Assembly (NCBI GenBank): GCA_016125405.1
Contig: WGLW01000003.1
Span: forward strand, 124,001 to 188,000
Length of the DNA stretch: 64,000 nucleotides
Source of the DNA: Alphaproteobacteria bacterium
Lineage (GTDB): Bacteria > Pseudomonadota > Alphaproteobacteria > Caulobacterales > Hyphomonadaceae
Direction: 5' to 3'
This document shows, piece by piece, positions 1-64,000 of this stretch. How positions within the stretch are numbered: the first letter of the stretch is position 1; every line of letters starts with the position of its first letter. The notes below the pieces were generated by a model. The model did no database searches. It was not told the origin of the DNA and saw only the letters and a list, made by a program, of their open reading frames with translations. The translations under genes and the position numbers were made by a program.

Positions 1-1
1 C

Positions 2-1240
2 CTCTTCTGCACCGAGGGCGTACGCACCACGGCCTGCTCCAACATCCTCGGCGAGTTCACGCCACCCTATGAAAGCACCGTGACCCAGAACCTCTGGAAC
101 GAGGGCGCGGTGATGCTGGGCAAGCTCAACATGGACGAGTTCGCCATGGGGAGTTCCAACGAAACCTCACGCTTCGGCCCCCCGTCCAACCCGTGGCGGC
201 GCAAGGGGTCCAACGCCGCGCTGACGGCGGGTGGTTCGTCCGGCGGCTCGGCGACCGCCGTGGCGTCCGATCTTTGTCTGGCGGCGACGGCGTCGGATAC
301 CGGCGGATCGATCCGCCAGCCCGCCGCCTTCGTGGGCGTCACCGGCATCAAGCCGACGTATGGCCGGGCCAGCCGGTACGGCATGGTCGCTTTCGCGTCG
401 TCGCTCGATCAGGCTGGTCCGTTGGCCAAGACCGTGAAAGACGCAGCGCTGATGCTGGAAGTGATGTGCTCTGCCGACGACAGGGACTCCACCAGCCTGC
501 ACCTGCCGGTTCCGCAGTGGACCAAATCGATCGGCAAGTCGGTCAAGGGCATGAAGATCGGCGTGCCGAAGGAATATCGCGTCGCCGGTATGCCCGACGA
601 GATCGAGAAGCTGTGGTCGCAAGGGATCGCCTGGCTGAAGGCGGCTGGCGCCACCATCGTGGATGTGTCGCTGCCACACACGAAATATGCCCTGCCGGCA
701 TACTACATCGTGGCTCCCGCGGAAGCTTCCTCCAACCTCGCGCGCTATGACGGCATGCGCTACGGCGCCCGCGTTTCGGGCGGTGGTTCGCTGACCGACA
801 CATACGAACAGACGCGGGCGACCGGCTTCGGCGCTGAAGTACAGCGCCGCCTGCTGATCGGCACGTATGTGCTCTCGGCCGGGTATTACGACGCCTATTA
901 CCTGCGGGCGCAGAAGGTGCGCACCCGCATCCTGCAGGACTTCGAGGCGGCGTTCGAAAAGGTCGACGCCCTGCTGACGCCGACGACGCCGTCGGCGGCG
1001 TTCGCCTATGGCGAAAAGTCCGGCGATCCGGTTGAAATGTACCTCAACGACATCTTCACCGTGACGGCCAACCTCGCGGGCTTGCCGGCGATCTCTGTGC
1101 CCGCCGCGGTGGATAGCCAGGGGCTTCCGCTCGGCCTGCAGGTTATCGGCAAGGCGTTGGATGAAGAGGCCTGTTTCAAGGTCGGCGCCGCGATCGAGGA
1201 CGCCGCCGGATTCAACGCCAGGCCGGAGCGTTGGTGGTAA
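2..1240 (+). CDS. gatA: Asp-tRNA(Asn)/Glu-tRNA(Gln) amidotransferase subunit A (5' end outside window)
   Basis: GatA is the glutaminase/amidase subunit of GatCAB, which converts mischarged Glu-tRNA(Gln) or Asp-tRNA(Asn) to the amidated form in the cytoplasm. The frame is open from base 2, and the first visible residues ([16 protein letters not shown]) are internal to the family, so the start lies upstream. About 412 residues of a usual 485-495 are present. The amidase signature [11 protein letters not shown] and the cis-Ser/nucleophile stretch [12 protein letters not shown] are intact; the catalytic Lys of the triad should lie just outside the window. The C terminus (ARPERWW) is complete. The next gene starts inside its last codons. 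Identification is secure. Confidence 0.97.
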
Positions 1241-1938
1241 CGCCCACGCTGATTGGCGTCGACGGCGCCAGGGCCGGCTGGATCAGCGCCTGGAAGGCGC
1301 CCCGAAGGGCGATACGCCTCAAGCTCTACACCGCCTTCGCCGATCTGGTGTGCGAGGCGCCGGATGGGTCGATCATCATGGTCGACATGCCGGTCGGCCT
1401 TTCCGAGGCAACTGAGGACGGCGGGCGCTCCTGCGAGCGGGCGTGCCGGGCGTTTCTAAGGGCCAAATCCTCGTCAGTGTTCTCGACGCCGTCCCGCGCG
1501 GCCCTTGAGGCTACCACACGAGAGAAAGCGGGCGCGATCGTCCGCAGGGATTTGCCGCATCGCACCGGCGTGACGCTCCAGTTGTGGAACATCCGCCAGA
1601 AAATCCTGGAGCTGGATGCCATTATCGGCGCCAACCATCGACCGGTCAGAATTCTCGAAACCCACCCCGAAGCGATATTCGCAACCCTGAACGGCGGCGA
1701 CGCGGTTCTGGCGAAAAAGAAATCGCTGGAGGGCAGGCGACTTCGGCTGTCGCTTCTGGCCGGGCAAGGTCTCGATATCGAGCCGCTTGTCGGTGCGCGT
1801 CCCAGGGGATGTGCAGCCGACGACGTGATCGATGCTTGCGCCTGCCTTTGGGCCGCGACACGCGTTTCAAGCGGGACGGCGACGGTCTTTGGTCGGGGCG
1901 TCGACGCCAGGGGGCGGGAAACCGGGATCACCGTCTGA
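1231..1938 (+). CDS. DUF429 family protein
   Basis: This 235-residue protein matches the DUF429 family (RNase H-like fold predicted, function unknown). Visible hallmarks are an N-terminal GVDGARAGW, then DMPVGL, the conserved block [27 protein letters not shown] and a C-terminal [14 protein letters not shown]. The proposed start is TTG at 1231, overlapping gatA by 10 bases; GTG at 1234 is an equally good alternative. The overlap suggests translational coupling to gatA, although no functional link is known. Family assignment rests on motif order recognised by eye; no biochemical role can be given. Confidence 0.85.
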
Positions 1939-2085
1939 GCGATTGCCGCCACAATGCTGTCAGCACGCGTCCGCCAGCGTCCTTTCGGGCTCCATAAGCC
2001 CGTGTTTTCGGCGACCGGTTGTCTTCAGTCCTGCTGAACCCACGGTTGGATTGACGTCAACTGCAGAGACGGGCTGGTAAACTGC

Positions 2086-2880
2086 ATGGACCTTTTCGCA
2101 CCCTCCATCGTCTTGAAGCCTGCCGCCGAAAACCTCTGGGCGGGGGAGGCTGATCCGCTTTACGCCCATCTGGGCGGCCGGTTCGGCGGGTGGACCGCCG
2201 CCGTGCTGCTGAAGGCAGCCATGCAGGAAGACGGCGTTCGCGGCGATCCGCTGTCGCTCACCGTGCTGTTCACCGACGCGGTGGGCGATGGTTCGATCGA
2301 GGTTGCAACGCGCTGCCTGCGGTCCGGCTCGCGGCTGCAATTCTGGCGCACGGAGCTCGGTCAGCGCAACAAGTTGTGCGCGCACGCGCAGGTTACGCTG
2401 GGCGTGCGCCGCAAAACGCTGCGCTTCACCGACGCTGTCATGCCGGAGGCGTCGCCGCCGGAAGATCCGGGCCTTATGGAGTCGGTTCCGCCCGTGCCGT
2501 TCGGGCAGCAGTTTTCGGCCCGCTGGTCCACACCGTCGCCGCTGCTTCAGACGACCGATGGACGGGCCCGCTCTGTCTTCTGGCTGCGCGACAAGATGGG
2601 GCGAGGCATCGATCACGTGCTGCTGGCTGCGATGGCGGATTTCGCCCCGCCCCGGATCATGTGGAAGCGACAGGGCTTCACCGTTTCATCGACCGTCTCG
2701 ATGACGGTGCATTTCCATGCGACACCCGAAGAACTCGCCGAGGTCGGCGCGGACTATGTGTTGAGCGAGGTCGATTGCCGGCGCTGCGAGGGCGGGTATT
2801 TCGATCATGAGCTGAAACTGTGGAGCCGCTCCGGCGCCTTGCTCGCCACGTCCGAGCAGGTTGCGGCGTTCCGCGACTGA
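2086..2880 (+). CDS. acyl-CoA thioesterase family protein (double hotdog)
   Basis: The 264-residue product looks like a TesB/4HBT_3-type thioesterase that hydrolyses acyl-CoA to free acid and CoA. The N-terminal half carries the hotdog-helix segment HLGGRFGGWTAAVLLKA, in which a Gly-rich helix follows a His. The C-terminal half carries the second hotdog with DHVLLAAMADFAPPRI and SMTVHFHA, the usual position of the conserved Asp. Length fits the two-hotdog subfamily (about 260-290). No strong Shine-Dalgarno is visible before the ATG. The gene ends four bases from a convergent lipoprotein gene. The substrate cannot be told from sequence. Confidence 0.85.
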   Translation: MDLFAPSIVLKPAAENLWAGEADPLYAHLGGRFGGWTAAVLLKAAMQEDGVRGDPLSLTVLFTDAVGDGSIEVATRCLRSGSRLQFWRTELGQRNKLCAHAQVTLGVRRKTLRFTDAVMPEASPPEDPGLMESVPPVPFGQQFSARWSTPSPLLQTTDGRARSVFWLRDKMGRGIDHVLLAAMADFAPPRIMWKRQGFTVSSTVSMTVHFHATPEELAEVGADYVLSEVDCRRCEGGYFDHELKLWSRSGALLATSEQVAAFRD

Positions 2881-2883
2881 ACC

Positions 2884-3351
2884 CTAGTTGGTTCTCAACT
2901 CCGGCATCTTTCCGAGCTCGTCGGAAATGATCTTCATGCTGGCCGGATCGTTCATCGCCATCGCGCTCATGGCGACCGCAATCTTTTGCTGCGCCGCGAC
3001 CAGGTCTGGCATGTTGGAGATGCCGGCCGCCGTCGTGTCCTCGGAGTTCATGCCCTCGATTTGCTTGACGAGGCGGTCGAGCTCCGGGTTGATGCGGGCG
3101 ATCACCTTCGCGGTCTCGTGCGCGCTCGCCTCGTCGGTGACGCCGGAAATGGCGTCGGCGATCTGCGTGACGTCTGCGGTGTAGGCTTTCATGGCCGCCG
3201 CCGCCGTTTCGGCGGGGCTGGCTGGTGCCGTCGATTGGGCGTCCGCGCGCGCAGCAGAGGGATCGGGGGCGGGTTCCTTCTTGCCGCCGCAGGCGGCCAA
3301 GGAAAGCGTCGCCGCAAACAACAGAGCCGCCGCAGGGGTCTTCATCGTCAT
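2884..3351 (-). CDS. small lipoprotein, unknown function
   Basis: The protein is 155 residues with a lipoprotein signal: a short basic n-region, hydrophobic AAALLFAATLSLAAC and the lipobox LAAC, so Cys20 or so should be lipidated and the protein held at the envelope. After an Ala/Pro/Asp-rich linker the mature part is mostly predicted helix with no cysteines or recognisable catalytic motif. I do not recognise a named family. It converges on the thioesterase gene with only three bases between the stops. The 338-bp region on its upstream side is shared with the divergent transporter gene. Confidence 0.75.
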   Translation of the reverse strand: MTMKTPAAALLFAATLSLAACGGKKEPAPDPSAARADAQSTAPASPAETAAAAMKAYTADVTQIADAISGVTDEASAHETAKVIARINPELDRLVKQIEGMNSEDTTAAGISNMPDLVAAQQKIAVAMSAMAMNDPASMKIISDELGKMPELRTN

Positions 3352-3689
3352 CTAGCGTTCCTCGCAGGCCGCTGATTCCGCAGGCAGCATAACGCGCCGC
3401 TGCGATGTAACGGTAACATTTGGCGGAGCGGGCTGTTGCTTGCCAAGGCCGCCTCGGCCGCCGCTCCCCTTCTGCATTCACGATCACCACTGCGTGATCG
3501 TCTCACATTCCTTCCTCAAGGCAAATCTCGCGCACGATCTGGCGGGTGAACCGCGCGGGATCGACCCATTTGGGGCTCCCGCGCGGGCGAAGGCGGCGTT
3601 CGCGTTTCGCCTTGCTCTGCGGCCCGCGACGTTGCAGCTTGGGTCCAAACGAGAAAAGCGCCGAAAAGGCGCAAGGGGAGAGGAACAAC
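3352..3689. other. gene-free divergent promoter region
   Basis: These 338 bases separate the divergent lipoprotein gene and the MHS transporter gene and presumably hold both promoters. The transporter frame stays open upstream to 3546, but the encoded stretch is Arg-rich and unlike a transporter N terminus, so it is treated as non-coding. A purine-rich AGGGGAGAGG at 3674-3683 is the ribosome binding site of the transporter gene. I see no convincing -35/-10 pair, repeat or RNA gene. Confidence 0.5.
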
Positions 3690-5381
3690 ATGGAATCCGC
3701 ACCGGCAGTCGACTCCGCCTTACCGGAGAAGAAGAGCAACGAAATCCTCGTAATCGGCGCTTCCGGCGTCGGGACGATGTTCGAGTGGTACGACTTCTTT
3801 CTCTACGGGACGCTGATCACCTACATCAACAGGCACTTCTTCTCGGCGGTCGATGAAAACACCGGGTTCATTCTCGCGCTGATGGCGTTCGCTGCGGGCT
3901 TCATCGTGCGGCCCTTCGGCGGCCTTCTGTTCGGCGGCCTTGGCGACATGTTCGGCCGCAAGACCACATTCCTGGTCGCCCTCGTCATCATGGGCGCCTC
4001 GACTTTCGCGGTCGGCTTCCTGCCGGACTACAACACATTCGAAAGCTGGGGCGCGGGGCTTGGCGTGATTGCGCCAATCATCCTTGTCCTGCTTCGCGTG
4101 CTGCAGGGCCTAGCCGTTGGCGGGCAATATGGCGGGGCGATGATCTATGTCGCCGAGCACTCCAAGCAGGGTTCGCGCGGCTGGTCGACCAGCTGGATCC
4201 AGATCACCGCGACAGTCGGCCTGCTGGCTTCGCTTGTGCTGATCATTGTGGTGCGGAACAACATGACGCCGGACGCCTTTGCCGACTGGGGCTGGCGCAT
4301 CCCGTTCATGCTGTCGATCTTCCTGCTGCTGGCCTCCATCTGGATTCGCCTGCAACTGAGCGAAAGCCCGGTCTACCAGAAGATGAAGGAAGAAGCGGCG
4401 ACCTCGAAGAAGCCGTATTCGGAAACCTTCAAGTGGAACAACTTCAAATACGTTCTGATCGCCCTGTTCGGCTGCGTCGCCGGGCAGGCGGTGATCTGGT
4501 ATTCGGGCACGCTCTATGGGCTCTACTTCCTTCAGCAGACGCTGAAGATGCCCGATCTCGACGCCTACGAGATCATGGCGATCGCCCTCGCCATCGGCAC
4601 GCCGGCCTACGTGTTCTTCGGCTGGCTCAGTGACAAGGTCGGCCGCAAGCCGCTGATCCTGCTCGGTCTGCTGTTGCCGGTGCTGACCTATTTCTTCCTG
4701 TTCCACCAGATCACGGCGTTCACCAACCCGGCGCTCGCCGCAGCGCAGAAAAGCGCGCCGGTGATCGTGAAGGCCGACAAGTCTGCGTGCTCGCTGCAGT
4801 TCGACCCGATCGGCAAGAGCAAGTTCGACACGAAGTCCTGTGACATCGTGAAGGCTTATCTGGCCAAGCAGGGTGTCAGCTACAACGTGGAAGGGCTGCC
4901 AGCCGGCTCGGTCGCCCAGGTGCTGATCGGCGACAAGGCCGTCACGGCGCCTGACCCGTCGCAGGTGAAAGGCGCAGAGCGCGCCGCGGCCATCGCCGCC
5001 TTCCAGAGCGAAGTCGGCGGCGACCTCAAGGCGGCGGGCTATCCCAGCAGCGTTGATCCGGCCAAGGTCAACAAGGTGATGATCATCCTGATCATTGCGT
5101 TGACCACGGTGTTCACGGCCATGGTCTACGGGCCGATGGCTGCGATGCTGGTCGAGCTGTTCCCGGCGCGCATCCGCTACACGTCCCTGTCGTTGCCGTA
5201 TCACATCGGCAACGGCTGGTTCGGCGGACTGCTGCCGACAACGGCGTTCATGATCGTGACGGCGACCGGGAACATCTATGCCGGCATCTGGTATCCGGTG
5301 ACGATCGCGGCCGTCACCTTCGTGCTGGCCGTGTTCCTGCTGCCGGAAACGAAGGGCCGGGACATCAGCCACGCAGCATGA
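3690..5381 (+). CDS. MFS transporter, metabolite:H+ symporter (MHS) family, with extra soluble insertion
   Basis: The protein is a 563-residue inner-membrane symporter of the MHS branch of the major facilitator superfamily (relatives carry shikimate, alpha-ketoglutarate or betaine). The N terminus has the typical GTMFEWYDFFLYGTL first helix. The loop 2-3 motif GGLGDMFGRKTTF and the loop 8-9 repeat GWLSDKVGRKPL are intact. Usual length is about 430-450; here about 110 extra hydrophilic residues, including two Cys, sit between residues 348 and 460 and precede the last four helices. The ATG at 3690 follows AGGGGAGAGG. The stop overlaps the start of the next gene by four bases, so it may import a 2-keto or 2-hydroxy acid, but substrate is inference. 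Confidence 0.88.
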   Translation: MESAPAVDSALPEKKSNEILVIGASGVGTMFEWYDFFLYGTLITYINRHFFSAVDENTGFILALMAFAAGFIVRPFGGLLFGGLGDMFGRKTTFLVALVIMGASTFAVGFLPDYNTFESWGAGLGVIAPIILVLLRVLQGLAVGGQYGGAMIYVAEHSKQGSRGWSTSWIQITATVGLLASLVLIIVVRNNMTPDAFADWGWRIPFMLSIFLLLASIWIRLQLSESPVYQKMKEEAATSKKPYSETFKWNNFKYVLIALFGCVAGQAVIWYSGTLYGLYFLQQTLKMPDLDAYEIMAIALAIGTPAYVFFGWLSDKVGRKPLILLGLLLPVLTYFFLFHQITAFTNPALAAAQKSAPVIVKADKSACSLQFDPIGKSKFDTKSCDIVKAYLAKQGVSYNVEGLPAGSVAQVLIGDKAVTAPDPSQVKGAERAAAIAAFQSEVGGDLKAAGYPSSVDPAKVNKVMIILIIALTTVFTAMVYGPMAAMLVELFPARIRYTSLSLPYHIGNGWFGGLLPTTAFMIVTATGNIYAGIWYPVTIAAVTFVLAVFLLPETKGRDISHAA

Positions 5382-6337
5382 CCCTTGGCAGGCTTGTTGT
5401 CGGTTTGCCCATGACGCAGGCGGTTGCGGCGAGGGCCGCGTCGGAGTTCGACGCGGTCCAGCCCGACCGGCCCATGTCGATGGACCAGATCGCCGAAGCT
5501 GCGGCCGCCCACAACGCGGAGGCGATCCTGCTGACGGCCGGCATGCACGTCAGCGCCGGATTTCTGGATCGACTTCCCGCCGACCTGAAAGTGATCGCCA
5601 CGGCCAGCGTCGGTTATGACCACATCGACGTGGCTGCGGCGTCGAAGCGCGGCGTGGTCGTCACCAACACGCCGGACGTTGTGACCGACGCCACAGCCGA
5701 CACGACCATGTTGCTGCTGCTGGGCGCCAGCCGCCGCGCCAAGGAGCACGTCCGGAACATGGAGGGCGGCTGGAAAATCCGGAATGGCTTCGACCAGGGG
5801 CTGGGCTGGGAGGTGACGGGCAAAACGCTGGGCATCGTCGGCATGGGGCGCATTGGCCGCGCCGTGGCGCAGCGGGCGCGCGGCTTCGACATGCCGATCG
5901 TCTATCACAACCGGAGGCGTCTCGCGCCCGAGCTGGAGCAGGGCGCGCGATATTTCGACAAGCTCGACGACATGCTGCCGCACTGCCAGGTGCTTAGCCT
6001 TAACCTGCCGGGCGGGCAGGGCGTGCTGATGACGGCGGAGAAATTCGCCTTGCTGCCGCGCGGAGCCGTATTCGTGAACTCTGCGCGCGGCTCGCTGGTT
6101 GATGAAGGCGCGCTGATCTGGGCGCTGGCCTCCGGCCAGCTGGCGGCGGCGGGGCTCGACGTTTTCCAGAAAGAGCCGGCCTATGACACGAGGCTCAACG
6201 ACCTGCCGAATACCTTTCTCCTGCCGCACATCGGCAGCGCCACCGAGGAAACCCGCAACGCCATGGGGTTCCGGGCATTGGACAACATAGCGGCGGTATT
6301 GTCCGGCAGACCCGCTCCCGACGCCTTGAAGGCCTAG
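5378..6337 (+). CDS. D-2-hydroxyacid dehydrogenase (glyoxylate/hydroxypyruvate reductase type)
   Basis: This 319-residue NAD(P)H enzyme reduces 2-keto acids such as glyoxylate or hydroxypyruvate to D-2-hydroxy acids in the cytoplasm. It has the Rossmann motif GIVGMGRIGRAVA near residue 150. The family's catalytic set is present: Arg in NSARGSLVDE, Glu in FQKEPAYD and His in LPHIGSAT. Length is typical (about 310-330). Its ATG lies in ATGA overlapping the stop of the transporter gene, so the two are translationally coupled and probably act on the same compound class. A glycerate-kinase-like gene at 23.7 kb could use D-glycerate made here. Exact substrate remains open. Confidence 0.9.
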   Translation: MTLGRLVVGLPMTQAVAARAASEFDAVQPDRPMSMDQIAEAAAAHNAEAILLTAGMHVSAGFLDRLPADLKVIATASVGYDHIDVAAASKRGVVVTNTPDVVTDATADTTMLLLLGASRRAKEHVRNMEGGWKIRNGFDQGLGWEVTGKTLGIVGMGRIGRAVAQRARGFDMPIVYHNRRRLAPELEQGARYFDKLDDMLPHCQVLSLNLPGGQGVLMTAEKFALLPRGAVFVNSARGSLVDEGALIWALASGQLAAAGLDVFQKEPAYDTRLNDLPNTFLLPHIGSATEETRNAMGFRALDNIAAVLSGRPAPDALKA

Positions 6338-6343
6338 GCCGGT

Positions 6344-6853
6344 TCACGCGTGGCGGTGGCGGTTCCAGTAGTCATGGCCGGAAGATCCTGAGCCGTGGCC
6401 GGCGCGTGCTCGCTTCTTGCCGCCGCCCCAGAGCGACGCGATGGCGTTCGCCACCTTGCGCCGCCAGAGCCACTTGCGGCGAAGCTGCGGGGTGTTGGGG
6501 GCGTCGTCCTCGCTACGCGGCATCTGGATATCGTTCATCTTCGGCCGAAGGCTGCGGATGAGATCCTCTTCGATCATCACGCGCTCTTCCTCGGTCTTCA
6601 CCCGCATCGTGTAGCGTTCGGTTGCGCCGAGGATCCACCAGGCCTTGCCCCACTTCTCGTGGCCCAACAGGCGCGAGCGAAGGTTGGCGGCTTTCCCGAC
6701 ATAAAGAACGTGCAGGTAGAATCCGAAATAGCGCTTGATGAACATGTAGATCCCGCCGGAATCGTTCGGGATGCCATTCTTCGTGAGGGCGCAATGAAAG
6801 ACATAGCGGCGGCCGGATTCGCCGCGCCAGGTATGTTTGCCGAACAACAGCAT
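6344..6853 (-). CDS. GIY-YIG domain nuclease-like protein
   Basis: The 169-residue protein carries a GIY-YIG endonuclease core: GGIYMFIKR, then HVLYVGKAANLRSRLLGHE, a Glu in EEERVMIEEDLIRSL and the closing LRPKMN with its conserved Asn. It probably cuts DNA, as UvrC-N-like and YhbQ-like relatives do, but stand-alone members are mostly uncharacterised. The Lys/Arg-rich C-terminal tail (GGGKKRARAGHG) may bind nucleic acid. The ATG at 6853 is preceded by GGAGGGA; the frame is open further upstream, but that part looks non-coding. It converges on the hydroxyacid dehydrogenase with six bases between them. Confidence 0.85.
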   Translation of the reverse strand: MLLFGKHTWRGESGRRYVFHCALTKNGIPNDSGGIYMFIKRYFGFYLHVLYVGKAANLRSRLLGHEKWGKAWWILGATERYTMRVKTEEERVMIEEDLIRSLRPKMNDIQMPRSEDDAPNTPQLRRKWLWRRKVANAIASLWGGGKKRARAGHGSGSSGHDYWNRHRHA

Positions 6854-7055
6854 GAGCGTCCCTCCCACGGGCCTGCGTGGCGGCGGGAGTCTCCTTCCGC
6901 CACGGTTAATCAGACCTGAAGATTGGGGCGGCCCCGAGTCCGCGCCTGCCGCCCCGGCGCCCAAAGTCCTAATTTTTGGCCTCGGGCGATTTGCCTTGAC
7001 CACGCTGGAACGCTAGTCACCTTGCCGTCACAGTCTGGGCCTGCCGGGGTAGTAC

Positions 7056-9056
7056 ATGTTCTCGAAAATCCTGATCGCCAACAGGGGTGAAATCGCCTGC
7101 CGGGTGATCAAGACCGCCCGCCGTATGGGGGTGAAGACTGTCGTGGTCTATTCCGACGCCGACGCCGGCTCCATGGCGGTCGACATGGCGGACGAGGCTG
7201 TCCACATCGGCGGGTCGCCCGCCGCCCAGAGCTATCTCGTCCAGGACAAGATCATCGACGCGGTGCGCCAGACGGGCGCCGAAGCCGTCCATCCCGGGTT
7301 TGGCTTTCTCTCGGAAAACGCCAGCTTCGCCCAGCGGTTGGCGGACGAGAAGATCGTGTTCATCGGCCCGAACCCGCACGCCATCGAGGCGATGGGCGAC
7401 AAGATCACGTCCAAGAAGTTCGCCGCCGAGGCGGGCGTCAACACCGTGCCTGGCCACATGGGCCTGATCGCCGATGCAAAGGAAGCGGTGAAGATCGCCG
7501 ATTCGATCGGCTATCCTGTGATGATCAAGGCGTCGGCCGGTGGCGGCGGCAAGGGCCTGCGGATCGCCTGGAACGCTGCGGAGGCGAAGGAAGGTTTCGA
7601 GGGCGCCCGGGCCGAGGCGATCTCCTCGTTCGGCGACGACCGCATCTTCATCGAGAAGTTTGTCGACCAGCCGCGCCACATCGAAATCCAGGTGCTCGGC
7701 GACAAGCACGGCAACATCGTCTACCTCAACGAGCGCGAATGCTCGATCCAGCGCCGCAACCAGAAAGTTTTCGAAGAAGCGCCGTCGCCCTTCCTTGACG
7801 AGAAAACCCGCAAGGCGATGGGCGAACAGGCCGTCGCGCTCTCGAAGGCGGTGCAGTACGACAGCGCCGGCACGGTGGAGTTCATCGTCGACGGCGCCCG
7901 GAATTTCTACTTCCTGGAAATGAACACGCGGCTCCAGGTTGAGCATCCGGTGACCGAACTGATCACCGGGCTGGACCTTGTCGAGCAGATGCTCCGCGTT
8001 GCAGCGGGCGAGAAACTGGCGATCAAGCAGAAAGATGTCGGCATCAAGGGCTGGGCGCTGGAAAGCCGCATCTATGCCGAGGATCCCTATCGGGGCTTCC
8101 TGCCGTCAATTGGCCGTCTGCGCCGCATGCGTTTTCCCGCTGAGGGGCCGCTGGGCAAGGGCGAGGTGCGGATCGATACCGGCGTCCGCGAGGGCGACGA
8201 AATCTCGATGTTCTACGATCCGATGATCGCCAAACTGATCACGCACGGCAAGGATCGCGCAACCGCCATCGACACGCATGTGAAGGCGCTGGAGCGGCTG
8301 GAGATCAACGGCATCCAGGACAATTCGCCGTTCCTCGCCGCCGTGCTGGACCAGGAACGCTTCCAGTCCGGCAAGATCACCACGGCCTACATCAAGGAAG
8401 AATTTCCGGATGGCTTCAGCGGCGCCACGGCCTCGCCCGAGGTTGAGAAGTTGATCGTCACCGCGGCGGCCTACGCCCACAGCGTCGTGATCAGCCGCGC
8501 CGAACAGACCAGCGGGCGAGCCGAGCCGGCCCGGCCGGTACGCAACGACTGGGTCGTTCTGGTCGGGCGCAAACATGTGCCGATCACGATGAAGTATGCG
8601 TCCGGCGAGGCCCAGATCACCTTCAGCGATACTGGCAAGACGTCGAAGCTGACAACCGACTGGAAGCCCGGCCACGGCCTGATGCACGGCAAGATCGACG
8701 GCGAGCCTTTCGCCATCTCTCTGACCATGTCGGATGAAGGCTACATGTTGAAGCGCCTGGGCGTAGACGAGCGGGTGCTGGTCTGCACGCCGTTCCAGGC
8801 CGAGTTGCACGCCCGCCTGCCGGAAAAGCAGAAGCCGGATACATCCAAGCTGATCATGAGCCCGATGCCAGGCCTGATGGTGTCGGTCTCGGTGTCCGTG
8901 GGCCAGGAAGTGAAGGCCGGCGAGGCGGTCTGCGTGGTCGAGGCCATGAAGATGCAGAACATCATCCGCGCGGAAGCAGACGGCGTGGTCAAAGCTGTCA
9001 ACGTGGCGGCTGGCGCAAGCGTGGCTGCGGACGAGATCCTGGTGGAATTCGCCTGA
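7056..9056 (+). CDS. pccA: propionyl-CoA carboxylase alpha subunit (biotin carboxylase + biotin carrier)
   Basis: PccA carboxylates biotin with bicarbonate and ATP; with PccB this turns propionyl-CoA into D-methylmalonyl-CoA, used in odd-chain and branched-chain acid breakdown. The 666 residues run as biotin carboxylase (start MFSKILIANRGEIACR, ATP-grasp Gly loop KASAGGGGKGLR, active-site MNTRLQVEHPVTE), a BT-type interaction domain, then the biotinyl domain with EAMKMQ, the biotin being carried on Lys632. The domain end SPMPGLMVSV fits PccA better than acetyl-CoA carboxylase AccC. PccB is not in the window. A second biotin-dependent alpha subunit lies at 26.2 kb and is assigned to methylcrotonyl-CoA by context. 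Confidence 0.93.
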   Translation: MFSKILIANRGEIACRVIKTARRMGVKTVVVYSDADAGSMAVDMADEAVHIGGSPAAQSYLVQDKIIDAVRQTGAEAVHPGFGFLSENASFAQRLADEKIVFIGPNPHAIEAMGDKITSKKFAAEAGVNTVPGHMGLIADAKEAVKIADSIGYPVMIKASAGGGGKGLRIAWNAAEAKEGFEGARAEAISSFGDDRIFIEKFVDQPRHIEIQVLGDKHGNIVYLNERECSIQRRNQKVFEEAPSPFLDEKTRKAMGEQAVALSKAVQYDSAGTVEFIVDGARNFYFLEMNTRLQVEHPVTELITGLDLVEQMLRVAAGEKLAIKQKDVGIKGWALESRIYAEDPYRGFLPSIGRLRRMRFPAEGPLGKGEVRIDTGVREGDEISMFYDPMIAKLITHGKDRATAIDTHVKALERLEINGIQDNSPFLAAVLDQERFQSGKITTAYIKEEFPDGFSGATASPEVEKLIVTAAAYAHSVVISRAEQTSGRAEPARPVRNDWVVLVGRKHVPITMKYASGEAQITFSDTGKTSKLTTDWKPGHGLMHGKIDGEPFAISLTMSDEGYMLKRLGVDERVLVCTPFQAELHARLPEKQKPDTSKLIMSPMPGLMVSVSVSVGQEVKAGEAVCVVEAMKMQNIIRAEADGVVKAVNVAAGASVAADEILVEFA

Positions 9057-9079
9057 GCGCTGTCAGGCCGACGCCCCGG

Positions 9080-9571
9080 TCATGACCTAGACTTCGGCCA
9101 TCTGGCGTAGCAGCTGCGATTTCGGTCTGCCGGCGTCAGGTTGCGATAGGTCAAGTGCACGATGCGTGTCGGCGACAAGTCCGCCTCCACCGCCGGTCCT
9201 GGCTTGAATGTGTATTGGTTGCTGTTGGGCTCCCGCTCGCTATGGCTCAGCGTGGCGCCGGCCGGCAAGCTGACTTCAAGCTGATCGTTGGACAACCATC
9301 GCAGCGCGGGGCCGCGTTCTGGATGCTCGGCATATCGGATCGTGCCGACGCCATAAGCCGATCCATCCGGCTGCTTGCAGTACACGATGAGCATGGTGGA
9401 GGCGCCGCCGTGGCTTGTGCGGAATTGCTTGTAGTATGCCCAGCAAAGAGCATCGGGCGATGCGATTGACGGACGATTTTCGCAGTAATCACGACCATAG
9501 TAGGCTTTGTTTGGCGTGGCGCAGGCCGCGAGCGCGACCAGGGCGACGCCAGGCAGGAAGCGGCAAATCAT
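9080..9571 (-). CDS. lipoprotein, unknown function
   Basis: A 163-residue protein with a short signal ending in the lipobox LAAC (Cys17), so it is probably an envelope lipoprotein. The mature part has further cysteines ([26 protein letters not shown]), which could form disulphides in the periplasm; the rest looks beta-rich. I recognise no family. Its start codon overlaps the stop of lipB by four bases (ATGA), so it is the second gene of a lipB transcript. No functional link to lipoylation is apparent. Confidence 0.72.
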
Positions 9572-10236
9572 ACCGGGGCCCCAGCCCTGACTGTATCGCC
9601 GAAAGTCTTATCGAACGCTCGCTTCAGCGCCACGTCCACGTCGTGCATCGGGATCAGCTGGCCGAGGTCGGCGAGGCTGGTGACGCCCAGTCCGTCCTCG
9701 GAGATTCCGCAGGGCGTGATGCCGCCGAAATGCTCGAGATCCGGCTCGACGTTGAGGCTGATGCCGTGGAACGACACCCAGTGTTTCAGGCGTACGCCGA
9801 TGGCCGCGATCTTGTCCTCGCGCATGGGGCCGCCCGGCCGCGTGCGATCGATCCACACGCCAACGCGCCCCGAGCGCCGTTCTCCCTTCAGGTTGAATTC
9901 GGCCAGGGTGTCGATGACCCATTGCTCGAGGCTGCAGACGAAGGACTTCACGTCGCGGCCACGTTTCGTGAGGTCCAGCATCACATAGGCCACGCGCTGG
10001 CCGGGGCCGTGATAGGTGAACTGCCCTCCGCGTCGTGTGTCGAAGACGGGAAATCGGGCGGGATCCAGCAGGTCTTCCGGCCGGGCGCTCGCGCCTTTCG
10101 TGTAGAGCGGTGGATGTTCCACCAGCCAGACGAGCTCATCCGCCTCGCCCGCCAGAATGGCCGCGACGCGGGCTTCCATGGCGGCGACCGCCTCTGGATA
10201 GCCCGTCAGCCCCTCTGAAATGGCCCATTCCGTCAT
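9568..10236 (-). CDS. lipB: lipoyl(octanoyl) transferase
   Basis: LipB moves octanoate from acyl carrier protein to the lipoyl domains of 2-oxoacid dehydrogenases and GcvH, the first step of lipoate synthesis. The 222-residue protein has the substrate-pocket motif [13 protein letters not shown], the catalytic Lys in [10 protein letters not shown] and the acyl-carrying Cys in [11 protein letters not shown]. Length is normal. It starts at ATG 10236, divergent from fliN; the 70-bp gap contains a GTTAAC site. LipA is not in the window. Identification is secure. Confidence 0.96.
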
Positions 10237-10306
10237 CGGTTAACCTTCGGGCAATGCGAACAGGAGATCGTCGGCCCCTGTCGTGTGAGCATATCGGAGA
10301 CTGCGC

Positions 10307-10561
10307 GTGCAATCGCAACTGGCCGCCGTGGGGGTCGAAATCACCGTCCTTCTGGGCCGGTCGACCATGCCCATGCAACAGCTGCTGCGCATGGGCCGCG
10401 GCGCCGTCATCCAGCTCGATACGCAGGAAAACGACGAAGTGTGGGTGCTGGCCAACAATCACCCCATCGCCCGCGGCGAACTGGTTATCGAGGGCGACCG
10501 GATGTCGATTTCGATCACCCGGGCCGCCCAGGTCGCCGACTATTTCGCGACCGAGCAGTAG
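10307..10561 (+). CDS. fliN: FliN-like flagellar motor switch protein (single SpoA domain)
   Basis: FliN is part of the flagellar C-ring that switches rotation and docks the export machinery. This 84-residue protein is essentially one SpoA/FliN domain: VEITVLLGRSTMPMQQLLRMGRGAVIQL followed by NNHPIARGELVIEGDRMSISIT. The N-terminal extension found in most FliN (total 100-140 residues) is missing. The start is GTG at 10307; no good ATG exists in frame. No other flagellar gene is in the window, so it stands alone between lipB and tRNA-Leu. It could be the main FliN or an accessory paralogue. Confidence 0.82.
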   Translation: MQSQLAAVGVEITVLLGRSTMPMQQLLRMGRGAVIQLDTQENDEVWVLANNHPIARGELVIEGDRMSISITRAAQVADYFATEQ

Positions 10562-10658
10562 CCAGCTTATTCACAGGCTGGGTCCAGCCTGAATCGCTTG
10601 ATTTCCTGCCCTTCACAAACCAGTCCAACCATTATATGTCGCGGGCCTTGCCCGGCGT

Positions 10659-10743
10659 GCGGTCGTGGCGGAATTGGTAGACGCACTACCTTGAGGTGGT
10701 AGCGGGGCAACCCGTGGAAGTTCGAGTCTTCTCGACCGCACCA
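10659..10743 (+). tRNA. tRNA-Leu (anticodon GAG)
   Basis: A complete class II tRNA can be folded. The 7-bp acceptor stem pairs GCGGTCG (10659-10665) with CGACCGC (10733-10739). The anticodon stem CTACC/GGTAG encloses loop TTGAGGT with anticodon GAG at 10693-10695. A long variable arm (CGGGGCAACCCG) is typical of leucine tRNAs. The T arm has loop TTCGAGT. The discriminator A and the CCA end are encoded. It reads CUC and CUU codons. Confidence 0.97.
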
Positions 10744-10798
10744 GTCATTCAGGTCATCAACACGAGAGTACGCCGCTAGCGGGAAAGGGGAGGTCAGA

Positions 10799-12208
10799 AT
10801 GAATGACGCTCCCGAACACGATACGCCCGCAGGCGCCCCGGACAGCCAGCAGCCGGACATTCCGGGCGTCATCGCGCCCGCGATGATCGAGCAGTTCGAG
10901 GAAGCGGTCGAAAGCGGCGACCGCGATTTCCTCAAGCGCACGATCAGCGAGCTTCACCCCGCCGACGCCGCCGACCTGCTGGAGCATCTGCCGCTCGACG
11001 AATTCCGGCGCGCGATCAACCTCGTCGACGCCGACCTGCCGCCCGAAGCCGTGGCCGAGCTGGGCGAGGACACCCGTATCGCCGCCCTCGGAGAACTGAG
11101 CGACGACGGCATCGCCGCCATGGTCGAGAATCTGGAGTCGGACGACGCCAGCTTCCTGCTGAACGACCTGAGCGACGAACGCCGGACCCGCATCCTGGCG
11201 CGCATGCCGGCGACCGACCGGGCGGCGATCGAAAGCTCGCTCGCCTTTGACGAGGAGTCGGCCGGCCGCCTGATGCAGCGCGATTTCGTCGCGGCGCCGA
11301 TCTTCTGGACGGTTGGACAGGCGATCGACCATATGCGGACGGTCGATGACGACGACCTGCCGGACACCTTCTTCGATATCTACATTGTGGACCCAGGTTT
11401 CCGGCTTCAGGGCGCCGTGCCGGTCTCCACGCTGCTCCGTTCGACGCGCGAGACGCCGTTGAAGGATCTGATGAAGGAATCCCGGGTCAAGCTCACCACG
11501 GGGATGGACCAGGAAGAAGTCGCCTACCTGTTCCAGCAGTACAACCTTGCCTCCGCTCCCGTGGTCGACGAGGCGGGCCGGCTGACCGGCATGATCACCG
11601 TCGATGACGTCGTCGACGTTATCCAGGAAGAAGCCCAGGAAGACATGCTGGCCCTCTCGGGCGTCAGCGAATCCGGCGTCAACCAGAGCATTTTCTCGGC
11701 CGTCCGGGCGCGCGTGCCCTGGCTGGCGATCAATCTGTTTACCGCATTCATCGCCTCGACCGTGGTGTCGCTGTTCAGCAACGTGATCAACCACTTCGTT
11801 ACGCTGGCCTTCCTGATGCCGGTTGTGGCCGGCGTCAGCGGCAATTGCGGCTCGCAATCGCTCGCGGTGGCCGTGCGCGCGATCGCCGAGCGCGACATGG
11901 AAGGGTCGATGGTCATGCGCGCCATTCGGCGGGAAGCAGCGACCGCGCTGATTAACGGCCTGCTGATCGCCTGGAGTGCGGCGCTGGTGTCCCTGATCCT
12001 GTTCCACGCGCCCGTCATCAGCCTGGTTGTCGGGATGGCGATGACGTTAACCTTTACCTGGGCCGGCCTGATCGGCATCCTCGCCCCGCTGACGTTGAAG
12101 CGCCTGGGTCAGGACCCGGCTGTTTCCTCGTCCGTCTTCGTGCTCACGTCGATTGATATGATAAGCTTTTTTGTGTTTCTCGGCCTCTCCACGCTTATCC
12201 TTCTTTGA
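10799..12208 (+). CDS. mgtE: magnesium transporter MgtE
   Basis: MgtE is a Mg2+-gated Mg2+ channel of the inner membrane. The 469 residues run as the acidic MgtE_N superhelix (LHPADAADLLEHLPLDEFRRA and repeats, residues about 40-145), two CBS domains (about 150-270, with ASAPVVDEAGRLTGMITVDDVVDVI) and five C-terminal membrane helices containing the pore motif MPVVAGVSGNCGSQSLAV. All regions are full length. GGGGAGG precedes the ATG. The gene follows tRNA-Leu by 55 bases, too little for an M-box riboswitch, so control is probably through the protein itself. Confidence 0.95.
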   Translation: MNDAPEHDTPAGAPDSQQPDIPGVIAPAMIEQFEEAVESGDRDFLKRTISELHPADAADLLEHLPLDEFRRAINLVDADLPPEAVAELGEDTRIAALGELSDDGIAAMVENLESDDASFLLNDLSDERRTRILARMPATDRAAIESSLAFDEESAGRLMQRDFVAAPIFWTVGQAIDHMRTVDDDDLPDTFFDIYIVDPGFRLQGAVPVSTLLRSTRETPLKDLMKESRVKLTTGMDQEEVAYLFQQYNLASAPVVDEAGRLTGMITVDDVVDVIQEEAQEDMLALSGVSESGVNQSIFSAVRARVPWLAINLFTAFIASTVVSLFSNVINHFVTLAFLMPVVAGVSGNCGSQSLAVAVRAIAERDMEGSMVMRAIRREAATALINGLLIAWSAALVSLILFHAPVISLVVGMAMTLTFTWAGLIGILAPLTLKRLGQDPAVSSSVFVLTSIDMISFFVFLGLSTLILL

Positions 12209-12292
12209 CGCAGCGTCTTCCTGGAAAGGGTAAACTGGCTTCCGGTTTGCACCGGACAAGCGAAGTCATCGGGGGATGTCTCGGTTCGGGCC

Positions 12293-13552
12293 ATGGTGAT
12301 GTCAGGACGATTGCGCACGTCGCGGGCCGGCCTTGAGCTCATCAAGAGCTTTGAAGGGTTCCGGGAGGCCGCCGCCCGTCTGCCCGACGGACGCTGGACG
12401 ATTGGCTATGGCCATGTCCGCTCCGCGCGGGAAGGCGTGACCATTTCGGAGCAGGATGCCGAAGATCTGCTGCGCTACGATCTCCAGGGTGTGGAAGAAG
12501 CGATCGAGTCGCTGGTCTATGCACCGCTCAACGCCAACCAGTTCGATGCGCTGGCCTCGCTGGTTTTCAACATCTCGCCCGGCCAGTTCAAGGATTCCGA
12601 ACTCCTCCGCCGTCTCAACGCGGGTGAATACATCAGCGCCGCCAGCGCCTTCGATTCCTGGCGCAAGGCGCGTGTGAACGGGAGCGTGATCGTGGTCGAC
12701 GCCCTTGTACGACGCCGGACGATGGAAAAAGCGATGTTCCTGGAGCCGCCGGATGGCCGTCCGGCCGCCCCGACGCCGCTGGTGACGCCCGAGGTCGATA
12801 TTGTCGCGCTGGCCCAGGCGCCGCGCGAAGCCCCCGTGGAGGTGTCTGCGCCGCTGGCGCGCGGTCCTGCGACTGCGGCGGCCCGTCCCGCTGCGCGTCC
12901 GTCGTCCGCCGCAAACGACGATTCCTCCGTTTCCGAAATCAGGAAGGCCATCGGAAACCTGATCAGCAAGCCTGCTCCGGCCACCGAACCTGCATCCGTT
13001 CCGCCCGCAACTCCGGAAGACGCCTCGAAAGTCGTCGCCGCGCGCATCGCACGAATCCTCGAGCGGGCCGAAAAATCGGTTGAAACCTTTGTTCAGGGAA
13101 GCGCGCCGCCCGCCGCGGCCGCCGCCACGGTTCGCGAGATTCCCGAAGACCTGCCGGACTTCGACGTCCCGGTGGCCGCCGGTCCCCGCCCGCGCATCTT
13201 CATTGACGACACCGAGGTGTTCGACCCCGGTCGCGATCCCGCCGAATTGTTTGCTGAGGGCGAGGCTCTTGAGCGGGCCGTGAATGGCGGACGCAAGCCG
13301 CTGGGCGCTGTCTCGGCCGCCAAATCCGGCGCCGGTGCAGCAGCGTGGTTCCCGCGGATGGCCCCGTGGATCGCGATCCTGGTTCTTTCCGTTCTGGGCG
13401 TTGCGATTGGGTTGGTGGACAGTTTCCGCGACGTCGGCGCTGATGTCGCGCATCGCGTCAATGCGTCCACCACCGTTCTTGCGGTATCCGGCCTGATGTT
13501 GATCATGAGCATCTATTTCCTGACCACACGGTCCATGGACCACGAACGCTAG
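12293..13552 (+). CDS. phage-type lysozyme (GH24) with membrane-anchored C terminus
   Basis: The first 150 or so residues form a T4-type lysozyme: ELIKSFEGFREAAARLPDGRWTIGYGH contains the catalytic Glu and the downstream Asp/Thr positions, followed by NANQFDALASLVFNISPGQFKDSELLRRLN. A Pro/Ala-rich, low-complexity stretch of about 190 residues follows. Two membrane segments then end the protein (WIAILVLSVLGVAIGLV and TTVLAVSGLMLIMSIYFL). The total of 419 residues is far longer than phage lysozymes (about 165). No phage genes surround it, so this is a chromosomal envelope enzyme, probably for peptidoglycan turnover. ATG 12299 is an alternative start. How the catalytic domain reaches the wall without an obvious signal peptide is unclear. 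Confidence 0.85.
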   Translation: MVMSGRLRTSRAGLELIKSFEGFREAAARLPDGRWTIGYGHVRSAREGVTISEQDAEDLLRYDLQGVEEAIESLVYAPLNANQFDALASLVFNISPGQFKDSELLRRLNAGEYISAASAFDSWRKARVNGSVIVVDALVRRRTMEKAMFLEPPDGRPAAPTPLVTPEVDIVALAQAPREAPVEVSAPLARGPATAAARPAARPSSAANDDSSVSEIRKAIGNLISKPAPATEPASVPPATPEDASKVVAARIARILERAEKSVETFVQGSAPPAAAAATVREIPEDLPDFDVPVAAGPRPRIFIDDTEVFDPGRDPAELFAEGEALERAVNGGRKPLGAVSAAKSGAGAAAWFPRMAPWIAILVLSVLGVAIGLVDSFRDVGADVAHRVNASTTVLAVSGLMLIMSIYFLTTRSMDHER

Positions 13553-13594
13553 GGCGGCGCACGCCCCTGTGGACCTCCTGCCGCCCGCCCTGAT

Positions 13595-14779
13595 ATGCCT
13601 CGGGGCATGATCCCAAACTCGCTCCGCACCCTCGATTTTGATCTTGGCGAAACCGCCGACATGATCCGCGACACCGTGCGATCGTTTTCCGACGACCGCA
13701 TCGCTCCGATCGCCGCCGAGATCGACCGCACCGATGAATTCCCCCGCCACCTCTGGCCAGAGATGGGCGCGCTGGGCCTGCTCGGCATCACGGTCGAGGA
13801 GGAATGGGGCGGGGCCGGGCTTGGCTATCTCGAGCATGCCGTCGCCATGGAGGAGATCAGCCGGGCGTCCGCCTCGGTGGGGCTCTCCTACGGCGCACAC
13901 TCGAATCTCTGCGTCAACCAGATGCGGCGCTGGGGCACGGACGACCAGAAGAAGCGCTATCTCGGCAAGCTGATTTCGGGCGAACATCTCGGCTCGCTGG
14001 CGATGTCTGAGCCGGGCGCGGGATCGGACGTGGTGTCGATGAAGCTCCGGGCCGACAAGCGCGGATCGAGCTATATCCTCAACGGCTCGAAGATGTGGAT
14101 CACCAACGGCCCGTCGGCGGATACGCTGATCGTCTACGCCAAGACCGAACCGGCCAAGAATTCCCGCGGCATTTCAGCCTTCATCATCGAGAAAGACTTC
14201 AAGGGATTTTCCGTGGCGCAGAAGCTCGACAAGCTGGGCATGCGCGGATCGGAAACCGGCGAGCTGGTGTTCCAGGACTGCGAGGTGCCGGAGGAAAACC
14301 TCATCGGCCCTGTCAATGGCGGTGTTGAGGTGCTGATGTCCGGCCTGGACTATGAACGCACGGTTCTGGCCGCCGGGTCGACCGGCATCATGCAGGCCTG
14401 CCTCGACGTGGTTCTTCCATACATTCACGACCGCAAGCAGTTCGGGAAATCGATCGGCGAGTTCCAGCTCATCCAGGGCAAGGTGGCCGACATGTACGTG
14501 AAGATGAATGCGGCGAAGGCCTATGTGTACACGGTCGCCAAAGCCTGCGACGCGGGTCGCAGCTCGCGCAAGGACGCGGCCGGCGCCATTCTCTACGCGG
14601 CCGAAACGGCAACGCAGCTTGCCCTCGACGCCATCCAGATTCTCGGCGGCAACGGCTACATCAACGACTATCCCACTGGTCGCCTGCTGCGCGACGCCAA
14701 GCTATACGAGATCGGCGCCGGAACGTCGGAGATCCGCCGCTGGTTGATCGGCCGGGAGCTGTTCGAGGAAACGGCCTGA
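13595..14779 (+). CDS. liuA: isovaleryl-CoA dehydrogenase
   Basis: This FAD enzyme oxidises isovaleryl-CoA to 3-methylcrotonyl-CoA in leucine and isovalerate breakdown. The 394 residues show the acyl-CoA dehydrogenase signatures [14 protein letters not shown] and [32 protein letters not shown] (quoted in part). The base Glu lies in [11 protein letters not shown] (Glu254), the position that marks isovaleryl-CoA dehydrogenases; medium- and short-chain enzymes have it near the C terminus. ATG 13607 is an alternative start. It belongs with the methylcrotonyl-CoA carboxylase genes at 20.0 and 26.2 kb but is separated from them by three opposite-strand genes. It ends four bases from the convergent permease gene. 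Confidence 0.93.
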
Positions 14780-14783
14780 GACG

Positions 14784-16592
14784 TTAGAGGCCGTACTTGC
14801 CCACCAGCAGCAGCGACAGCGTGATCACCATCAGGATCACCAGCGGCAAACCGGCGCGCACAAAATCCCTGAACTGATAGCCACCTGCCGACATGATCAG
14901 GATGTTGGTCTGGTAGGCGACAGGCGTTGCGTAGCAGAGGTTGCACCCGAACAGAACGGCGAGAACCATGGGCTCGGGCGGCACGCCGAGCTGGTGGGCG
15001 ACGCTGACTGCGATGGGCGCGCCGACTGCGGCGGCGGCCGTGTTTGACGAGAAATTGGTGATCAGCGCCGCGAACGACATGATCGCAGCCAGGGCGACGG
15101 CTGGCGGAAAAGGCTGGAGCAGGGCAGACAGCCCGCCGCCCAGCCAGGCCGCGGCGCCTGTGTCGAGCAGCGTACGTCCGAGCGCGATACTCGCCGCGAC
15201 CAGCACGATTACCTGGCTGCTCAGCGCCCGGCCGATACGGTCAAAGCGCACGCAGCCGGTGACGATCATCGCAATCGTCCCGGCCAGCGAGGCGACGGCG
15301 ATGGGAACGATCCGGAGTGCCGCCGTCGCCACGACGGCGCCGGCGATCAGCAGGGCGGCAGGGGCAAGGGCGTTGCGCGGCATCTCCGAAGCGCCTTCCA
15401 GAACCATGGCGCCGGCGGTCAGCTGAAGCGTCTTCAGGCGTTCCGGCGGTCCCTGGATCAACAGGACGTCGCCGACCTCAAGGCGCTCGTCGGCAGTGTC
15501 GAGCACGCCGTGGTGGAAGGTGCGGTCTGGACGGTAAAGACCGATGACGACGGCGCCGTACTTCTCGGCGATCTGCGCGGAACGGATGGTCTGTCCGACG
15601 AGGCTGGAGTCCGCGCCGATAACGACCTCCGCGATGATCTGGTCATCGCCGGAATCGGGCCGCACCGCCCTCAGGGCGAACCGGTTGGCGAGCGCGGTCT
15701 TGGTCCGGGCGGCGGCGTCGCGCAGGTCGTTGGCCGAGCCTTCGATGTGGATGACGTCCGATGGCTGGAGCGTGAAGGTGGGGTCGGGCCGCCGGATGCG
15801 GGCATATCCGCGCGTGACGCCGAACGCCTCCGCGCCGTCGCCGATGCGCGTGCGCAGCTCCTGCATCGTCATGCCCGCCACGACGGAACTCGTGTCGACA
15901 TAAAGCGAGCCGGAGAACTTGCGGGGAAATTCGGTGGCCACCGAACTGTGGGCCGGCAGCAACCGGGGCATCACCAGCCACAGATAGGGGAGCGCGACGG
16001 CCCCGGCCGCCAGGGCGACATCCGCGAAGTCGAAGACCCCGAAATGCTTCATCCCCAGCTCGCTGGCGAGGGAGACGACCAGAAGGTTGGTCGAGGTTCC
16101 GATCGTCGTCGCCATGCCGCCGATGAGGATGGCGAAATTGACCGGCATCAGCGCCCGCGACGCCGGATAGTTTGTCCGGCTGGTGACGTTGAGCAGGATC
16201 GGCAGGGTCAGCACGAGCACCGGCGTGTCGTTGACCACCATGCTCATGGCCGCCCCGATCAGGATCGAGCACAGGAGGCCAAGCAGGGTGCTCCGGCTCC
16301 ACAGGCTGACCATCAGCCGGGACGCCGGCTCGAGGGCCCCCGTGGAGACAAGGCCCCGCCCGATAATCATCAAGCTGCAGATGGTAATGACCGCTTCGTG
16401 GCCGAAACCGCCGAACGCGATCTCCATGCCGGTATGGGTGTTCGCCCCGTCGAGAGGGAAGAAATAGAAGCCAAGCGCGATCACGCCGATGACGACAAGA
16501 CATATCACCTCGACGCGCAGACGGCCCTGGGCGAACAGGATGAATGTGACGATCGTCAGCAGGAGCGCTGCGGCTGCATGCGGGGGCGGCAT
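14784..16592 (-). CDS. SLC13 family permease with two RCK_C (TrkA-C) domains
   Basis: This 602-residue inner-membrane protein belongs to the SLC13/DASS group that transports anions such as sulfate or dicarboxylates. Repeated family motifs are NDTPVLVLTLPI in the first membrane half and ITNFSSNTAAAAVGAPIA in the second. Between them lie two soluble TrkA-C-like domains, roughly residues 200-270 and 300-375, which typically bind regulatory nucleotides. Membrane-RCK_C-RCK_C-membrane order is usual for this subfamily. The start at 16592 is preceded by GGAG; the frame is open further upstream but looks non-coding. The substrate is unknown. Confidence 0.88.
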   Translation of the reverse strand: MPPPHAAAALLLTIVTFILFAQGRLRVEVICLVVIGVIALGFYFFPLDGANTHTGMEIAFGGFGHEAVITICSLMIIGRGLVSTGALEPASRLMVSLWSRSTLLGLLCSILIGAAMSMVVNDTPVLVLTLPILLNVTSRTNYPASRALMPVNFAILIGGMATTIGTSTNLLVVSLASELGMKHFGVFDFADVALAAGAVALPYLWLVMPRLLPAHSSVATEFPRKFSGSLYVDTSSVVAGMTMQELRTRIGDGAEAFGVTRGYARIRRPDPTFTLQPSDVIHIEGSANDLRDAAARTKTALANRFALRAVRPDSGDDQIIAEVVIGADSSLVGQTIRSAQIAEKYGAVVIGLYRPDRTFHHGVLDTADERLEVGDVLLIQGPPERLKTLQLTAGAMVLEGASEMPRNALAPAALLIAGAVVATAALRIVPIAVASLAGTIAMIVTGCVRFDRIGRALSSQVIVLVAASIALGRTLLDTGAAAWLGGGLSALLQPFPPAVALAAIMSFAALITNFSSNTAAAAVGAPIAVSVAHQLGVPPEPMVLAVLFGCNLCYATPVAYQTNILIMSAGGYQFRDFVRAGLPLVILMVITLSLLLVGKYGL

Positions 16593-16791
16593 GGTCTGCT
16601 CCGGCTGGCGAATCTGGCTCCAGCGCCCCCAGTCCGGCGCAGCGGCATTCTTATGACAGGGCGGATAAAAGCCGAACCCCCGAATTTTTATAGGAGTTAT
16701 TCCGCAGTCGGCCTGCGGCGAGCGGCGCACACGCGCAACGCCGCCACTCGCGCGGCGGGCGCTCCATAATTCACCGATTTTACAGACGGCT

Positions 16792-16819
16792 ACGACGACC
16801 GGCCTGGGCCGGTCGTCGT
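16792..16819 (-). terminator. perfect hairpin, terminator-like
   Basis: The arm ACGACGACCGGCC (16792-16804) is repeated exactly inverted at 16807-16819, giving a stem of about 12 bp with a tight loop. It lies nine bases downstream of the stop codon of the small minus-strand frame at 16828-16953 and about 200 bases upstream of the permease start. No T tract follows on either strand, so it may block read-through, act as a Rho-assisted end or only protect a 3' end. Confidence 0.45.
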
Positions 16820-16827
16820 GGAAGAGC

Positions 16828-16953
16828 CTATCTGGAGAGGACTGCTGCGGCAGGCGCCGCATCCGTCAGCAGGGGAGAGCTGGGATGCAGGGCCTGGATG
16901 GACAGCAAAACGAGCGCGAGCCCGAAGGCGACGAGGGAAAGGCGTTTAGGCAT
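16828..16953 (-). CDS. putative 41-residue membrane or exported peptide
   Basis: A short frame encodes MPKRLSLVAFGLALVLLS followed by a small Ser/Pro/Ala-rich tail. The basic start and single hydrophobic stretch would fit a signal peptide or a one-pass small membrane protein. Support comes from the perfect hairpin placed just after its stop codon, as if it were an independent transcript. Against it, no Shine-Dalgarno is visible (the start follows CCTCCCC), although an A9 tract lies 15-23 bases upstream. The rest of the interval from 16593 to 17089 holds nothing else I can support. Confidence 0.35.
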   Translation of the reverse strand: MPKRLSLVAFGLALVLLSIQALHPSSPLLTDAAPAAAVLSR

Positions 16954-17089
16954 GGGGAGGCCGTATTCTTTTTTTTTGTGTTTCGCCGGGCTTGTGCCCG
17001 TGTCGATGTGACGGACAGATAAGGCCGCCGCCCCTGCGCCGGAAGGTCCGGGCAAGGCGCTTTGCCATGAGTTTTTTCTCATTCCTGCC

Positions 17090-17935
17090 TCAACTCGCCG
17101 TCGCGGTGACAACCCAGACGGCCCCGTTTGCCGAAACACTGCCGTCGGGCGCGGCAAGTTTCGCCAGCGCCGTTTCCATGCCCGCGATCGCCTGCGGGAG
17201 GGAGGCTTCGCCAACGTCGCGGATCAACCGGCCCACCGGGCCAAACCGCGCGGCGTTCTCCGCCGCCGTCCGCGGGGTGTCGCCAATCTGGACGGCGGCG
17301 TCGAAGGGCTGGATGGCGATATGGCGGAACCCCGCGCCGGAAAGAATGCCGTTCAGCCGGTCCTTGTCGGCGAAGGCGAAGGGCCCGGGAGCGTTCGGGT
17401 CCGATGGAGGCGGGGTCACGCCCAGGGCCTGACGTGCGGCGACCAGCGGCGCCATCGCCCACGGGTTTTCCCGCGGGTGGCGCCAGCAGCAGAAGGCGAT
17501 GCGGCCGGAGGGCCTGAGGGCGCCGCGCAAATGGTGAAAGGCGTTCAGGGGATGGACGAAAAACATGACGCCGAAGCGCGAGAAGATCAGGTCCCGTTCC
17601 TCCGGCAACTCCGTCTCGGACGCATCGCCCTCGCGGAAGGAGACATGGCTGAGAGTGGCGCCCGCCAGCCGCCGCCTCGCCACCTCCAGCATGGGCCGCG
17701 AAACATCGACGCCCAGCACTTCGCCCTCGGCCCCGACAGCCCGCGCAAGGGCGAGCGCCGTGTCGCCGCATCCGCACCCGACATCGATAACGCGCTCACC
17801 GGGCGCCGGTTTGGCCGCCTTAAGGGCCGCCTCGCCAAACGGGCCGGTCATTCGGTCAAGGTCGGGCTGCAAGTCCGCCCAGCGCCGTCCGAGGGCGCCG
17901 TTCCATTCCTTGATCTGTTCCGAATTGTCGCTCAT
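17090..17935 (-). CDS. class I SAM-dependent methyltransferase
   Basis: The 281-residue protein has the SAM-binding motif I VIDVGCGCGDTALALA near residue 50, motif II-like VLGVDVSRPMLEVAR and a Met-rich substrate-side segment FSRFGVMFFVHPLNAFHHL, as in the UbiE/Methyltransf_11 families. It therefore methylates a small molecule or lipid in the cytosol, but the acceptor is unknown. GGAGGA precedes the ATG. It is followed in the same direction only by the 41-residue frame and the permease gene; the patatin gene lies 61 bases upstream on the same strand. Confidence 0.88.
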   Translation of the reverse strand: MSDNSEQIKEWNGALGRRWADLQPDLDRMTGPFGEAALKAAKPAPGERVIDVGCGCGDTALALARAVGAEGEVLGVDVSRPMLEVARRRLAGATLSHVSFREGDASETELPEERDLIFSRFGVMFFVHPLNAFHHLRGALRPSGRIAFCCWRHPRENPWAMAPLVAARQALGVTPPPSDPNAPGPFAFADKDRLNGILSGAGFRHIAIQPFDAAVQIGDTPRTAAENAARFGPVGRLIRDVGEASLPQAIAGMETALAKLAAPDGSVSANGAVWVVTATAS

Positions 17936-17996
17936 CGCCGCATTCCTCCAGCGCAGGGGGAAAGGCTAGGCTTCGCAGCGGGAAAGTCGAGACGAG

Positions 17997-19793
17997 TCAG
18001 TCGGCTGCGGTGGCGCTGGAACTGCGGATGATGGCCGCCAGCGGTCCCTTCAGTTCGTCCAGGGCCTTGCGCGTGGCTTCGTAACCGGCGGCGACCGCGC
18101 GCTCATAGTCCTTCCAGTCACGCAGTTCGACACCCTCCATTTCGGGGACGACGAGCATGTCCGTAAGGTCGCGGTGCGCGTTGGGGTTCACACTGACGGT
18201 CGCGGCCCGCATCAGCAGGTTGGCGATCGGGGGCGCGGCGGAAAAGCCCCTTTGCGCGGTCCATCCGAAGAAACTGGGCGGATGACGGAATTCATCCGGC
18301 GCGAGGCCCTCCGGCGCCTGCGCGACATCGACGCCGATGATGCGGCCCCGTTGGGCGTCGCGCATGACATCGACCGGAAAGTTGTTGAGCACGGCGCCAT
18401 CCACCAGAACCTGGTTGTCCGCAACGATGGGGGGAAGGATGCCGGGAAGCGCCACGGAGGCGCGTAGCGCATCGCGAAGCAGGCCTGATGCATGTACGCG
18501 ATACGTGCCCTGGGTCAGGTTCGTCGACACGGCGAAGAACGGGATCGACAGATTTTCGATCATCAGATCATCAAAGTGTTCCTTCAGGCGCGCATCGACT
18601 TTGTGCCCCTTCACCAGAGAAACCACGGGCAGCATGTAGTCCGAAAGCGGGTTGGTCTCGACAAACGCCTTGCGGATGCGCCGGTCGATCTCGGCGTCGT
18701 CCCAGCCACAGGCGACGGCGGCCGCGACGATAGCTCCCATCGAGGCGCCGCCGATGAAATCGATCGGGCAATTGGCTTCGCGCAGGGCGCGCACGGCGCC
18801 GATATGGGCGTAGGCCCGGGCGCCGCCGCCCGACAGCACCAGCCCCACCGATTTGCCGGCGATGATGCGAGCCAGCCGCCGGCAGTCGGCCGGGTCCATG
18901 CCGGACCAGTGGAAGACCCGCGCCGCATCGGACGCCGCCTTCCAGACCTCCGGACCGGCGACCTCTCGTTCGGCGGCATGATGAAGCAACACGACGTCGA
19001 CCAGTCGGAACTGTCGAACCGGCGAGGAATCCTGCGGCAACAGCGGAGATGACGGCCGCGCGTCCGAGCGGGCGAATAGCCACAGACGGTCAGAATGGCG
19101 TTGCGTCAGGCGGAACCAGGGGGTGTCGCCGATGCTGGCGACCAGCAGCACGATGTCGTTGCGGGTTTCCAGTTCGTCGAAATAGCTGACCGGCATGCCG
19201 ACCGCTTCCTCGCCGACGATGGCGACGCGTAGCCCCATCGACTGCAGCGCCTGCGCCAGCGCCTTTGACCGGAGCTTCAGGTCGATAGTGGCGGAGGTTG
19301 CGATCAGCCCGAACACGCGCGGCTCGGCGGACCGGGTGACCTTCTTCCGGCTCTGGCGCATCCGCACCATGATCACCCGGGTCAGGCGTTCCAGGATTTC
19401 CGGGTCGGACCGCACCAGTTGCATGAAGCCGGCGCGCGACATGGAGAGTAGCTCGGTATCCCGCAGCGCATAGACGGTGTGCTCGTGCGGCTCGCCGGCG
19501 ATCATCGACATCTCGCCGACCGGCTCTCCGGCCCGGATATGCCCCAGCAGTTCGAGCTGGCCGTCCGATCCCTTGCGAAAGGCGCCCAGCGAACCGGACA
19601 GCACGAAATAGATCGAATCCGACGGTTCGCCGACGTCGAACAGCTTCCAGCCGCCGGGCAGGCCGAAATACCGCGTGTCCTTCTCGGCGAGTTTCAGGGC
19701 TTTCGCCGGCGCGTCCTTCAGAAAGGGCACCGTTTTGAGCGTCGGCGCAGGCGACACGGCCTCCGCCACCTTGTCTCTGGTTCTCAAGCCCAT
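17997..19793 (-). CDS. patatin-like phospholipase with cyclic-nucleotide-binding domain (NTE family)
   Basis: The protein resembles bacterial neuropathy-target-esterase homologues: a cNMP-binding domain (residues about 25-140, with SIYFVLSGSLGAFR and GEPVGEMSMIAGEPHEHTVYA), a middle segment, then a patatin lipase domain. The lipase has the oxyanion loop LSGGGARAYAHIGAVRAL, the nucleophile motif GGASMGAIVAA (GxSxG) and the catalytic Asp in VDGAVLNNFP. It probably hydrolyses phospho- or lysophospholipids at the membrane, perhaps under nucleotide control. Its 598 residues match bacterial members. No partner gene is obvious. Confidence 0.92.
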   Translation of the reverse strand: MGLRTRDKVAEAVSPAPTLKTVPFLKDAPAKALKLAEKDTRYFGLPGGWKLFDVGEPSDSIYFVLSGSLGAFRKGSDGQLELLGHIRAGEPVGEMSMIAGEPHEHTVYALRDTELLSMSRAGFMQLVRSDPEILERLTRVIMVRMRQSRKKVTRSAEPRVFGLIATSATIDLKLRSKALAQALQSMGLRVAIVGEEAVGMPVSYFDELETRNDIVLLVASIGDTPWFRLTQRHSDRLWLFARSDARPSSPLLPQDSSPVRQFRLVDVVLLHHAAEREVAGPEVWKAASDAARVFHWSGMDPADCRRLARIIAGKSVGLVLSGGGARAYAHIGAVRALREANCPIDFIGGASMGAIVAAAVACGWDDAEIDRRIRKAFVETNPLSDYMLPVVSLVKGHKVDARLKEHFDDLMIENLSIPFFAVSTNLTQGTYRVHASGLLRDALRASVALPGILPPIVADNQVLVDGAVLNNFPVDVMRDAQRGRIIGVDVAQAPEGLAPDEFRHPPSFFGWTAQRGFSAAPPIANLLMRAATVSVNPNAHRDLTDMLVVPEMEGVELRDWKDYERAVAAGYEATRKALDELKGPLAAIIRSSSATAAD

Positions 19794-19952
19794 GGGGAGG
19801 CCCCGGCCAAATTCAGTCCCGCTCCAGCTATCACCCTAGTCCAAATCCCTGAAGGAATTGTGTGGACGGCACACAACGTCCCTCGACGACCTTGCCAGCA
19901 GGCCCTACCCGCCCACTAATGCCCGGAATCAAGCAGAGGTTCCGCCACACGC

Positions 19953-21575
<1,623 letters not shown>

Positions 21576-21690
21576 CGCGACGGTCTCGGTCCGGCCCCAT
21601 GGGGGTAGCCTGCATACCGGTATAGGCGCTCGCCTTTTTCGCATTCGCCGACGGCGCTAATCCTGCCTCAGTCACAAGAGGAGTTGCGGC

Positions 21691-22404
21691 ATGGCAAAGC
21701 TGGACGGGGCGAAGGTTCTGGTGATCGGGGGCGCGTCCGGCGTCGGCTTGGCGGTGGCCTCTGCGGCCCTCGAAGCCGGAGCGGAAGTGGTCATCGGCTC
21801 CAGCCAGGCGCCGCGGGTCGAAGCGGCGGCAGGAAAGCTTGGCAAAGGCGCTACGGGCAGGGCTGTGGATGTACGCAACGAAGCCTCGGTCGCGGCCTTC
21901 TTCGAGGCGGCGGGCCCCTTCAACCATCTGGTCTTCACCGCCGGCGACTGGGGCCACATGTTCGGACCCACGCGTGATCTCGACGTGGAGGCCAGCAAGG
22001 CCCGCATGGAAATCCGATACTGGGGCGCGGCGCGCGCCGCCAAGCATGCGATCCGTCAGATCGACAAGGACGGCTCGATCACGCTGACAGGCGGCATGCT
22101 GGCCCACCGTCCCATGCCCGGCGCGCCGCTGACCACGGCCTCGGCCCACACAACGGAGGGTCTGGCCATGGGCCTCGCGCGCGATCTTGCGCCGGTTCGG
22201 GCCAACGCCGTTTGTCTGGGCCTGATCCTCAGCGAGCAGGTTCAGAGCATGGGCGAGGCCACGATCAAAAGCTTCACCGCGAACCTGCCGCTGCCGCGCG
22301 GTGGAACCGTTGAGGAGGCGGCGGAGGCTTATCTCTACCTCATGCGCGCCACCTACGTGACCGGACAGATCGTGCGGGTCGACGGCGGCGGCAGCCTAGT
22401 CTGA
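21691..22404 (+). CDS. SDR-family protein lacking the catalytic Tyr/Lys
   Basis: The 237-residue protein has a short-chain dehydrogenase fold: the nucleotide loop VIGGASGVGLAVA at the N terminus, VFTAGDWGH in place of the NNAG motif, and a typical C terminus YVTGQIVRVDGGGSLV. Where YxxxK should stand, just before EGLAMGLARDLAP, the sequence reads TTASA, so the Tyr is Thr148 and the Lys is Ala152. It may bind NAD(P) without classical catalysis or use other residues. AAGAGGAG precedes the ATG. It follows liuB by 115 bases, but a role in leucine breakdown is only a guess. Confidence 0.85.
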   Translation: MAKLDGAKVLVIGGASGVGLAVASAALEAGAEVVIGSSQAPRVEAAAGKLGKGATGRAVDVRNEASVAAFFEAAGPFNHLVFTAGDWGHMFGPTRDLDVEASKARMEIRYWGAARAAKHAIRQIDKDGSITLTGGMLAHRPMPGAPLTTASAHTTEGLAMGLARDLAPVRANAVCLGLILSEQVQSMGEATIKSFTANLPLPRGGTVEEAAEAYLYLMRATYVTGQIVRVDGGGSLV

Positions 22405-22424
22405 CGCCGCGCAGCAAACCCGCC

Positions 22425-23060
22425 CTATTGCGGTTCTGGCTTCGTTATCAGCGCCTTTTCCACGACCACCGGGTCCTTCGGCAGCTTGCCGGGGAAGGGG
22501 CCGCCCTCCGGCGCCAGTTCGACGCTTTCGATGGCCTTCACCACGTCCATGCCCGATGTGACATGGCCGAAGGCGGCGTAGCCGGTCGTGTTTGGCGCCG
22601 CGCCCGGCGTCGCGTCGAGGCCCGAATTCTCTGCAAGGTCGATATAGAAGGTCGATTGACCGCTATCGGGATCATCGCCGTGCGCCATGCCGAGCGCGCC
22701 AACCGAGTGCTTGTTCGTCGCGGTTTCCAGTGGAATGGGCGGCAGCTTCGGTGCGCGGTAGTTTCCCTTCGCATCAAGATCGCCGAGCTGGATCAGGAAG
22801 CCTGGCTCGATGCGGTAGAAAGCGGCGCCGTCATAGTGCCCGCTCTTCACCAGCCCGAGAAACTGCGCTGACGTCTTCGGTGCGCCGACCATGTCCAGCG
22901 TGACGACGATGTCGCCCATCGTGGTTTGCAGCGTCACCTCGGGGCCAACCCATTGCGGCGCCGCGGGTTCAGGCTCAGGCGCAGGGGCGGCGGGGGGCTC
23001 CTGCGCCCACGCGGCGCCAGCTGCGAGGAGTGCGCAGGCAAGGAGGGGAAAACGGATCAT
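22425..23060 (-). CDS. periplasmic cyclophilin-type peptidyl-prolyl isomerase
   Basis: The 211-residue product starts with a Sec signal (MIRFPLLACALLAAGAAWA, then QEPPAA) and a Pro/Ala/Glu linker. A cyclophilin domain follows, with the beta-strand TTMGDIVVTLD, FYRIEPGFLIQLGD (the conserved F-R...F-QGGD-like core) and GALGMAHGDDPDSGQSTFYI. It should speed proline isomerisation in the periplasm. The ATG at 23060 was chosen because it begins the signal peptide; an open frame extends upstream without meaning. The next gene upstream on the same strand ends 16 bases away, so the two are probably one transcript. Confidence 0.9.
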   Translation of the reverse strand: MIRFPLLACALLAAGAAWAQEPPAAPAPEPEPAAPQWVGPEVTLQTTMGDIVVTLDMVGAPKTSAQFLGLVKSGHYDGAAFYRIEPGFLIQLGDLDAKGNYRAPKLPPIPLETATNKHSVGALGMAHGDDPDSGQSTFYIDLAENSGLDATPGAAPNTTGYAAFGHVTSGMDVVKAIESVELAPEGGPFPGKLPKDPVVVEKALITKPEPQ

Positions 23061-23076
23061 GGACGGTGCTCCTTGC

Positions 23077-23580
23077 TCAGTGCGGAATTTCGGCGGCGGC
23101 GCGCCGCAGCTGGGTGGGAACATAATTGTTCTTGTCGACCAGCTGGCCTGTCTTCGCATCGAATTCCAGCGGCTCGAAGCCGCCGTCATAGGTCTGCAGC
23201 AGGATTTTGGTGGTCTTGTCGTCCGGCGGGATCGCATCGAGCAGGCCTGAGAGAAGCACCGCGCCCGAGCCGAAACTCTTCACCACCGCATACATCGTCA
23301 CCGCCTTGCCGCCGCGCTTGAACGTGAGGGGCGCGAAGAAGGCGATATCCGCCGCCGGCTTGCCGGGCACTTTCAGGATGCGCGGAAACCGGTCGCCATT
23401 CTCGCCATAAAGACGGTCCGATCGCGTGCAGGACTCATCCAGCGCCTTCAACGCCGCCGCCACGGTCTCCGGCTGGGTGGCGGCCGACATGGCGCGGTAA
23501 AAATCCGCCCCAGCGGCGTCGGGCAGATCAGCGACGGGTTGGGCGGCATTGGAGCCGGCGGTCTTGCAAGGTTCGGCCAT
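23077..23580 (-). CDS. hypothetical protein
   Basis: This 167-residue protein is predicted soluble, with two Cys near the N-terminal half (EPCKTAG, DESCTRSD) and an alpha/beta C-terminal half (IAFFAPLTFKRGGKAVTMYAV, then TKILLQTYDGGFEPLEFD). I do not recognise a family, and there is no signal peptide. The ATG at 23580 follows AGGGAGAAACGC and was preferred to an upstream in-frame start. It is 16 bases upstream of the cyclophilin gene on the same strand, and the kinase gene starts about 105 bases away in the other direction. Confidence 0.7.
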   Translation of the reverse strand: MAEPCKTAGSNAAQPVADLPDAAGADFYRAMSAATQPETVAAALKALDESCTRSDRLYGENGDRFPRILKVPGKPAADIAFFAPLTFKRGGKAVTMYAVVKSFGSGAVLLSGLLDAIPPDDKTTKILLQTYDGGFEPLEFDAKTGQLVDKNNYVPTQLRRAAAEIPH

Positions 23581-23685
23581 GCGTTTCTCCCTGGGCGCCG
23601 GAACGCTGAACCAGGTCGCGCTGGTTGTCGAGCGCAAGTGACTGTAGAGACCATTAGGCGCCGGCAAGCTGGGAGCAGTGACAAG

Positions 23686-24477
23686 GTGGACGCCGACGCT
23701 TTCCTGATCGAAGCCATCGCGACAGCCCGAAACCGATGCGGCGGCCGCGTCCCGGTCGTCGGGGTCGCTGGCTCGCAGGGATCAGGCAAGACAACGCTGG
23801 TCCGCAATCTTGCGAAGCAAGACCCGACCGTCGCCGCGTTCTCGCTGGACGACGTCTATCTTCCGCGCGCCTATCGCGACCTGATCGCCGCCGATGTGCA
23901 TCCGCTGTTCGCCACGCGCGGCCCGCCCGGTACGCACAACCTGATGCAGCTCACGGAAACGCTCGACGAGCTTCAGGAAGCGGGCGCGAACTCTGCAACG
24001 CGCCTTCCAGCCTTCGACAAGGTTGCCGACAATCCGCTTCCCGAAAGCAGGCGACCGGTGTTCCCGGGGCGGCCGTCGCTGATCCTGCTGGACGGCTGGT
24101 GCCTTGGCGCGACGCCCCAGACGGAGGTGGAGCTGGCGCAGCCGGTCAACGAACTGGAAACGACGGAAGATGCGGATGGCGTCTGGCGGCGAGAGATCAA
24201 CGCCAACCTCGCTGGCGCCTATCAGGACGCGTTCGCGCGGCTGGATGCGATTGTCTATCGGCGCGCGCCCGGCTTCGAGGTTGTCCAGTCCTGGCGCTGC
24301 CAGCAGGAGGAGGGCCTTCTTGGCCGCCCTCTCGATGACGCAGACCGCCAGCGCATCGCCCGGTTCGTGGCGTATTTCGAGCGCATTACCCGCCACATGA
24401 TGTCCGGCGGTCGCCGGGCCGATATCGAGGTCCGGCTTGATGACGGACGCGGCGTCATCGACGTGCTTCGTGGATGA
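23686..24477 (+). CDS. P-loop kinase, D-glycerate 3-kinase-like
   Basis: The 263-residue product has a Walker A loop VGVAGSQGSGKTTLVRNLA and the uridine-kinase-like order seen in plant-type D-glycerate 3-kinases: FSLDDVYLPRAYRD, the conserved RGPPGTHN, then PAFDK and the strand SLILLDGWCLG. It likely phosphorylates D-glycerate to 3-phosphoglycerate, though related P-loop kinases act on other small substrates. The start is taken as GTG 23686 with GGGAGC ten bases upstream; GTG 23638 is a longer alternative. Together with the hydroxypyruvate reductase-like gene at 5.4 kb it could complete a glyoxylate/serine-to-glycerate branch, but that is inference. Confidence 0.78.
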   Translation: MDADAFLIEAIATARNRCGGRVPVVGVAGSQGSGKTTLVRNLAKQDPTVAAFSLDDVYLPRAYRDLIAADVHPLFATRGPPGTHNLMQLTETLDELQEAGANSATRLPAFDKVADNPLPESRRPVFPGRPSLILLDGWCLGATPQTEVELAQPVNELETTEDADGVWRREINANLAGAYQDAFARLDAIVYRRAPGFEVVQSWRCQQEEGLLGRPLDDADRQRIARFVAYFERITRHMMSGGRRADIEVRLDDGRGVIDVLRG

Positions 24478-24526
24478 CGGATCGCGCGACGAGGGCTATC
24501 AGGGACGAAATTCCGAGGAGCAGCGC

Positions 24527-25318
24527 ATGGCCTACGAGAACATTGAGATCGACGTTTCCCGCGAGGGCGTGGTGGCCGTGCTGCTCAACCGGCCGCAGAA
24601 ACGCAACGCCTTCAATGCCGAAGTCATCGAGGAATTGTCCGACGCCTTAGAGACGATCTCGAAAAACACCGAGGCGCGCCTGGTGTTGATCCGCGGCGCC
24701 GGCCCGGTCTTCTCCGCCGGCGCGGACCTCGAATGGATGAGGGCGGCCGCCGACTACACGACCCACGAAAACGAGCAGGACGCCTACAAGATGGCCGAGA
24801 TGCTGCGCCGACTCTACATGCTGCCGCAGGTGACGATTGCGCTGCTTCACGGTGCGGCCATGGCCGGCGCCTGCGGACTGGCGGCGGCGGCGGATATCGC
24901 CGTGGCGCGCAAGGGTACGCTGTTTTCCTTCTCCGAGGTGAAACTCGGCATCATCCCGGCGACGATTTCGCCTTACGTGATCAACGCCATCGGAGCGCGC
25001 TGGGCGCGCGCCCTGTTCGTTACGGCGGACCGTTTCGATGCGGACTTCGCAGAAAAGATCGGGCTCGTGCAGTATGTCGTCGAGGACGAAACGGCGATGG
25101 AAGCGCTGGTCGAGCGTCTGGCGGACCTCACCTTCGCCGCCGCTCCGGCTGCGGTTGCGGCCTCCAAGGACCTGGTTGAACAGGTGAACGGACAGGTCAT
25201 TGACAGCAGCCTCAGCCACAAGACGGCCAAGCTGCTGGCCCACCGTCGCGCCAGCGCCCAGGGCAAGGAAGGGCTCGCCGCCTTCCTCGAGAAACGCAAG
25301 CCGTCCTGGTCGCGCTAG
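24527..25318 (+). CDS. liuC: enoyl-CoA hydratase family protein, probable methylglutaconyl-CoA hydratase
   Basis: A 263-residue crotonase. It has the oxyanion-hole segments VFSAGADLEWM and LHGAAMAGACGLAAAADIAVA and the acid/base region FSEVKLGIIPATISPYV, whose SEV-LGIIPA pattern matches the AUH/LiuC group that hydrates 3-methylglutaconyl-CoA to HMG-CoA. Position between liuB and liuD supports that role. The ATG at 24527 follows GAGGAG; earlier in-frame starts overlap the kinase gene. The specific substrate is inferred from context, because crotonases diverge easily. Confidence 0.85.
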   Translation: MAYENIEIDVSREGVVAVLLNRPQKRNAFNAEVIEELSDALETISKNTEARLVLIRGAGPVFSAGADLEWMRAAADYTTHENEQDAYKMAEMLRRLYMLPQVTIALLHGAAMAGACGLAAAADIAVARKGTLFSFSEVKLGIIPATISPYVINAIGARWARALFVTADRFDADFAEKIGLVQYVVEDETAMEALVERLADLTFAAAPAAVAASKDLVEQVNGQVIDSSLSHKTAKLLAHRRASAQGKEGLAAFLEKRKPSWSR

Positions 25319-25335
25319 GGGCGCTGACAGGCTGA

Positions 25336-26205
25336 ATGCAGAAACCGGGTCGGGGAAGCGCGCGTCTGAAATTCGAAAGCTGGCTGCACGCCCGGCGCGA
25401 GGCCTGGCGCGCCGCTTTCGTGCATGGTCCTGCGACCGCGTTTCTCTTCGAGTTTGTGTCGTTCGGGATCAAGCAGGCGTGGGCGTGCCTGTTCGGCGGC
25501 CTGATGCTCGCTCTGCTGGTCGGCACCTTCCTGTTCTACCCGGCGCACGCATCGCTCGCCCGCTACGACTTTCTGGTGATCGCCGCGCTGGCTGTTCAGG
25601 TGATGATGCTCGCCACGCGGCTGGAGACCTGGGAAGAGGCGCGGGTGATCTTCGCCTTCCACGTTGTCGGCACGGTCATGGAGGTATTCAAGACGGGTGT
25701 CGGCTCGTGGATCTATCCCGAACCCTCGGTGCTGCGCATCGCCGGCGTGCCGCTCTTCTCGGGCTTTATGTACGCCGCGGTCGGCAGCTACATCGCACGT
25801 ATCTGGCGCATATTCGGCATCACCTTCACCCGCTTTCCGCCGCTTTGGCTGCAGGGGCTGCTGGCGGCGGCGATCTACATCAACTTCTTCACGCACCACT
25901 ACCTGCCGGACATCCGCCTGGGCCTTTTTGCGGCCTCGCTGCTGATCTATGGGCCCTGCACTTTCCATTTCCGCCCGGACCTCAAGGTGCGGTCCTGGAA
26001 CGCCGTCATCGGACTGATTCTCGTCGCCCTGTTCATCTGGTTTGCGGAAAACCTCGGCACCTTCGCCCGCGCCTGGATCTACCCGGTCCAGCACGACGGC
26101 TGGCGGGCGGTTCCGATCTCCAAGCTGGGCTCATGGTACCTGCTGATCATCATCAGCTTCGTTCTGGTCGCGTGTATCCACGGGGAACGCAAATCGAAGG
26201 CTTGA
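25336..26205 (+). CDS. DUF817 integral membrane protein
   Basis: The 289-residue protein has about eight predicted membrane segments (for example FLFEFVSFGIKQAWACLFGGLML, quoted in part) and conserved features of the DUF817 family: a KTGVGSWIYPEPSVLRI segment, RFPPLW, NFFTHHYLPDIR and FAENLGTFARAWIYP. Function of the family is not known. It sits 17 bases after liuC and 43 bases before liuD, so it is probably co-transcribed with leucine catabolism genes; a role in transport of a branched-chain acid would be a guess. Confidence 0.82.
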   Translation: MQKPGRGSARLKFESWLHARREAWRAAFVHGPATAFLFEFVSFGIKQAWACLFGGLMLALLVGTFLFYPAHASLARYDFLVIAALAVQVMMLATRLETWEEARVIFAFHVVGTVMEVFKTGVGSWIYPEPSVLRIAGVPLFSGFMYAAVGSYIARIWRIFGITFTRFPPLWLQGLLAAAIYINFFTHHYLPDIRLGLFAASLLIYGPCTFHFRPDLKVRSWNAVIGLILVALFIWFAENLGTFARAWIYPVQHDGWRAVPISKLGSWYLLIIISFVLVACIHGERKSKA

Positions 26206-26248
26206 GCCCGCTTGTGGGGACTCGTTCGCCCCTCTAGCTTGCCGCCCA

Positions 26249-28258
26249 ATGTTCACATCCGTTCTCATTGCCAACCGCGGTGAAATCGCACGACGCGTCA
26301 TGCGCACTGTCCGCCGTCTCGGCGCGCGGTCGGTGGCAGTCTATTCCGACGCCGACGCGGGCGCCGCTTTTGTCCGCGACGCAGACGAGGCGGTCTGGAT
26401 TGGCGCGGCCCCTGCGGCCGAAAGCTATCTCAGGGGCGAGCGCATCATCGAGGCGGCGCTGGATACCGGCGCGGAGGCGATCCATCCCGGCTACGGCTTC
26501 CTCTCGGAAAATGCCGACTTCGCCGAGGCCGTCGCGAAGGCGGGGCTGACCTGGATCGGTCCACCGCCCCAAGCGATCCGCGCCATGGGCCTCAAGGACG
26601 CCGCCAAGGCCCTGATGGAGAAGAACGGCGTCCCGGTGACGCCCGGCTATCACGGCGAAGATCAGTCGGCGAAGACGCTGAAGGCTGCCGCGAAGAAGGT
26701 CGGCTATCCCGTGCTGATCAAGGCGGTGGCCGGCGGCGGCGGCCGTGGCATGCGCCGCGTGGACGATCCGGCTGAGTTCGACGCGGCGCTGGCCAGCGCC
26801 CAGCGCGAGGCCAAGTCCAGCTTCGGCGACGACCGTGTGCTGGTCGAGAAGTTCATCGACAGCCCGCGCCACATCGAGGTCCAGGTCTTCGGCGACAGCC
26901 ACGGCAACCTGATCCACCTGTTCGAACGCGACTGCTCGCTGCAGCGCCGCCGCCAGAAGGTGATCGAGGAAGCGCCCGCTCCGGGCATGACCGCCGAAGT
27001 GCGCAAGGCGATGACCGACGCCGCCATCGGCGCCGCCCGCGCGGTCGGATACCAGAACGCCGGCACGGTCGAATTCATCGTCGATGGTTCCGGCGCCCTG
27101 CGGCCGGACGGCTTCTGGTTCATGGAGATGAACACGCGGCTGCAGGTCGAGCATCCGGTGACCGAACTGATCACCGGCCTCGATCTGGTCGAGCTGCAGC
27201 TGCGCGTGGCCAGCGGCGAAAAGCTGCCGCCGCAATCCGACATCAAGCTCAACGGCTGGGCCGTTGAAGGCCGCCTCTGCGCCGAGGATCCCGCGCGCGG
27301 CTTCCTGCCGAGCTCGGGCCGGCTGGAGGTATTCGACGCATCCGCTTTCTCGCTCGAGGACGGCGGCGCCACGCTTCGGCTCGACAGTGCGGTTGAGCAG
27401 GGCGATGTCGTGCCCGCCGACTACGACAGCATGATCGCCAAGGCGATTGCTCACGCCGCAACACGCGACGATGCGATGGACGCGCTGGCCGAGGCCTTGC
27501 GCGCCATCGAGATCTGGCCAGTCGCCTCCAATGCGGCGCTGCTCGCAAACCTGCTGGACCATCCGGAGGCGCGCGAGGGCAAGGCGACGACCAATCTCGT
27601 CGAAGCGGACATTGAAGAGGTCGCAATACCCGACGAGGCCGAATTCGCAGACTTCATGATCCTGGGCGCGGCGGGATTGCAGGCGCTTGCCGCGCATGGC
27701 GCCGATCCGTGGTCGTCCGCACGTGGGTTCCGTCTCAACGCGCCGTCGCGATCCACCTTCATTTTCGGCGTCGACAACACGCCGCATGTTGTGCGCTTCG
27801 AAGCCGGCGATGACGACGCGCATGTTGCGGAAGTCGATGGCGAACGCTTCGAGGTGCGGTTGAACCTTGAGCGGCTTCCCGGCGGCGCGCTGGTTGGCGC
27901 GAATATCGAGGGTGTCGATGCGGTGGGCGCCGTTCGCGAGCTGGCGTCCGGCCCCGTGCTGTTCGCCGATGGCCGCGCCATCCCGCTGTCGCCTCCCGAA
28001 TTCTCGCACGCGCTCGACGCGGTCGCTGGCGGCGACGATGTCCGCGCGCCGATGCCTGGCAAGGTGCTGGAGGTGAAGGCGGTCGCAGGCGCGGCGGTGA
28101 AGAAGGGCGCGGCCCTGGTCGTGCTTGAGGCGATGAAGATGGAGCACACGCTCGCCGCGCCGCGCGATGGAACTATCGCTGAGGTGTCCGCCGTCGCCGG
28201 CGCGCAGACAGCCGAAGGCGCCGTGCTGGTGCGCCTGGAGCCGGTTGCGGAGGCGTAA
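26249..28258 (+). CDS. liuD: methylcrotonyl-CoA carboxylase alpha subunit (biotin carboxylase + biotin carrier)
   Basis: The 669-residue protein loads CO2 on biotin for LiuB. Domains in order are biotin carboxylase (MFTSVLIANRGEIARRVMR, Gly loop KAVAGGGGRGMR, EMNTRLQVEHPVTELITG), a central domain and a C-terminal biotinyl domain with VLEAMKMEH, the biotin Lys being residue 630. The EAMKMEH form and the APMPGKV entry are typical of MCC alpha. It is the last recognisable liu gene here; HMG-CoA lyase (liuE) does not follow. The next gene begins three bases later, so read-through is likely. Confidence 0.93.
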   Translation: MFTSVLIANRGEIARRVMRTVRRLGARSVAVYSDADAGAAFVRDADEAVWIGAAPAAESYLRGERIIEAALDTGAEAIHPGYGFLSENADFAEAVAKAGLTWIGPPPQAIRAMGLKDAAKALMEKNGVPVTPGYHGEDQSAKTLKAAAKKVGYPVLIKAVAGGGGRGMRRVDDPAEFDAALASAQREAKSSFGDDRVLVEKFIDSPRHIEVQVFGDSHGNLIHLFERDCSLQRRRQKVIEEAPAPGMTAEVRKAMTDAAIGAARAVGYQNAGTVEFIVDGSGALRPDGFWFMEMNTRLQVEHPVTELITGLDLVELQLRVASGEKLPPQSDIKLNGWAVEGRLCAEDPARGFLPSSGRLEVFDASAFSLEDGGATLRLDSAVEQGDVVPADYDSMIAKAIAHAATRDDAMDALAEALRAIEIWPVASNAALLANLLDHPEAREGKATTNLVEADIEEVAIPDEAEFADFMILGAAGLQALAAHGADPWSSARGFRLNAPSRSTFIFGVDNTPHVVRFEAGDDDAHVAEVDGERFEVRLNLERLPGGALVGANIEGVDAVGAVRELASGPVLFADGRAIPLSPPEFSHALDAVAGGDDVRAPMPGKVLEVKAVAGAAVKKGAALVVLEAMKMEHTLAAPRDGTIAEVSAVAGAQTAEGAVLVRLEPVAEA

Positions 28259-28261
28259 GGC

Positions 28262-29476
28262 ATGCTGGGGACGGGGCAGGACAGGCGATCGTTCCTGAAA
28301 TTCCTGGCGGCGAGTCCGCTCCTGGCTTCCATTCCTCTACCGGAGAGAGCCTTGGCGCAGGCGACATCGCTGCAGGGCGTCGACGCGCTGATCGCCAACA
28401 CGGCGGACGGGCTCGATGTGTTCGACTTCGAGGCAGTCGCGGCGCGCAACATCCCGCCGGCGCACTGGGGCTATCTGCAGACCGGCGTCGATGGCGATGA
28501 AACGCTGCGGGCCAATCGCGAGGCCTTTGCGCAATACCAGTTGCGCGAACGGCGCATGGTCGATGTCAGCAAGATGGACATGGGCGTCGAGCTCTTCGGC
28601 GCCAGATACGACAGTCCGATTTTCATGTGCCCGCTCGGCGCACAGAAAGCGTTCCATCCCGAAGCGGAAGTCGCCGTGGCGCGCGCGGCGAAGGTGAAGA
28701 ACCAGCTGCAGGTGCTGTCGACGGTCGCCTCGCTGCCGATCGAGGATGTGGCGAGGGCCCGCGTCGATCCGCTCTGGTTCCAGCTTTATCCCACCAACAG
28801 CCTCGACGTTTCGATCAAGCTGGCGAAACGCGCGGAGGCGGCGGGCTGTCCGGTGATGATGGTGACGGTAGACCTCACCGTCGGCCGCAACACCGAAACC
28901 GCAACGCGCTTCCTGCGCACCGACACGCGCCAGTGCACCTCGTGCCATTCCCCGAGAGGCTCGGACAATCGCACGCGTGCGATGTTCAGCGGGATCGACA
29001 TGTCGAATGTCGGCTTCCTGTCGCCGTCGCTCTCCTGGGACTTCATCGGAACGATGAAGGATGCAACCCGGATGAAGGTGCTGATCAAGGGTCTGGAGAC
29101 CGGAGAGGACGCGGCTTTGGCGGTGAAGTATGGCGCCGACGGGGTGGTGGTCTCGAACCATGGCGGGCGCGCCTCCGAAACCGGGCGCGGCACGCTGGAA
29201 TGCCTGCCGGAGGTGGTCTCGGCGGTGAAGGGCAGGATCCCGGTTCTGGTCGATGGCGGCGTGCGGCGGGGAACCGATGCGTTGAAGGCGCTGGCGCTGG
29301 GCGCCACCGCAGTGGGCATCGGCCGACCCTACATCTGGGGCCTCGGCGCCTTCGGCCAGCCGGGCGTCGAGCGTGTGCTCGGCCTGCTCAACAACGAGCT
29401 CAGGCTGGCGATGGCCGGCGTCGGCGCGCGCAATGTGAAGGAAATCACGCCAAAGGCTCTCATCAGGAAGGCTTAG
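28262..29476 (+). CDS. Tat-exported FMN-dependent alpha-hydroxy acid dehydrogenase with CxxCH motif
   Basis: The 404-residue protein starts with a Tat signal (RRSFLKFLAASPLLASIPLP). An (S)-alpha-hydroxy-acid oxidase barrel follows: PIFMCPLGAQKAFHPEAE, the FMN/active-site segment VVVSNHGGRASETGRG with its catalytic His, and the phosphate-binding LVDGGVRRGTDALKALALGA. In the loop after strand 4 it has CTSCH at residues 225-229, a c-type haem attachment pattern that classical cytosolic lactate or glycolate oxidases lack. It should oxidise a 2-hydroxy acid in the periplasm and may pass electrons to a covalently bound haem. It follows liuD by three bases; substrate is unknown. Confidence 0.88.
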   Translation: MLGTGQDRRSFLKFLAASPLLASIPLPERALAQATSLQGVDALIANTADGLDVFDFEAVAARNIPPAHWGYLQTGVDGDETLRANREAFAQYQLRERRMVDVSKMDMGVELFGARYDSPIFMCPLGAQKAFHPEAEVAVARAAKVKNQLQVLSTVASLPIEDVARARVDPLWFQLYPTNSLDVSIKLAKRAEAAGCPVMMVTVDLTVGRNTETATRFLRTDTRQCTSCHSPRGSDNRTRAMFSGIDMSNVGFLSPSLSWDFIGTMKDATRMKVLIKGLETGEDAALAVKYGADGVVVSNHGGRASETGRGTLECLPEVVSAVKGRIPVLVDGGVRRGTDALKALALGATAVGIGRPYIWGLGAFGQPGVERVLGLLNNELRLAMAGVGARNVKEITPKALIRKA

Positions 29477-29517
29477 CGCAACCGTCCCGGGGGCGAATGA
29501 ACACAGGGGAGACATCC

Positions 29518-29844
29518 ATGATCGTCGTCACCACCAACGACCTGCCGGGTCACAGGATCGTCCGTTATATCGGGCTGGTGCGCGGGCTCACGGTGCGCTC
29601 TCGCAACCTGGTGGCCAATATCGGCGGCGGGCTGCAATCGCTGCTGGGCGGCAATGTCACGATCTATACCGACCTCGCCGAGCAGGCCCGCCAGGAAGCC
29701 TACGACAATCTCGTCGCCCACGCCGTAGGAATGGGCGCCAACGCGGTGATCGCCATGCGCTACGACGCCAACGACATCATGGAAGGCATCACCGAGGTGC
29801 TGGCCTATGGCACGGCCGTCTGGGTCGAGGAAGACGCGGGCTGA
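29518..29844 (+). CDS. YbjQ/UPF0145 family protein
   Basis: A 108-residue protein of the YbjQ (UPF0145, DUF74) family. It shows the family pattern: TTNDLPGHRIVRYIGLVRGLTVRS, a central AEQARQEAYDNLVAHA helix and GANAVIAMRYDANDI before the final strands ending in YGTAV. Crystal structures of relatives form pentamers; function is unclear, with a suggested heavy-metal link. The start at 29518 follows AGGGGAGACATCC. It lies 41 bases after the hydroxyacid dehydrogenase and may end that transcript. Confidence 0.9.
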   Translation: MIVVTTNDLPGHRIVRYIGLVRGLTVRSRNLVANIGGGLQSLLGGNVTIYTDLAEQARQEAYDNLVAHAVGMGANAVIAMRYDANDIMEGITEVLAYGTAVWVEEDAG

Positions 29845-30543
29845 AGGGGGCTCCCACAGCGCCCGAATTTTCTTCCCCATGAAATCAGGGCTGAGGAAAA
29901 AAGCCGGGCGAAGTTATCCGACACTTTCGGGGCGCGCTTAGTCTTGGGCCCATGTTGATCGTGTCGCTCATCCTGCTTTGCCTCGCCGCCGCACTTGTGC
30001 GGGCGCGGGGGTTTGCGCGTTTGAGCGGCAAGATCGACGAGCCTGCTTGCCCCCTCCGTCACGCCGCTGCGTCGCGATCCCATGAACGCTCACGCGTTCA
30101 AACCCCCGCCTCCGTTGGTGGAGGCAAAGGCTCGGTGCTTTTGCCTCCACCAGTCGAAGACTGGGGGAGGTGGCGCGCCGCGCAGCGGCGTGACGGGAGG
30201 GGGCGAGCCGCCAACGCGAATGCCCGCGCCGCTTTCCGGCGGCGCACCGACAATTTCCCTCCTGGCACATCCGGTCGAGCCGAAGGCGGCCGGATTCGGG
30301 CCCGCAGCACCTGCTGCGCGCCCTGGCGCGGTGACAGCGCGCACCCGCTAGGAGCGGACTTCAGCCAACATCCCCGGAGCGGGCCATCGCCGCGCTCAAC
30401 GCGACCCCGCGCCCGAACGACACAGGGCAGTCCAACAGACCGTTTGGGCTTTGTTCATCCGGCCTGTGAGAGGGTCTGGTTCAGCGCCCGCCAGATTTAA
30501 TCTTCCGGGGCGCATTCCAGCCACAATCCGTCGCAAGCCTGCG
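29845..30543. other. 700-bp gene-free stretch containing a nested palindrome
   Basis: No convincing gene is seen. A frame beginning at 29952 encodes a hydrophobic start (MLIVSLILLCLAAALVRARG) but then turns into Arg/Pro-rich sequence across the palindromic repeat, lacks a ribosome binding site and is best read as non-coding or a broken remnant. The 12-mer GTTATCCGACAC at 29913-29924 recurs inverted at 49039-49050. The main feature is the repeat at 30051-30203. Confidence 0.55.
30051..30203. repeat. nested palindromic intergenic repeat
   Basis: The outer arms are CCCCTCCGTCACGCCGCTGCG (first 20 bases from 30051) and its near-exact inverse at 30181-30203, with 16 bp perfect and a single inserted G. 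Inside them a perfect 13-bp inverted pair, TGGTGGAGGCAAA (30116-30128) and its complement (30140-30152), closes an 11-base loop. C5 and G5 tracts lie between the two levels. The whole could form one long hairpin or cruciform of about 150 bases. It resembles a REP/MITE-like unit; no transposase is nearby. Confidence 0.7.
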
Positions 30544-31305
30544 ATGGGTACGAGTACAGGTCGGGGTGTCGGGGCTATGGCCGCATCTCTTTTTCTAATG
30601 GCTGTCAGCCTCGGAATGACCCCGGCGCAAGCGCTGGACACGGCGCTGCGCGCGGTCGAACCGCATCCGGCCCTGCGCGCCGCCTTTCGCGCCACCCTGA
30701 CGACCGGCGGCGCCGGGCGCGAGATCCAGTTCGATCCCTACGCGCCGCCGGACCAGCAGTTCCGCATCACCAATTCCTGGGGCGAGGACCCGGAACTCGA
30801 CCAGGTGGTGGCCGACTGGAAAGCCGAGGGCCAGGCCGATGTGAGGCTGTTCGCCGACGACCTGCGCGCCAGCCTCGGCGAGGCCACGGTCGTGGATCAG
30901 GGGCCCAGCCTCTCGATCGCCTTCCGCCATCAGATCCGGCCGAACGATGGCCCTGTCGATGTGGCCATCAATTCCCAGATGATCGGCGACATGACGCTGG
31001 ATGCGCAAACCGGCCATCTCCAGGAAATCAACTACTGCATCGAGCGGCCGATCAAGCTCCAGAACGGCACCGTCCTCACCAACTACCAGCAGACCTACAC
31101 CTTCGGCTATTCCGACCGGTGGGGCGTCAGCTTCGTGCAGACCTACGAGCTGGATGCGCGCGGCGGCCGCTGGGGCGTCGCCCAGACCCGCAGCATCAAG
31201 GTGGCGCTCACGGATGTCGCTTTCGGCCTCGCCGGGGACGCCAACCAGCAGCTCGAATCGAAGCCCGCGCCGTATTCCCCGGGACTCACAGCCAACCTGC
31301 GATAG
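30544..31305 (+). CDS. exported protein, unknown function
   Basis: The product has a signal peptide (hydrophobic AMAASLFLMAVSLGMTPAQA, then LDTALR), so it should be periplasmic or outer-membrane associated. The mature part of about 220 residues has Trp/Tyr-rich beta segments (YQQTYTFGYSDRWGVSFVQ) and one Cys; I recognise no family. The start is uncertain: ATG 30544 gives a basic n-region and is listed; ATG 30577 gives a shorter signal without charge; ATG 30451 reaches into non-coding sequence. The gene is 41 bases before the DUF1489 gene. Confidence 0.7.
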   Translation: MGTSTGRGVGAMAASLFLMAVSLGMTPAQALDTALRAVEPHPALRAAFRATLTTGGAGREIQFDPYAPPDQQFRITNSWGEDPELDQVVADWKAEGQADVRLFADDLRASLGEATVVDQGPSLSIAFRHQIRPNDGPVDVAINSQMIGDMTLDAQTGHLQEINYCIERPIKLQNGTVLTNYQQTYTFGYSDRWGVSFVQTYELDARGGRWGVAQTRSIKVALTDVAFGLAGDANQQLESKPAPYSPGLTANLR

Positions 31306-31346
31306 GGCGCTTCCTCACAGGGGCGGAGTCGGTTTAAGCCACTCCC

Positions 31347-31775
31347 ATGGCCCTTCACATGATCAAGCTCTGCGTCGGCGTCGAAGGCGTCGACGATCTG
31401 AAGGAATGGCAGGACCGCCGCGCGAAGGAACGCAAGGCGGCGAAGCTCGCCCCCAACCCGTTCCACGACACGCGGATGACGCCCAAGCGGGCCGAAGAGA
31501 TGCTGGCCGGCGGCTCGCTCTATTGGGTCATCAAGCACCGCATCATCGTCCGCCAGCGCCTGATCGGCTTCGAAGCGGCAACGGACAAGGACGGCAAGGC
31601 GATGTGCCGCATCCATCTCGATCCAAAGCTTGTCCGCACCCAGCCGCGCCGGAAACGCCCGTTCCAGGGCTGGCGCTATCTCGAGCCGGCCGATGCGCCC
31701 CCCGATCTGGATGGAACCTCGCCCGCGCTCTCGGCGGACCTTGAAACGGCCCTCAAGGAAGCGCTGGCCTGGTAG
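31347..31775 (+). CDS. DUF1489 family protein
   Basis: This 142-residue protein matches DUF1489, a family largely restricted to alphaproteobacteria. Diagnostic segments are MALHMIKLCVGVEGVDDL at the start, TRMTPKRAEEMLAGGSLYWVIK, IIVRQRLIGFE, the Cys-containing CRIHLDPKLVRT and the closing RRPFQGWRYL-like KRPFQGWRYLEPADAPPDL. Function is unknown. It converges on panC with four bases between the stops. Confidence 0.88.
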   Translation: MALHMIKLCVGVEGVDDLKEWQDRRAKERKAAKLAPNPFHDTRMTPKRAEEMLAGGSLYWVIKHRIIVRQRLIGFEAATDKDGKAMCRIHLDPKLVRTQPRRKRPFQGWRYLEPADAPPDLDGTSPALSADLETALKEALAW

Positions 31776-31779
31776 CCCG

Positions 31780-32637
31780 CTATTTGCGGACGAACGCCAT
31801 GTTGTCGATCAGCCGCGTCTTGCCGAGCCGGGCCGCGATCAGCAATCGTCCGCCAACGCCGGCGGGCGCGATCTCCGCGCCAAACGGCGCCAGCGTGTCT
31901 GCTCGCCGCGCCTCGACATAATCGACGCTCGCAAAGCCGTTCGCCATCAGCCGCGCCGCCGCGGCGTCGGTCACCGCGCGGATCGGCTGTCCGGCTTCGA
32001 TGGCTGCGGCGCTGTCGTGCATCGTCCCCGAAACCTCGGCGGCGCACGCGCGCTCGTCCGCCGTCAGGTACGCATTGCGCGAGGACATCGCGAGCCCGTC
32101 CGCTTCGCGGATCGTCGGCCCGCCAAGGATTTCGATTGGAAACCCCAGGTCCTGCGTCATGCGGCGGATCACCAGCAGCTGCTGATAGTCCTTCTCGCCG
32201 AACACCGCGACATCAGGTCCGATGTGTAGAAACAGGCGAGCCACCACCGAGGCCACGCCCTCGAAGAAGTGCGGGCGGACTTCGCCTTCGAGAATGTGCG
32301 AGAGGTCCTTCACGATGATGCGCGTCGAGTCCCCGGCGGGATACATCTCGGTTGGATTGGGGCAGTAGCAGAAGCTGCATCCGGCCTCGGCCAGCGCATC
32401 GAGGTCGGCCTGCTCCGCGCGCGGGTAGGTGGAAAAATCCTCGTTGGCCGAAAACTGCGTCGGGTTCACGAAGATGCTCGAGGCGGCCACATCGGCGTGC
32501 GCAAGGCCCAGGCGGATGAGGCTCACATGGCCCTCGTGCAGCGCCCCCATGGTCGGCGCGAAGGCCACGCGTTTTCCGGCCTCGCGCATGGCGGCGCGCC
32601 ATTGGCGGGCTTCCTTCCGGGTGCGGGCGATTGTCAT
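31780..32637 (-). CDS. panC: pantothenate synthetase
   Basis: PanC condenses pantoate and beta-alanine with ATP to make pantothenate for coenzyme A. The 285-residue protein has the nucleotidyl-transferase HIGH-like motif PTMGALHEGHVSLI (about residues 27-40), VNPTQFSANEDFSTYPR, the FGEKDYQQLLVIRRM KSKS-side region and the loop DGLAMSSRNAYL. The start is ATG 32637, from where the protein aligns with the family; the open frame upstream is not conserved-looking. It is divergent from mipZ, with a 251-bp shared promoter region. PanB and panD are not present. Confidence 0.95.
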   Translation of the reverse strand: MTIARTRKEARQWRAAMREAGKRVAFAPTMGALHEGHVSLIRLGLAHADVAASSIFVNPTQFSANEDFSTYPRAEQADLDALAEAGCSFCYCPNPTEMYPAGDSTRIIVKDLSHILEGEVRPHFFEGVASVVARLFLHIGPDVAVFGEKDYQQLLVIRRMTQDLGFPIEILGGPTIREADGLAMSSRNAYLTADERACAAEVSGTMHDSAAAIEAGQPIRAVTDAAAARLMANGFASVDYVEARRADTLAPFGAEIAPAGVGGRLLIAARLGKTRLIDNMAFVRK

Positions 32638-32888
32638 CGCCGGTCTTTTCGCCACGCCTGTCGCTCCCGTAATGGTTCCGGCCGCGAAATCAGGCCGGGA
32701 TGGCGGGGCTTCTAGGCCCTCGGACCAACCTGAAGCAATGCCCTCAATCAACGGTGCGTTAACCTGGCGCTCCGATCTTCCCGCCATGAGTGATAACGTG
32801 GCTCGTAACGCGCGAATGTCGGGGCGCCCCAGGCTCGCGCGAACCGGCCCCGGCCGCGTCGCGGCCCTCAAGAGGGCATACTGGTAAG

Positions 32889-33779
32889 ATGGCCGAGGGG
32901 TCCATGTCCGCAGCGCCCAGCGCCGCCGAGTCCCGCACAACTGCGGGCGAATCGCGGCTCGCCCACATCATCGTTGTCGGCAACGAAAAGGGCGGCGCGG
33001 GCAAGTCCACTGTCGCCATGCACCTGACCATCGCCCTGCTGCGCATGGGGATGAAAGTCGGCGTCGTCGATCTCGACGTCCGCCAGCGGTCCTTCTCCAG
33101 GTACATCGAAAACCGCGCGCGCTGGATCCGCAACACGGGCGCGCCGCTGCCGATGCCCGAAACGATTCGGGTCGACGCCAGCCAGGCCCGCGATCTCGAC
33201 GCTGCGGAGGCCGAGGAGGCCAAGACCTTCCACGACAGCCTGAAACGGCTGTCCGAGCGGAACCAGTTCATCATCGTCGACGCACCCGGCGGCGACACCT
33301 TCCTGTCGCGTAGCGCACATTCGGCTGCCGACACGCTGGTGACGCCGCTCAACGACAGCTTCGTCGACTTCGACCTCCTGGGCGATGTGGACCCGCAGAC
33401 GCTGGAGGTTGCGCGCCCCAGCTATTACGCCGAACTGGTCTGGGACTGCCGCAAGAAGAAGGCGCAGGCCAGCCGCCGGCCGATCGACTGGATCGTCATG
33501 CGTAACCGCATGTCGCCGCTCGACGCCCGCAACAAGCAGCGCGTGGGCGAGGCGCTGGACAACCTGTCACGCCGGATCGGCTTCCGCATCGCGCCGGGCC
33601 TTTCCGAGCGCGTGATCTACCGGGAGTTGTTCCCGATGGGCCTGTCGCTGCTCGACCTGACCGACGCCGGTCCGGGCGTTACCCTGACGATGAGCCACGT
33701 CGCCGCCCGTCAGGAGATCCGCGACCTGCTGATCGTGCTCAAGCTGCCGGGCCTCGAAGGCCGCGAGATACAGTTCTAG
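32889..33779 (+). CDS. mipZ: division-site-positioning ATPase MipZ
   Basis: MipZ is a ParA/MinD-type ATPase that binds ParB near the chromosome origins and inhibits FtsZ, placing the division site at midcell. The sequence follows Caulobacter MipZ closely: deviant Walker A IIVVGNEKGGAGKSTVAMHL, VVDLDVRQRSFSRYIENR, IIVDAPGGDTFLSRSAH, VTPLNDSFVDFDLLGDVDP and the C-terminal ERVIYRELFPMGLSLLDL. The N-terminal Ala/Ser tail is longer than usual; ATG 32904 after GAGGGG is a good alternative start. A GTTAACC site lies at about 32758 in the promoter region. ParA and ParB are outside the window. Confidence 0.95.
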   Translation: MAEGSMSAAPSAAESRTTAGESRLAHIIVVGNEKGGAGKSTVAMHLTIALLRMGMKVGVVDLDVRQRSFSRYIENRARWIRNTGAPLPMPETIRVDASQARDLDAAEAEEAKTFHDSLKRLSERNQFIIVDAPGGDTFLSRSAHSAADTLVTPLNDSFVDFDLLGDVDPQTLEVARPSYYAELVWDCRKKKAQASRRPIDWIVMRNRMSPLDARNKQRVGEALDNLSRRIGFRIAPGLSERVIYRELFPMGLSLLDLTDAGPGVTLTMSHVAARQEIRDLLIVLKLPGLEGREIQF

Positions 33780-33796
33780 GCGCTCCAGAAGCCGCC

Positions 33797-34564
33797 CTAG
33801 TCGTTTTCGTGAGCGATCCTGATCCGTTCACCGCAGGCCTTGCAGTGCACGGCGTCCGGCTCGTGCCGCATCAGGCCGCAGGAGGAGCATTCATGGCGCA
33901 CCTTGCCGGTGCGCATGGTGACCTGGACCAGCCGGAAAAACAGGGAAACGCCGCCGATCATTATGATGATCGAGAGCGCCCGTCCCCAGAAGCCATGAAG
34001 GACGATGTCGCCATACCCCGTCGTGGTCAGCGTGGTGACCGTGAAGTAGAGCGACTCCATGAACGAATTGATCGTCGGATCGCGCGCCGCGAAACTGGCA
34101 TGGACCAGCGCGCTCATCATGAAGACGAAGACGGCGAGGTTCGCCACGGCCTTCACGGTTTCGGCCAGGTGTGTGTCGGCCCAGCGCCCGCCGCCGATGA
34201 CACGCCAGAAGGCCTTGCCGTTGATAAGGGAATAGGCCCGTAGAATTCTCAGGAAACCGAGATTGGCGGCGTAAACGGGCACGACCAGCGATAGCAGGAC
34301 CGCGAAGTCCGCCCAGACGATCGGGCGGGCGATCCATCGGCCGAAGTTCCCGTATGCCCAGGCGCGAACCGCCAGGTCCAGCGCCAGCAAGGCTGCGATC
34401 ACGAGGTCAATCGCCAGAAATCGCGCGCCACGCTCGATGAACGGCGAGACCATGAAGAAAATCAGGAACAGGACATCGAACGCCAGCAGCCAGGACTGGA
34501 AGCGGACAGCGGTCTCGCTTTCCCCGTGATAGAGCTCCTTCAGCGTGGCGTGGTCGATCTTCAT
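33797..34564 (-). CDS. six-helix-type potassium channel with C-terminal zinc ribbon
   Basis: The 255-residue membrane protein has several transmembrane helices including a voltage-sensor-like FLRILRAYSLING, a pore helix and the K+ selectivity filter TTLTTTGYGDIVL, and a final pore-lining helix SIIIMIGGVSLFFRLVQV. After it comes a small cytosolic zinc ribbon, CSSCGLMRHEPDAVHCKACG (two CxxC pairs), which is unusual as the regulatory tail of an ion channel. ATG 34564 is preferred to TTG 34582. It probably conducts K+, possibly gated by metal or redox state; gating is inference. Convergent with mipZ. Confidence 0.88.
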   Translation of the reverse strand: MKIDHATLKELYHGESETAVRFQSWLLAFDVLFLIFFMVSPFIERGARFLAIDLVIAALLALDLAVRAWAYGNFGRWIARPIVWADFAVLLSLVVPVYAANLGFLRILRAYSLINGKAFWRVIGGGRWADTHLAETVKAVANLAVFVFMMSALVHASFAARDPTINSFMESLYFTVTTLTTTGYGDIVLHGFWGRALSIIIMIGGVSLFFRLVQVTMRTGKVRHECSSCGLMRHEPDAVHCKACGERIRIAHEND

Positions 34565-34676
34565 GTCGCTGACTGTCGGCAAGCCGGGCCGGGGCTATCA
34601 AGCCCCTGCCTTTGGCTACCCATGCGGAGCCGACCGCTGGAGCGGCGCGGGATCGGGATGGCGGCTTGTGCGCGGG

Positions 34677-35966
34677 CTATTTCGCCGCGTCGGCCTGCGG
34701 AGCCAGCAGCGGGGAATCGACGACCGGGGCCGCCGGAGCGACAGCCGGAGTCGTCACAACTGCGGCCGCAGCCGCCGGCGCTTCCGCCGGTGCAGCGGCG
34801 ACCGGCGTAACCGCCGGTGCGGCGTCCACGTCTGAAGCGCCGGCATCTGTCGAAGCGTCGGCGACGGCGCTGGAATCGGCTCCAGGATCATCGGCGCCAT
34901 CATCAACAGTCACATCGCTGCCGTCGCTGGCGTCGCCTTCCTCGGTGGAATTGTCGTCCTGCGTGACCGCAGCCACCTGGGTGGATTCAGCTTCCTCGGC
35001 AGCGTCAATCGCCGAGAATTTCTGCAGTTGGGCGAAGGCCAGGGCATCGGCCGCATTCTTGGGCCGCACCGCACCCTTGACGGAGGCGATCTTGTCGCTG
35101 GAGCCGGGGCTGTCGGCAAACACGGAAACCCCGCCCTGGATCGATACGAAGGCCGCTTCCAGCAACTCTGCGACATGCTCGTCACGCGACTGTCCAGTGG
35201 AGCCGCCGAGCATTACGGCGATCACGCGGTGACCGTCGCGTTCGGCGGACGCCATCAGGTTGTAGCCGGAGGCGTTGGTGTAACCGGTCTTGATGCCGTC
35301 GACGCCGGGAACCTTGGCCAGAAGCTTGTTATGGTTCTCGTAATGCCGGTGGCGCCAGGTGAACTGGGGCGTCGAGAAGTAGTTGTAGCGGTCGCGATGG
35401 TCGAAAAACATCGCCTCGCCCAGCTTTTCCAGGTCGCGCGCCGTGGTGACCTGGCGGCTGTCGGGCAGGCCCGAAGCGTTACGGAACGTCGTGTTCTCAA
35501 GGCCGAGTTCCTTGGCCTTGGCGTTCATCATGGTGGCGAATTTCGATTCCGTGCCGCCCAGTTTTTCGGCCAGCACGACGGCCACATCGTTGGCCGATTT
35601 GGTGACCAGGGCGCGAATCGCGTCTTCAACCTTGATCGTCTGGCCGACCCGGAGGCCAAGCTTGGAGGGCTGCTGGCGGGAGGCGTGCTTGGATACGGGC
35701 AGCCGGTCGCTCAGTTTCAGCTTGCCGGAATCCAGCGCGTCGAACACCAGATAAAGCGTCATCACCTTGGTCAGCGAGGCGGGATATCGGGCCTCATCCG
35801 CTTCCTTGGCGTGCAGGACCTTGTGGCTGTCCATGTCCACCACGATGGAGGCGTACTTCTCGGCCCAGGCTGGCGATGCCGCGAGAATCGCGAGGGCCGC
35901 CGCAGCGGTCGCCATCCGAAGCGATGAGACGGGAGAGGGCGTCTTCATACGGAACGGAATCCTCAT
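34677..35966 (-). CDS. D-alanyl-D-alanine carboxypeptidase (PBP5/6 type)
   Basis: A periplasmic serine peptidase that trims the terminal D-Ala of peptidoglycan stem peptides. It has a signal peptide (ending ASPAWA) and the three active-site motifs of family S11: SLTK (residues 64-67), SAN (124-126) and KTG (226-228). After about residue 320 a 110-residue acidic then Ala/Pro-rich tail replaces the SPOR domain or amphipathic anchor often seen in alphaproteobacterial relatives. ATG 35948 is an alternative start. It is divergent from clpS across a 413-bp region. Gene name dac cannot be refined from sequence. Confidence 0.92.
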   Translation of the reverse strand: MRIPFRMKTPSPVSSLRMATAAAALAILAASPAWAEKYASIVVDMDSHKVLHAKEADEARYPASLTKVMTLYLVFDALDSGKLKLSDRLPVSKHASRQQPSKLGLRVGQTIKVEDAIRALVTKSANDVAVVLAEKLGGTESKFATMMNAKAKELGLENTTFRNASGLPDSRQVTTARDLEKLGEAMFFDHRDRYNYFSTPQFTWRHRHYENHNKLLAKVPGVDGIKTGYTNASGYNLMASAERDGHRVIAVMLGGSTGQSRDEHVAELLEAAFVSIQGGVSVFADSPGSSDKIASVKGAVRPKNAADALAFAQLQKFSAIDAAEEAESTQVAAVTQDDNSTEEGDASDGSDVTVDDGADDPGADSSAVADASTDAGASDVDAAPAVTPVAAAPAEAPAAAAAVVTTPAVAPAAPVVDSPLLAPQADAAK

Positions 35967-36379
35967 CAGGGGAGCAAATCAACAGTGGTTAGAGGGTCCA
36001 CCGCCGAGTTTACTCGATTGTTAACCTGCGTCATCCCTCAACTGCAGGGATTTCGCGACTTTTGCGCCCCGGATCCGGTCCCCGTATTCATCCTCAAACC
36101 AAGCCTATCATTACACGGCGCCGGCTTAATGCTGCATGAACCGTGCGAGGTTGTCGCACGGAAAGACCACAGGGAAGGTCCGGCGGCCATTGTACGCAGG
36201 GAATTCAGCCCTATTTACCGTGCTCTCCCGCCCGAAAAAAGCGCCGATCACATCTTTGCGCGTCACCAGCGCGCCTTGGCTCTTTCACATGTCGGGCGGA
36301 TTAATATCTAATAGGAGCGTGCGGAGCTGGTTTACCTTTCGCTCCACATGATCGGACCAGGCGCAAGATTCCAGGATAC
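35967..36379. other. 413-bp divergent regulatory region between dac and clpS
   Basis: No gene is seen. Three small inverted repeats are present: CGAGT/ACTCG near 36005-36016, ATCCCT/AGGGAT near 36033-36051, and a perfect 8-bp stem CCGTGCGA/TCGCACGG with a five-base loop at 36141-36161. A GTTAACC lies near 36018. None is followed by a T tract. They could be operator sites or leader structures for clpS-clpA or dac; promoters could not be placed with confidence. Confidence 0.5.
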
Positions 36380-36709
36380 ATGGCGGAAAAACGGCCCCCA
36401 GCAGACACCAACCGAGAAACCGGCGTCGCGACCCGCACGAAGCCGAAGACGAAGAAGCCGTCTATGTACCGGGTCCTGCTGCTGAACGACGACTACACGC
36501 CCATGGAATTCGTCGTTCTCGTGCTGGAGTTCTTTTTCCACAAGTCGCGCGAAGAAGCGACGCGGATCATGCTGCACGTGCATAACTACGGCGTTGGGGT
36601 GTGCGGGGTCTTTACCTACGAAGTTGCGGAGACGAAGGTCGCTCAGGTGCTGGACCTCGCGCAGCGAAACGAACATCCTTTGCAATGCACCATGGAACGT
36701 GAGGACTAG
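36380..36709 (+). CDS. clpS: ATP-dependent Clp protease adaptor ClpS
   Basis: ClpS hands N-degron substrates to ClpA. The 109-residue protein shows the core motif [18 protein letters not shown], the binding-pocket helix with [22 protein letters not shown] and the closing [11 protein letters not shown]. The first 25-30 residues are a flexible basic tail as expected. It is eight bases upstream of clpA and certainly co-transcribed with it. In Caulobacter-type bacteria this pair helps degrade cell-cycle proteins. Confidence 0.97.
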
Positions 36710-36717
36710 GGAAGCAC

Positions 36718-39027
36718 ATGCCCTCTCTGACCCCGAGCCTTGAACGCGCGCTTGACCGGGCCCTGCAGCTCGCCGCCGAGCGAAAGCACGAATACGCAAC
36801 GCTCGAGCATCTCCTGTTCGCGCTCACCGAGGACGAGGATGCGTCCGAAGTGATGACCGCGTGCAAGCTCGACATCGAGAAACTGCGCCGCGATCTCGCC
36901 AACTACCTCGACAATGACTGCGCCAGCTTCGTCGTCGAGGACGGCGGACAGGTGCACCCGACCGCCGCCTTCCAGCGCGTGGTCCAGCGTGCGGTGCTTC
37001 ACGTCGAAAGCTCCAGCAAGGACGAAGTCACCGGCGCCAACGTTCTGGTGTCGATCTTTGCCGAGCGCGACAGCCATGCCGCCTACTTCCTGCACGAGCA
37101 GGACATGTCCCGCTACGACGCGGTCAACTACATCAGCCACGGCGTTGCGAAGAAACCCGGCATGTCGAAGTCCAAACCGGTCGAGGGCTCGGGCGACAAG
37201 GAAGACGATGCGACCAAGCCGGTCGGCGAAGCGCTGGCCGCCTATTGCGTCGATCTCAACGAGAAGGCGCGTCAGGGGAAAACCGACCCGCTCATCGGCC
37301 GTTTGGCCGAGGTCGAGCGTGCGATCCAGGTGCTCTGCCGCCGCCGCAAGAACAACCCGTTGCTGGTCGGCGACCCCGGGGTCGGCAAGACGGCGATCGC
37401 CGAAGGGCTCGCCAAGAAGATCGTGGACGGCGAAGCGCCGGCCATTCTTGCGGACGCCGTTATCTTCTCGCTCGACATGGGCGCGCTGCTTGCCGGCACG
37501 CGCTATCGCGGCGATTTCGAGGAGCGACTGAAGGCCGTGGTCAAGGAACTCGAGGAACAGCCCAAGGCGGTGTTGTTCATCGACGAGATTCACACCGTGA
37601 TCGGCGCCGGCGCCACATCCGGCGGGGCGATGGATGCGTCCAACCTGCTGAAACCCGCCCTGCAGTCGGGCCAGCTCCGTTGCATGGGCTCGACCACCTA
37701 CAAGGAATACCGCCAGCACTTCGAGAAGGACCGGGCGCTCGCCCGCCGCTTCCAGAAGATTGATGTGGTGGAGCCTTCGGTCGAGGATTCGGTCAAGATC
37801 GTGATGGGTCTGAAGCCGTATTTCGAGGAATTCCACGGCCTCAAATACACCAACGAAGCCATCCGCACGGCGGTGGACCTGTCGGCGCGCTACATCACCG
37901 ACCGCAAGCTGCCGGACAAGGCGATCGACGTTATCGACGAGGCTGGCGCCAGCCAGTGGCTGTTGCCGGAGAACAAGCGTCGCAAACAGATCGGGCCGCG
38001 CGAGATCGAGCACGTCATTTCGAAAATGGCGCGGATTCCCTCCAAGCAGGTCACCAAGTCCGACGCCGAGCAGCTGCGCACCATCGAGACCGATCTCAAG
38101 CGCGTGGTCTTCGGTCAGGACAACGCGATCGCCCAGCTGGCTACGGCGATCAAGCTGGCGCGCGCTGGTCTGCGCGAGCCCAACAAGCCGATCGGCTGCT
38201 ACCTGTTCTCCGGGCCGACCGGTGTCGGCAAGACCGAGGTCGCCAAGCAATTGTCGTCCCTGATGGGCGTTGAATTGCTGCGCTTCGACATGTCCGAATA
38301 CATGGAGCGTCACACGGTTTCCCGACTGATCGGCGCGCCTCCCGGCTATGTCGGATATGATCAGGGCGGCCTTCTCACCGACGGCGTTGATCAGCACCCG
38401 CACTGCGTGTTGCTGCTCGACGAGATCGAGAAGGCGCACCCGGACCTGTTCAACATCCTGCTGCAGGTGATGGACAACGGCGCCCTGACGGACGCCAACG
38501 GCAAGAAGATCGACTTCCGGAATGTGATCCTGATCATGACCACCAACGCGGGCGCATCGGATGCGGCGAAGGAATCGATCGGCTTTGGCCGCGGCAAGCG
38601 GGAAGGCGAGGACGAAGAGGCGATCAAACGCCTCTTCACGCCCGAGTTCCGCAACCGGCTCGACGCGACGATCGCGTTCGCCGGTCTGCCGCCGGAAGTG
38701 ATCGAGATGGTCGTCGACAAGTTCATCCTGCAGCTGGAATCCCAGCTTGCGGACCGGAACGTGACGATCGCCCTTACGCCGAAAGCGCGCAAATGGCTCG
38801 CCAGCCGCGGCTACGACGAGGCGTTCGGCGCCCGGCCACTGTCCCGCCTGATCCAGGAACATGTGAAGAAGCCGATGGCCGACGAACTGCTCTTTGGGTC
38901 CCTGCAGAAAGGCGGCGGCGTGAAGATCGACATCGACAAGAACGACCCCGACAAGCTGTCCTTCAAGTTTGTCGACGATCCTAAGCCGACAGCGAAGAAA
39001 CCGCCGGAGCCGGAACTCGCGAAGTAG
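36718..39027 (+). CDS. clpA: ATP-dependent Clp protease ATP-binding subunit ClpA
   Basis: ClpA is the AAA+ unfoldase that feeds proteins into ClpP. The 769-residue protein contains the N-terminal double Clp_N repeat, the D1 module with Walker A GDPGVGKTAIAEG (about residue 220) and Walker B VLFIDEIH, and the D2 module with Walker A GPTGVGKTEVAKQL (about 500) and VLLLDEIEKAHPD. The ClpP-docking IGF loop is visible in AKESIGFGRGK. Length is typical. An intrinsic terminator follows 27 bases after the stop. ClpP is elsewhere. Confidence 0.98.
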   Translation: MPSLTPSLERALDRALQLAAERKHEYATLEHLLFALTEDEDASEVMTACKLDIEKLRRDLANYLDNDCASFVVEDGGQVHPTAAFQRVVQRAVLHVESSSKDEVTGANVLVSIFAERDSHAAYFLHEQDMSRYDAVNYISHGVAKKPGMSKSKPVEGSGDKEDDATKPVGEALAAYCVDLNEKARQGKTDPLIGRLAEVERAIQVLCRRRKNNPLLVGDPGVGKTAIAEGLAKKIVDGEAPAILADAVIFSLDMGALLAGTRYRGDFEERLKAVVKELEEQPKAVLFIDEIHTVIGAGATSGGAMDASNLLKPALQSGQLRCMGSTTYKEYRQHFEKDRALARRFQKIDVVEPSVEDSVKIVMGLKPYFEEFHGLKYTNEAIRTAVDLSARYITDRKLPDKAIDVIDEAGASQWLLPENKRRKQIGPREIEHVISKMARIPSKQVTKSDAEQLRTIETDLKRVVFGQDNAIAQLATAIKLARAGLREPNKPIGCYLFSGPTGVGKTEVAKQLSSLMGVELLRFDMSEYMERHTVSRLIGAPPGYVGYDQGGLLTDGVDQHPHCVLLLDEIEKAHPDLFNILLQVMDNGALTDANGKKIDFRNVILIMTTNAGASDAAKESIGFGRGKREGEDEEAIKRLFTPEFRNRLDATIAFAGLPPEVIEMVVDKFILQLESQLADRNVTIALTPKARKWLASRGYDEAFGARPLSRLIQEHVKKPMADELLFGSLQKGGGVKIDIDKNDPDKLSFKFVDDPKPTAKKPPEPELAK

Positions 39028-39053
39028 GGTTTGGTCAGGTCAAGAAACGAATG

Positions 39054-39084
39054 CGGGCGGCTCGGTCAGAGCCGCCCGTTTCAT
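39054..39084 (+). terminator. intrinsic terminator of clpS-clpA
   Basis: A perfect 10-bp stem, CGGGCGGCTC (39054-39063) with its complement at 39069-39078, encloses a GGTCA loop and is followed by TTTCATTT. It lies 27 bases after the clpA stop. This is the cleanest intrinsic terminator in the window outside the rtcB leader. Confidence 0.85.
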
Positions 39085-39097
39085 TTGAAGACGGGAT

Positions 39098-39703
39098 TCA
39101 CGGCGCCGGCGCGCTGTTGGTCAGGTCGGCGCCAGCCACGGAGGGCGCGGGCCAGATCACCGGGAAGGGCGGCCCCTGGGTCGAGGAATCGTCACAAGCC
39201 TGAAACCGCAGTTCCTGAAGGTCGAAGCGCACACCACTCCACTGGTAGCGACCTTCCGAACCGCAGGCGTCCTTGCCGTCGATCTTGCGCTCGGTAGTCA
39301 GGACGCCCGTTCCGGCGTCGAGTTCGGCCATGCTGGCCTGATCGCTGGCGAACCAGCCGTCGGCGCCAAAGTCAGGCAGCGACAGCAGCCGGGCGCCTCC
39401 CTTGGCGTCCACCGCAAACAGGCGGTCGGTATAGGAATAAGCGCCCTGACTGCAGGCGAGCAGAACGATCCGGTTTTTCTCCAGGGCGACGACCCGCGAT
39501 TTGTGCGTGGCGTTTGCCGGCATTTCGCAGCCGCCTATCGCGTCGCTGATCTTCTGGGCGGCTGTGATCGAGGCTGTGTCCGCGACAGAATCGGCCGCGG
39601 GTCCCGCAGTGGCGCTATCCGCCGCCTTGTCGCCGTTCTTTCCGTCACAACCGGCCAAACACACAGACAGTCCGCAAGTGATCGCCAGCCATGCCGCGCG
39701 CAT
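39098..39703 (-). CDS. lipoprotein, probable DUF1176 family
   Basis: The 201-residue protein has a lipoprotein signal with lipobox LAGC (MRAAWLAITCGLSVCLAGC). The mature part has Cys residues in ACSQGAYSYTDRLF, DGKDACGSEGRYQWSGVRF and RFQACDD, a pattern that fits DUF1176 periplasmic proteins of unknown function. The start at 39703 follows TCAGGAGAAG. It is convergent with clpA. The family call is by eye and moderately sure; the lipoprotein call is firm. Confidence 0.75.
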   Translation of the reverse strand: MRAAWLAITCGLSVCLAGCDGKNGDKAADSATAGPAADSVADTASITAAQKISDAIGGCEMPANATHKSRVVALEKNRIVLLACSQGAYSYTDRLFAVDAKGGARLLSLPDFGADGWFASDQASMAELDAGTGVLTTERKIDGKDACGSEGRYQWSGVRFDLQELRFQACDDSSTQGPPFPVIWPAPSVAGADLTNSAPAP

Positions 39704-39807
39704 CGGTTCTTCTCCTGACGTAGCTGCCGGGTAGCAGACGACGACATTACTGCAAATCAATGGCGGATCGACGCACAAAGTTGGGAAACGGCCTCGTTGG
39801 GGGGGCG

Positions 39808-40263
39808 TTACCAGGCGTCGCTGACGGCGGCGCCCTCGAACAACTCCGCCAGCCTCCGCCGCGTAGGAGCGCTCACGCCTTCCGGCAGGTCCTCGGGAGC
39901 AAAAAAGCCGGTTTCGGCGATTTCGCCGACCTGCGTCGGTGTTCCCTGCGTCCAGTGGTCGATCCGGTAGACCAGGACGTGGTCGTTGGGGAAGTTGGCA
40001 TGGTTGGCGTGAACCGAGACCAGACGGGGCGGGGTGCTGGGCGCGATACCAGCCTCCTCCTCCAGTTCCCGGTTCAGGGCGGCGAAGGCGGTTTCCCGCC
40101 GTTCAACCCCGCCGCCGGGAAAGTGCCAGCCCGCCATGTAGGTGTGGCGGACCAGCAGCACCCGTCCGCCCGGATCAATCACGACGCCGCGAACTCCCAA
40201 TGTCACCGGCCGGCTCAGCCGCCACCAGGCCTGAAAGGCGCGGGTTCTAAGGTCTCTCGCCAA
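39808..40263 (-). CDS. NUDIX hydrolase
   Basis: The 151-residue protein carries a complete Nudix box, GGGVERRETAFAALNRELEEE followed by AGI, which binds metal and hydrolyses nucleoside diphosphates linked to other groups. Preceding AGWHFPGGG and the C-terminal ETGFFAPEDLP are typical. The substrate (nucleotide sugar, oxidised nucleotide, RNA cap or other) cannot be assigned. The gene stands alone on the minus strand. Confidence 0.92.
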   Translation of the reverse strand: MARDLRTRAFQAWWRLSRPVTLGVRGVVIDPGGRVLLVRHTYMAGWHFPGGGVERRETAFAALNRELEEEAGIAPSTPPRLVSVHANHANFPNDHVLVYRIDHWTQGTPTQVGEIAETGFFAPEDLPEGVSAPTRRRLAELFEGAAVSDAW

Positions 40264-40358
40264 GGGGGAATTTCCTTCACAGGGCCGCGACGACTGTGGC
40301 GTAGCCTCGAAAGACGAAGCGGGATAGAAGGTGCGGATCGAGATTCAGGGAGGCCAGC

Positions 40359-40439
40359 GTGGCTGCATTCTATGCAATTGTAATTGTGGTTGTCGCTGCG
40401 GCGATCCTCAATCTGATTGAATACCGCCGGGTGGACTGA
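40359..40439 (+). CDS. putative 26-residue single-pass membrane peptide
   Basis: A GTG-started frame encodes a very hydrophobic peptide: a short VAAFYAIVIVVVAAAILNLIE membrane segment (written in part) and a YRRVD cytosolic tail, matching the positive-inside rule. A strong AGGGAGG sits five bases before the GTG. It lies 37 bases before the antiporter start at 40477 and could be its co-transcribed small partner or an independent small membrane protein. At 26 codons it is below the size normally annotated. Confidence 0.5.
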   Translation: MAAFYAIVIVVVAAAILNLIEYRRVD

Positions 40440-40476
40440 TCTCCCCTGTTCGCCGGCCTCTGGACGGGACGCCAGG

Positions 40477-41481
40477 ATGCTGACGGGATCCATGATCTTT
40501 CTAGCTGGGTTTCTCGTCGCCGGCTTTGCGATTCTGCTTTATTCGGGCGACTGTCTGGTCAGGGGCGCGCTTGCGGCGGCTCTGAAATCGCGAGTGTCGC
40601 CGCTTCTTGTCGGCATCGTTATTGTCGGATTCGGCACCTCGCTGCCGGAGCTACTTATCGCAATCCGCAGCGTTCAGGACGGCTCTTACGGCCTGGCTCA
40701 CGGCAACATTGTCGGATCGAACATTGCCAACGTCTGGCTGGTGATCGCGTTGCCGGCCATCATCTTCCCGGTTGTGACCAAGGCGCCGCGTATGCGGGCG
40801 ACGGCGCTGGTGATGCTGGCCGCGACGGCCGCCTGGATCGCCATCACACCGCTTATGGGGCTAAATCCCGCTATCGGCGCGGCTATGCTGGCCGCACTGG
40901 CAGTTTACGTGGTGCTGGCCTCGGTCATCGCCCGCCGCGACACCGACAAGAACACGCCGCAGGAGGCCAGGCTTGAGCGCATGCATTCCTGGCGGATGGT
41001 GGTTCTCATCCTGATAGGCGTCGTGGGATTGCCGCTTGGCGCGCAAATCCTCGTCGAGAGCGGCATCAGCCTCGCGCGAGCCTATGGCCTCAGTGAGGAA
41101 TCCGTTGGCCTTACACTCTTGGCTGTCGGGACCTCATTGCCGGAGTTAGGCGCCGGCCTCGCTGCTGCCTGGCGCAAGGAAAGCGATGTCGCGCTGGGCA
41201 ATATCCTCGGGTCAAACATCTTCAACATCCTGGGAGTCGGCGGTGCGATCGCTCTTGCCGGCGCACAGAGCCTCAGCCCGCAATTTGCCAACTACAGCGA
41301 TTGGGCGATGGCGATTTCAGCTATTCTCGTGACGCTGATTATTCTCACGCACCGAAAGATCGGTTGGTTCACCGGTATTGTCTTCCTTGGTCTCTACGCC
41401 GCCTATCTGTACGGCCTGGTGCGCGGTTGGTCGTTCGGCGACATGCGCTGCCTCATCCTGGAATGTCCGGCTCCCGTCTAG
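40477..41481 (+). CDS. calcium/sodium antiporter (CaCA family)
   Basis: The 334-residue membrane protein has the two inverted alpha repeats of K+-dependent Na+/Ca2+ exchangers: GFGTSLPELLIAI with GNIVGSNIANVWLVI in the first half, and AVGTSLPELGAGLAAA with GNILGSNIFNILGVGGAIAL in the second. About ten helices are predicted. It extrudes Ca2+ in exchange for Na+ or H+. The ATG at 40477 begins the first helix (MLTGSMIFLAGFLVAGF); an earlier in-frame ATG exists but overlaps the small peptide gene. Its last four bases overlap the convergent phosphatase gene. Confidence 0.92.
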   Translation: MLTGSMIFLAGFLVAGFAILLYSGDCLVRGALAAALKSRVSPLLVGIVIVGFGTSLPELLIAIRSVQDGSYGLAHGNIVGSNIANVWLVIALPAIIFPVVTKAPRMRATALVMLAATAAWIAITPLMGLNPAIGAAMLAALAVYVVLASVIARRDTDKNTPQEARLERMHSWRMVVLILIGVVGLPLGAQILVESGISLARAYGLSEESVGLTLLAVGTSLPELGAGLAAAWRKESDVALGNILGSNIFNILGVGGAIALAGAQSLSPQFANYSDWAMAISAILVTLIILTHRKIGWFTGIVFLGLYAAYLYGLVRGWSFGDMRCLILECPAPV

Positions 41482-41966
41482 GCGCCAAGATCCTTCGGCG
41501 TGAAAAACTCCGCCAGCTTCCAGGACGCATCGTTGGACTTGCGGCCGAAGATTGCCGCGGCCGCAGTAGGGAACTTCGCGCGGACGCGCATTTCGGGCTC
41601 TGTGTTGCGATGCGCCAGCCGCGCGGCAAGGTCATGCAGTCCCGGATTGTGGGCCACGATCAGCACATGACTCGCGCGGGCGTGCTCCGCTTCAGCCATG
41701 AGCGTTTCCGCGTCGCACAGATAAAGTGAGTGAAGGTAGCGTACCTTGGTTTCGGGAAACGCCGATTGCGCCAGCTCCCATGTCTGGCGCGTTCGTCTGG
41801 CGTCGGACACGAGGGCGATCTTCGGCGTCGCGCCTGCTTCGGCCAGCGCCTCAGCGATACGCGGGGCGGCGAGGCGGCCAGCTTCGGCAAGCTCGCGCTC
41901 GAAATCATCAAGATCAGGCGCGGAGGGAACCGCCTTTGCGTGACGGAAGAGAACGAGCTGTCGCAT
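41478..41966 (-). CDS. SixA-like histidine phosphatase
   Basis: The 162-residue protein belongs to the SixA branch of the histidine phosphatase superfamily: catalytic RHAKA at residues 8-12 (the phospho-accepting His), DFERELAEAGRLAAPRIA, VSDARRTRQTWEL and the second His in VLIVAHNPGLHDLA. SixA of E. coli removes phosphate from a His-containing phosphotransfer protein; the target here is unknown. Stop codons of this gene and the antiporter overlap tail to tail. Confidence 0.9.
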   Translation of the reverse strand: MRQLVLFRHAKAVPSAPDLDDFERELAEAGRLAAPRIAEALAEAGATPKIALVSDARRTRQTWELAQSAFPETKVRYLHSLYLCDAETLMAEAEHARASHVLIVAHNPGLHDLAARLAHRNTEPEMRVRAKFPTAAAAIFGRKSNDASWKLAEFFTPKDLGA

Positions 41967-42061
41967 GCGCGGACATATCCATCGGAACGCACGAGCCTGT
42001 GCGACCGACTAATTAGCTGGCCCGCAGCCGCCTTCAAAGCGCCATTCGCCTGCCCGCCGTG

Positions 42062-43039
42062 TCAGGGCGCAGGTTTTTTTGCGGTTGCTGTTTCGGCGGT
42101 CGGCAGGGGCCGGACCATTCTGGCGAGAAGATCGTCGCCTTCGCCGCGTGCGGCGCCGCCCTCCGCCCAGTGCACCAGCGTGCGCGCTTCCTCGTCTGTC
42201 AGGTCTTCCACGTGCGCGAATGGTCCGTCGTGGCGATCCGAATTAACGGGCGGCATTTGCCCGGTGCGGACTTCCCGGCGCATCGGATAGGCGAATTTAC
42301 GGACCGTCGCGTAGTCCGTCATCGCAAACGGCGCGACGCCATTGGGAACGTGACAGACCGTGCACTTGTCCAGCAGGATCTGCGCAACCGAACCGGTGTA
42401 GGTGATGTTGACGTACTGATCGGGATCGTCGCTGGGCGGGTAGGTGATCGGCGCGCCGCCACCTTCATACGATGCAAAAGCGACGCCCTGTCCTGCCGCC
42501 AGCGCCGTCAGAGCGTCCTTCACCGGCGTGTGCTGCGCCGTGGGGGTAGGGCGTGCCGCGAAACGGTCATCAACCGGGCCATGGTAGACGATCGCCCATC
42601 GGCGCGGATCGATGACGAAGACTTCTCCGCCACGCGTCACGCCAAGCGTTTCGCTGACGAAGTGGCGGTGGTCTAGCAGGAAGCGCATATCCGGCGCGCC
42701 AACCCGTTTCGCCTCTTGCGCCAGTTGCAGGCGCGTGACGCCGTCCGTGGTGTTGATCATCACGAAGACGGCGCCTTCCGCGACTGGATCCTTCTGCAGG
42801 TCCCGCAGGGCCTTGATCGATTGCTCGCTGACGGGGTCGTTGTCGATCTGGCTCATGAGGATAATGGCAGGCGCCTTATCGAACTTGAACAGTTCGAACG
42901 GGTCGCCGTTCTGGTCGCGCAGCATGAAGTTTTCGGCGATCATCGGAACATCCGCCTTGGACGGCTGGAGTCCCTTCGGGCCCGAGCAAGCGGCCAGCAC
43001 GCACACGGCCAGTGCGAATGTTGAGAAGCGGATCAGCAT
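42062..43039 (-). CDS. lipoprotein with redoxin-like domain and CxxCH cytochrome-like domain
   Basis: The 325-residue protein has lipobox LAAC, then a thioredoxin-fold redoxin-like domain (MLRDQNGDPFELFKFDKAPAIILMSQ) whose usual CxxC or peroxidatic Cys is absent. A domain with KCTVCHVPNGVAPFAMTDYATV follows, ending in MRREVRTGQMPPV. CTVCH (residues 226-230) is a c-type haem site, with Met in QMPP as likely second ligand. This fold pair is known from redoxin-domain proteins near copper-dependent monooxygenases; here no oxygenase domain follows. It probably carries electrons at the periplasmic face. The partner is not evident. Confidence 0.85.
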   Translation of the reverse strand: MLIRFSTFALAVCVLAACSGPKGLQPSKADVPMIAENFMLRDQNGDPFELFKFDKAPAIILMSQIDNDPVSEQSIKALRDLQKDPVAEGAVFVMINTTDGVTRLQLAQEAKRVGAPDMRFLLDHRHFVSETLGVTRGGEVFVIDPRRWAIVYHGPVDDRFAARPTPTAQHTPVKDALTALAAGQGVAFASYEGGGAPITYPPSDDPDQYVNITYTGSVAQILLDKCTVCHVPNGVAPFAMTDYATVRKFAYPMRREVRTGQMPPVNSDRHDGPFAHVEDLTDEEARTLVHWAEGGAARGEGDDLLARMVRPLPTAETATAKKPAP

Positions 43040-43149
43040 GGCTCTCGTGTGGGCCTGCTTATCCAGCCGGTCAATTCGCACCATGGTCGCGGGCGGCCAA
43101 GCCCGGCTGCATCATGCGGGACGGTGCTTTCGCACCACCCCGCATGCCG

Positions 43150-44361
43150 CTAGCCTTTGACGCACACCACCTGTTTCAGCGTGTGCATCACTTCGACGAG
43201 ATCGAACTGCGCCGCCATGACGGCGTCGATGTCCTTGTAGGCTTTCGGCGTCTCGTCGATGACGCCTTCGTCTTTCCGGCATTCGACGCCTTCGGTCGCG
43301 TCGCGGTGGTCCTTCAAGGAGAAGGTCCGTTTCGCTTCCGAACGCGACATGGCGCGGCCGGCCCCGTGCGAGCACGAGCAGAACGCATCGGCGTTGCCTT
43401 TTCCGCGCACGATGAAGGATTTCGCCCCCATCGAACCTGGAATGATGCCGAGGTCGCCCGCGCCTGCGCGTACCGCGCCCTTGCGGGTGACCCAGACGTC
43501 GGCGCCGAAGTGGTGTTCCTTCTCCACATAGTTGTGGTGGCAGTTCACCGCGAGCTTGCCGAGCTTGAACTTCGGCAGGCAGGTTCGCATCGCCTGCATC
43601 GTCCGCTCCATCATCACCTCGCGGTTGGCGCGCGCGTAGTCCTGCGCCCAGCCAACGGCTTCAATGTAGTCGTCGAACAGCGGCTCGCCTTCAACGAAGA
43701 AGGCCAGATCGACGTCCGGCACATGGTAGCCGAGCACGCGCTTTTCGAGAGCCTTGCGGGCAAGCTCGATGAAGTACTGCCCGATCTGGTTGCCGGTTCC
43801 ACGCGATCCCGAGTGCAGCATCACCCACACATGGTCCCGCTCATCGAGGCAGACCTCGATGAAGTGGTTGCCGCCGCCCAGCGTGCCGAGCTGCGAGTTG
43901 ACCTTGTGCGCCGGCACCTTGCAGTGCTTGTCGCGAATGACGTCGAGCCGCGCCTGCAGGTCCGAGTTGCGCCACGTCGAGGCGGACGAATCCGGAATGG
44001 TCCCGAACTCGCCGCCGCGGCCGTTGCCGACCGGAACCTTGCGCTCGATTTCCGAGCGAAGGGTCGACAGGCTGTCCGGCAACTGGTCCGCCGTCAGCGA
44101 CGTCTCGATCGCCATCATGCCGCAACCGATATCCACGCCCACGGCCGCCGGGATGATGGCGCCCCTGGTTGGAATCACACTGCCCACTGTCGCGCCACGC
44201 CCGAAGTGAACATCGGGCATGACGGCGAGGTGGCTGTGAACGAACGGCAGGCCGGCGACATTTTCCAGCTGCTTGCGCGCCGACTCTTCGACGGGCACGC
44301 CCTTCACCCAGGCCTTGATGCGGCCGCCAGAGGCGGTTTCGAACACGTCAAACGTGCTCAT
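43150..44361 (-). CDS. rtcB: RNA-splicing/repair ligase RtcB
   Basis: RtcB joins 2',3'-cyclic phosphate (or 3'-phosphate) and 5'-OH RNA ends using GTP and Mn2+, repairing cleaved tRNA and rRNA. The 403-residue protein has VGVDIGCGMMAIE with the metal-binding Asp and Cys, SQLGTLGGGNHFIEV, NCHHNYVEKEHHF, and the guanylylated His in CSCSHGAGRAMSRSEA. Length fits the shorter bacterial RtcB group. No archease, RtcA or RtcR gene is adjacent. The start follows GAGAAGGAA. The preceding leader contains an attenuator-like structure, described separately. Confidence 0.95.
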   Translation of the reverse strand: MSTFDVFETASGGRIKAWVKGVPVEESARKQLENVAGLPFVHSHLAVMPDVHFGRGATVGSVIPTRGAIIPAAVGVDIGCGMMAIETSLTADQLPDSLSTLRSEIERKVPVGNGRGGEFGTIPDSSASTWRNSDLQARLDVIRDKHCKVPAHKVNSQLGTLGGGNHFIEVCLDERDHVWVMLHSGSRGTGNQIGQYFIELARKALEKRVLGYHVPDVDLAFFVEGEPLFDDYIEAVGWAQDYARANREVMMERTMQAMRTCLPKFKLGKLAVNCHHNYVEKEHHFGADVWVTRKGAVRAGAGDLGIIPGSMGAKSFIVRGKGNADAFCSCSHGAGRAMSRSEAKRTFSLKDHRDATEGVECRKDEGVIDETPKAYKDIDAVMAAQFDLVEVMHTLKQVVCVKG

Positions 44362-44410
44362 GGCTGCGTTTCCTTCTCGCAGACCCTCCGCGCATTCCGG
44401 AAATGAGACA

Positions 44411-44518
44411 AGAAAAATCCCTCCGGCGACATGCGCGGAGGGATGGTTGAACCGGACTTTCCGGCTGACTGGACCCTATCCCTCCACAGTGACGCAACCG
44501 CACAGCTTTGGCTGTGCG
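44411..44518 (-). promoter_or_regulatory. attenuator-like leader of rtcB (pause hairpin, antiterminator, terminator)
   Basis: Read on the minus strand, in order: an 8-bp hairpin CGCACAGC/GCTGTGCG with a CAAA loop (44518-44499); segment A GGAGGGAT (44485-44478); a small CCGG/CCGG hairpin (44464-44452); segment B ATCCCTCCG (44444-44436); segment C CGGAGGGAT (44425-44417) and TTTTTCT. B:C is a 9-bp intrinsic terminator 50 bases before rtcB. A:B is a competing 8-bp antiterminator. The stop codon of the upstream 25-codon frame overlaps segment A, so ribosome position could decide which pair forms. On the plus strand the same repeats are not followed by a T tract, so the minus orientation is favoured. 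Confidence 0.65.
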
Positions 44519-44553
44519 ACGCGCGCTGTCTGATTGTCGTAATCGCGTTTCAT
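44476..44553 (-). CDS. putative leader peptide of rtcB (25 residues)
   Basis: ATG 44553 opens a 25-codon frame starting MKRDYDNQ, with LCGC near its end, and closing with TAG at 44478-44476. A partial ribosome binding site (GGGA, nine bases upstream) is present. The early codons are Lys, Arg, Asp, Tyr, Asp, Asn, Gln; the last codons and stop lie in segment A of the attenuator. It is too short to be a normal protein and is best seen as a regulatory frame. Whether it is translated is unproven. Confidence 0.45.
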   Translation of the reverse strand: MKRDYDNQTARVAQPKLCGCVTVEG

Positions 44554-44602
44554 TTCGCGAAGTCCCGACAGGAGGTTGATCCAGGGGCGGGGAGATGACG
44601 GA

Positions 44603-44631
44603 AAAATGCGGCGAGGTCAAGGCGGCGTCAA
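44603..44631 (-). promoter_or_regulatory. possible promoter of the rtcB leader
   Basis: On the minus strand TTGACG (44631-44626) is separated by 17 bases from CATTTT (44608-44603). The -35 element is good, the -10 weak (3 of 6). A start near 44597 would give a leader of about 235 nt containing the 25-codon frame and attenuator. It lies close to the start of the divergent flavoprotein gene at 44667. Confidence 0.35.
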
Positions 44632-44666
44632 TTGACCGGACCATCAGCGCCCCGTAGAGCGGCTTG

Positions 44667-46262
44667 ATGATCCGCATCATTCCGTACGCAATCGTCGTGT
44701 TGCTCGCGGCGCTGACAATCGCCGCGTCCGTCGAATGGTCGGCGTGGTGGCTGGTCCTCGCAGTTCCCTTGGCTATCGGCGTGCTGTCCGGTCTGTACGA
44801 CATGGTGCAGAGCGAACATACACTGCGCCGGAATTTTCCGCTCGTCGGGCGTCTGCGCTGGTTTTTCGAATGGCTGCGGCCATTCCTTCGCCAATATGTG
44901 GTCGAGAGTGAAACGGAAGGCCGGCCATTCAACATCGAAGACCGCGCGCTGATCTACCGTCGCGCGAAGGACACGATGAGCGTCGAACCTTTCGGTTCGC
45001 ACATCGACTTCGACAAGCCGCCCTATGAATGGCTCTCGCAATCGATCAATGCAAAGCGCCCCGCCCATGAAGAAATGCGGGTCAAGGTTGGTGGCCCCGA
45101 GTGTGCAAGGCCGTATTCGGCAAGCGTCTTCAACATCTCCGCCATGAGCTTCGGCGCGCTCGGCGCCCACGCGATCGAGGCGCTGAATCGCGGCGCGAAG
45201 ATTGGCGGATTTTTCCACGACACGGGCGAGGGCGGCGTTTCGCGTTATCACAAGATCGGGGGCGGCGACCTCGTCTGGGAGATCGGGTCGGGTTATTTCG
45301 GATGCCGGACCAGGGGCGGGAACTTCGATCCGCAGCGGTTTGCCGACACGGCCGCTTCCGACCAGATCAAGATGATCGAGATCAAGATCAGCCAGGGCGC
45401 CAAGCCAGGCGCCGGAGGCCTCTTGCCCGGCGAGAAGGTCACAAAGGAAATTGCCGAAGCGCGCGGCGTGCCGATCGGGACGACCTGCGAAAGCCCTCCG
45501 GCTCACACGGCGTTCACCTCGCCGCCGGAACTGCTCGAGTTCATCGTGAAGTTGCGTGAGCTGTCGGGCGGCAAGCCGGTAGGCTTCAAGCTTTGCATTG
45601 GCCGGCGTCACGAGTTTCTAGCGATCGTGAAGGCGATGCTGAAGACGGGGATCCGTCCGGATTTCATCGTGGTCGATGGTTCGGAAGGCGGCACGGGCGC
45701 GGCGCCGGCGGAGTTCCTCGATAATGTGGGAACGCCATTGCGGGAGGGGCTGGTTTTTGTTCGCAATGCGCTGGTCGGCACGGGCCTCAAGGACGAGATT
45801 CGGCTGGCCTGTTCAGGCAAACAGATTTCGGCGTTTGCGCTTGCCTCGTCCATGGCGCTTGGCGCGGACTGGGTGAACACCGCGAGAGGCTTCATGTTCG
45901 CGCTTGGCTGCGTCCAGTCGCTGCACTGTCATGACAATCGTTGCCCGACCGGCGTGGCGACGCAGGACAAGGGACGCCAGCGCGGACTCGTGGTTCCGGA
46001 AAAAGCGCAGCGCGTCGCAAACTTCCATCGCAACACGATCAAGGCGCTGGCCGATCTCGTGGGCGCAGCCGGGTGCAGTCATCCGTCGGAGCTGACGCCA
46101 CGCCACATCATGTACCGGCTCAACGAGCACAAGAACGTGACGGCCGATGTCGCCTACGATCTGCTCGAGCAGAACGCGTTGCTGTTCGAGCCGTGGGAAA
46201 CGCATCTGGCGGAACACTGGGCCCGCGCCCAGGCCGATACCTTCGCGCCAGCCAGAGAGTGA
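44667..46262 (+). CDS. FMN-binding glutamate synthase family protein, membrane-anchored
   Basis: The 531-residue protein has two N-terminal hydrophobic segments (IIPYAIVVLLAALTIAA and WWLVLAVPLAIGVLSGLY) and then a GltB-type FMN/Fe-S central domain. It shows NISAMSFGALGAHAIEALNRGA, HDTGEGGVSRYH, the loop EIKISQGAKPGAGGLLPG, VDGSEGGTGAAPAEF, and the 3Fe-4S-like cysteine cluster CVQSLHCHDNRCPTGVATQ. It lacks the glutaminase domain, so it is not a full glutamate synthase; related stand-alone proteins are oxidoreductases of unknown substrate. The ATG at 44667 is chosen over TTG 44664. The next gene overlaps its stop. Confidence 0.9.
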   Translation: MIRIIPYAIVVLLAALTIAASVEWSAWWLVLAVPLAIGVLSGLYDMVQSEHTLRRNFPLVGRLRWFFEWLRPFLRQYVVESETEGRPFNIEDRALIYRRAKDTMSVEPFGSHIDFDKPPYEWLSQSINAKRPAHEEMRVKVGGPECARPYSASVFNISAMSFGALGAHAIEALNRGAKIGGFFHDTGEGGVSRYHKIGGGDLVWEIGSGYFGCRTRGGNFDPQRFADTAASDQIKMIEIKISQGAKPGAGGLLPGEKVTKEIAEARGVPIGTTCESPPAHTAFTSPPELLEFIVKLRELSGGKPVGFKLCIGRRHEFLAIVKAMLKTGIRPDFIVVDGSEGGTGAAPAEFLDNVGTPLREGLVFVRNALVGTGLKDEIRLACSGKQISAFALASSMALGADWVNTARGFMFALGCVQSLHCHDNRCPTGVATQDKGRQRGLVVPEKAQRVANFHRNTIKALADLVGAAGCSHPSELTPRHIMYRLNEHKNVTADVAYDLLEQNALLFEPWETHLAEHWARAQADTFAPARE

Positions 46263-47059
46263 GCGGTCGATTGCTGGAAACATTCGAGCAGCGGATCGAG
46301 GCGCTGGCGCCGGGTGTCGATCTCTATCTGCCGGACGGGGCAGGGCCGTTCCCCACGGTGATCCAGTTTCACGGATGTGGCGGCAGGAAGCCGTTTCAGG
46401 CCGGCTGGGCGCAGGCGGCGACGGCGGCCGGCTGGGCGGCGGTGGTGGTCGACAGCTATCGCCATCGGCACATTTCCCAGCTGGAAGCCTACACCCTCGT
46501 TTGCACCGGATTGCAGCTCTGGGGGCGCGAGCGGGCGGGCGATCTTTATGCATCGATGGAGTGGGTGCGCCGGCAGGCGTGGGCCGATCCCTCGCGCATC
46601 GTCGTCGCCGGCTGGAGTCACGGCGGCTGGACCGTTCTTGATGCGCTCTGCATGGCGCCGGGGCGGGAGATGGAGGAGGCGACCCGGCTTTCGGGGTTGC
46701 CGCCCGAGCCGTTGAACGGACTGGTGGGCGCCTTCGTGGTCTATCCGTTTGCGGGGCCGACGGCACTGGCGCGCAACCGCGGGCTGAGGGTGGACGCGAG
46801 CCCCATGGCGCTGGTGGGCACGCGCGACGTGATTGTCGGTGGCCGCGGTCTGGCCCGCGTGCTGGGCCGCATGCCGATGCCGGGCAAGCCCATGGACGTC
46901 GTCATCCTTGAGGGCGCCACGCATGCCTTTGACGAAGAGGACGCGAGAGACCTTCGCGTGAAGTACGATCCTGAACTGACGGAGCGGGCGAGAGGGATGT
47001 ACCGCGACTATCTCGCCGAAGCGGCCCGGCGCACCTCGCGGATCGCCGCAGCGGCCTGA
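46259..47059 (+). CDS. alpha/beta hydrolase, dienelactone hydrolase-like
   Basis: The 266-residue protein has the hydrolase oxyanion region TVIQFHGCGGRKPFQ, the nucleophile elbow VAGWSHGGWTVLDAL (GxSxG) and the catalytic His in LEGATHAFDEEDA, an arrangement typical of dienelactone-hydrolase relatives. The most likely start is GTG 46259, whose GTGA overlaps the stop of the glutamate-synthase-like gene and implies coupling; TTG 46271 is an alternative. It probably cleaves an ester or lactone; the substrate is unknown. It ends three bases from the convergent VOC gene. Confidence 0.85.
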   Translation: MSGRLLETFEQRIEALAPGVDLYLPDGAGPFPTVIQFHGCGGRKPFQAGWAQAATAAGWAAVVVDSYRHRHISQLEAYTLVCTGLQLWGRERAGDLYASMEWVRRQAWADPSRIVVAGWSHGGWTVLDALCMAPGREMEEATRLSGLPPEPLNGLVGAFVVYPFAGPTALARNRGLRVDASPMALVGTRDVIVGGRGLARVLGRMPMPGKPMDVVILEGATHAFDEEDARDLRVKYDPELTERARGMYRDYLAEAARRTSRIAAAA

Positions 47060-47062
47060 CCT

Positions 47063-47500
47063 TCAATCCTGGCTGACCAGCGTCCAGACATATTCCAGCT
47101 TGATCCCGTCAGGATCGGAAAAGAACACGGCGTAATAGCCGCGGCCCTGATTGTACTCCGGGTAGTCGGCTGGCGGATCGAGGATGGTCGCGCCGAACGC
47201 CTTGAGCTTTTCGTAGAGCGCATCAACGTCTTCCCGGCTCTCGGCCGACCAGGCGATATGGTGCAGGCCTGACGAATACCGGTCGTGCTCGCGATCGCGG
47301 TTCGGTCCCTTGCTCGGGCTTATGCCGATGGATTCATACGAGCCCGGCAGATCCCACTCGCCGCCGCCGTTGGGATAGGGCTTACCGCGCCGATAGCCGA
47401 TGTGGGTGAGGACGAGATCGTAGAGCGGCTCGGCTTCGGCAATGTGGCGCAGCGACAGATCGACGTGGTGCACGCGCCCGCGCATTGTCTTTTGTGTCAT
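47063..47500 (-). CDS. VOC (glyoxalase/bleomycin-resistance fold) family protein
   Basis: The 145-residue protein shows the beta-alpha-beta-beta-beta repeats of the vicinal oxygen chelate family: GRVHHVDLSLRHIAEAEPLYDLVL with a metal His at the start, GLHHIAWSAESREDVDALYEKL, and GYYAVFFSDPDGIKLEYVW with a final Glu ligand. Members include glyoxalase I, dioxygenases and resistance proteins; this one cannot be assigned a substrate. The ATG at 47500 follows GGGAG. Confidence 0.88.
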   Translation of the reverse strand: MTQKTMRGRVHHVDLSLRHIAEAEPLYDLVLTHIGYRRGKPYPNGGGEWDLPGSYESIGISPSKGPNRDREHDRYSSGLHHIAWSAESREDVDALYEKLKAFGATILDPPADYPEYNQGRGYYAVFFSDPDGIKLEYVWTLVSQD

Positions 47501-47602
47501 CGCAATCGCTCCCGGCGTCTGGAAGGACGCTACACGCGCCGGCCGGTCGGGGACATGCACCAAAACGCCTGGCGGCCTCGAGATAAACTCCGGGTCAGCG
47601 AT

Positions 47603-48091
47603 CTAGATCGCCTGGCTGGCGTTCGGCTTCGACTGGAGTTGGACGTAGTTCTGGATGCCGATCTTTTCGATCAGGACAAACTGCGTTTCGAGATAGTCGA
47701 TGTGCTCTTCCTCGTTGTGGAGGATTTTCCCGAGGAGGTCGCGGCTGCCGAAGTCCTTGACCGACTCGCAATAGGCCATGCCGTCCTTCAGCACCGGCAC
47801 GGCCATCTGCTCGGTCTTGAGGTCGCATTCGAGGATCTCTTTCACGTCCTCGCCGATCAGCAGCTTGCCGAGGTCCTGCAGGTTGGGCAGGCCTTCCAGG
47901 AACAGGATGCGCTCGATCAGCCAGTCGGCGTGCTCCATCTCCTCGATCGATTCCTTGTGCTCCTTCTCGGCAAGTTCCGAGACGCCCCAGTCACGGAGCA
48001 TGCGGGAGTGGAGGAAATACTGGTTGATCGCGGTGAGTTCGTTCTTCAACGCCTGGTTGAGAAACGCAATGACTTTGGGATCGCCCTTCAT
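47603..48091 (-). CDS. bfr: bacterioferritin
   Basis: Bacterioferritin forms a 24-subunit haem-containing iron store. In the 162 residues all expected ligands are visible: ferroxidase Glu18, Glu51, His54, Glu94, Glu127 and His130, and the haem-binding Met52 in EMEHADWL. The gene is downstream of bfd on the same strand with a 105-bp gap. That gap contains a 7-bp inverted repeat (48150-48177) and no clear promoter, so both are probably one iron-regulated transcript. Confidence 0.97.
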
Positions 48092-48149
48092 GGCAGTCTC
48101 CTTGGCCCGGCCGGGAAGGCGGCGCTGATCTTCAGAGACGCCGAGTCAG

Positions 48150-48177
48150 TCTGAATTTCAAGCTGTTTTCATTCAGA
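48150..48177. other. inverted repeat in the bfd-bfr spacer
   Basis: TCTGAAT (48150-48156) pairs with ATTCAGA (48171-48177) around a 14-base loop; T5 follows on the plus strand, where no gene ends. On the minus strand, the direction of bfd-bfr, the hairpin lies 59 bases before the bfr start and could be a processing or translational control site. No function can be assigned. Confidence 0.35.
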
Positions 48178-48196
48178 TTTTTGTTGGGAAGACCGG

Positions 48197-48400
48197 TTAT
48201 TCCGCGGCGACGAGGGCGGAGGCGCGCTCGGCTTCCGCGCACTGGGTTTCGCGGATCATGCCGCAGACGGTTTCGCAGCATTTGCCGCAATTGATGGTGG
48301 TGTCGTGATGGGCGTGCACGGCGCGCGGGGAGCGGGCTCCGGCCGCGATTGCGTCGGTCACCTTGGAAGTGTTCAGGCCACGGCAGACACAGATGATCAT
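48197..48400 (-). CDS. bfd: bacterioferritin-associated ferredoxin
   Basis: Bfd is a 2Fe-2S protein that reduces bacterioferritin to release stored iron. The 67-residue protein has the BFD-domain cysteines Cys4, Cys6 (MIICVCRGLN), Cys38 and Cys41 (TINCGKCCETV). A short tail follows the domain. The ATG at 48400 matches the family start; no Shine-Dalgarno precedes it, and a consensus-like promoter places the transcript start almost on the ATG (see the promoter entry). It leads bfr. Confidence 0.93.
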   Translation of the reverse strand: MIICVCRGLNTSKVTDAIAAGARSPRAVHAHHDTTINCGKCCETVCGMIRETQCAEAERASALVAAE

Positions 48401-48436
48401 GAGAATGATTTGCAACGACTTGCGACTGATTGTCAA
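48399..48436 (-). promoter_or_regulatory. bfd promoter with overlapping Fur box
   Basis: On the minus strand TTGACA (48436-48431), a 17-base spacer and GCAAAT (48413-48408) form a promoter whose transcript should start at or next to the bfd ATG (48400). Positions 48399-48413 read TGAGAATGATTTGCA, an 11-of-14 match to the 7-1-7 Fur box TGATAAT-N-ATTATCA. Iron-bound Fur would cover the -10 region and repress bfd-bfr when iron is plentiful, or Irr/Fur could act together as in other alphaproteobacteria. Confidence 0.55.
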
Positions 48437-48593
48437 TCTCGTTGTAACAGGCGTGCCTGGGGCGGGGTGTCGCGGCGGGTCGGGCGGAAAGGGCTCCGCG
48501 CACATGGCGGCGCCTCCGCCGGAGGGGGATCCGGGGAGCGCAAAAAGAGGGATTGGGCCCGCGAGCCTAGGTCGGCGGCGGGGTGGTTTGCGG

Positions 48594-48670
48594 CTCATCC
48601 TTCGACAGGCTCAGGATTAGGGGAGTCTCCTTCTCGCCGGCGTCCTCATCCTCGGTTGGTCGAAGGATGA
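48594..48670. repeat. inverted repeat of the CTTCGACAGGCTCAGGA type
   Basis: TCATCCTTCGAC (48595-48606) is repeated exactly inverted at 48659-48670. The left arm continues into AGGCTCAGGA, giving the stretch CTTCGACAGGCTCAGGA that I know as a frequent intergenic repeat in proteobacterial genomes. The 52-base centre has no coding potential. Confidence 0.7.
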
Positions 48671-48723
48671 ATCCGCTGAAGGAAGGGCTGGTAGCTTTCT
48701 GGGACTGTAGCCGGAAGACTGGA

Positions 48724-48741
48724 CCCCGGCCTTCGCCGGGG
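48724..48741. repeat. short GC hairpin repeat
   Basis: CCCCGGC (48724-48730) pairs with GCCGGGG (48735-48741) around CTTC, flanked by GGA and ATCCGG, which extend the symmetry. It is the CCCCGGCCTTCGCCGGGG unit common as an intergenic repeat in alphaproteobacteria. No terminator T tract follows. Confidence 0.65.
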
Positions 48742-49117
48742 ATCCGGACGCGAGGGCGCGCGCAGGTACGGTGGGAAGAGTGGCTGTGTGGTTCAGCCGG
48801 TATTGTCTCCTGATGGTCGCGTGGCTCGGGGGAGGGATCGTCGTCTGTCGCGGGCGTGTGCCAATCACGCCTGAGGCAGTTGAAGACCCATCCGCAGGTC
48901 ATCGCGAGAAGATGCGCAAGCTCGGCCCACACAGCCATCACTCCGCCAAGCCAGTGCTTGTTCGAAGAGGGGAGCCGACCCCGATATGACTGTGAAGGCG
49001 CTTGCGTCATGCCCGCGATGATCGGGCCGTCCCGACAGGTGTCGGATAACTTTTTTCAACGACGCGGTGGCGGCTGGGGATTTCAGGGTTTGGCTGGGGG
49101 ATAACCTCCGCCGCGCT

Positions 49118-49210
49118 GTCATCCCGGAAACGCGCAAGCGTTATCCGGGACGCATGTTTCAGCACTGACGCACTCGGAGACATGGGTCCCGGCGCTTCGG
49201 CCGGGATGAC
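49118..49210. repeat. nested inverted repeat GTCATCCCGG ... CCGGGATGAC
   Basis: GTCATCCCGG (49118-49127) is exactly inverted at 49201-49210. Within it TCCCGGA (from 49122) and TCCGGGA (to 49150) form a second pair around a short stem with AACGC/GCGTT, and CCGGCGCTTCGGCCGG near 49192-49204 forms a third. This is a composite repeat unit of about 93 bases. Confidence 0.65.
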
Positions 49211-49247
49211 AAGCGGGCGGGCTTTGTTTGGGAAGCCGATTGGCCGG

Positions 49248-49532
49248 TCACGCAGGATCGTCGTGATAGACGAATTCGACAAGGTAGATGTTTTCGCCCG
49301 GACCGTGCTTCGCGATCTTCAGCAGGTCCACGACGCCGGCGAAACCGGAGCGGCGGGCGAGCGCCGGCGTAATGTCGCTCAGGTCAATCTGGCGGATGGA
49401 TGTCACCTCGATCGCGCCGGCGCCCAGACGGTAGCGGCCACCAACCTTGACGCGCGGACTTTGCCAGATGCGGACGCTGCAGGTGACTTCGCCGTTGATG
49501 ACCGGTTCGCGGAGGCGCTTCGTGAACTGCAT
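49248..49532 (-). CDS. ASCH-domain-like protein
   Basis: The 94-residue protein fits the small ASCH/PUA-like fold: an N-terminal strand ending in RLREPVINGEVTCSVRIWQ, a Gly-rich turn KVGGRYRLGAGAIEVTSI and a helix with SDITPALARRSGFAGVVDLL, followed by YLVEFVYHDDPA. ASCH proteins are thought to bind RNA or nucleosides, some being nucleoside amidohydrolases. The ATG at 49532 is 13 bases after the stop of the thiolase gene on the same strand, so it probably ends that transcript. Confidence 0.75.
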   Translation of the reverse strand: MQFTKRLREPVINGEVTCSVRIWQSPRVKVGGRYRLGAGAIEVTSIRQIDLSDITPALARRSGFAGVVDLLKIAKHGPGENIYLVEFVYHDDPA

Positions 49533-49545
49533 CCGGAGAGGGCGC

Positions 49546-50685
49546 CTAGGCCTCGTTGGTGAAGATGATCGTGCCTGAGGCGGCGAACATGCCGCCGACG
49601 CCGTGGGCCACGGAAATCTTCGCGCCGGGAACCTGCGCCGGGGCGACGCCGCGCATCTGGCGGACGCTCTCCTGCAGCGCATACATCCCGTACATGCCCG
49701 AGTGCATGTAGGAGAGGCCGCCGCCATTGGTGTTCATCGGCAATTTGCCGCCAATGGCCGTGTTGCGTTCGCGGATGAAGGCTGCGGCTTCGCCTGGCTT
49801 GCAGAAACCGAGGTCTTCGAGGCCGTAGAGCGGCAGGTGAGAGAAGGCGTCGTAGATCATCAGGTGATCGACATCGCCATGGCTGATGCCTGCCTCGCGG
49901 AACGCTTTCTGGCCCGAGACGCGGAACGCCTTCGATGAGGTGAAGTCCTCCATCTGGCTGACCATCGGCGTTTCGACACTCTCGCCGGTTCCGAGGATAT
50001 AGACCGGAGGGCGCGGGAAATCGCGGGCGCGTTCGGCGCTGGTGAGGACGAGTGCGCCGCCGCCGTCGGTGACGAGGCAGCACATAAGCTTGCGGAACGG
50101 CCATGCGATCATCGGCGACGACAGTACGTCGTCGACGGTGATGGGATCGCGGTAGGAGGCGCGCGGGTTCTTCGCCGCCCATTCGCGCTGGATCACGGCG
50201 GGCCAGGCGAGGTCTTCCTCGGTGAGGCCGTAGGTCTTGAGATAACGCAGCACAGGAACGGTGAAGAGCGTGGGCGGGCCAACCGGGCCGAAGGGCGCCT
50301 CGAACTGGCCAAACAGGCTGGCAGGTCCTTGCGGGATGCGCCCGCCGCCGATGCGCGACCGGCCGCTTTCGCCATGCGTGATGAGAACCGTGGTGCAGAG
50401 GCCTTCATTGATCGCCGCCGCCGCATGGCGGACGTGGAGCATGAAGGAGCAGCCGCCAACCGCCGTGCCGTCCGCCCAGGTGGGTGTGATGCCGAGATAC
50501 TGGGCGAGGGCGACCGGGCTTTCGCCCGCCGTGGCGACGCCGTCTATGTCGGACGCCTTGAGGCCGCAATCGGCCAGCGCGTTCAGCGCGGCGTCGGCAT
50601 GAAGGCCGATCACCGACACATCCGGGATCTTGCCCATCTGCGTTGTTTCAGCGGCGCCGACGACGGCGATGGAGCGCGGGGTCAT
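49546..50685 (-). CDS. thiolase / acetyl-CoA acetyltransferase-like (SCP-x type)
   Basis: The 379-residue protein belongs to the thiolase-like lipid-transfer (SCP-x) group: AVGGCSFMLHVRHAAAAI holds the Cys-region, MIYDAFSHLPLYGLEDLGF and MNTNGGGLSYMHSGMYG the active-site His/Asn loop, and VAHGVGGMFAASGTIIF the C-terminal motif. Such proteins may cleave or carry acyl-CoA chains, including sterol side chains. The start overlaps the stop of the following DUF35 gene upstream by four bases; thiolase plus DUF35 is a recurrent pair that works as a complex. Confidence 0.9.
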   Translation of the reverse strand: MTPRSIAVVGAAETTQMGKIPDVSVIGLHADAALNALADCGLKASDIDGVATAGESPVALAQYLGITPTWADGTAVGGCSFMLHVRHAAAAINEGLCTTVLITHGESGRSRIGGGRIPQGPASLFGQFEAPFGPVGPPTLFTVPVLRYLKTYGLTEEDLAWPAVIQREWAAKNPRASYRDPITVDDVLSSPMIAWPFRKLMCCLVTDGGGALVLTSAERARDFPRPPVYILGTGESVETPMVSQMEDFTSSKAFRVSGQKAFREAGISHGDVDHLMIYDAFSHLPLYGLEDLGFCKPGEAAAFIRERNTAIGGKLPMNTNGGGLSYMHSGMYGMYALQESVRQMRGVAPAQVPGAKISVAHGVGGMFAASGTIIFTNEA

Positions 50686-51092
50686 TGCGCCGCTCCGCCG
50701 GCTGGCTGGAACAGCGGCAGGGAAATCTTCCCGAACGACTGGAAGGTAACTTCGACGGGCATGTCGAGAACCAGCGCCTCCGGCGTTTGCGGACAGCCGG
50801 TGATGTTGGTCATCATCCGCGGGCCTTCCTCAAGCTGCACAACGGCGATGGCGTAGGGTTTGTCGCCCATGTCGGGCCGCGGACGGTGGTTGATGACATA
50901 GCTGAACAGGCGCGCGCGGCCGCTGGCCCGGAAAATCTCGACGGCGCGCGAGCTGCACGCCGGGCAGAACGGCCGCGGCGGGAAGTAGACGTGCGAACAG
51001 GCCGTGCAGCGCTGCAGGCGAAGCTCCCCGGCGGCGCAGCCGTCCCAGAAGTGCTGCGTCTCCGGTGTCGGCTCCGGGAGGATCCGGTCCAT
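50682..51092 (-). CDS. DUF35 zinc-ribbon/OB-fold protein, partner of the thiolase
   Basis: The 136-residue protein shows the N-terminal helix region, a rubredoxin-like zinc ribbon with CTACSHVYFPPRPFCPACSS (two CxxC) and an OB-fold with SYVINHRPRPDMGDKPYAIAVVQLEEGPRM, as in the DUF35 proteins that bind acyl-CoA and pair with SCP-x thiolases. Its stop overlaps the thiolase start (ATGA), indicating coupled synthesis of a complex. Confidence 0.93.
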   Translation of the reverse strand: MDRILPEPTPETQHFWDGCAAGELRLQRCTACSHVYFPPRPFCPACSSRAVEIFRASGRARLFSYVINHRPRPDMGDKPYAIAVVQLEEGPRMMTNITGCPQTPEALVLDMPVEVTFQSFGKISLPLFQPAGGAAQ

Positions 51093-51113
51093 GATCGTGT
51101 GTCTCCCGGGGCG

Positions 51114-52841
51114 CTACTTGCCCTTCATCGAAGCGTCGCGGATCGCGCGGAACTCGTTACCCTTGTACCAGTTCGGCCATTTGTCCGAATTGGCGACTTC
51201 GGTTGCAAGCTCGGCCATCGCCTTTGCGTCTTCAACGTCGCCCGACCAGTCCCAGTCCGGATTGTATTCGTCGGAGACCTGATGGTAGCGGTCCTTGATG
51301 TAGTCTTCCTCGTAGGCCTGACCGGCTTCCTTGCCGCCCTTCACGAGGTCGGTGCCGGCCTTGAGATCAAGCATCGGCACGCCGACCTTCGCCAGGCTGA
51401 TATGGTCCGAGCGGTAGAAGCTGCCTTTTTCCGGCGTCGGATCAGGCGACGTGGTGCGGCCCTGTTTCGCCAGGACATCCTTCAGCATGTCTTCCAGATC
51501 CTGCGCGCCGGAGCCGATGACGATCATGTCCTTCGCCGGGCCGGCTTCCTGAAGCGCGTCGACATTGATGCCGCCGACGATCTTGTTGAGCGGGATGAAG
51601 GGATGCGCGGCGAAGTATTCCGAACCGAGCAGGCCGGATTCCTCCAGCGTCACCGACAGGAACGTCACCGAGCGCTTGGGCGCCGGATCGTGCGCCATCT
51701 TTTCCGCGATCTCGAGAATGGTGGCGACGCCCGAGCCGTTGTCGATGGCGCCGTTGTTGATGCCGTCCTGCCCGGCCGGAACGTCCTTCTTGCCGAGGTG
51801 GTCCCAGTGCGCGGTGAAGAGGAAATGCTCGTCGGGGTGTTCCGTCCCCTTGATTGTGCCCGCCACATTGCGCGACTGGCGGTGCGCGATGGTCTGCGTG
51901 ATGGTCGCGTTGAGCTTGAGGCCGGTCATTGGCACGGCCTTGAAGCCCGGCTTGTTGGCCGCCAGTTTCAGCGCATCGAAATCAAGCCCGGCCTTGGCGA
52001 ACATCTCCTTGCCCTTGTCGAGCGAGACGATGCCTTCCAGCGCCGAGCGGGACGCGCCGCCATCGTCGCGGACGAGATCGGCCTGTTCGCCGGTCCATGA
52101 CTGTTCGACCACGTTCCAGCCGTAGGCGGCGGGCTCGGTCTCGTGGATGATGATGGCGGCTGCGGCGCCCTCACGGGCGGCTTCCTCGAACTTGTAGGTC
52201 CAGCGGCCGTAATACGTCATCGCCTTGCCGTTGAAGAGCTTGTCGTCGTGCGTGGCGAAGCCCGGGTCGTTGAAGAACATGACCACCGTCTTGCCCTTCA
52301 CGTCGACGCCCGCGTAGTCGTTCCAGTGCGCCTCCGGCGCGTTGACGCCGTAGCCGACGAAGATGAGGTCGCTGTCCTTCACGCTGACGGTTTGTTCGGC
52401 CTGGTGCTTGGTGTTGTAGACCACCTGCTTGCCGTAATCGAAATTGATCGTGCCGCCGTCGCCGGTTGCGACAGAGAAAGAGGATTTGTCCGGGATCACC
52501 GTCTGGGCGACCATGTCGACGGTCTGGAAGTAGCTGCCGTTGACCGCGGGCTCGAGGCCGATGCGCTTCATCTCGTCGGCGATCCACTGGGCGGAGGCTT
52601 CGCCGGCGACGGTGCCGGGGCCGCGGCCCTCATACTTGTCGTCCGAAATTTCCTTGTCGCGGGCGGCGAGGTCGGCGGCGGTGATTTCGGGCGTGGTGGC
52701 GAGCACCGCGCCGACAGGCGCCGTCGGCTCTGCGGGTGTGGCGTCTGCCGCTTTTGCGGGTTCGGCGGGCTTCGGCGAGCAGGCCGCCAGCGCAACAAAG
52801 ACGGCGCCGATCGCGCAATGTGCGAGCAATCTCATCCACAT
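51114..52841 (-). CDS. M28 family metallopeptidase, lipoprotein
   Basis: The 575-residue product has lipobox LAAC and an Ala/Pro-rich linker, then a PA-type insert (EEAAREGAAAAIIIHETEP) and the M28 zinc aminopeptidase domain. The expected ligands are visible: His in FTAHWDHLGKK, bridging Asp in NGAIDNGSGVATIL, the Glu pair in LEESGLLGSEYF, Asp in GGINVDALQ and the late His in FYRSDHISLAKVGVP. It should trim N-terminal residues from peptides in the periplasm. A second, larger M28 peptidase lies at 57.9 kb. It starts 22 bases upstream of the DUF35 gene's 5' side but is probably separate. Confidence 0.92.
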   Translation of the reverse strand: MWMRLLAHCAIGAVFVALAACSPKPAEPAKAADATPAEPTAPVGAVLATTPEITAADLAARDKEISDDKYEGRGPGTVAGEASAQWIADEMKRIGLEPAVNGSYFQTVDMVAQTVIPDKSSFSVATGDGGTINFDYGKQVVYNTKHQAEQTVSVKDSDLIFVGYGVNAPEAHWNDYAGVDVKGKTVVMFFNDPGFATHDDKLFNGKAMTYYGRWTYKFEEAAREGAAAAIIIHETEPAAYGWNVVEQSWTGEQADLVRDDGGASRSALEGIVSLDKGKEMFAKAGLDFDALKLAANKPGFKAVPMTGLKLNATITQTIAHRQSRNVAGTIKGTEHPDEHFLFTAHWDHLGKKDVPAGQDGINNGAIDNGSGVATILEIAEKMAHDPAPKRSVTFLSVTLEESGLLGSEYFAAHPFIPLNKIVGGINVDALQEAGPAKDMIVIGSGAQDLEDMLKDVLAKQGRTTSPDPTPEKGSFYRSDHISLAKVGVPMLDLKAGTDLVKGGKEAGQAYEEDYIKDRYHQVSDEYNPDWDWSGDVEDAKAMAELATEVANSDKWPNWYKGNEFRAIRDASMKGK

Positions 52842-52906
52842 CTCCCTTGAGTTGCGGGGAGACTAGCCGCCCCAACCGGGAGGGCAAGGGTCGATCGTTT
52901 CCGCGG

Positions 52907-53830
52907 TCAGAGCGGGGGCACATCGAGCGGGATTGGTTCGTCGTCGCCGGGGAGCGGGATGTAGCTGGTCTCGCCCGGCGGCTGGGTGAACCACGAGCCA
53001 GCGAATCCGGCGGCGATCGAGGCGCGCCAGTCGGCCTTGGCTTTTTCCATTCGCTCCTTGCCGGACGAGACGAAGTTCCATTCCAGCAGGCGCGGGCCGT
53101 CGAGCGGATCGCCGCCTGCGATCATGATGCGGGTTCCGGCGCTGAGCGAGACGCTGATCCGGCCGGGCGCCAGCACGGACATGTGGGCTTCTCCCAGCGT
53201 GGTTGTTCCGATCGTCGCCGATCCGCTGACCACGTAGAGGCAGCGTTCGACAGCCTGAGGAACTTCGAATGTCGTCTTCTGGTCCGCCTCGATGACCAGT
53301 TGCAGGATGCCGGCCGGGAACTTCACAGGCGAACGCTTGCCGAAGGCCGATCCGGCAATCAGGACGCCGTGTGCGCCTTCAAGATTGAAGGTCGGCAAGG
53401 TGTCGGCGGGGTGATGGACGAAGCTCGGGTCCTGCTCCTCGTGCGACTGCGGCAGGGCGACCCAGGTCTGGATGGCTTCGAGGTTGTGGCCGGCGGCGCG
53501 TTCTTCTGGCGGCGTGCGTTCGGAGTGCACAATCCCGTGACCTGCCGTCATCCAGTTGACCGCGCCCGGGCGGATGGTCTGGATTGTGCCGAGACTGTCA
53601 CGGTGATCGAGCGCGCCCTCGAACAGCCATGTTACGGTGGCAAGGCCGATGTGCGGATGCGGGCGCACGTCGACACCCTTGCCGGGAACGAAGCGCGCAG
53701 GCCCGAGGTGGTCAAAGAAGACGAATGGACCCACACTGCGGCGGCTGTGAAATGGCAGGATGCGGCGAACGTTGAAGCCGCCCAGGTCGCGGACGCGGGG
53801 TTCAATCACCAGTTCGACGGTCTCGCTCAT
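52907..53830 (-). CDS. pirin family protein
   Basis: The 307-residue protein is a bicupin of the pirin family: VRRILPFHSRRSVGPFVFFDHLGPARF, the metal-binding HPHIGLATVTWLFEGALDHRDSLG and the paired WMTAGHGIVHSE are diagnostic. Bacterial pirins may act as quercetinases or as regulators of metabolic enzymes; no target is evident here. The ATG at 53830 begins MSETVELVIEP; it faces the hydrolase gene divergently with 42 bases between start codons. Confidence 0.93.
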   Translation of the reverse strand: MSETVELVIEPRVRDLGGFNVRRILPFHSRRSVGPFVFFDHLGPARFVPGKGVDVRPHPHIGLATVTWLFEGALDHRDSLGTIQTIRPGAVNWMTAGHGIVHSERTPPEERAAGHNLEAIQTWVALPQSHEEQDPSFVHHPADTLPTFNLEGAHGVLIAGSAFGKRSPVKFPAGILQLVIEADQKTTFEVPQAVERCLYVVSGSATIGTTTLGEAHMSVLAPGRISVSLSAGTRIMIAGGDPLDGPRLLEWNFVSSGKERMEKAKADWRASIAAGFAGSWFTQPPGETSYIPLPGDDEPIPLDVPPL

Positions 53831-53872
53831 TGGTCTGGTCCTCGCGTGGCTGATGGATCGTGGAAAGGAACT

Positions 53873-54949
53873 ATGAACCCAATCCGGAGTGAGGTGGAGA
53901 GCGCGAACGTGCGGCCTTTGCCGATTTACGCCGCGATCGTTCTGGCGATGGTGTCGCTGCTTGCGGGTTGCGCGCCGCTGCAGCAGACGGCGCTTCGCCC
54001 GCAGGGACCGGTGACGCCTGGGTTCTCCGGCGACTGGTTCACCTCGTTCGACGGCGCGAAGCTCGGTCTCAATGAATGGCTGCCGCAGCAACAGATGGGC
54101 GATGCCGATGGTCCAGGCGTGGTCATCATCGCGGTGCATGGCATGAACGATTACGCCGGCGCATTCGACGAGGCCGGGAAATGGTGGGCCAGCCAGGGGG
54201 CGACGGTCTATGCCTACGACCAACGCGGCTTCGGGCGGTCTCCCGGGTGGATGGTCTGGCCGCAACCGGACCTGATGCGCCGCGACCTCAAGACGGCGGT
54301 GGACGTCGCCCGGCGACTGAATCCGGGCGCGCGGATCGGCGTCGTCGGCGTCTCGATGGGCGCCGCCGTGGCGGCCACGGCGTTCGCGGACAACGACCCG
54401 CCCGCCGCCGATGCGCTGGTTCTTTCCGGGCCCGGCTTCAGGGGATGGGGCGCATTGCCGTGGTACTACAGCGCCAGCCTGTGGATCAGCGCGCATGTGA
54501 GGCCCGGCTGGATCGTCGTTCCGCCCAAAGGGGTTCACATCACGGCGACGGACAACGACGATGAGCTGCGCCGGATGTGGTACGACCCGCACGTTCAGAA
54601 GAGCAACCGGATCGACAGCGTCTACGGCGTTGTCTCGATCATGGAGGCTGCCGATCAGGCGCTGCCGCATCTTCCGAAGACCGTTCCGACCCTGATGACC
54701 TATGGCGGGCGCGACCAGGTGATCCCGCCGGAGGGAGTCGAGCGCGCCGCCAGGAATCTGCCGAGCTGGGTGCGGACGGCCTACTATCCCAAGGGCTACC
54801 ACATGCTCCTGCGCGACCGGGAGGCGGAGGCGCGCTGGCGCGACATCCTGACCTTCATCGAGGATCCGGCTGCGCCACTGCCGTCCGGTGCGCCTGCTTT
54901 GCCGTGGGGGCCGCCCCCTCAGGTCGCCGCGCAGACCGCAGAACGGTGA
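53873..54949 (+). CDS. alpha/beta hydrolase, lysophospholipase-like lipoprotein
   Basis: The 358-residue product has a lipoprotein signal (AAIVLAMVSLLAGC) and a monoacylglycerol lipase/lysophospholipase (Hydrolase_4) domain: VIIAVHGMNDYAGAFDEAGK with the oxyanion loop, YDQRGFGRSPG, the nucleophile GVVGVSMGAAVAATAF (GxSxG), the Asp in TYGGRDQVIPPEGVE and His in YYPKGYHMLLRDRE. It probably acts on lipid esters at the envelope. The ATG follows GGAAAGGA. Confidence 0.9.
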   Translation: MNPIRSEVESANVRPLPIYAAIVLAMVSLLAGCAPLQQTALRPQGPVTPGFSGDWFTSFDGAKLGLNEWLPQQQMGDADGPGVVIIAVHGMNDYAGAFDEAGKWWASQGATVYAYDQRGFGRSPGWMVWPQPDLMRRDLKTAVDVARRLNPGARIGVVGVSMGAAVAATAFADNDPPAADALVLSGPGFRGWGALPWYYSASLWISAHVRPGWIVVPPKGVHITATDNDDELRRMWYDPHVQKSNRIDSVYGVVSIMEAADQALPHLPKTVPTLMTYGGRDQVIPPEGVERAARNLPSWVRTAYYPKGYHMLLRDREAEARWRDILTFIEDPAAPLPSGAPALPWGPPPQVAAQTAER

Positions 54950-55028
54950 AATTTCGGCCTTCGCGGGTCCCGGTACGTTAACCAAATCCGTCTAGGTTAA
55001 TCCCCGAATTATGAGGGAGAGGCCGCGC

Positions 55029-56168
55029 ATGCTCGCGCAGGTCAAGAAACTGATCGAACCCGCCGCGGGGGGAGATTTCACCGGACGCCTGGGCGCCTGG
55101 TGGAACGGGAAGGATTACGTTCCGCCCGAACCCACGGAAGAGGGTGCGTCAGACTCCGAGGCAAAGGCGCCGCCGGCGAAACTGGCAGAAGCGCCTGCCC
55201 CTGCTGCAGAACCGGAAACGCCTGCACCCGCCGAAGCCGAGGAAACACCTGCGGCCGCCGAGCCGTCGCCGGCGCCTGAAGCGCCCAGCCCGGCATTCGC
55301 GCCAGCCGCGGCCCGGTCTGGCCGCGCATCGAGCGACCTTCGCGTTCGCGCTGTCACGGCGCTTTGGGGCGCCGAGCGGCTGGTTCCGGGAACGGCCGAT
55401 CTGGACCAGCGGATTCTGGATATGGTGTTCGACGCCGCCAACGGGTCCGGCGACATCGGCTTCATCGGCGCCGATGCCGCGTTGCTCAACGCGGCGCGTG
55501 GACGGTCCGACCGGACCATTCACGCTGCGGAGTGGCGCACCGACTGCATCGAGCACATTCGCGCGCTGGCGCCCGACATCGACGTGCAGGCGTCAGACAC
55601 CGACCGGCCGCGCGGACTGGGCGACGGCAATCTCGAAGGTCTCGTGAGCGTCGAGGCGTTCGCCTATGCCGACCACAAGGCGGGCCTCGTCGCGCGCGCG
55701 TTCCGCGCACTTTCAGACAACGGACGCTGGATCATTCTCGACACGGTTCGCCACAGCGCCAAGACGCCGGCGGAATGCTTCGCGTCCGCGTGGGCGGAGC
55801 CGAACCTCACTACGTCGGACGAAATCGAGGAGTTGCTGAAACTCGCGGGCTTTGCAGGTGTCACGCATGTCTGCCTGACCTCGGACGTGCTCGCGGCGGC
55901 GCGCGCGGGCTACCGGCAACTCGGAGAGGTGCTGGACGCCGCCGTGCGGACCGGTCTGGACGGCCGGGAGGGGGCGATCTTCCTTCAGGAGCTGACCTGG
56001 GAAATCCAGAGCTGGCGCGCGCGCATGCGGGCCTTCGAAGGCGGCGCGCTCAGCGTCGACCTCTGGATCGCCGACAAGGATCCGACCCGTGCGGCGACGG
56101 CGGCTCTGACCGCCGGGGATGCGACGCCCGCCAGTGAGCCGGCGGACGACCTGCTCGAGGCGGAATAG
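55029..56168 (+). CDS. hypothetical protein with degenerate methyltransferase-like C-terminal region
   Basis: The protein has about 379 residues. After a short start (MLAQVKKLIEPAAGGDF) come about 60 residues of Pro/Ala/Glu linker, then a globular part with Rossmann-like features: NGSGDIGFIGADAALLNAARG, SDNGRWIILDTVRHSAKTPAECFASAW, EIEELLKLAGF. These resemble class I methyltransferases, but no clear SAM-binding GxGxG is seen. The ATG at 55029 follows AGGGAGAGG and is preferred to 55011. A GTTAACC lies upstream near 54976. Function is unknown; a structural or regulatory role is possible. Confidence 0.72.
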   Translation: MLAQVKKLIEPAAGGDFTGRLGAWWNGKDYVPPEPTEEGASDSEAKAPPAKLAEAPAPAAEPETPAPAEAEETPAAAEPSPAPEAPSPAFAPAAARSGRASSDLRVRAVTALWGAERLVPGTADLDQRILDMVFDAANGSGDIGFIGADAALLNAARGRSDRTIHAAEWRTDCIEHIRALAPDIDVQASDTDRPRGLGDGNLEGLVSVEAFAYADHKAGLVARAFRALSDNGRWIILDTVRHSAKTPAECFASAWAEPNLTTSDEIEELLKLAGFAGVTHVCLTSDVLAAARAGYRQLGEVLDAAVRTGLDGREGAIFLQELTWEIQSWRARMRAFEGGALSVDLWIADKDPTRAATAALTAGDATPASEPADDLLEAE

Positions 56169-56190
56169 GCCCAGCCGATTTATTCGGCCT

Positions 56191-57609
56191 CTATTTTACA
56201 GGCGACCACGGCGTCGTGGCGGCGACGTAGCGCCGTTCGCCATTGCCGGACTGCGGCTTGCTATCGGTACGCTTGCCCTGATTGTTCCGGCCGCCCTTGC
56301 CGCCGCGGTGTTTCTTCGCTGAAGCGCCCGGTGCGCCATCACGATGCGGAGCGTGGGATTTCTGGTGCGGGGGACGCGCAGGCTTGCGGCCCGGTTGATG
56401 GCGCTGGCCGCGCGCCGGGCGTTCGCCGCGGCTTTCAGCCGGCAGCGACGGGGCGGCGGCGGTGGCCGCGCCCAGCGCCTGGTCATTGCGGCGGTCCGTG
56501 GAGGGGATGGTCTGGCGCGTGACCTTCTGGATGGCGCGCAGCAGATCGCGCTCGTCATCCGCGCAGAAGGCGACGGCCGACCCTGATGCGCCCGCGCGGG
56601 CCGTGCGGCCGATGCGGTGAACATAGGCTTCCGGCACTTCCGGCAGGTCGAACTGGACCACGTGCGTCACCGCGTCGACGTCGATGCCGCGCGCCGCGAT
56701 GTCGGTCGCCACGAGCGCGCGGACATCGCCAGCCTTGAAGGCGGCGAGGGCGCGCTGGCGCTGCGACTGGCTCTTGTCGCCATGGATCGCGGCAGCCTCG
56801 ACGCCAGCCTGTTCAAGCGAACGCGCCACGCGGTCTGCGCCGCGCTTGGTGCGGGTGAAGACCAGCACACGCGAGAAGTTGGCGTCGGCGAAGAGTTCGT
56901 TGAGCAGCGCGCGCTTGCGCCCGGCTTCGACGAACAGGATCTGCTGGGCGACGCGCTCGGCTGTCGTGGACTGCGGCGCCACCGAGACCTTCAGCGGATC
57001 GTGCAGCAGGTCGCCTGCCAGTTTGGCGATGTCGGCCGGCATAGTGGCCGAGAAGAAGAGGTTCTGGCGCTTCGCGTTCATGTGGGAGACGATCTTGCGG
57101 ATCGGCGGCAGGAAGCCGAGGTCGAGCATCTGGTCGGCCTCGTCGAGCACCAGGATTTCGGTGTCGCGGAGCTGGGCGTTCTTTTCCTGGAGGTGGTCGA
57201 TCAGCCGTCCCGGCGTGGCGACGAGGATGTCGAGACCCGTGCTGAGCGCCTTGATCTGGGCGCCGTGCTTCACGCCGCCGAAGACGGTCGCAACGCGCAG
57301 GCCGAGATGCTTGCCATAGGTGCGGAAGCTGTCGGCGATCTGGATCGCCAGTTCGCGCGTGGGAGACAGCACCAGCGCGCGGCAGCCGCGGCGCGGCGCC
57401 GGGCGCGGATTGGCGCTGAGGAGGTGAAGGATGGGGAGGGCGAAGGCGGCGGTCTTGCCGGTGCCGGTCTGCGCGATGCCCAGGAGGTCGCGGCCAGAGA
57501 GGACGCCGGGAATGGCCTGCGCCTGGATGGGCGTGGGGGTCGTGTAGCCTTCGGCGGTCAGCGCCTGGAGGAGAGGTTTGGCGAGGCCAAGGTCGGTAAA
57601 TTGAGTCAA
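56191..57609 (-). CDS. rhlE: DEAD-box RNA helicase, RhlE type
   Basis: The 472-residue helicase has the full DEAD-box set: Q motif with TPIQAQAIPG, AQTGTGKTAAFALP, PTRELAIQIADSF, VLDEADQMLDLGF, FFSATMPADIA, VFTRTKRGADRVA, ATDIAARGIDVDAVTHVVQFD and HRIGRTARAGASG. A basic, disordered C-terminal tail of about 100 residues follows, typical of RhlE/CsdA-like proteins in cold response and RNA turnover. The start is TTG 57609, overlapping the stop of an 8-codon upstream frame (57606-57629). Long structured leader upstream (see regulatory entry). Confidence 0.93.
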   Translation of the reverse strand: MTQFTDLGLAKPLLQALTAEGYTTPTPIQAQAIPGVLSGRDLLGIAQTGTGKTAAFALPILHLLSANPRPAPRRGCRALVLSPTRELAIQIADSFRTYGKHLGLRVATVFGGVKHGAQIKALSTGLDILVATPGRLIDHLQEKNAQLRDTEILVLDEADQMLDLGFLPPIRKIVSHMNAKRQNLFFSATMPADIAKLAGDLLHDPLKVSVAPQSTTAERVAQQILFVEAGRKRALLNELFADANFSRVLVFTRTKRGADRVARSLEQAGVEAAAIHGDKSQSQRQRALAAFKAGDVRALVATDIAARGIDVDAVTHVVQFDLPEVPEAYVHRIGRTARAGASGSAVAFCADDERDLLRAIQKVTRQTIPSTDRRNDQALGAATAAAPSLPAESRGERPARGQRHQPGRKPARPPHQKSHAPHRDGAPGASAKKHRGGKGGRNNQGKRTDSKPQSGNGERRYVAATTPWSPVK

Positions 57610-57738
57610 AACGTGCGTCTTTCAGACATGCGCCACACACGAGCGCGCAACAGCTTTGCGGCTCGCCGGGGCGAACAGGTGTGGGGAACTGCCCCGCGTG
57701 GCGGGCGGCTCTATGAGCTCTTCAGGGCGGGGACAGAG

Positions 57739-57833
57739 GGATGCCTTTGCATCCACACGCGTGTGCAACGCCGATAGCGCCGCCAGGCGACGCGAGCGGG
57801 ACATGACGGCATAAGCCCTTAATGTCAAGTTAC
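57739..57833 (-). promoter_or_regulatory. structured leader and possible CtrA/sigma70 site upstream of rhlE
   Basis: On the plus strand GGATGC/GCATCC around CTTT (57739-57754) and the palindrome CACACGCGTGTG (57754-57765) are adjacent stable structures 130-155 bases before the rhlE start. Further out, TTGACA on the minus strand (57827-57822) could be a -35, and TTAA-N7-TTAC (57818-57832) matches the CtrA box TTAA-N7-TTAA at 7 of 8 bases. A -10 could not be placed. A long leader is common for cold-induced helicases. Confidence 0.35.
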
Positions 57834-57866
57834 GTCGCTGCAGCGCAGCAAGACTGGCCGCGGCGG

Positions 57867-60152
57867 CTACTTGGCGTTGGCGCCCGTCGAATCCGCCGGA
57901 CCGCCCATCAGGGTGACGCCTTCGTCGAGCTTGTCGGCGTAGGCGTTGAGCGCCTTGCCGGTCAGTTCGGCGTACTTATTGGCGTCGTCCCAGCGTTCGT
58001 CCTCGATGGCCTCGCGGACGCCGGGCAGCGTCTTGGCGCCATAGCCGGTGAACTTGCCGGGGGCGTAGATCATGTTCTTGTACCAGTCGCGCCCGCCGGG
58101 GAGACCGGTGTTCTCCGTCAGCGCCTGCTCGGTCTGGCCGGCGAGGGCGGTGAGCTTGCCCTTGGTTTCGGCGGAGAGGCTGGCGCCCTTCGCCGCGAGC
58201 GCCGCGTCATACGCCTTGGCGCTGGCTTTCACGCGGGCCACGGCGTTTTCGAGCGGCGACAGGTCGAAGTACGGAACCGGCTTCAGCGGCGTCGGCGGTC
58301 CGCTTGTCTTGGTGGGATCGTCGAAGAGCTTGAAGGCGTTGGCCGCGATCATCTTCGCTTGCATCGCCTGGGCTTCGCGCTTGCCATCGGCGAGCTTCTT
58401 CACCTCATCGAGATAGGTCGACACCGCATCCGCGAAGCCGCTGTAGCGTTCGACCGGCAGATCCGCGTCCGCCATGCGCAGGACCAGACGGCCGGTCGTC
58501 TTGGCCAGCACGCCGGCATAGACGAAGCCGGGGTCGCTGAAGCGCGAATAGTGCTCCCAGGTGTCGTAGGCGGAGTGGTAGATGCCGCCGCTCTGCCCTT
58601 CGCCCCCATAACCGACGTTGAGCGCGCCAAGACCGAGATGCTGCAGGAAGGCCGAGTAGTCAGAGCCCGACCCCATGGGGCCGATGCGCATGTCCTTCGA
58701 GGGATCGCCGGCAATCTTGGCGTCTGCCTTGTCGTCCGCGCTCGCGCCGGGCCGCGCGCCTTGCACCATCGCGACCGCGCGCAGGCGCTGGTCGACCGAT
58801 ACGCCGGTTTCGGGGTCGGTCACGTCGGCTGCGACCTTACCGACAAAATTCTGCAGTGAATGGCTGCCCTCGACGCCGAGGAAGCCTCGTCCGCTGCCGT
58901 CTGTGTTCACATAGAGGATGCCCTTCTGCTTCAGCTCGTCCGCGTGGGTTTCGACCCACTCGGTGGAGCCCAGCAGCATCGGCTCTTCCGCATCCCAGCT
59001 CAGATAGACCAGCGTGCGTTTCGGCTTCCAGCCGGTCCTGGCGAGTTCGCCGATCGCCTTGGCCTCCGCCATCATGGCGACGTGGCCGCTGATCGGATCG
59101 GAAGCCCCGAAGACCCAGCCGTCATGGTGATTGCCGCGAAGCACCCACTGGTCGGGCAGCTCCGAGCCTTTCATCATGGCGACGACATCGTAGATCGTCT
59201 TGAGCGACCAGTCCGACTTCACCTGAAGGTGGACCTTCGCCGCGTCCGTGCCGCCGACATGGTAGGTGATGCCGAGCGAGCCACGGAAGTTCGGCGGTGC
59301 GACGCGTCCGCCGAGCGCGCCGAGGAAATGCTCGGCGTCGCCGTATGAAATCGGGATCGCAGGGATTTTCAGGATCGCAGGCGCTTCTTCGCGGGTGAGA
59401 CGCTTGGCGTCTTCGGTCGCGCCGACGCCGGGCGTCAGCGGGTCGCCGGGATAGAGCGTCATGTCGGCGACGGAACCGCGCTGCACGCCTTGCGGCGGAC
59501 GCGATGCGCCTTTCGGATAGGCGTCGTCGGTGGAATAGCCGTCGTCGCGCGGGTCGGAATAGATGATGCAGCCAACCGCGCCGTGATCCTGCGCCAGTTT
59601 CGGCTTGAGACCTCGCCAGCCCTGGCCATAGCGCGCGATAACGATCTTGCCCTTGACGTCGACGCCCATGCGCTGGAGCGCCTTGTAGTCGTCGGGCATG
59701 CCGTAGTTCACATAGACAAGCGGCGCGGTGACGTCGCCATCGCCCTGATAGGCGACGTAAGCCGGCAGTTCGTTCTTGGTGCGCGACGAGGTGGCGTCGC
59801 CCGGGATGGGCCGCTCGGTCAGCGTGGCCTTGAAGCGTTTCGGCGTGACGAGTTCCAGCGTCTCCTTCACGGGCGTTGGATAGAGCACCTTGAAGGTCTC
59901 GATCTTCGCGTCCCAGCCCCAGTCCTTGAACTGTTTCAGAACGTAGTCCGCGTTGGCCTTGTCGTGGGCGGAGCCGACATGGTTCGGTTCCGCGGCCATC
60001 GTCTTCATCCAGCCGCTCATCTCATCCGGGCTGATGGCTGCGTCGAACGCTTTCTCGACTTCGGCCTGGCTGGCGGGAGCTTGGGCGCCGACGGGAGTCG
60101 CACCAAAAGAAATGGCGAGAACGATGGACAGCAATGATATGGATCGACGCAT
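57867..60152 (-). CDS. M28B metallopeptidase, glutamate carboxypeptidase II-like
   Basis: The 761-residue exported protein (signal MRRSISLLSIVLAISFGATPVGA) is a bacterial homologue of glutamate carboxypeptidase II/transferrin receptor-type peptidases. It has a PA insert, the zinc site NHHDGWVFGASDPISG (His and bridging Asp), SWDAEEPMLLGSTEW with the catalytic Glu pair, YVNTDGSGRG with an Asp ligand and the late His in YHSAYDTWEHYSRFSDPGF. A C-terminal helical dimerisation domain follows. It likely removes C-terminal Glu/Asp or other residues from small peptides in the periplasm. ATG 60152 is preferred to TTG 60167. Confidence 0.93.
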   Translation of the reverse strand: MRRSISLLSIVLAISFGATPVGAQAPASQAEVEKAFDAAISPDEMSGWMKTMAAEPNHVGSAHDKANADYVLKQFKDWGWDAKIETFKVLYPTPVKETLELVTPKRFKATLTERPIPGDATSSRTKNELPAYVAYQGDGDVTAPLVYVNYGMPDDYKALQRMGVDVKGKIVIARYGQGWRGLKPKLAQDHGAVGCIIYSDPRDDGYSTDDAYPKGASRPPQGVQRGSVADMTLYPGDPLTPGVGATEDAKRLTREEAPAILKIPAIPISYGDAEHFLGALGGRVAPPNFRGSLGITYHVGGTDAAKVHLQVKSDWSLKTIYDVVAMMKGSELPDQWVLRGNHHDGWVFGASDPISGHVAMMAEAKAIGELARTGWKPKRTLVYLSWDAEEPMLLGSTEWVETHADELKQKGILYVNTDGSGRGFLGVEGSHSLQNFVGKVAADVTDPETGVSVDQRLRAVAMVQGARPGASADDKADAKIAGDPSKDMRIGPMGSGSDYSAFLQHLGLGALNVGYGGEGQSGGIYHSAYDTWEHYSRFSDPGFVYAGVLAKTTGRLVLRMADADLPVERYSGFADAVSTYLDEVKKLADGKREAQAMQAKMIAANAFKLFDDPTKTSGPPTPLKPVPYFDLSPLENAVARVKASAKAYDAALAAKGASLSAETKGKLTALAGQTEQALTENTGLPGGRDWYKNMIYAPGKFTGYGAKTLPGVREAIEDERWDDANKYAELTGKALNAYADKLDEGVTLMGGPADSTGANAK

Positions 60153-60300
60153 GATCAGGCCCCACAACTGGTTTGACCTCAGCTAGACCCTTAGGCGGCG
60201 CGCCGACAAGCTGTGTGGCCGGATCACGTCGCGTCATCGCCCGCATGCCCGGCAATTCTGCATGGACGACCGCTTCGAGGCGCCTCCTGCAGCAGCGGCT

Positions 60301-60328
60301 TTGATTCGGGCGCCGTTGGCGCTATATG
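60301..60328 (+). promoter_or_regulatory. possible sigma70-type promoter of leucine dehydrogenase
   Basis: TTGATT (60301-60306) and TATATG (60323-60328) are separated by 16 bases, 43 bases before the ATG at 60372. The sequence is otherwise very GC-rich here, so an AT-rich pair at proper spacing stands out. No operator symmetry was identified. Confidence 0.4.
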
Positions 60329-60371
60329 CGCGCCGGGCCCAGCCAGTGCGCCCGTCCACGGAGCCTCCCCG

Positions 60372-61412
60372 ATGTTCGACAAGCCGGCCTTTGCAGGGCA
60401 CGAAAGCGTCCATCATTTCTACGATTCGGCCAGCGGGCTGCGGGCCATCATCGCCATTCATTCCACGGCGCGCGGGCCGGCGGCGGGCGGTTGCCGGATG
60501 TGGAATTACGACACCGCGGACGCGGCCTTTGTTGACGCCCTGCGCCTGTCGGAGGGCATGAGCTACAAGAATGCGATGGCCGACCTGCCGCTCGGCGGCG
60601 GCAAGGCGGTGATCTGGGGAAATTCGCGCACCGACAAGACGCCGGAGAAATTCCGTGCGCTGGGTCGGGCGATCGAAAGCCTGCAAGGCAAGTACTGGTC
60701 GGCCGAGGATGTCGGCGTGTCGCCAGCAGACATGGCGTTCGCCGCCGAGAACACGCGATATGTCGCCGGTCTTTCGACTGGAAAGGCTGCGAGCGGCGAC
60801 CCGTCCCCGGTGACGGCGCGCGGCGTGTTCCTTGGTCTCAAGGCGACGGCGGCCCGCGTGTTCGGCACCGATGATCTCAATGGCAAGCGGGTTGCGGTGC
60901 AGGGCGTCGGCCATGTCGGCGCCGATGTCTGCCGGCACCTCGCGAAAGCTGGCGCGGAGATCATCGTGACGGATGTGAACCAGGACGCCTTGAACGAGAT
61001 CGCACGCGAGACCGGCGCCAAGGTGGCGTCGCCGGATGAAATCTACGATGCGAAGGTCGATATATTCTCACCCAACGCGTTGGGCGCGGTGGTGAATCCC
61101 GCGACCATTCACCGGCTGAACGCGAAGGTGATCGCCGGCGGCGCGAACAACCAGCTTTCCACGCCGGACATGGGCGAGGAGCTGCTCCACCGCGGCATTC
61201 TCTATGCGCCGGACTACGTGATTAACGGCGGCGGCATCATCAACGTCGCGGCCGAGATCGCCGGCGCCTACGATCCGGCGTGGGTGGAAGGCAAGGTCCA
61301 GAAACTGGTCGAGACGCTCGGCATGGTCCTGGATCAAGCCAGAAGCGAGGGGCGCGCAACCAATCGCGTGGCGGACGAAATTGCGCGTCGCCGGATAGGC
61401 GAATCGGCGTGA
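60372..61412 (+). CDS. Glu/Leu/Phe/Val dehydrogenase, probable leucine dehydrogenase
   Basis: The 346-residue protein matches leucine dehydrogenases, which oxidise branched-chain amino acids to 2-oxo acids with NAD+. Conserved regions are ARGPAAGGCRMWNYD, LSEGMSYKNAMADLPLGGGKAVI with the catalytic Lys, VTARGVFLGLKATAARVFG and the Rossmann VAVQGVGHVGADVCRHLAKAGA. The length (about 345-365) fits Leu/Val dehydrogenases rather than glutamate dehydrogenase (about 410+). The start at 60372 begins MFDKPAFAGHES. It could feed the isovaleryl-CoA pathway at 13.6-28 kb. Confidence 0.9.
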   Translation: MFDKPAFAGHESVHHFYDSASGLRAIIAIHSTARGPAAGGCRMWNYDTADAAFVDALRLSEGMSYKNAMADLPLGGGKAVIWGNSRTDKTPEKFRALGRAIESLQGKYWSAEDVGVSPADMAFAAENTRYVAGLSTGKAASGDPSPVTARGVFLGLKATAARVFGTDDLNGKRVAVQGVGHVGADVCRHLAKAGAEIIVTDVNQDALNEIARETGAKVASPDEIYDAKVDIFSPNALGAVVNPATIHRLNAKVIAGGANNQLSTPDMGEELLHRGILYAPDYVINGGGIINVAAEIAGAYDPAWVEGKVQKLVETLGMVLDQARSEGRATNRVADEIARRRIGESA

Positions 61413-61426
61413 CTCCTGGCATTACC

Positions 61427-61452
61427 GGAACTTTATTGTGCGCCGCAGCGTT
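61427..61452 (+). promoter_or_regulatory. EcfG-type general stress promoter
   Basis: GGAAC (61427-61431), a 17-base spacer and CGTT (61449-61452) match the alphaproteobacterial EcfG (PhyR-NepR-EcfG) promoter consensus GGAAC-N16/17-CGTT exactly. It lies between the leucine dehydrogenase stop (61412) and the small gene at 61602, which it would drive with a leader of about 140 bases. Confidence 0.6.
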
Positions 61453-61601
61453 AGTGCGTTGACGCGTCGTTACGTGGTGCAGACCTTGCTAAGGACTTGA
61501 GAGGGGCTGGTTCGCGGGCGTTTGCGCGGACTCTGAAAAAAGCCCTGACTGAGCGGCCAGAGCAAAGGTCAATTGCAACGGTAGCCTGTTTCGGAGTTCG
61601 T

Positions 61602-61880
61602 ATGTCCGAAGTTGTAGTCCAGATCAGCGCTGACGAAAGCCGCGATTCGGCTCGACTTACCAATGCTCTCGATGCATTCGCCAAGTGGAGTGTTGACAAC
61701 GACCTCCTCAATTCTTCAGGCGACGCTCCGGATATCATGATGATGACCGAGTATTCGGCGGGCGAGGTGCGCCGCAAACTTGTGTTCCAGAGTCGTGACC
61801 ACGCCGCCAAGTTCCTGGTTTTCTGGCGCACGGAACGCCATCGCCCCCTTCCTCATGGCGCTGAGCCGCTCCGGGCCTGA
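61602..61880 (+). CDS. small hypothetical protein, possibly stress-induced
   Basis: The 92-residue soluble protein begins MSEVVVQISADESRDSARL and has a Lys/Arg-rich end (RRKLVFQSRDHAAKFLVFWRTERHR). I recognise no family. CGGAG lies nine bases before the ATG at 61602; a longer in-frame start at 61497 is possible but its extension is Arg-rich and unlikely. The EcfG-like promoter upstream suggests induction in the general stress response. A palindrome CCGGCATGCCGG (61956-61967), inside a larger imperfect inverted repeat, lies 76 bases after the stop without a T tract. Confidence 0.65.
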   Translation: MSEVVVQISADESRDSARLTNALDAFAKWSVDNDLLNSSGDAPDIMMMTEYSAGEVRRKLVFQSRDHAAKFLVFWRTERHRPLPHGAEPLRA

Positions 61881-62081
61881 TGGGCGGTCCCGACCGGTTT
61901 CGTATTGCTTTGCAGCAATGTCGCCCCTGGCCTGAGCCCGGCCCTTCGGGAATAACCGGCATGCCGGGTTTCAGGCTCGCGGCCCCTGCGTCAGTCATTA
62001 GTGATCTGTTAAGCATCTGATCCTGTTTGGAAATTCTTTCCGTGCTGGCGGGGTCGATGGAGCAGCGAGTAGAAGGGCCGG

Positions 62082-63257
62082 ATGTCCCGCGCACCCCATT
62101 CCAGGAATAACGGTTCTCTCCGCGTCGCCGTCATTGGCGCCGGGGTGATCGGGCTGTCCTGCGCGCTTGAGTTGCGTCGGCGGGGGGCAGAGGTCGTGGT
62201 TTACGAGCGCGGCGTGGAGCTGGGCGGCGGGGCGACCATTCGCGCCGCGGGCATGCTCGGTCTCGCCTCCGAGGCGGCTCAGGAAAAGGACGCGCCGGCC
62301 GTATTCGGCCTGGCGCACCGGGCGGCCTTGCTATGGCCGGACTTTGCAGCAGACGTCGCGCGCCATGGCGGCGGGGCGGCCGGATATTCAACCCATGGGA
62401 CCATCCTGGTTGCGCGGTCCGCTGCGGAGTTGGAGTGGGTCCAACTGACCGCCGCCGCCTGTCAGGCCCGCGGCCTGCCTGCAGACTGGCTGGAGCCGCA
62501 GGATCTGAAGCGCCGCGAGGCGGCGCTATCGGGACCGGTCACGGCCGCCCTGCTGCTGACCTCTGACAGTCAGGTCGATGCGGCGGTCCTGCTGCAGCGC
62601 CTTGGGGTCGCCGCCTCGCGGGCAGGTATCAGCCTGCGCCTGGGGCGGCCTGTCGAGCGGATCGGCGCCAGCGCCCAGTTTACCTTGCCGGATGGCGACC
62701 GGTTTGACCGCGTGCTGCTGGCGACCGGAGCCAGCCTGGCGGCTGTGGGTTTCGAGGGCCGGCCCGGAGTCGCGGTCGAGACGGGTCTTGCGCCGGTCGT
62801 TCCCGTGAAAGGCCAGATGCTGGCGCTTGCGCCCATTGCCGGCGCGCCCCGCCATGTGATCCGCATGCGCACGGCCTATGTCGCGCCGAAGGACCGCTGG
62901 ATCCTGGTCGGCGCCACGGTTGAGCGCGGCAGGAACGATACGGGCGTCGATCCAGACGTTTCGCGCCGGCTACGGCAGGAGGCGGCGAGCGTCGTCGGCG
63001 TGCTGGCCGACGCGCCGGAAGTCGCCGCCTGGGCGGGCGTTCGGCCTGGCGCCCCCGACGATGCGCCGATGATCGGCGAGAGCCGGATTCCGGGCGTTTA
63101 CGCGGCCCTGGGCCACTATCGCAATGGCATCCTGTTCGCTCCGGCCACGGCGGAAATCGTCGCCGACCAGATGCTTGACGGGAAAGTGACCGCGCTGGCC
63201 TCCGCCTTCGATCCGCTGCGGTTTGACAACCGCTTCGAGGCGCCGCACTCGCCCTGA
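62082..63257 (+). CDS. FAD-dependent amino acid oxidase, ThiO/DadA-like
   Basis: The 391-residue flavoprotein has a dinucleotide-binding VAVIGAGVIGLSCALELRRRGAEVVVYERG at the N terminus (quoted in part), a GGGATIRAAGML loop typical of glycine oxidase ThiO, and the C-terminal FAD motif GVYAALGHYRNGILFAPATAE. It oxidises an amino acid such as glycine, producing the imine used for thiazole in thiamine synthesis when it is ThiO. No other thi gene is adjacent, so the ThiO role is inferred from similarity only; a D-amino-acid dehydrogenase is possible. Confidence 0.85.
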   Translation: MSRAPHSRNNGSLRVAVIGAGVIGLSCALELRRRGAEVVVYERGVELGGGATIRAAGMLGLASEAAQEKDAPAVFGLAHRAALLWPDFAADVARHGGGAAGYSTHGTILVARSAAELEWVQLTAAACQARGLPADWLEPQDLKRREAALSGPVTAALLLTSDSQVDAAVLLQRLGVAASRAGISLRLGRPVERIGASAQFTLPDGDRFDRVLLATGASLAAVGFEGRPGVAVETGLAPVVPVKGQMLALAPIAGAPRHVIRMRTAYVAPKDRWILVGATVERGRNDTGVDPDVSRRLRQEAASVVGVLADAPEVAAWAGVRPGAPDDAPMIGESRIPGVYAALGHYRNGILFAPATAEIVADQMLDGKVTALASAFDPLRFDNRFEAPHSP

Positions 63258-63303
63258 TCCAAGGGCTTGGCTAAAAAGCTCCGAACCATCCGGGAGAGAC
63301 GAC

Positions 63304-64000
63304 ATGCACCAGATCGCGCCGATGAATGACGACCAGCAGGCGATCAAGGACGCGGTCGAAAAGGTCTGCCAGCAGTTCGACGCCGAGTACTGGCGCAAGA
63401 CGGACGAGACCGGCAAATGGCCAGAGGAATTTACCAAGGCGATGGCCGAGGGCGGCTGGCTGGGCATCGCCATGCCGGAGGAAGTCGGCGGATCCGGCAT
63501 GGGCCTGATGGAAGCCGCGATCATGATGCAGGCGGTCGCGCGATCGGGCGCGGGCTTCACCGGCTGCTCGTCGATCCACCTCAACATCTTCGGCGCAAAG
63601 CCGATCGAGAAATTCGGCACGCCGGAGCAGAAGCAGGAGTATCTGCCGAAGATCATCTCCGGCGAGCAGAAGATGTGCTTCGGCGTCACCGAGCCGAATT
63701 CCGGTCTCGATACGTCGAGTCTCGAGACCAAGGCCGAGCGCACCAACTCGGGATATGTGATTAACGGCCGGAAGATCTGGACCACCGGCGCGCAACGCGC
63801 CGACAAGATCCTTCTGATCGCCCGCACGACCCCAAAGGAAAAGCTGGCCAAGCCTTATATGGGCTTGTCGCTGTTCTACGCAGACATGAAGGGCATCGAG
63901 GCCAAGCCGATCCCGAAAATGGGCCGCAAGGCTGTCGAATGTAACATGCTGTATTTCGACAATGTGGAGATCCCGAAGGAAGCCCTGATTGGGGAAGAGG
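63304..64000 (+). CDS. acyl-CoA dehydrogenase (3' end outside window)
   Basis: The visible 232 residues cover the N-terminal helical domain and most of the beta domain of an acyl-CoA dehydrogenase. They show the hallmark CFGVTEPNSGLDTSSLETKAE (FAD/substrate loop, quoted in part), INGRKIWTTGAQRADKIL and MGRKAVECNMLYFDNVEIP. The segment with the catalytic base is beyond the window, so chain-length or branched specificity cannot be told; it is distinct from the isovaleryl-CoA enzyme at 13.6 kb. GGGAGAGACGAC precedes the ATG. It follows the oxidase gene by 46 bases. Confidence 0.92.
   Translation, partial: MHQIAPMNDDQQAIKDAVEKVCQQFDAEYWRKTDETGKWPEEFTKAMAEGGWLGIAMPEEVGGSGMGLMEAAIMMQAVARSGAGFTGCSSIHLNIFGAKPIEKFGTPEQKQEYLPKIISGEQKMCFGVTEPNSGLDTSSLETKAERTNSGYVINGRKIWTTGAQRADKILLIARTTPKEKLAKPYMGLSLFYADMKGIEAKPIPKMGRKAVECNMLYFDNVEIPKEALIGEE

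Follow-up and report, generated by a model that had tools for sequence, protein, structure and literature searches.

The stretch upstream of rtcB in the DNA analyzed here (minus strand, ≈44620–44361) very probably acts as a ribosome-mediated transcription attenuator of rtcB, similar in plan to those of the trp and his operons. The whole stretch of 64,000 nucleotides, from a genome of the Hyphomonadaceae, is hereafter called the window. Attenuators of the trp/his type comprise a short ORF with a hairpin within it and the mutually exclusive pairings A:B and B:C, with the stop codon located at A. In E. coli, the known control of rtcB is instead exerted by RtcR together with sigma54. What is new here, and in our view well supported by the sequence comparisons presented below, is an attenuator that seems to govern an ordinary rtcB across an alphaproteobacterial order, to replace RtcR and to include a segment placed after the terminator. 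It would provide a concrete and testable answer to how RtcB is controlled without RtcR in a large bacterial group, with the fourth segment after the terminator being an unusual addition.

Composition of the rtcB leader

The features identified in the leader are compiled in Table 1. The ORF, the hairpin inside its frame and segments A, B and C had all been included in the original prediction, and each was found at its predicted position. The sequence TTTTTCT listed after C was also present, although the T run proper covers 44417–44413, starting with the base that ends C. That list of parts was real throughout but had overlooked the conserved segment D, positioned past the terminator and before rtcB.

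Table 1. Features of the rtcB leader in the window
Feature	Position	Strand	Details	Basis
Promoter-like site	44592–44620	−	−35 TTGACC 44620–44615, 17-nt spacer, −10-like CATCTC 44597–44592	Sequence
Leader ORF	44476–44553	−	25 codons, MKRDYDNQTARVAQPKLCGCVTVEG	ORF list
Hairpin within leader ORF	44499–44518	−	8 bp, pause-hairpin-like	Inverted repeats 44518–44511/44506–44499
Segment A	44478–44485	−	GGAGGGAT, over leader stop TAG	Sequence and inverted repeat
Small post-stop hairpin	44450–44466	−	7 bp, loop 3	Fold
Segment B	44436–44444	−	ATCCCTCCG	Inverted repeat
Segment C	44417–44425	−	CGGAGGGAT, putative intrinsic terminator stem with B	B:C pairing
Terminator T run	44411–44417	−	TTTTTCT	Sequence
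Segment D	44384–44395	−	ATGCGCGGAGGG, 12 bp with 44442–44431 (B and its 3′ flank)	Inverted repeat
Hairpin around rtcB Shine–Dalgarno	44364–44382	−	CTGCG/CGCAG, with AAGGA (44375–44371) in the loop	Sequence
rtcB	43150–44361	−	403 aa, RNA ligase RtcB	Pfam PF01139

In an inverted-repeat search, A paired with B over 8 bp (44485–44478/44444–44437) and B with C over 9 bp (44444–44436/44425–44417), and the longest perfect inverted repeat of the region was B:D, with 12 perfect base pairs (44442–44431/44395–44384), a pairing that is also part of the minimum-energy fold of the leader. A simple terminator scan left the B:C terminator unreported because the loop limit of that scan is 8 nt and the B:C loop is 10 nt. 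No sigma-70 site was obtained in the leader from a consensus scan, and the leader's own Shine–Dalgarno is weak, with a strict one found in 39 of the 51 family leaders described below. The identity of the downstream gene was clear from its Pfam match (PF01139, 433 bits, 1.6e-129) and from matches to solved RtcB chains, such as 1uc2 and 7lfq. A divergent gene with a glutamate-synthase domain (PF01645; 44664–46262, plus strand) starts, as listed, some 45 nt away from the leader's promoter-like site.

A chance origin of this architecture could be ruled out, both by shuffles and by conservation. The fold of the 271-nt leader was better than those of all 200 shuffles (z −3.6). A detector was defined as an ORF with its stop at a segment A that is identical over 6 nt to part of C, together with a B:C hairpin and a T run. 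Without demanding a Shine–Dalgarno, it fired on 3 of 2000 dinucleotide shuffles of the window leader; when the window was cut into 850 overlapping pieces of 302 nt, three gave a hit, one being this leader and the other two overlapping at a single further place. The same detector found 54 of 205 loci (duplicates counted) versus 4 of 1025 shuffles. A second detector, in which the rule was altered after the first result had been seen by adding a Shine–Dalgarno and accepting an A match of 5 rather than 6 nt, fired on 37 of 56 family loci, 3 of 6 close named loci, 5 of 61 other named loci, 15 of 35 order loci and 0 of 24 class loci (duplicates removed), and on 0 of 910 shuffles. In Rfam the leader had no match at gathering scores and, at E ≤ 10, a match to just one microRNA family, far below threshold, so that a known RNA family as its identity was rejected.

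Conservation of pairings and leader frame

Among 105 sampled genomes of the Hyphomonadaceae, the family of the window's genome, 56 contained rtcB (in G052 as a partial gene at a contig end), and the upstream regions were taken from all 56 loci. The conservation of A, B and C on which the original prediction hinged was borne out, with a B:C terminator in 51 of the 56 loci (absent from L041 and L081–L084) and a frame ending at A in all of these 51. The T run followed C in 51 of 51 leaders, as the search pattern itself demanded; the window's own locus (L031) was missed at first by that pattern and was entered with its own. A covariance model, R1, built from 36 of the 51 leaders with 15 near-identical or insert-bearing ones left out, singled out precisely these 51 of the 105 genomes, each by a single strong match, at E ≤ 0.01 and with stricter filters; the remaining 54 had no match at this threshold. 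The same-genus genomes G093 and G100 had neither rtcB nor a model match. A weak extra R1 match (E 0.0054) was located away from rtcB, at G049:C21:23480–23645.

The individual parts were likewise widespread in the family. In 50 of 51 leaders, TTGA[CTA] preceded the leader start by 10–90 nt, the promoter-like site mostly reading TTGAC followed by TCATA- or TCAAA-like bases at near-constant spacing. GGAG occurred at the position of A in 48 of 51 leaders, and CCCTCC of B was invariant in all 36 aligned leaders. Some hairpin inside the ORF was seen in 49 of 51 leaders, a count made without shuffle control, and among the 13 same-genus leaders this hairpin was kept with compensatory changes in most, L034 being a clear exception. 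The CTGCG/CGCAG arms around the Shine–Dalgarno of rtcB were noted by eye in 8 of the 13 same-genus leaders, that of the window included. In many family members (L045–L060), also by eye, a variable hairpin spans the stretch from a strong Shine–Dalgarno (AGGAGGAG-like) to the rtcB start, in place of the hairpin loop in which the Shine–Dalgarno of the window lies. About 60–100 nt of extra sequence were present between C and D in L086, with the look of a palindromic repeat, and between D and rtcB in L062 and L076, with B:D kept in all three. In L085 (G078:C1:901200–902407) the leader was kept upstream of an apparently frameshifted gene, with rtcB matches in two overlapping frames, and in L035 (G096:C159:2239–2461) two short rtcB fragments lie 3′ of the intact gene.

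In the alignment of the 36 leaders, 99.3% of the cells were paired for B:C, 97.1% for A:B and 92.1% for B:D. The covariation that the original prediction expected of both A:B and B:C was obtained for B:C, with compensatory change at two of eight pairs, these being the two outer ones around an invariant six-pair core (8 of 500 shuffles reach that), but not for A:B, which showed no compensatory change in this alignment because A hardly varies. When compared with a shuffled A region for each leader, A:B rarely reached p ≤ 0.05, doing so in 6 of the 51 leaders of the family and in 6 of 42 others, with L099 among the latter being the same record as L080 of the family. Apparently compensatory combinations in A:B could be seen by eye in L213, with CGGAAGG facing CCTTCCG, and in L125, with TTCGGGAG facing CTCCCGAA.

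The B:D pairing had 27 compensatory cells, a count that none of 500 shuffles attained; in terms of pairs with compensatory change (3; 236 of 500 shuffles) and of pair types (9; 400 of 500 shuffles), it was not above shuffles. Slid versions of B:D had far fewer cells paired. A run of at least nine B:D pairs, with G–U allowed, was found in 47 of 51 leaders versus 40 of 1020 shuffles, the run being weaker in L072, L077, L079 and L080, and among more distant leaders D was detected at p ≤ 0.05 in 10 of 48, with about 2 expected. Segment D appears to tie the mRNA past the terminator to the leader, though it is unable to decide termination; a role of D as antiterminator was ruled out, as D is transcribed after the terminator. 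For the putative post-stop hairpin (alignment A1), 72.5% of the cells were paired, with compensatory change at six of seven pairs in 21 cells; slid by one column, the corresponding values were 49.4%, six pairs and 20 cells, and we regard the support for this hairpin as modest.

A frame of 25–30 codons ending over or just after A was present in 51 of 51 family leaders, as picked by a script seeking a frame that ends at A, with 50 starting at ATG and one (L057) at TTG. Segment A starts 10–21 nt before the end of the leader stop. The leader frame was free of in-frame stops in 13 of 13 same-genus leaders and in 33 of 33 distinct 28-codon leaders, and the other two frames carried stops in 13 and 7 of the 13 and in 29 and 15 of the 33. 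With a synonymous share in frame of 0.20 (13 leaders) and 0.26 (33 leaders), no higher than in the other frames, it is thus the frame rather than the peptide that seems to be kept, and amino-acid selection on the peptide was not supported. The leader peptides contained no run of one amino acid, their codons being mixed, which bars the label of an amino acid attenuator and not ribosome-mediated attenuation in general.

With rtcB genes as background and with leaders that are interrelated, so that the figures are not to be taken as probabilities, codons 2–11 of 49 distinct family leaders were enriched for Tyr (4.5×), Gln (3.9×) and Asn (3.7×), as well as for Pro (2.1×), Arg (2.1×) and Lys (1.9×), and were rich in the rare codons CCA, AGG, AAT, CGG and AAA. 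A set of 37 from the 42 more distant leaders showed part of this enrichment (Gln 3.3×, Tyr 3.0×, Pro 2.5× and Asn 1.7×), where Tyr, His, Asn and Asp together made up 0.124, compared with 0.144 in the RtcB of the window. As the enrichment repeats just partly, a wholesale match to one anticodon-nuclease target set was rejected, and the enrichment stays a lead. The codon bias fits a slow or easily stalled translation and names no signal.

Leaders of similar plan with different peptides were found, using named-genome, order and class searches, in Caulobacteraceae, in relatives of Maricaulis and Oceanicaulis and in a few other alphaproteobacteria. In a relaxed scan, performed without shuffle control, a frame was found in 91 of 99 terminator-bearing loci, the family included. 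Model R1 gave 41 matches at E ≤ 1 (best 0.00017) among 78 chosen loci that were either beyond the family set or leader-less, two of these matches being in loci without a visible leader (L111 and L169), and no match at E ≤ 1 in the RtcR-type loci L081–L084 and L231–L235. The GGAGG terminator was absent from the fetched rtcB loci of Lysobacter, Luteimonas and Pseudoxanthomonas.

Proposed switch and alternative explanations

We then considered how the parts could act together, using partition-function folds of the 51 family leaders. With a ribosome at codon 4 and C yet unmade, B paired with the A window at ≥0.66 in 49 of 51 leaders (exceptions L055 and L059). With the leader frame shuffled, a pairing of B with the A window of that strength was found in 9 of 408 cases, and B paired as strongly somewhere within the frame in 200 of 408, versus 49 of 51 for the unshuffled leaders. 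Sequence this rich in G readily offers B a partner, and it is therefore the position at the stop, rather than complementarity alone, that is unusual. A ribosome placed at the stop masks A by the set-up of the fold, and B:C is formed; with no ribosome and C unmade, A:B was predicted at ≥0.5 in 24 of 51 leaders, including that of the window. Once C was made, B:C won at equilibrium in 50 of 51 leaders even with the ribosome at codon 4 (exception L040), and the switch must hence be kinetic, with A:B forming first. In the full read-through mRNA, B:D was predicted at >0.5 in 45 of 51.

From the parts and their conservation, which can be seen directly in the sequences, we infer transcription of the leader, translation of its frame, termination and the roles of A:B and of D. 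RNA polymerase would start near 44585 and transcribe a leader whose short frame is translated, with the hairpin inside this frame probably pausing the polymerase so that the ribosome catches up. A ribosome reaching the leader stop would cover A, allowing B:C to pair and leading to termination near 44411, and a ribosome held in the first codons would leave A free for A:B to form before C is made, with rtcB thereby being transcribed. In the read-through mRNA B would then pair with D and set C free; D perhaps keeps the anti-Shine–Dalgarno-like B off the ribosome site of rtcB, or fixes the read-through state. Any cause of ribosome stalling early in the leader could serve as the signal. As RtcB mends broken tRNA, a signal of this kind would close a neat loop, an attractive but unproven idea.

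The trp/his-type attenuation put forward in the original prediction gains support from the conservation of B:C, the frame ending at A in all 51 leaders and the lack of RtcR described below. A unit having both a promoter-like site and an intrinsic terminator could instead be a separate small RNA or small-ORF gene, with rtcB transcribed from another promoter. We hold this to be improbable, since one weak R1 match alone was found away from rtcB at E ≤ 0.01 in the 105 genomes (with stricter filters, which may lose weak ones), since D past the terminator changes together with B and ties both sides of the terminator to each other, and since the ORF and the position of its stop are kept. The strong alternative fold offered by B:D, and the RNA parts being better kept than the peptide, would also agree with a translation-free attenuator in which a protein, tRNA or metabolite binding to the leader RNA chooses between B:C and another fold. 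We give little credence to such a mechanism, as it would leave aside the near-constant-length frame that ends at A in 51 of 51 leaders and recurs with different peptides in related families; moreover, no meaningful Rfam match was obtained, and D, coming after the terminator, is unable to decide termination. That the leader peptide acts in trans, as reportedly is the case for the Sinorhizobium trp leader, is highly improbable with no synonymous excess in the frame and a peptide that is wholly different between families.

Starting from the favored ribosome-mediated attenuator, a more far-reaching proposal can be made, which we put forward tentatively and consider rather doubtful as a whole. The leader might be a stand-alone RNA-damage sensor replacing RtcR, whereby cleaved tRNAs or ribosomes damaged at the 16S 3′ end would cause rtcB to be read, with B:D as a new clamp that, once the decision has fallen, locks the mRNA in its read-through form. 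With cleaved tRNA or damaged ribosomes, the stop would in that case remain unreached by ribosomes or A would not be held, RtcB would mend the RNA and the switch would then turn itself off. The anti-Shine–Dalgarno of the terminating ribosome could grip A, and it is this anti-Shine–Dalgarno that RtcB is known to restore. At a spacing of 16 nt, as in most leaders from outside the window's genus, GGAGG is located 5 nt before the P-site codon at the stop, a distance typical of Shine–Dalgarno sites; in the genus of the window the usual distance is 10 nt, which misfits such a grip. According to the accessible text of the respective reports, E. coli RtcB re-joins the 16S tail carrying the anti-Shine–Dalgarno after MazF cleavage (PMC8394870), RtcB2 repairs cleaved 16S rRNA (PMC9223846), and the RtcR/sigma54 control of rtcBA in Salmonella answers to broken tRNA and tRNA fragments (PMC7790460).

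Related systems and the distribution of RtcR

The rtcB leader shares its topology with the trp and his attenuators and differs from them in having no amino-acid run, in the extra segment D past the terminator and in serving RNA repair rather than amino acid synthesis. The original statement that no attenuator is known for rtcB held for rtcB itself, with no leader found in the open-access literature searched (most subscription journals lying outside it), but an RtcB-like RNA ligase gene of P. aeruginosa, armZ (PA5471), has a proposed leader-peptide attenuation in the available parts of two reports (PMC12057347, PMC13041342). As described in these parts, the PA5471.1/armZ system likewise has a leader peptide, a segment 3:4 terminator forming upon complete translation, read-through upon stalling and an RtcB-like gene. 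The PA5471.1 leader differs in encoding a 13-residue peptide ≈250 bp upstream of armZ (PMC3516279, accessible text), and ArmZ, which according to the text available to us serves as anti-repressor of an efflux pump and has been modelled with an RtcB structure as template (PMC12057347, PMC3575510), differs from the product of the ordinary rtcB in the window. A D segment, present in the window leader, is unmentioned in the available descriptions of PA5471.1/armZ, the two systems being likened here by description and not by sequence. Together with armZ, the present leader raises the question of whether RtcB-like ligases came under leader-peptide control on more than one occasion. Leader control of rtcB is undescribed in the accessible portions of PMC8394870, PMC10502375 and PMC7824862, and the part available of a Caulobacter ribosome profiling study from 2014 gives leader frames for trpS, ilvIH and ileS, with none mentioned there for rtcB (PMC4117421). 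The open-access literature searched held no account of how RtcB is timed in bacteria without RtcR.

RtcR/sigma54, pointed out in the original prediction as the known regulator, is alike in controlling rtcB and unlike the leader in being a protein activator; both RtcR (PF06956) and RtcA are absent from the genome of the window (G000). In the family, RtcR was found in 4 of 105 genomes, with RtcA in the same four, and their loci (L081–L084) had no leader. Of the genomes sampled from the order and the class, 6 of 150 and 9 of 289, respectively, contained RtcR, which was absent from the attenuator-bearing genomes tested, except for G463. Comparing 118 distinct rtcB loci, we found 81 with a terminator and without RtcR, 16 with RtcR and without a terminator, 21 with neither and 0 with both (Fisher p 5.5e-10, descent not corrected for), a clean genomic exclusion between two control systems of one repair enzyme. 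RtcR was here scored by genome, and in all 16 cases was located on the contig of that rtcB within ≈4 kb; the comparison leaves out 80 loci of the named-genome scan and the RtcR genomes G292 and G355, in which the order search detected no rtcB. Identity to the rtcB of the window is 58–64% for the RtcR-type genes, so that the exclusion is partly inherited; attenuator-bearing rtcB genes of Caulobacteraceae are down to 62% identical. The best reading of this distribution is that the attenuator would be used where RtcR is missing.

The 21 loci with neither feature included six distant RtcB-like matches (31–33% identity), several with a weaker terminator by eye, among them L172 and L230, and four that were found by the detector or the relaxed frame scan, i.e. 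L203, L210 (with an upstream region the same as that of L104), L214 and L225. G463 has two rtcB genes, L205 with an attenuator and L233 with adjoining RtcR and YrlA, which were split accordingly in the comparison. Tandem YrlA (Y RNA-like) genes above the Rfam threshold were also seen upstream of rtcB in L082, L083 and L126, with L082, L083 and L233 being RtcR-type loci; L178 had sub-threshold YrlA matches and L031 none. Finally, tRNA-Pro(tgg) genes were located beside rtcB in L082–L084.
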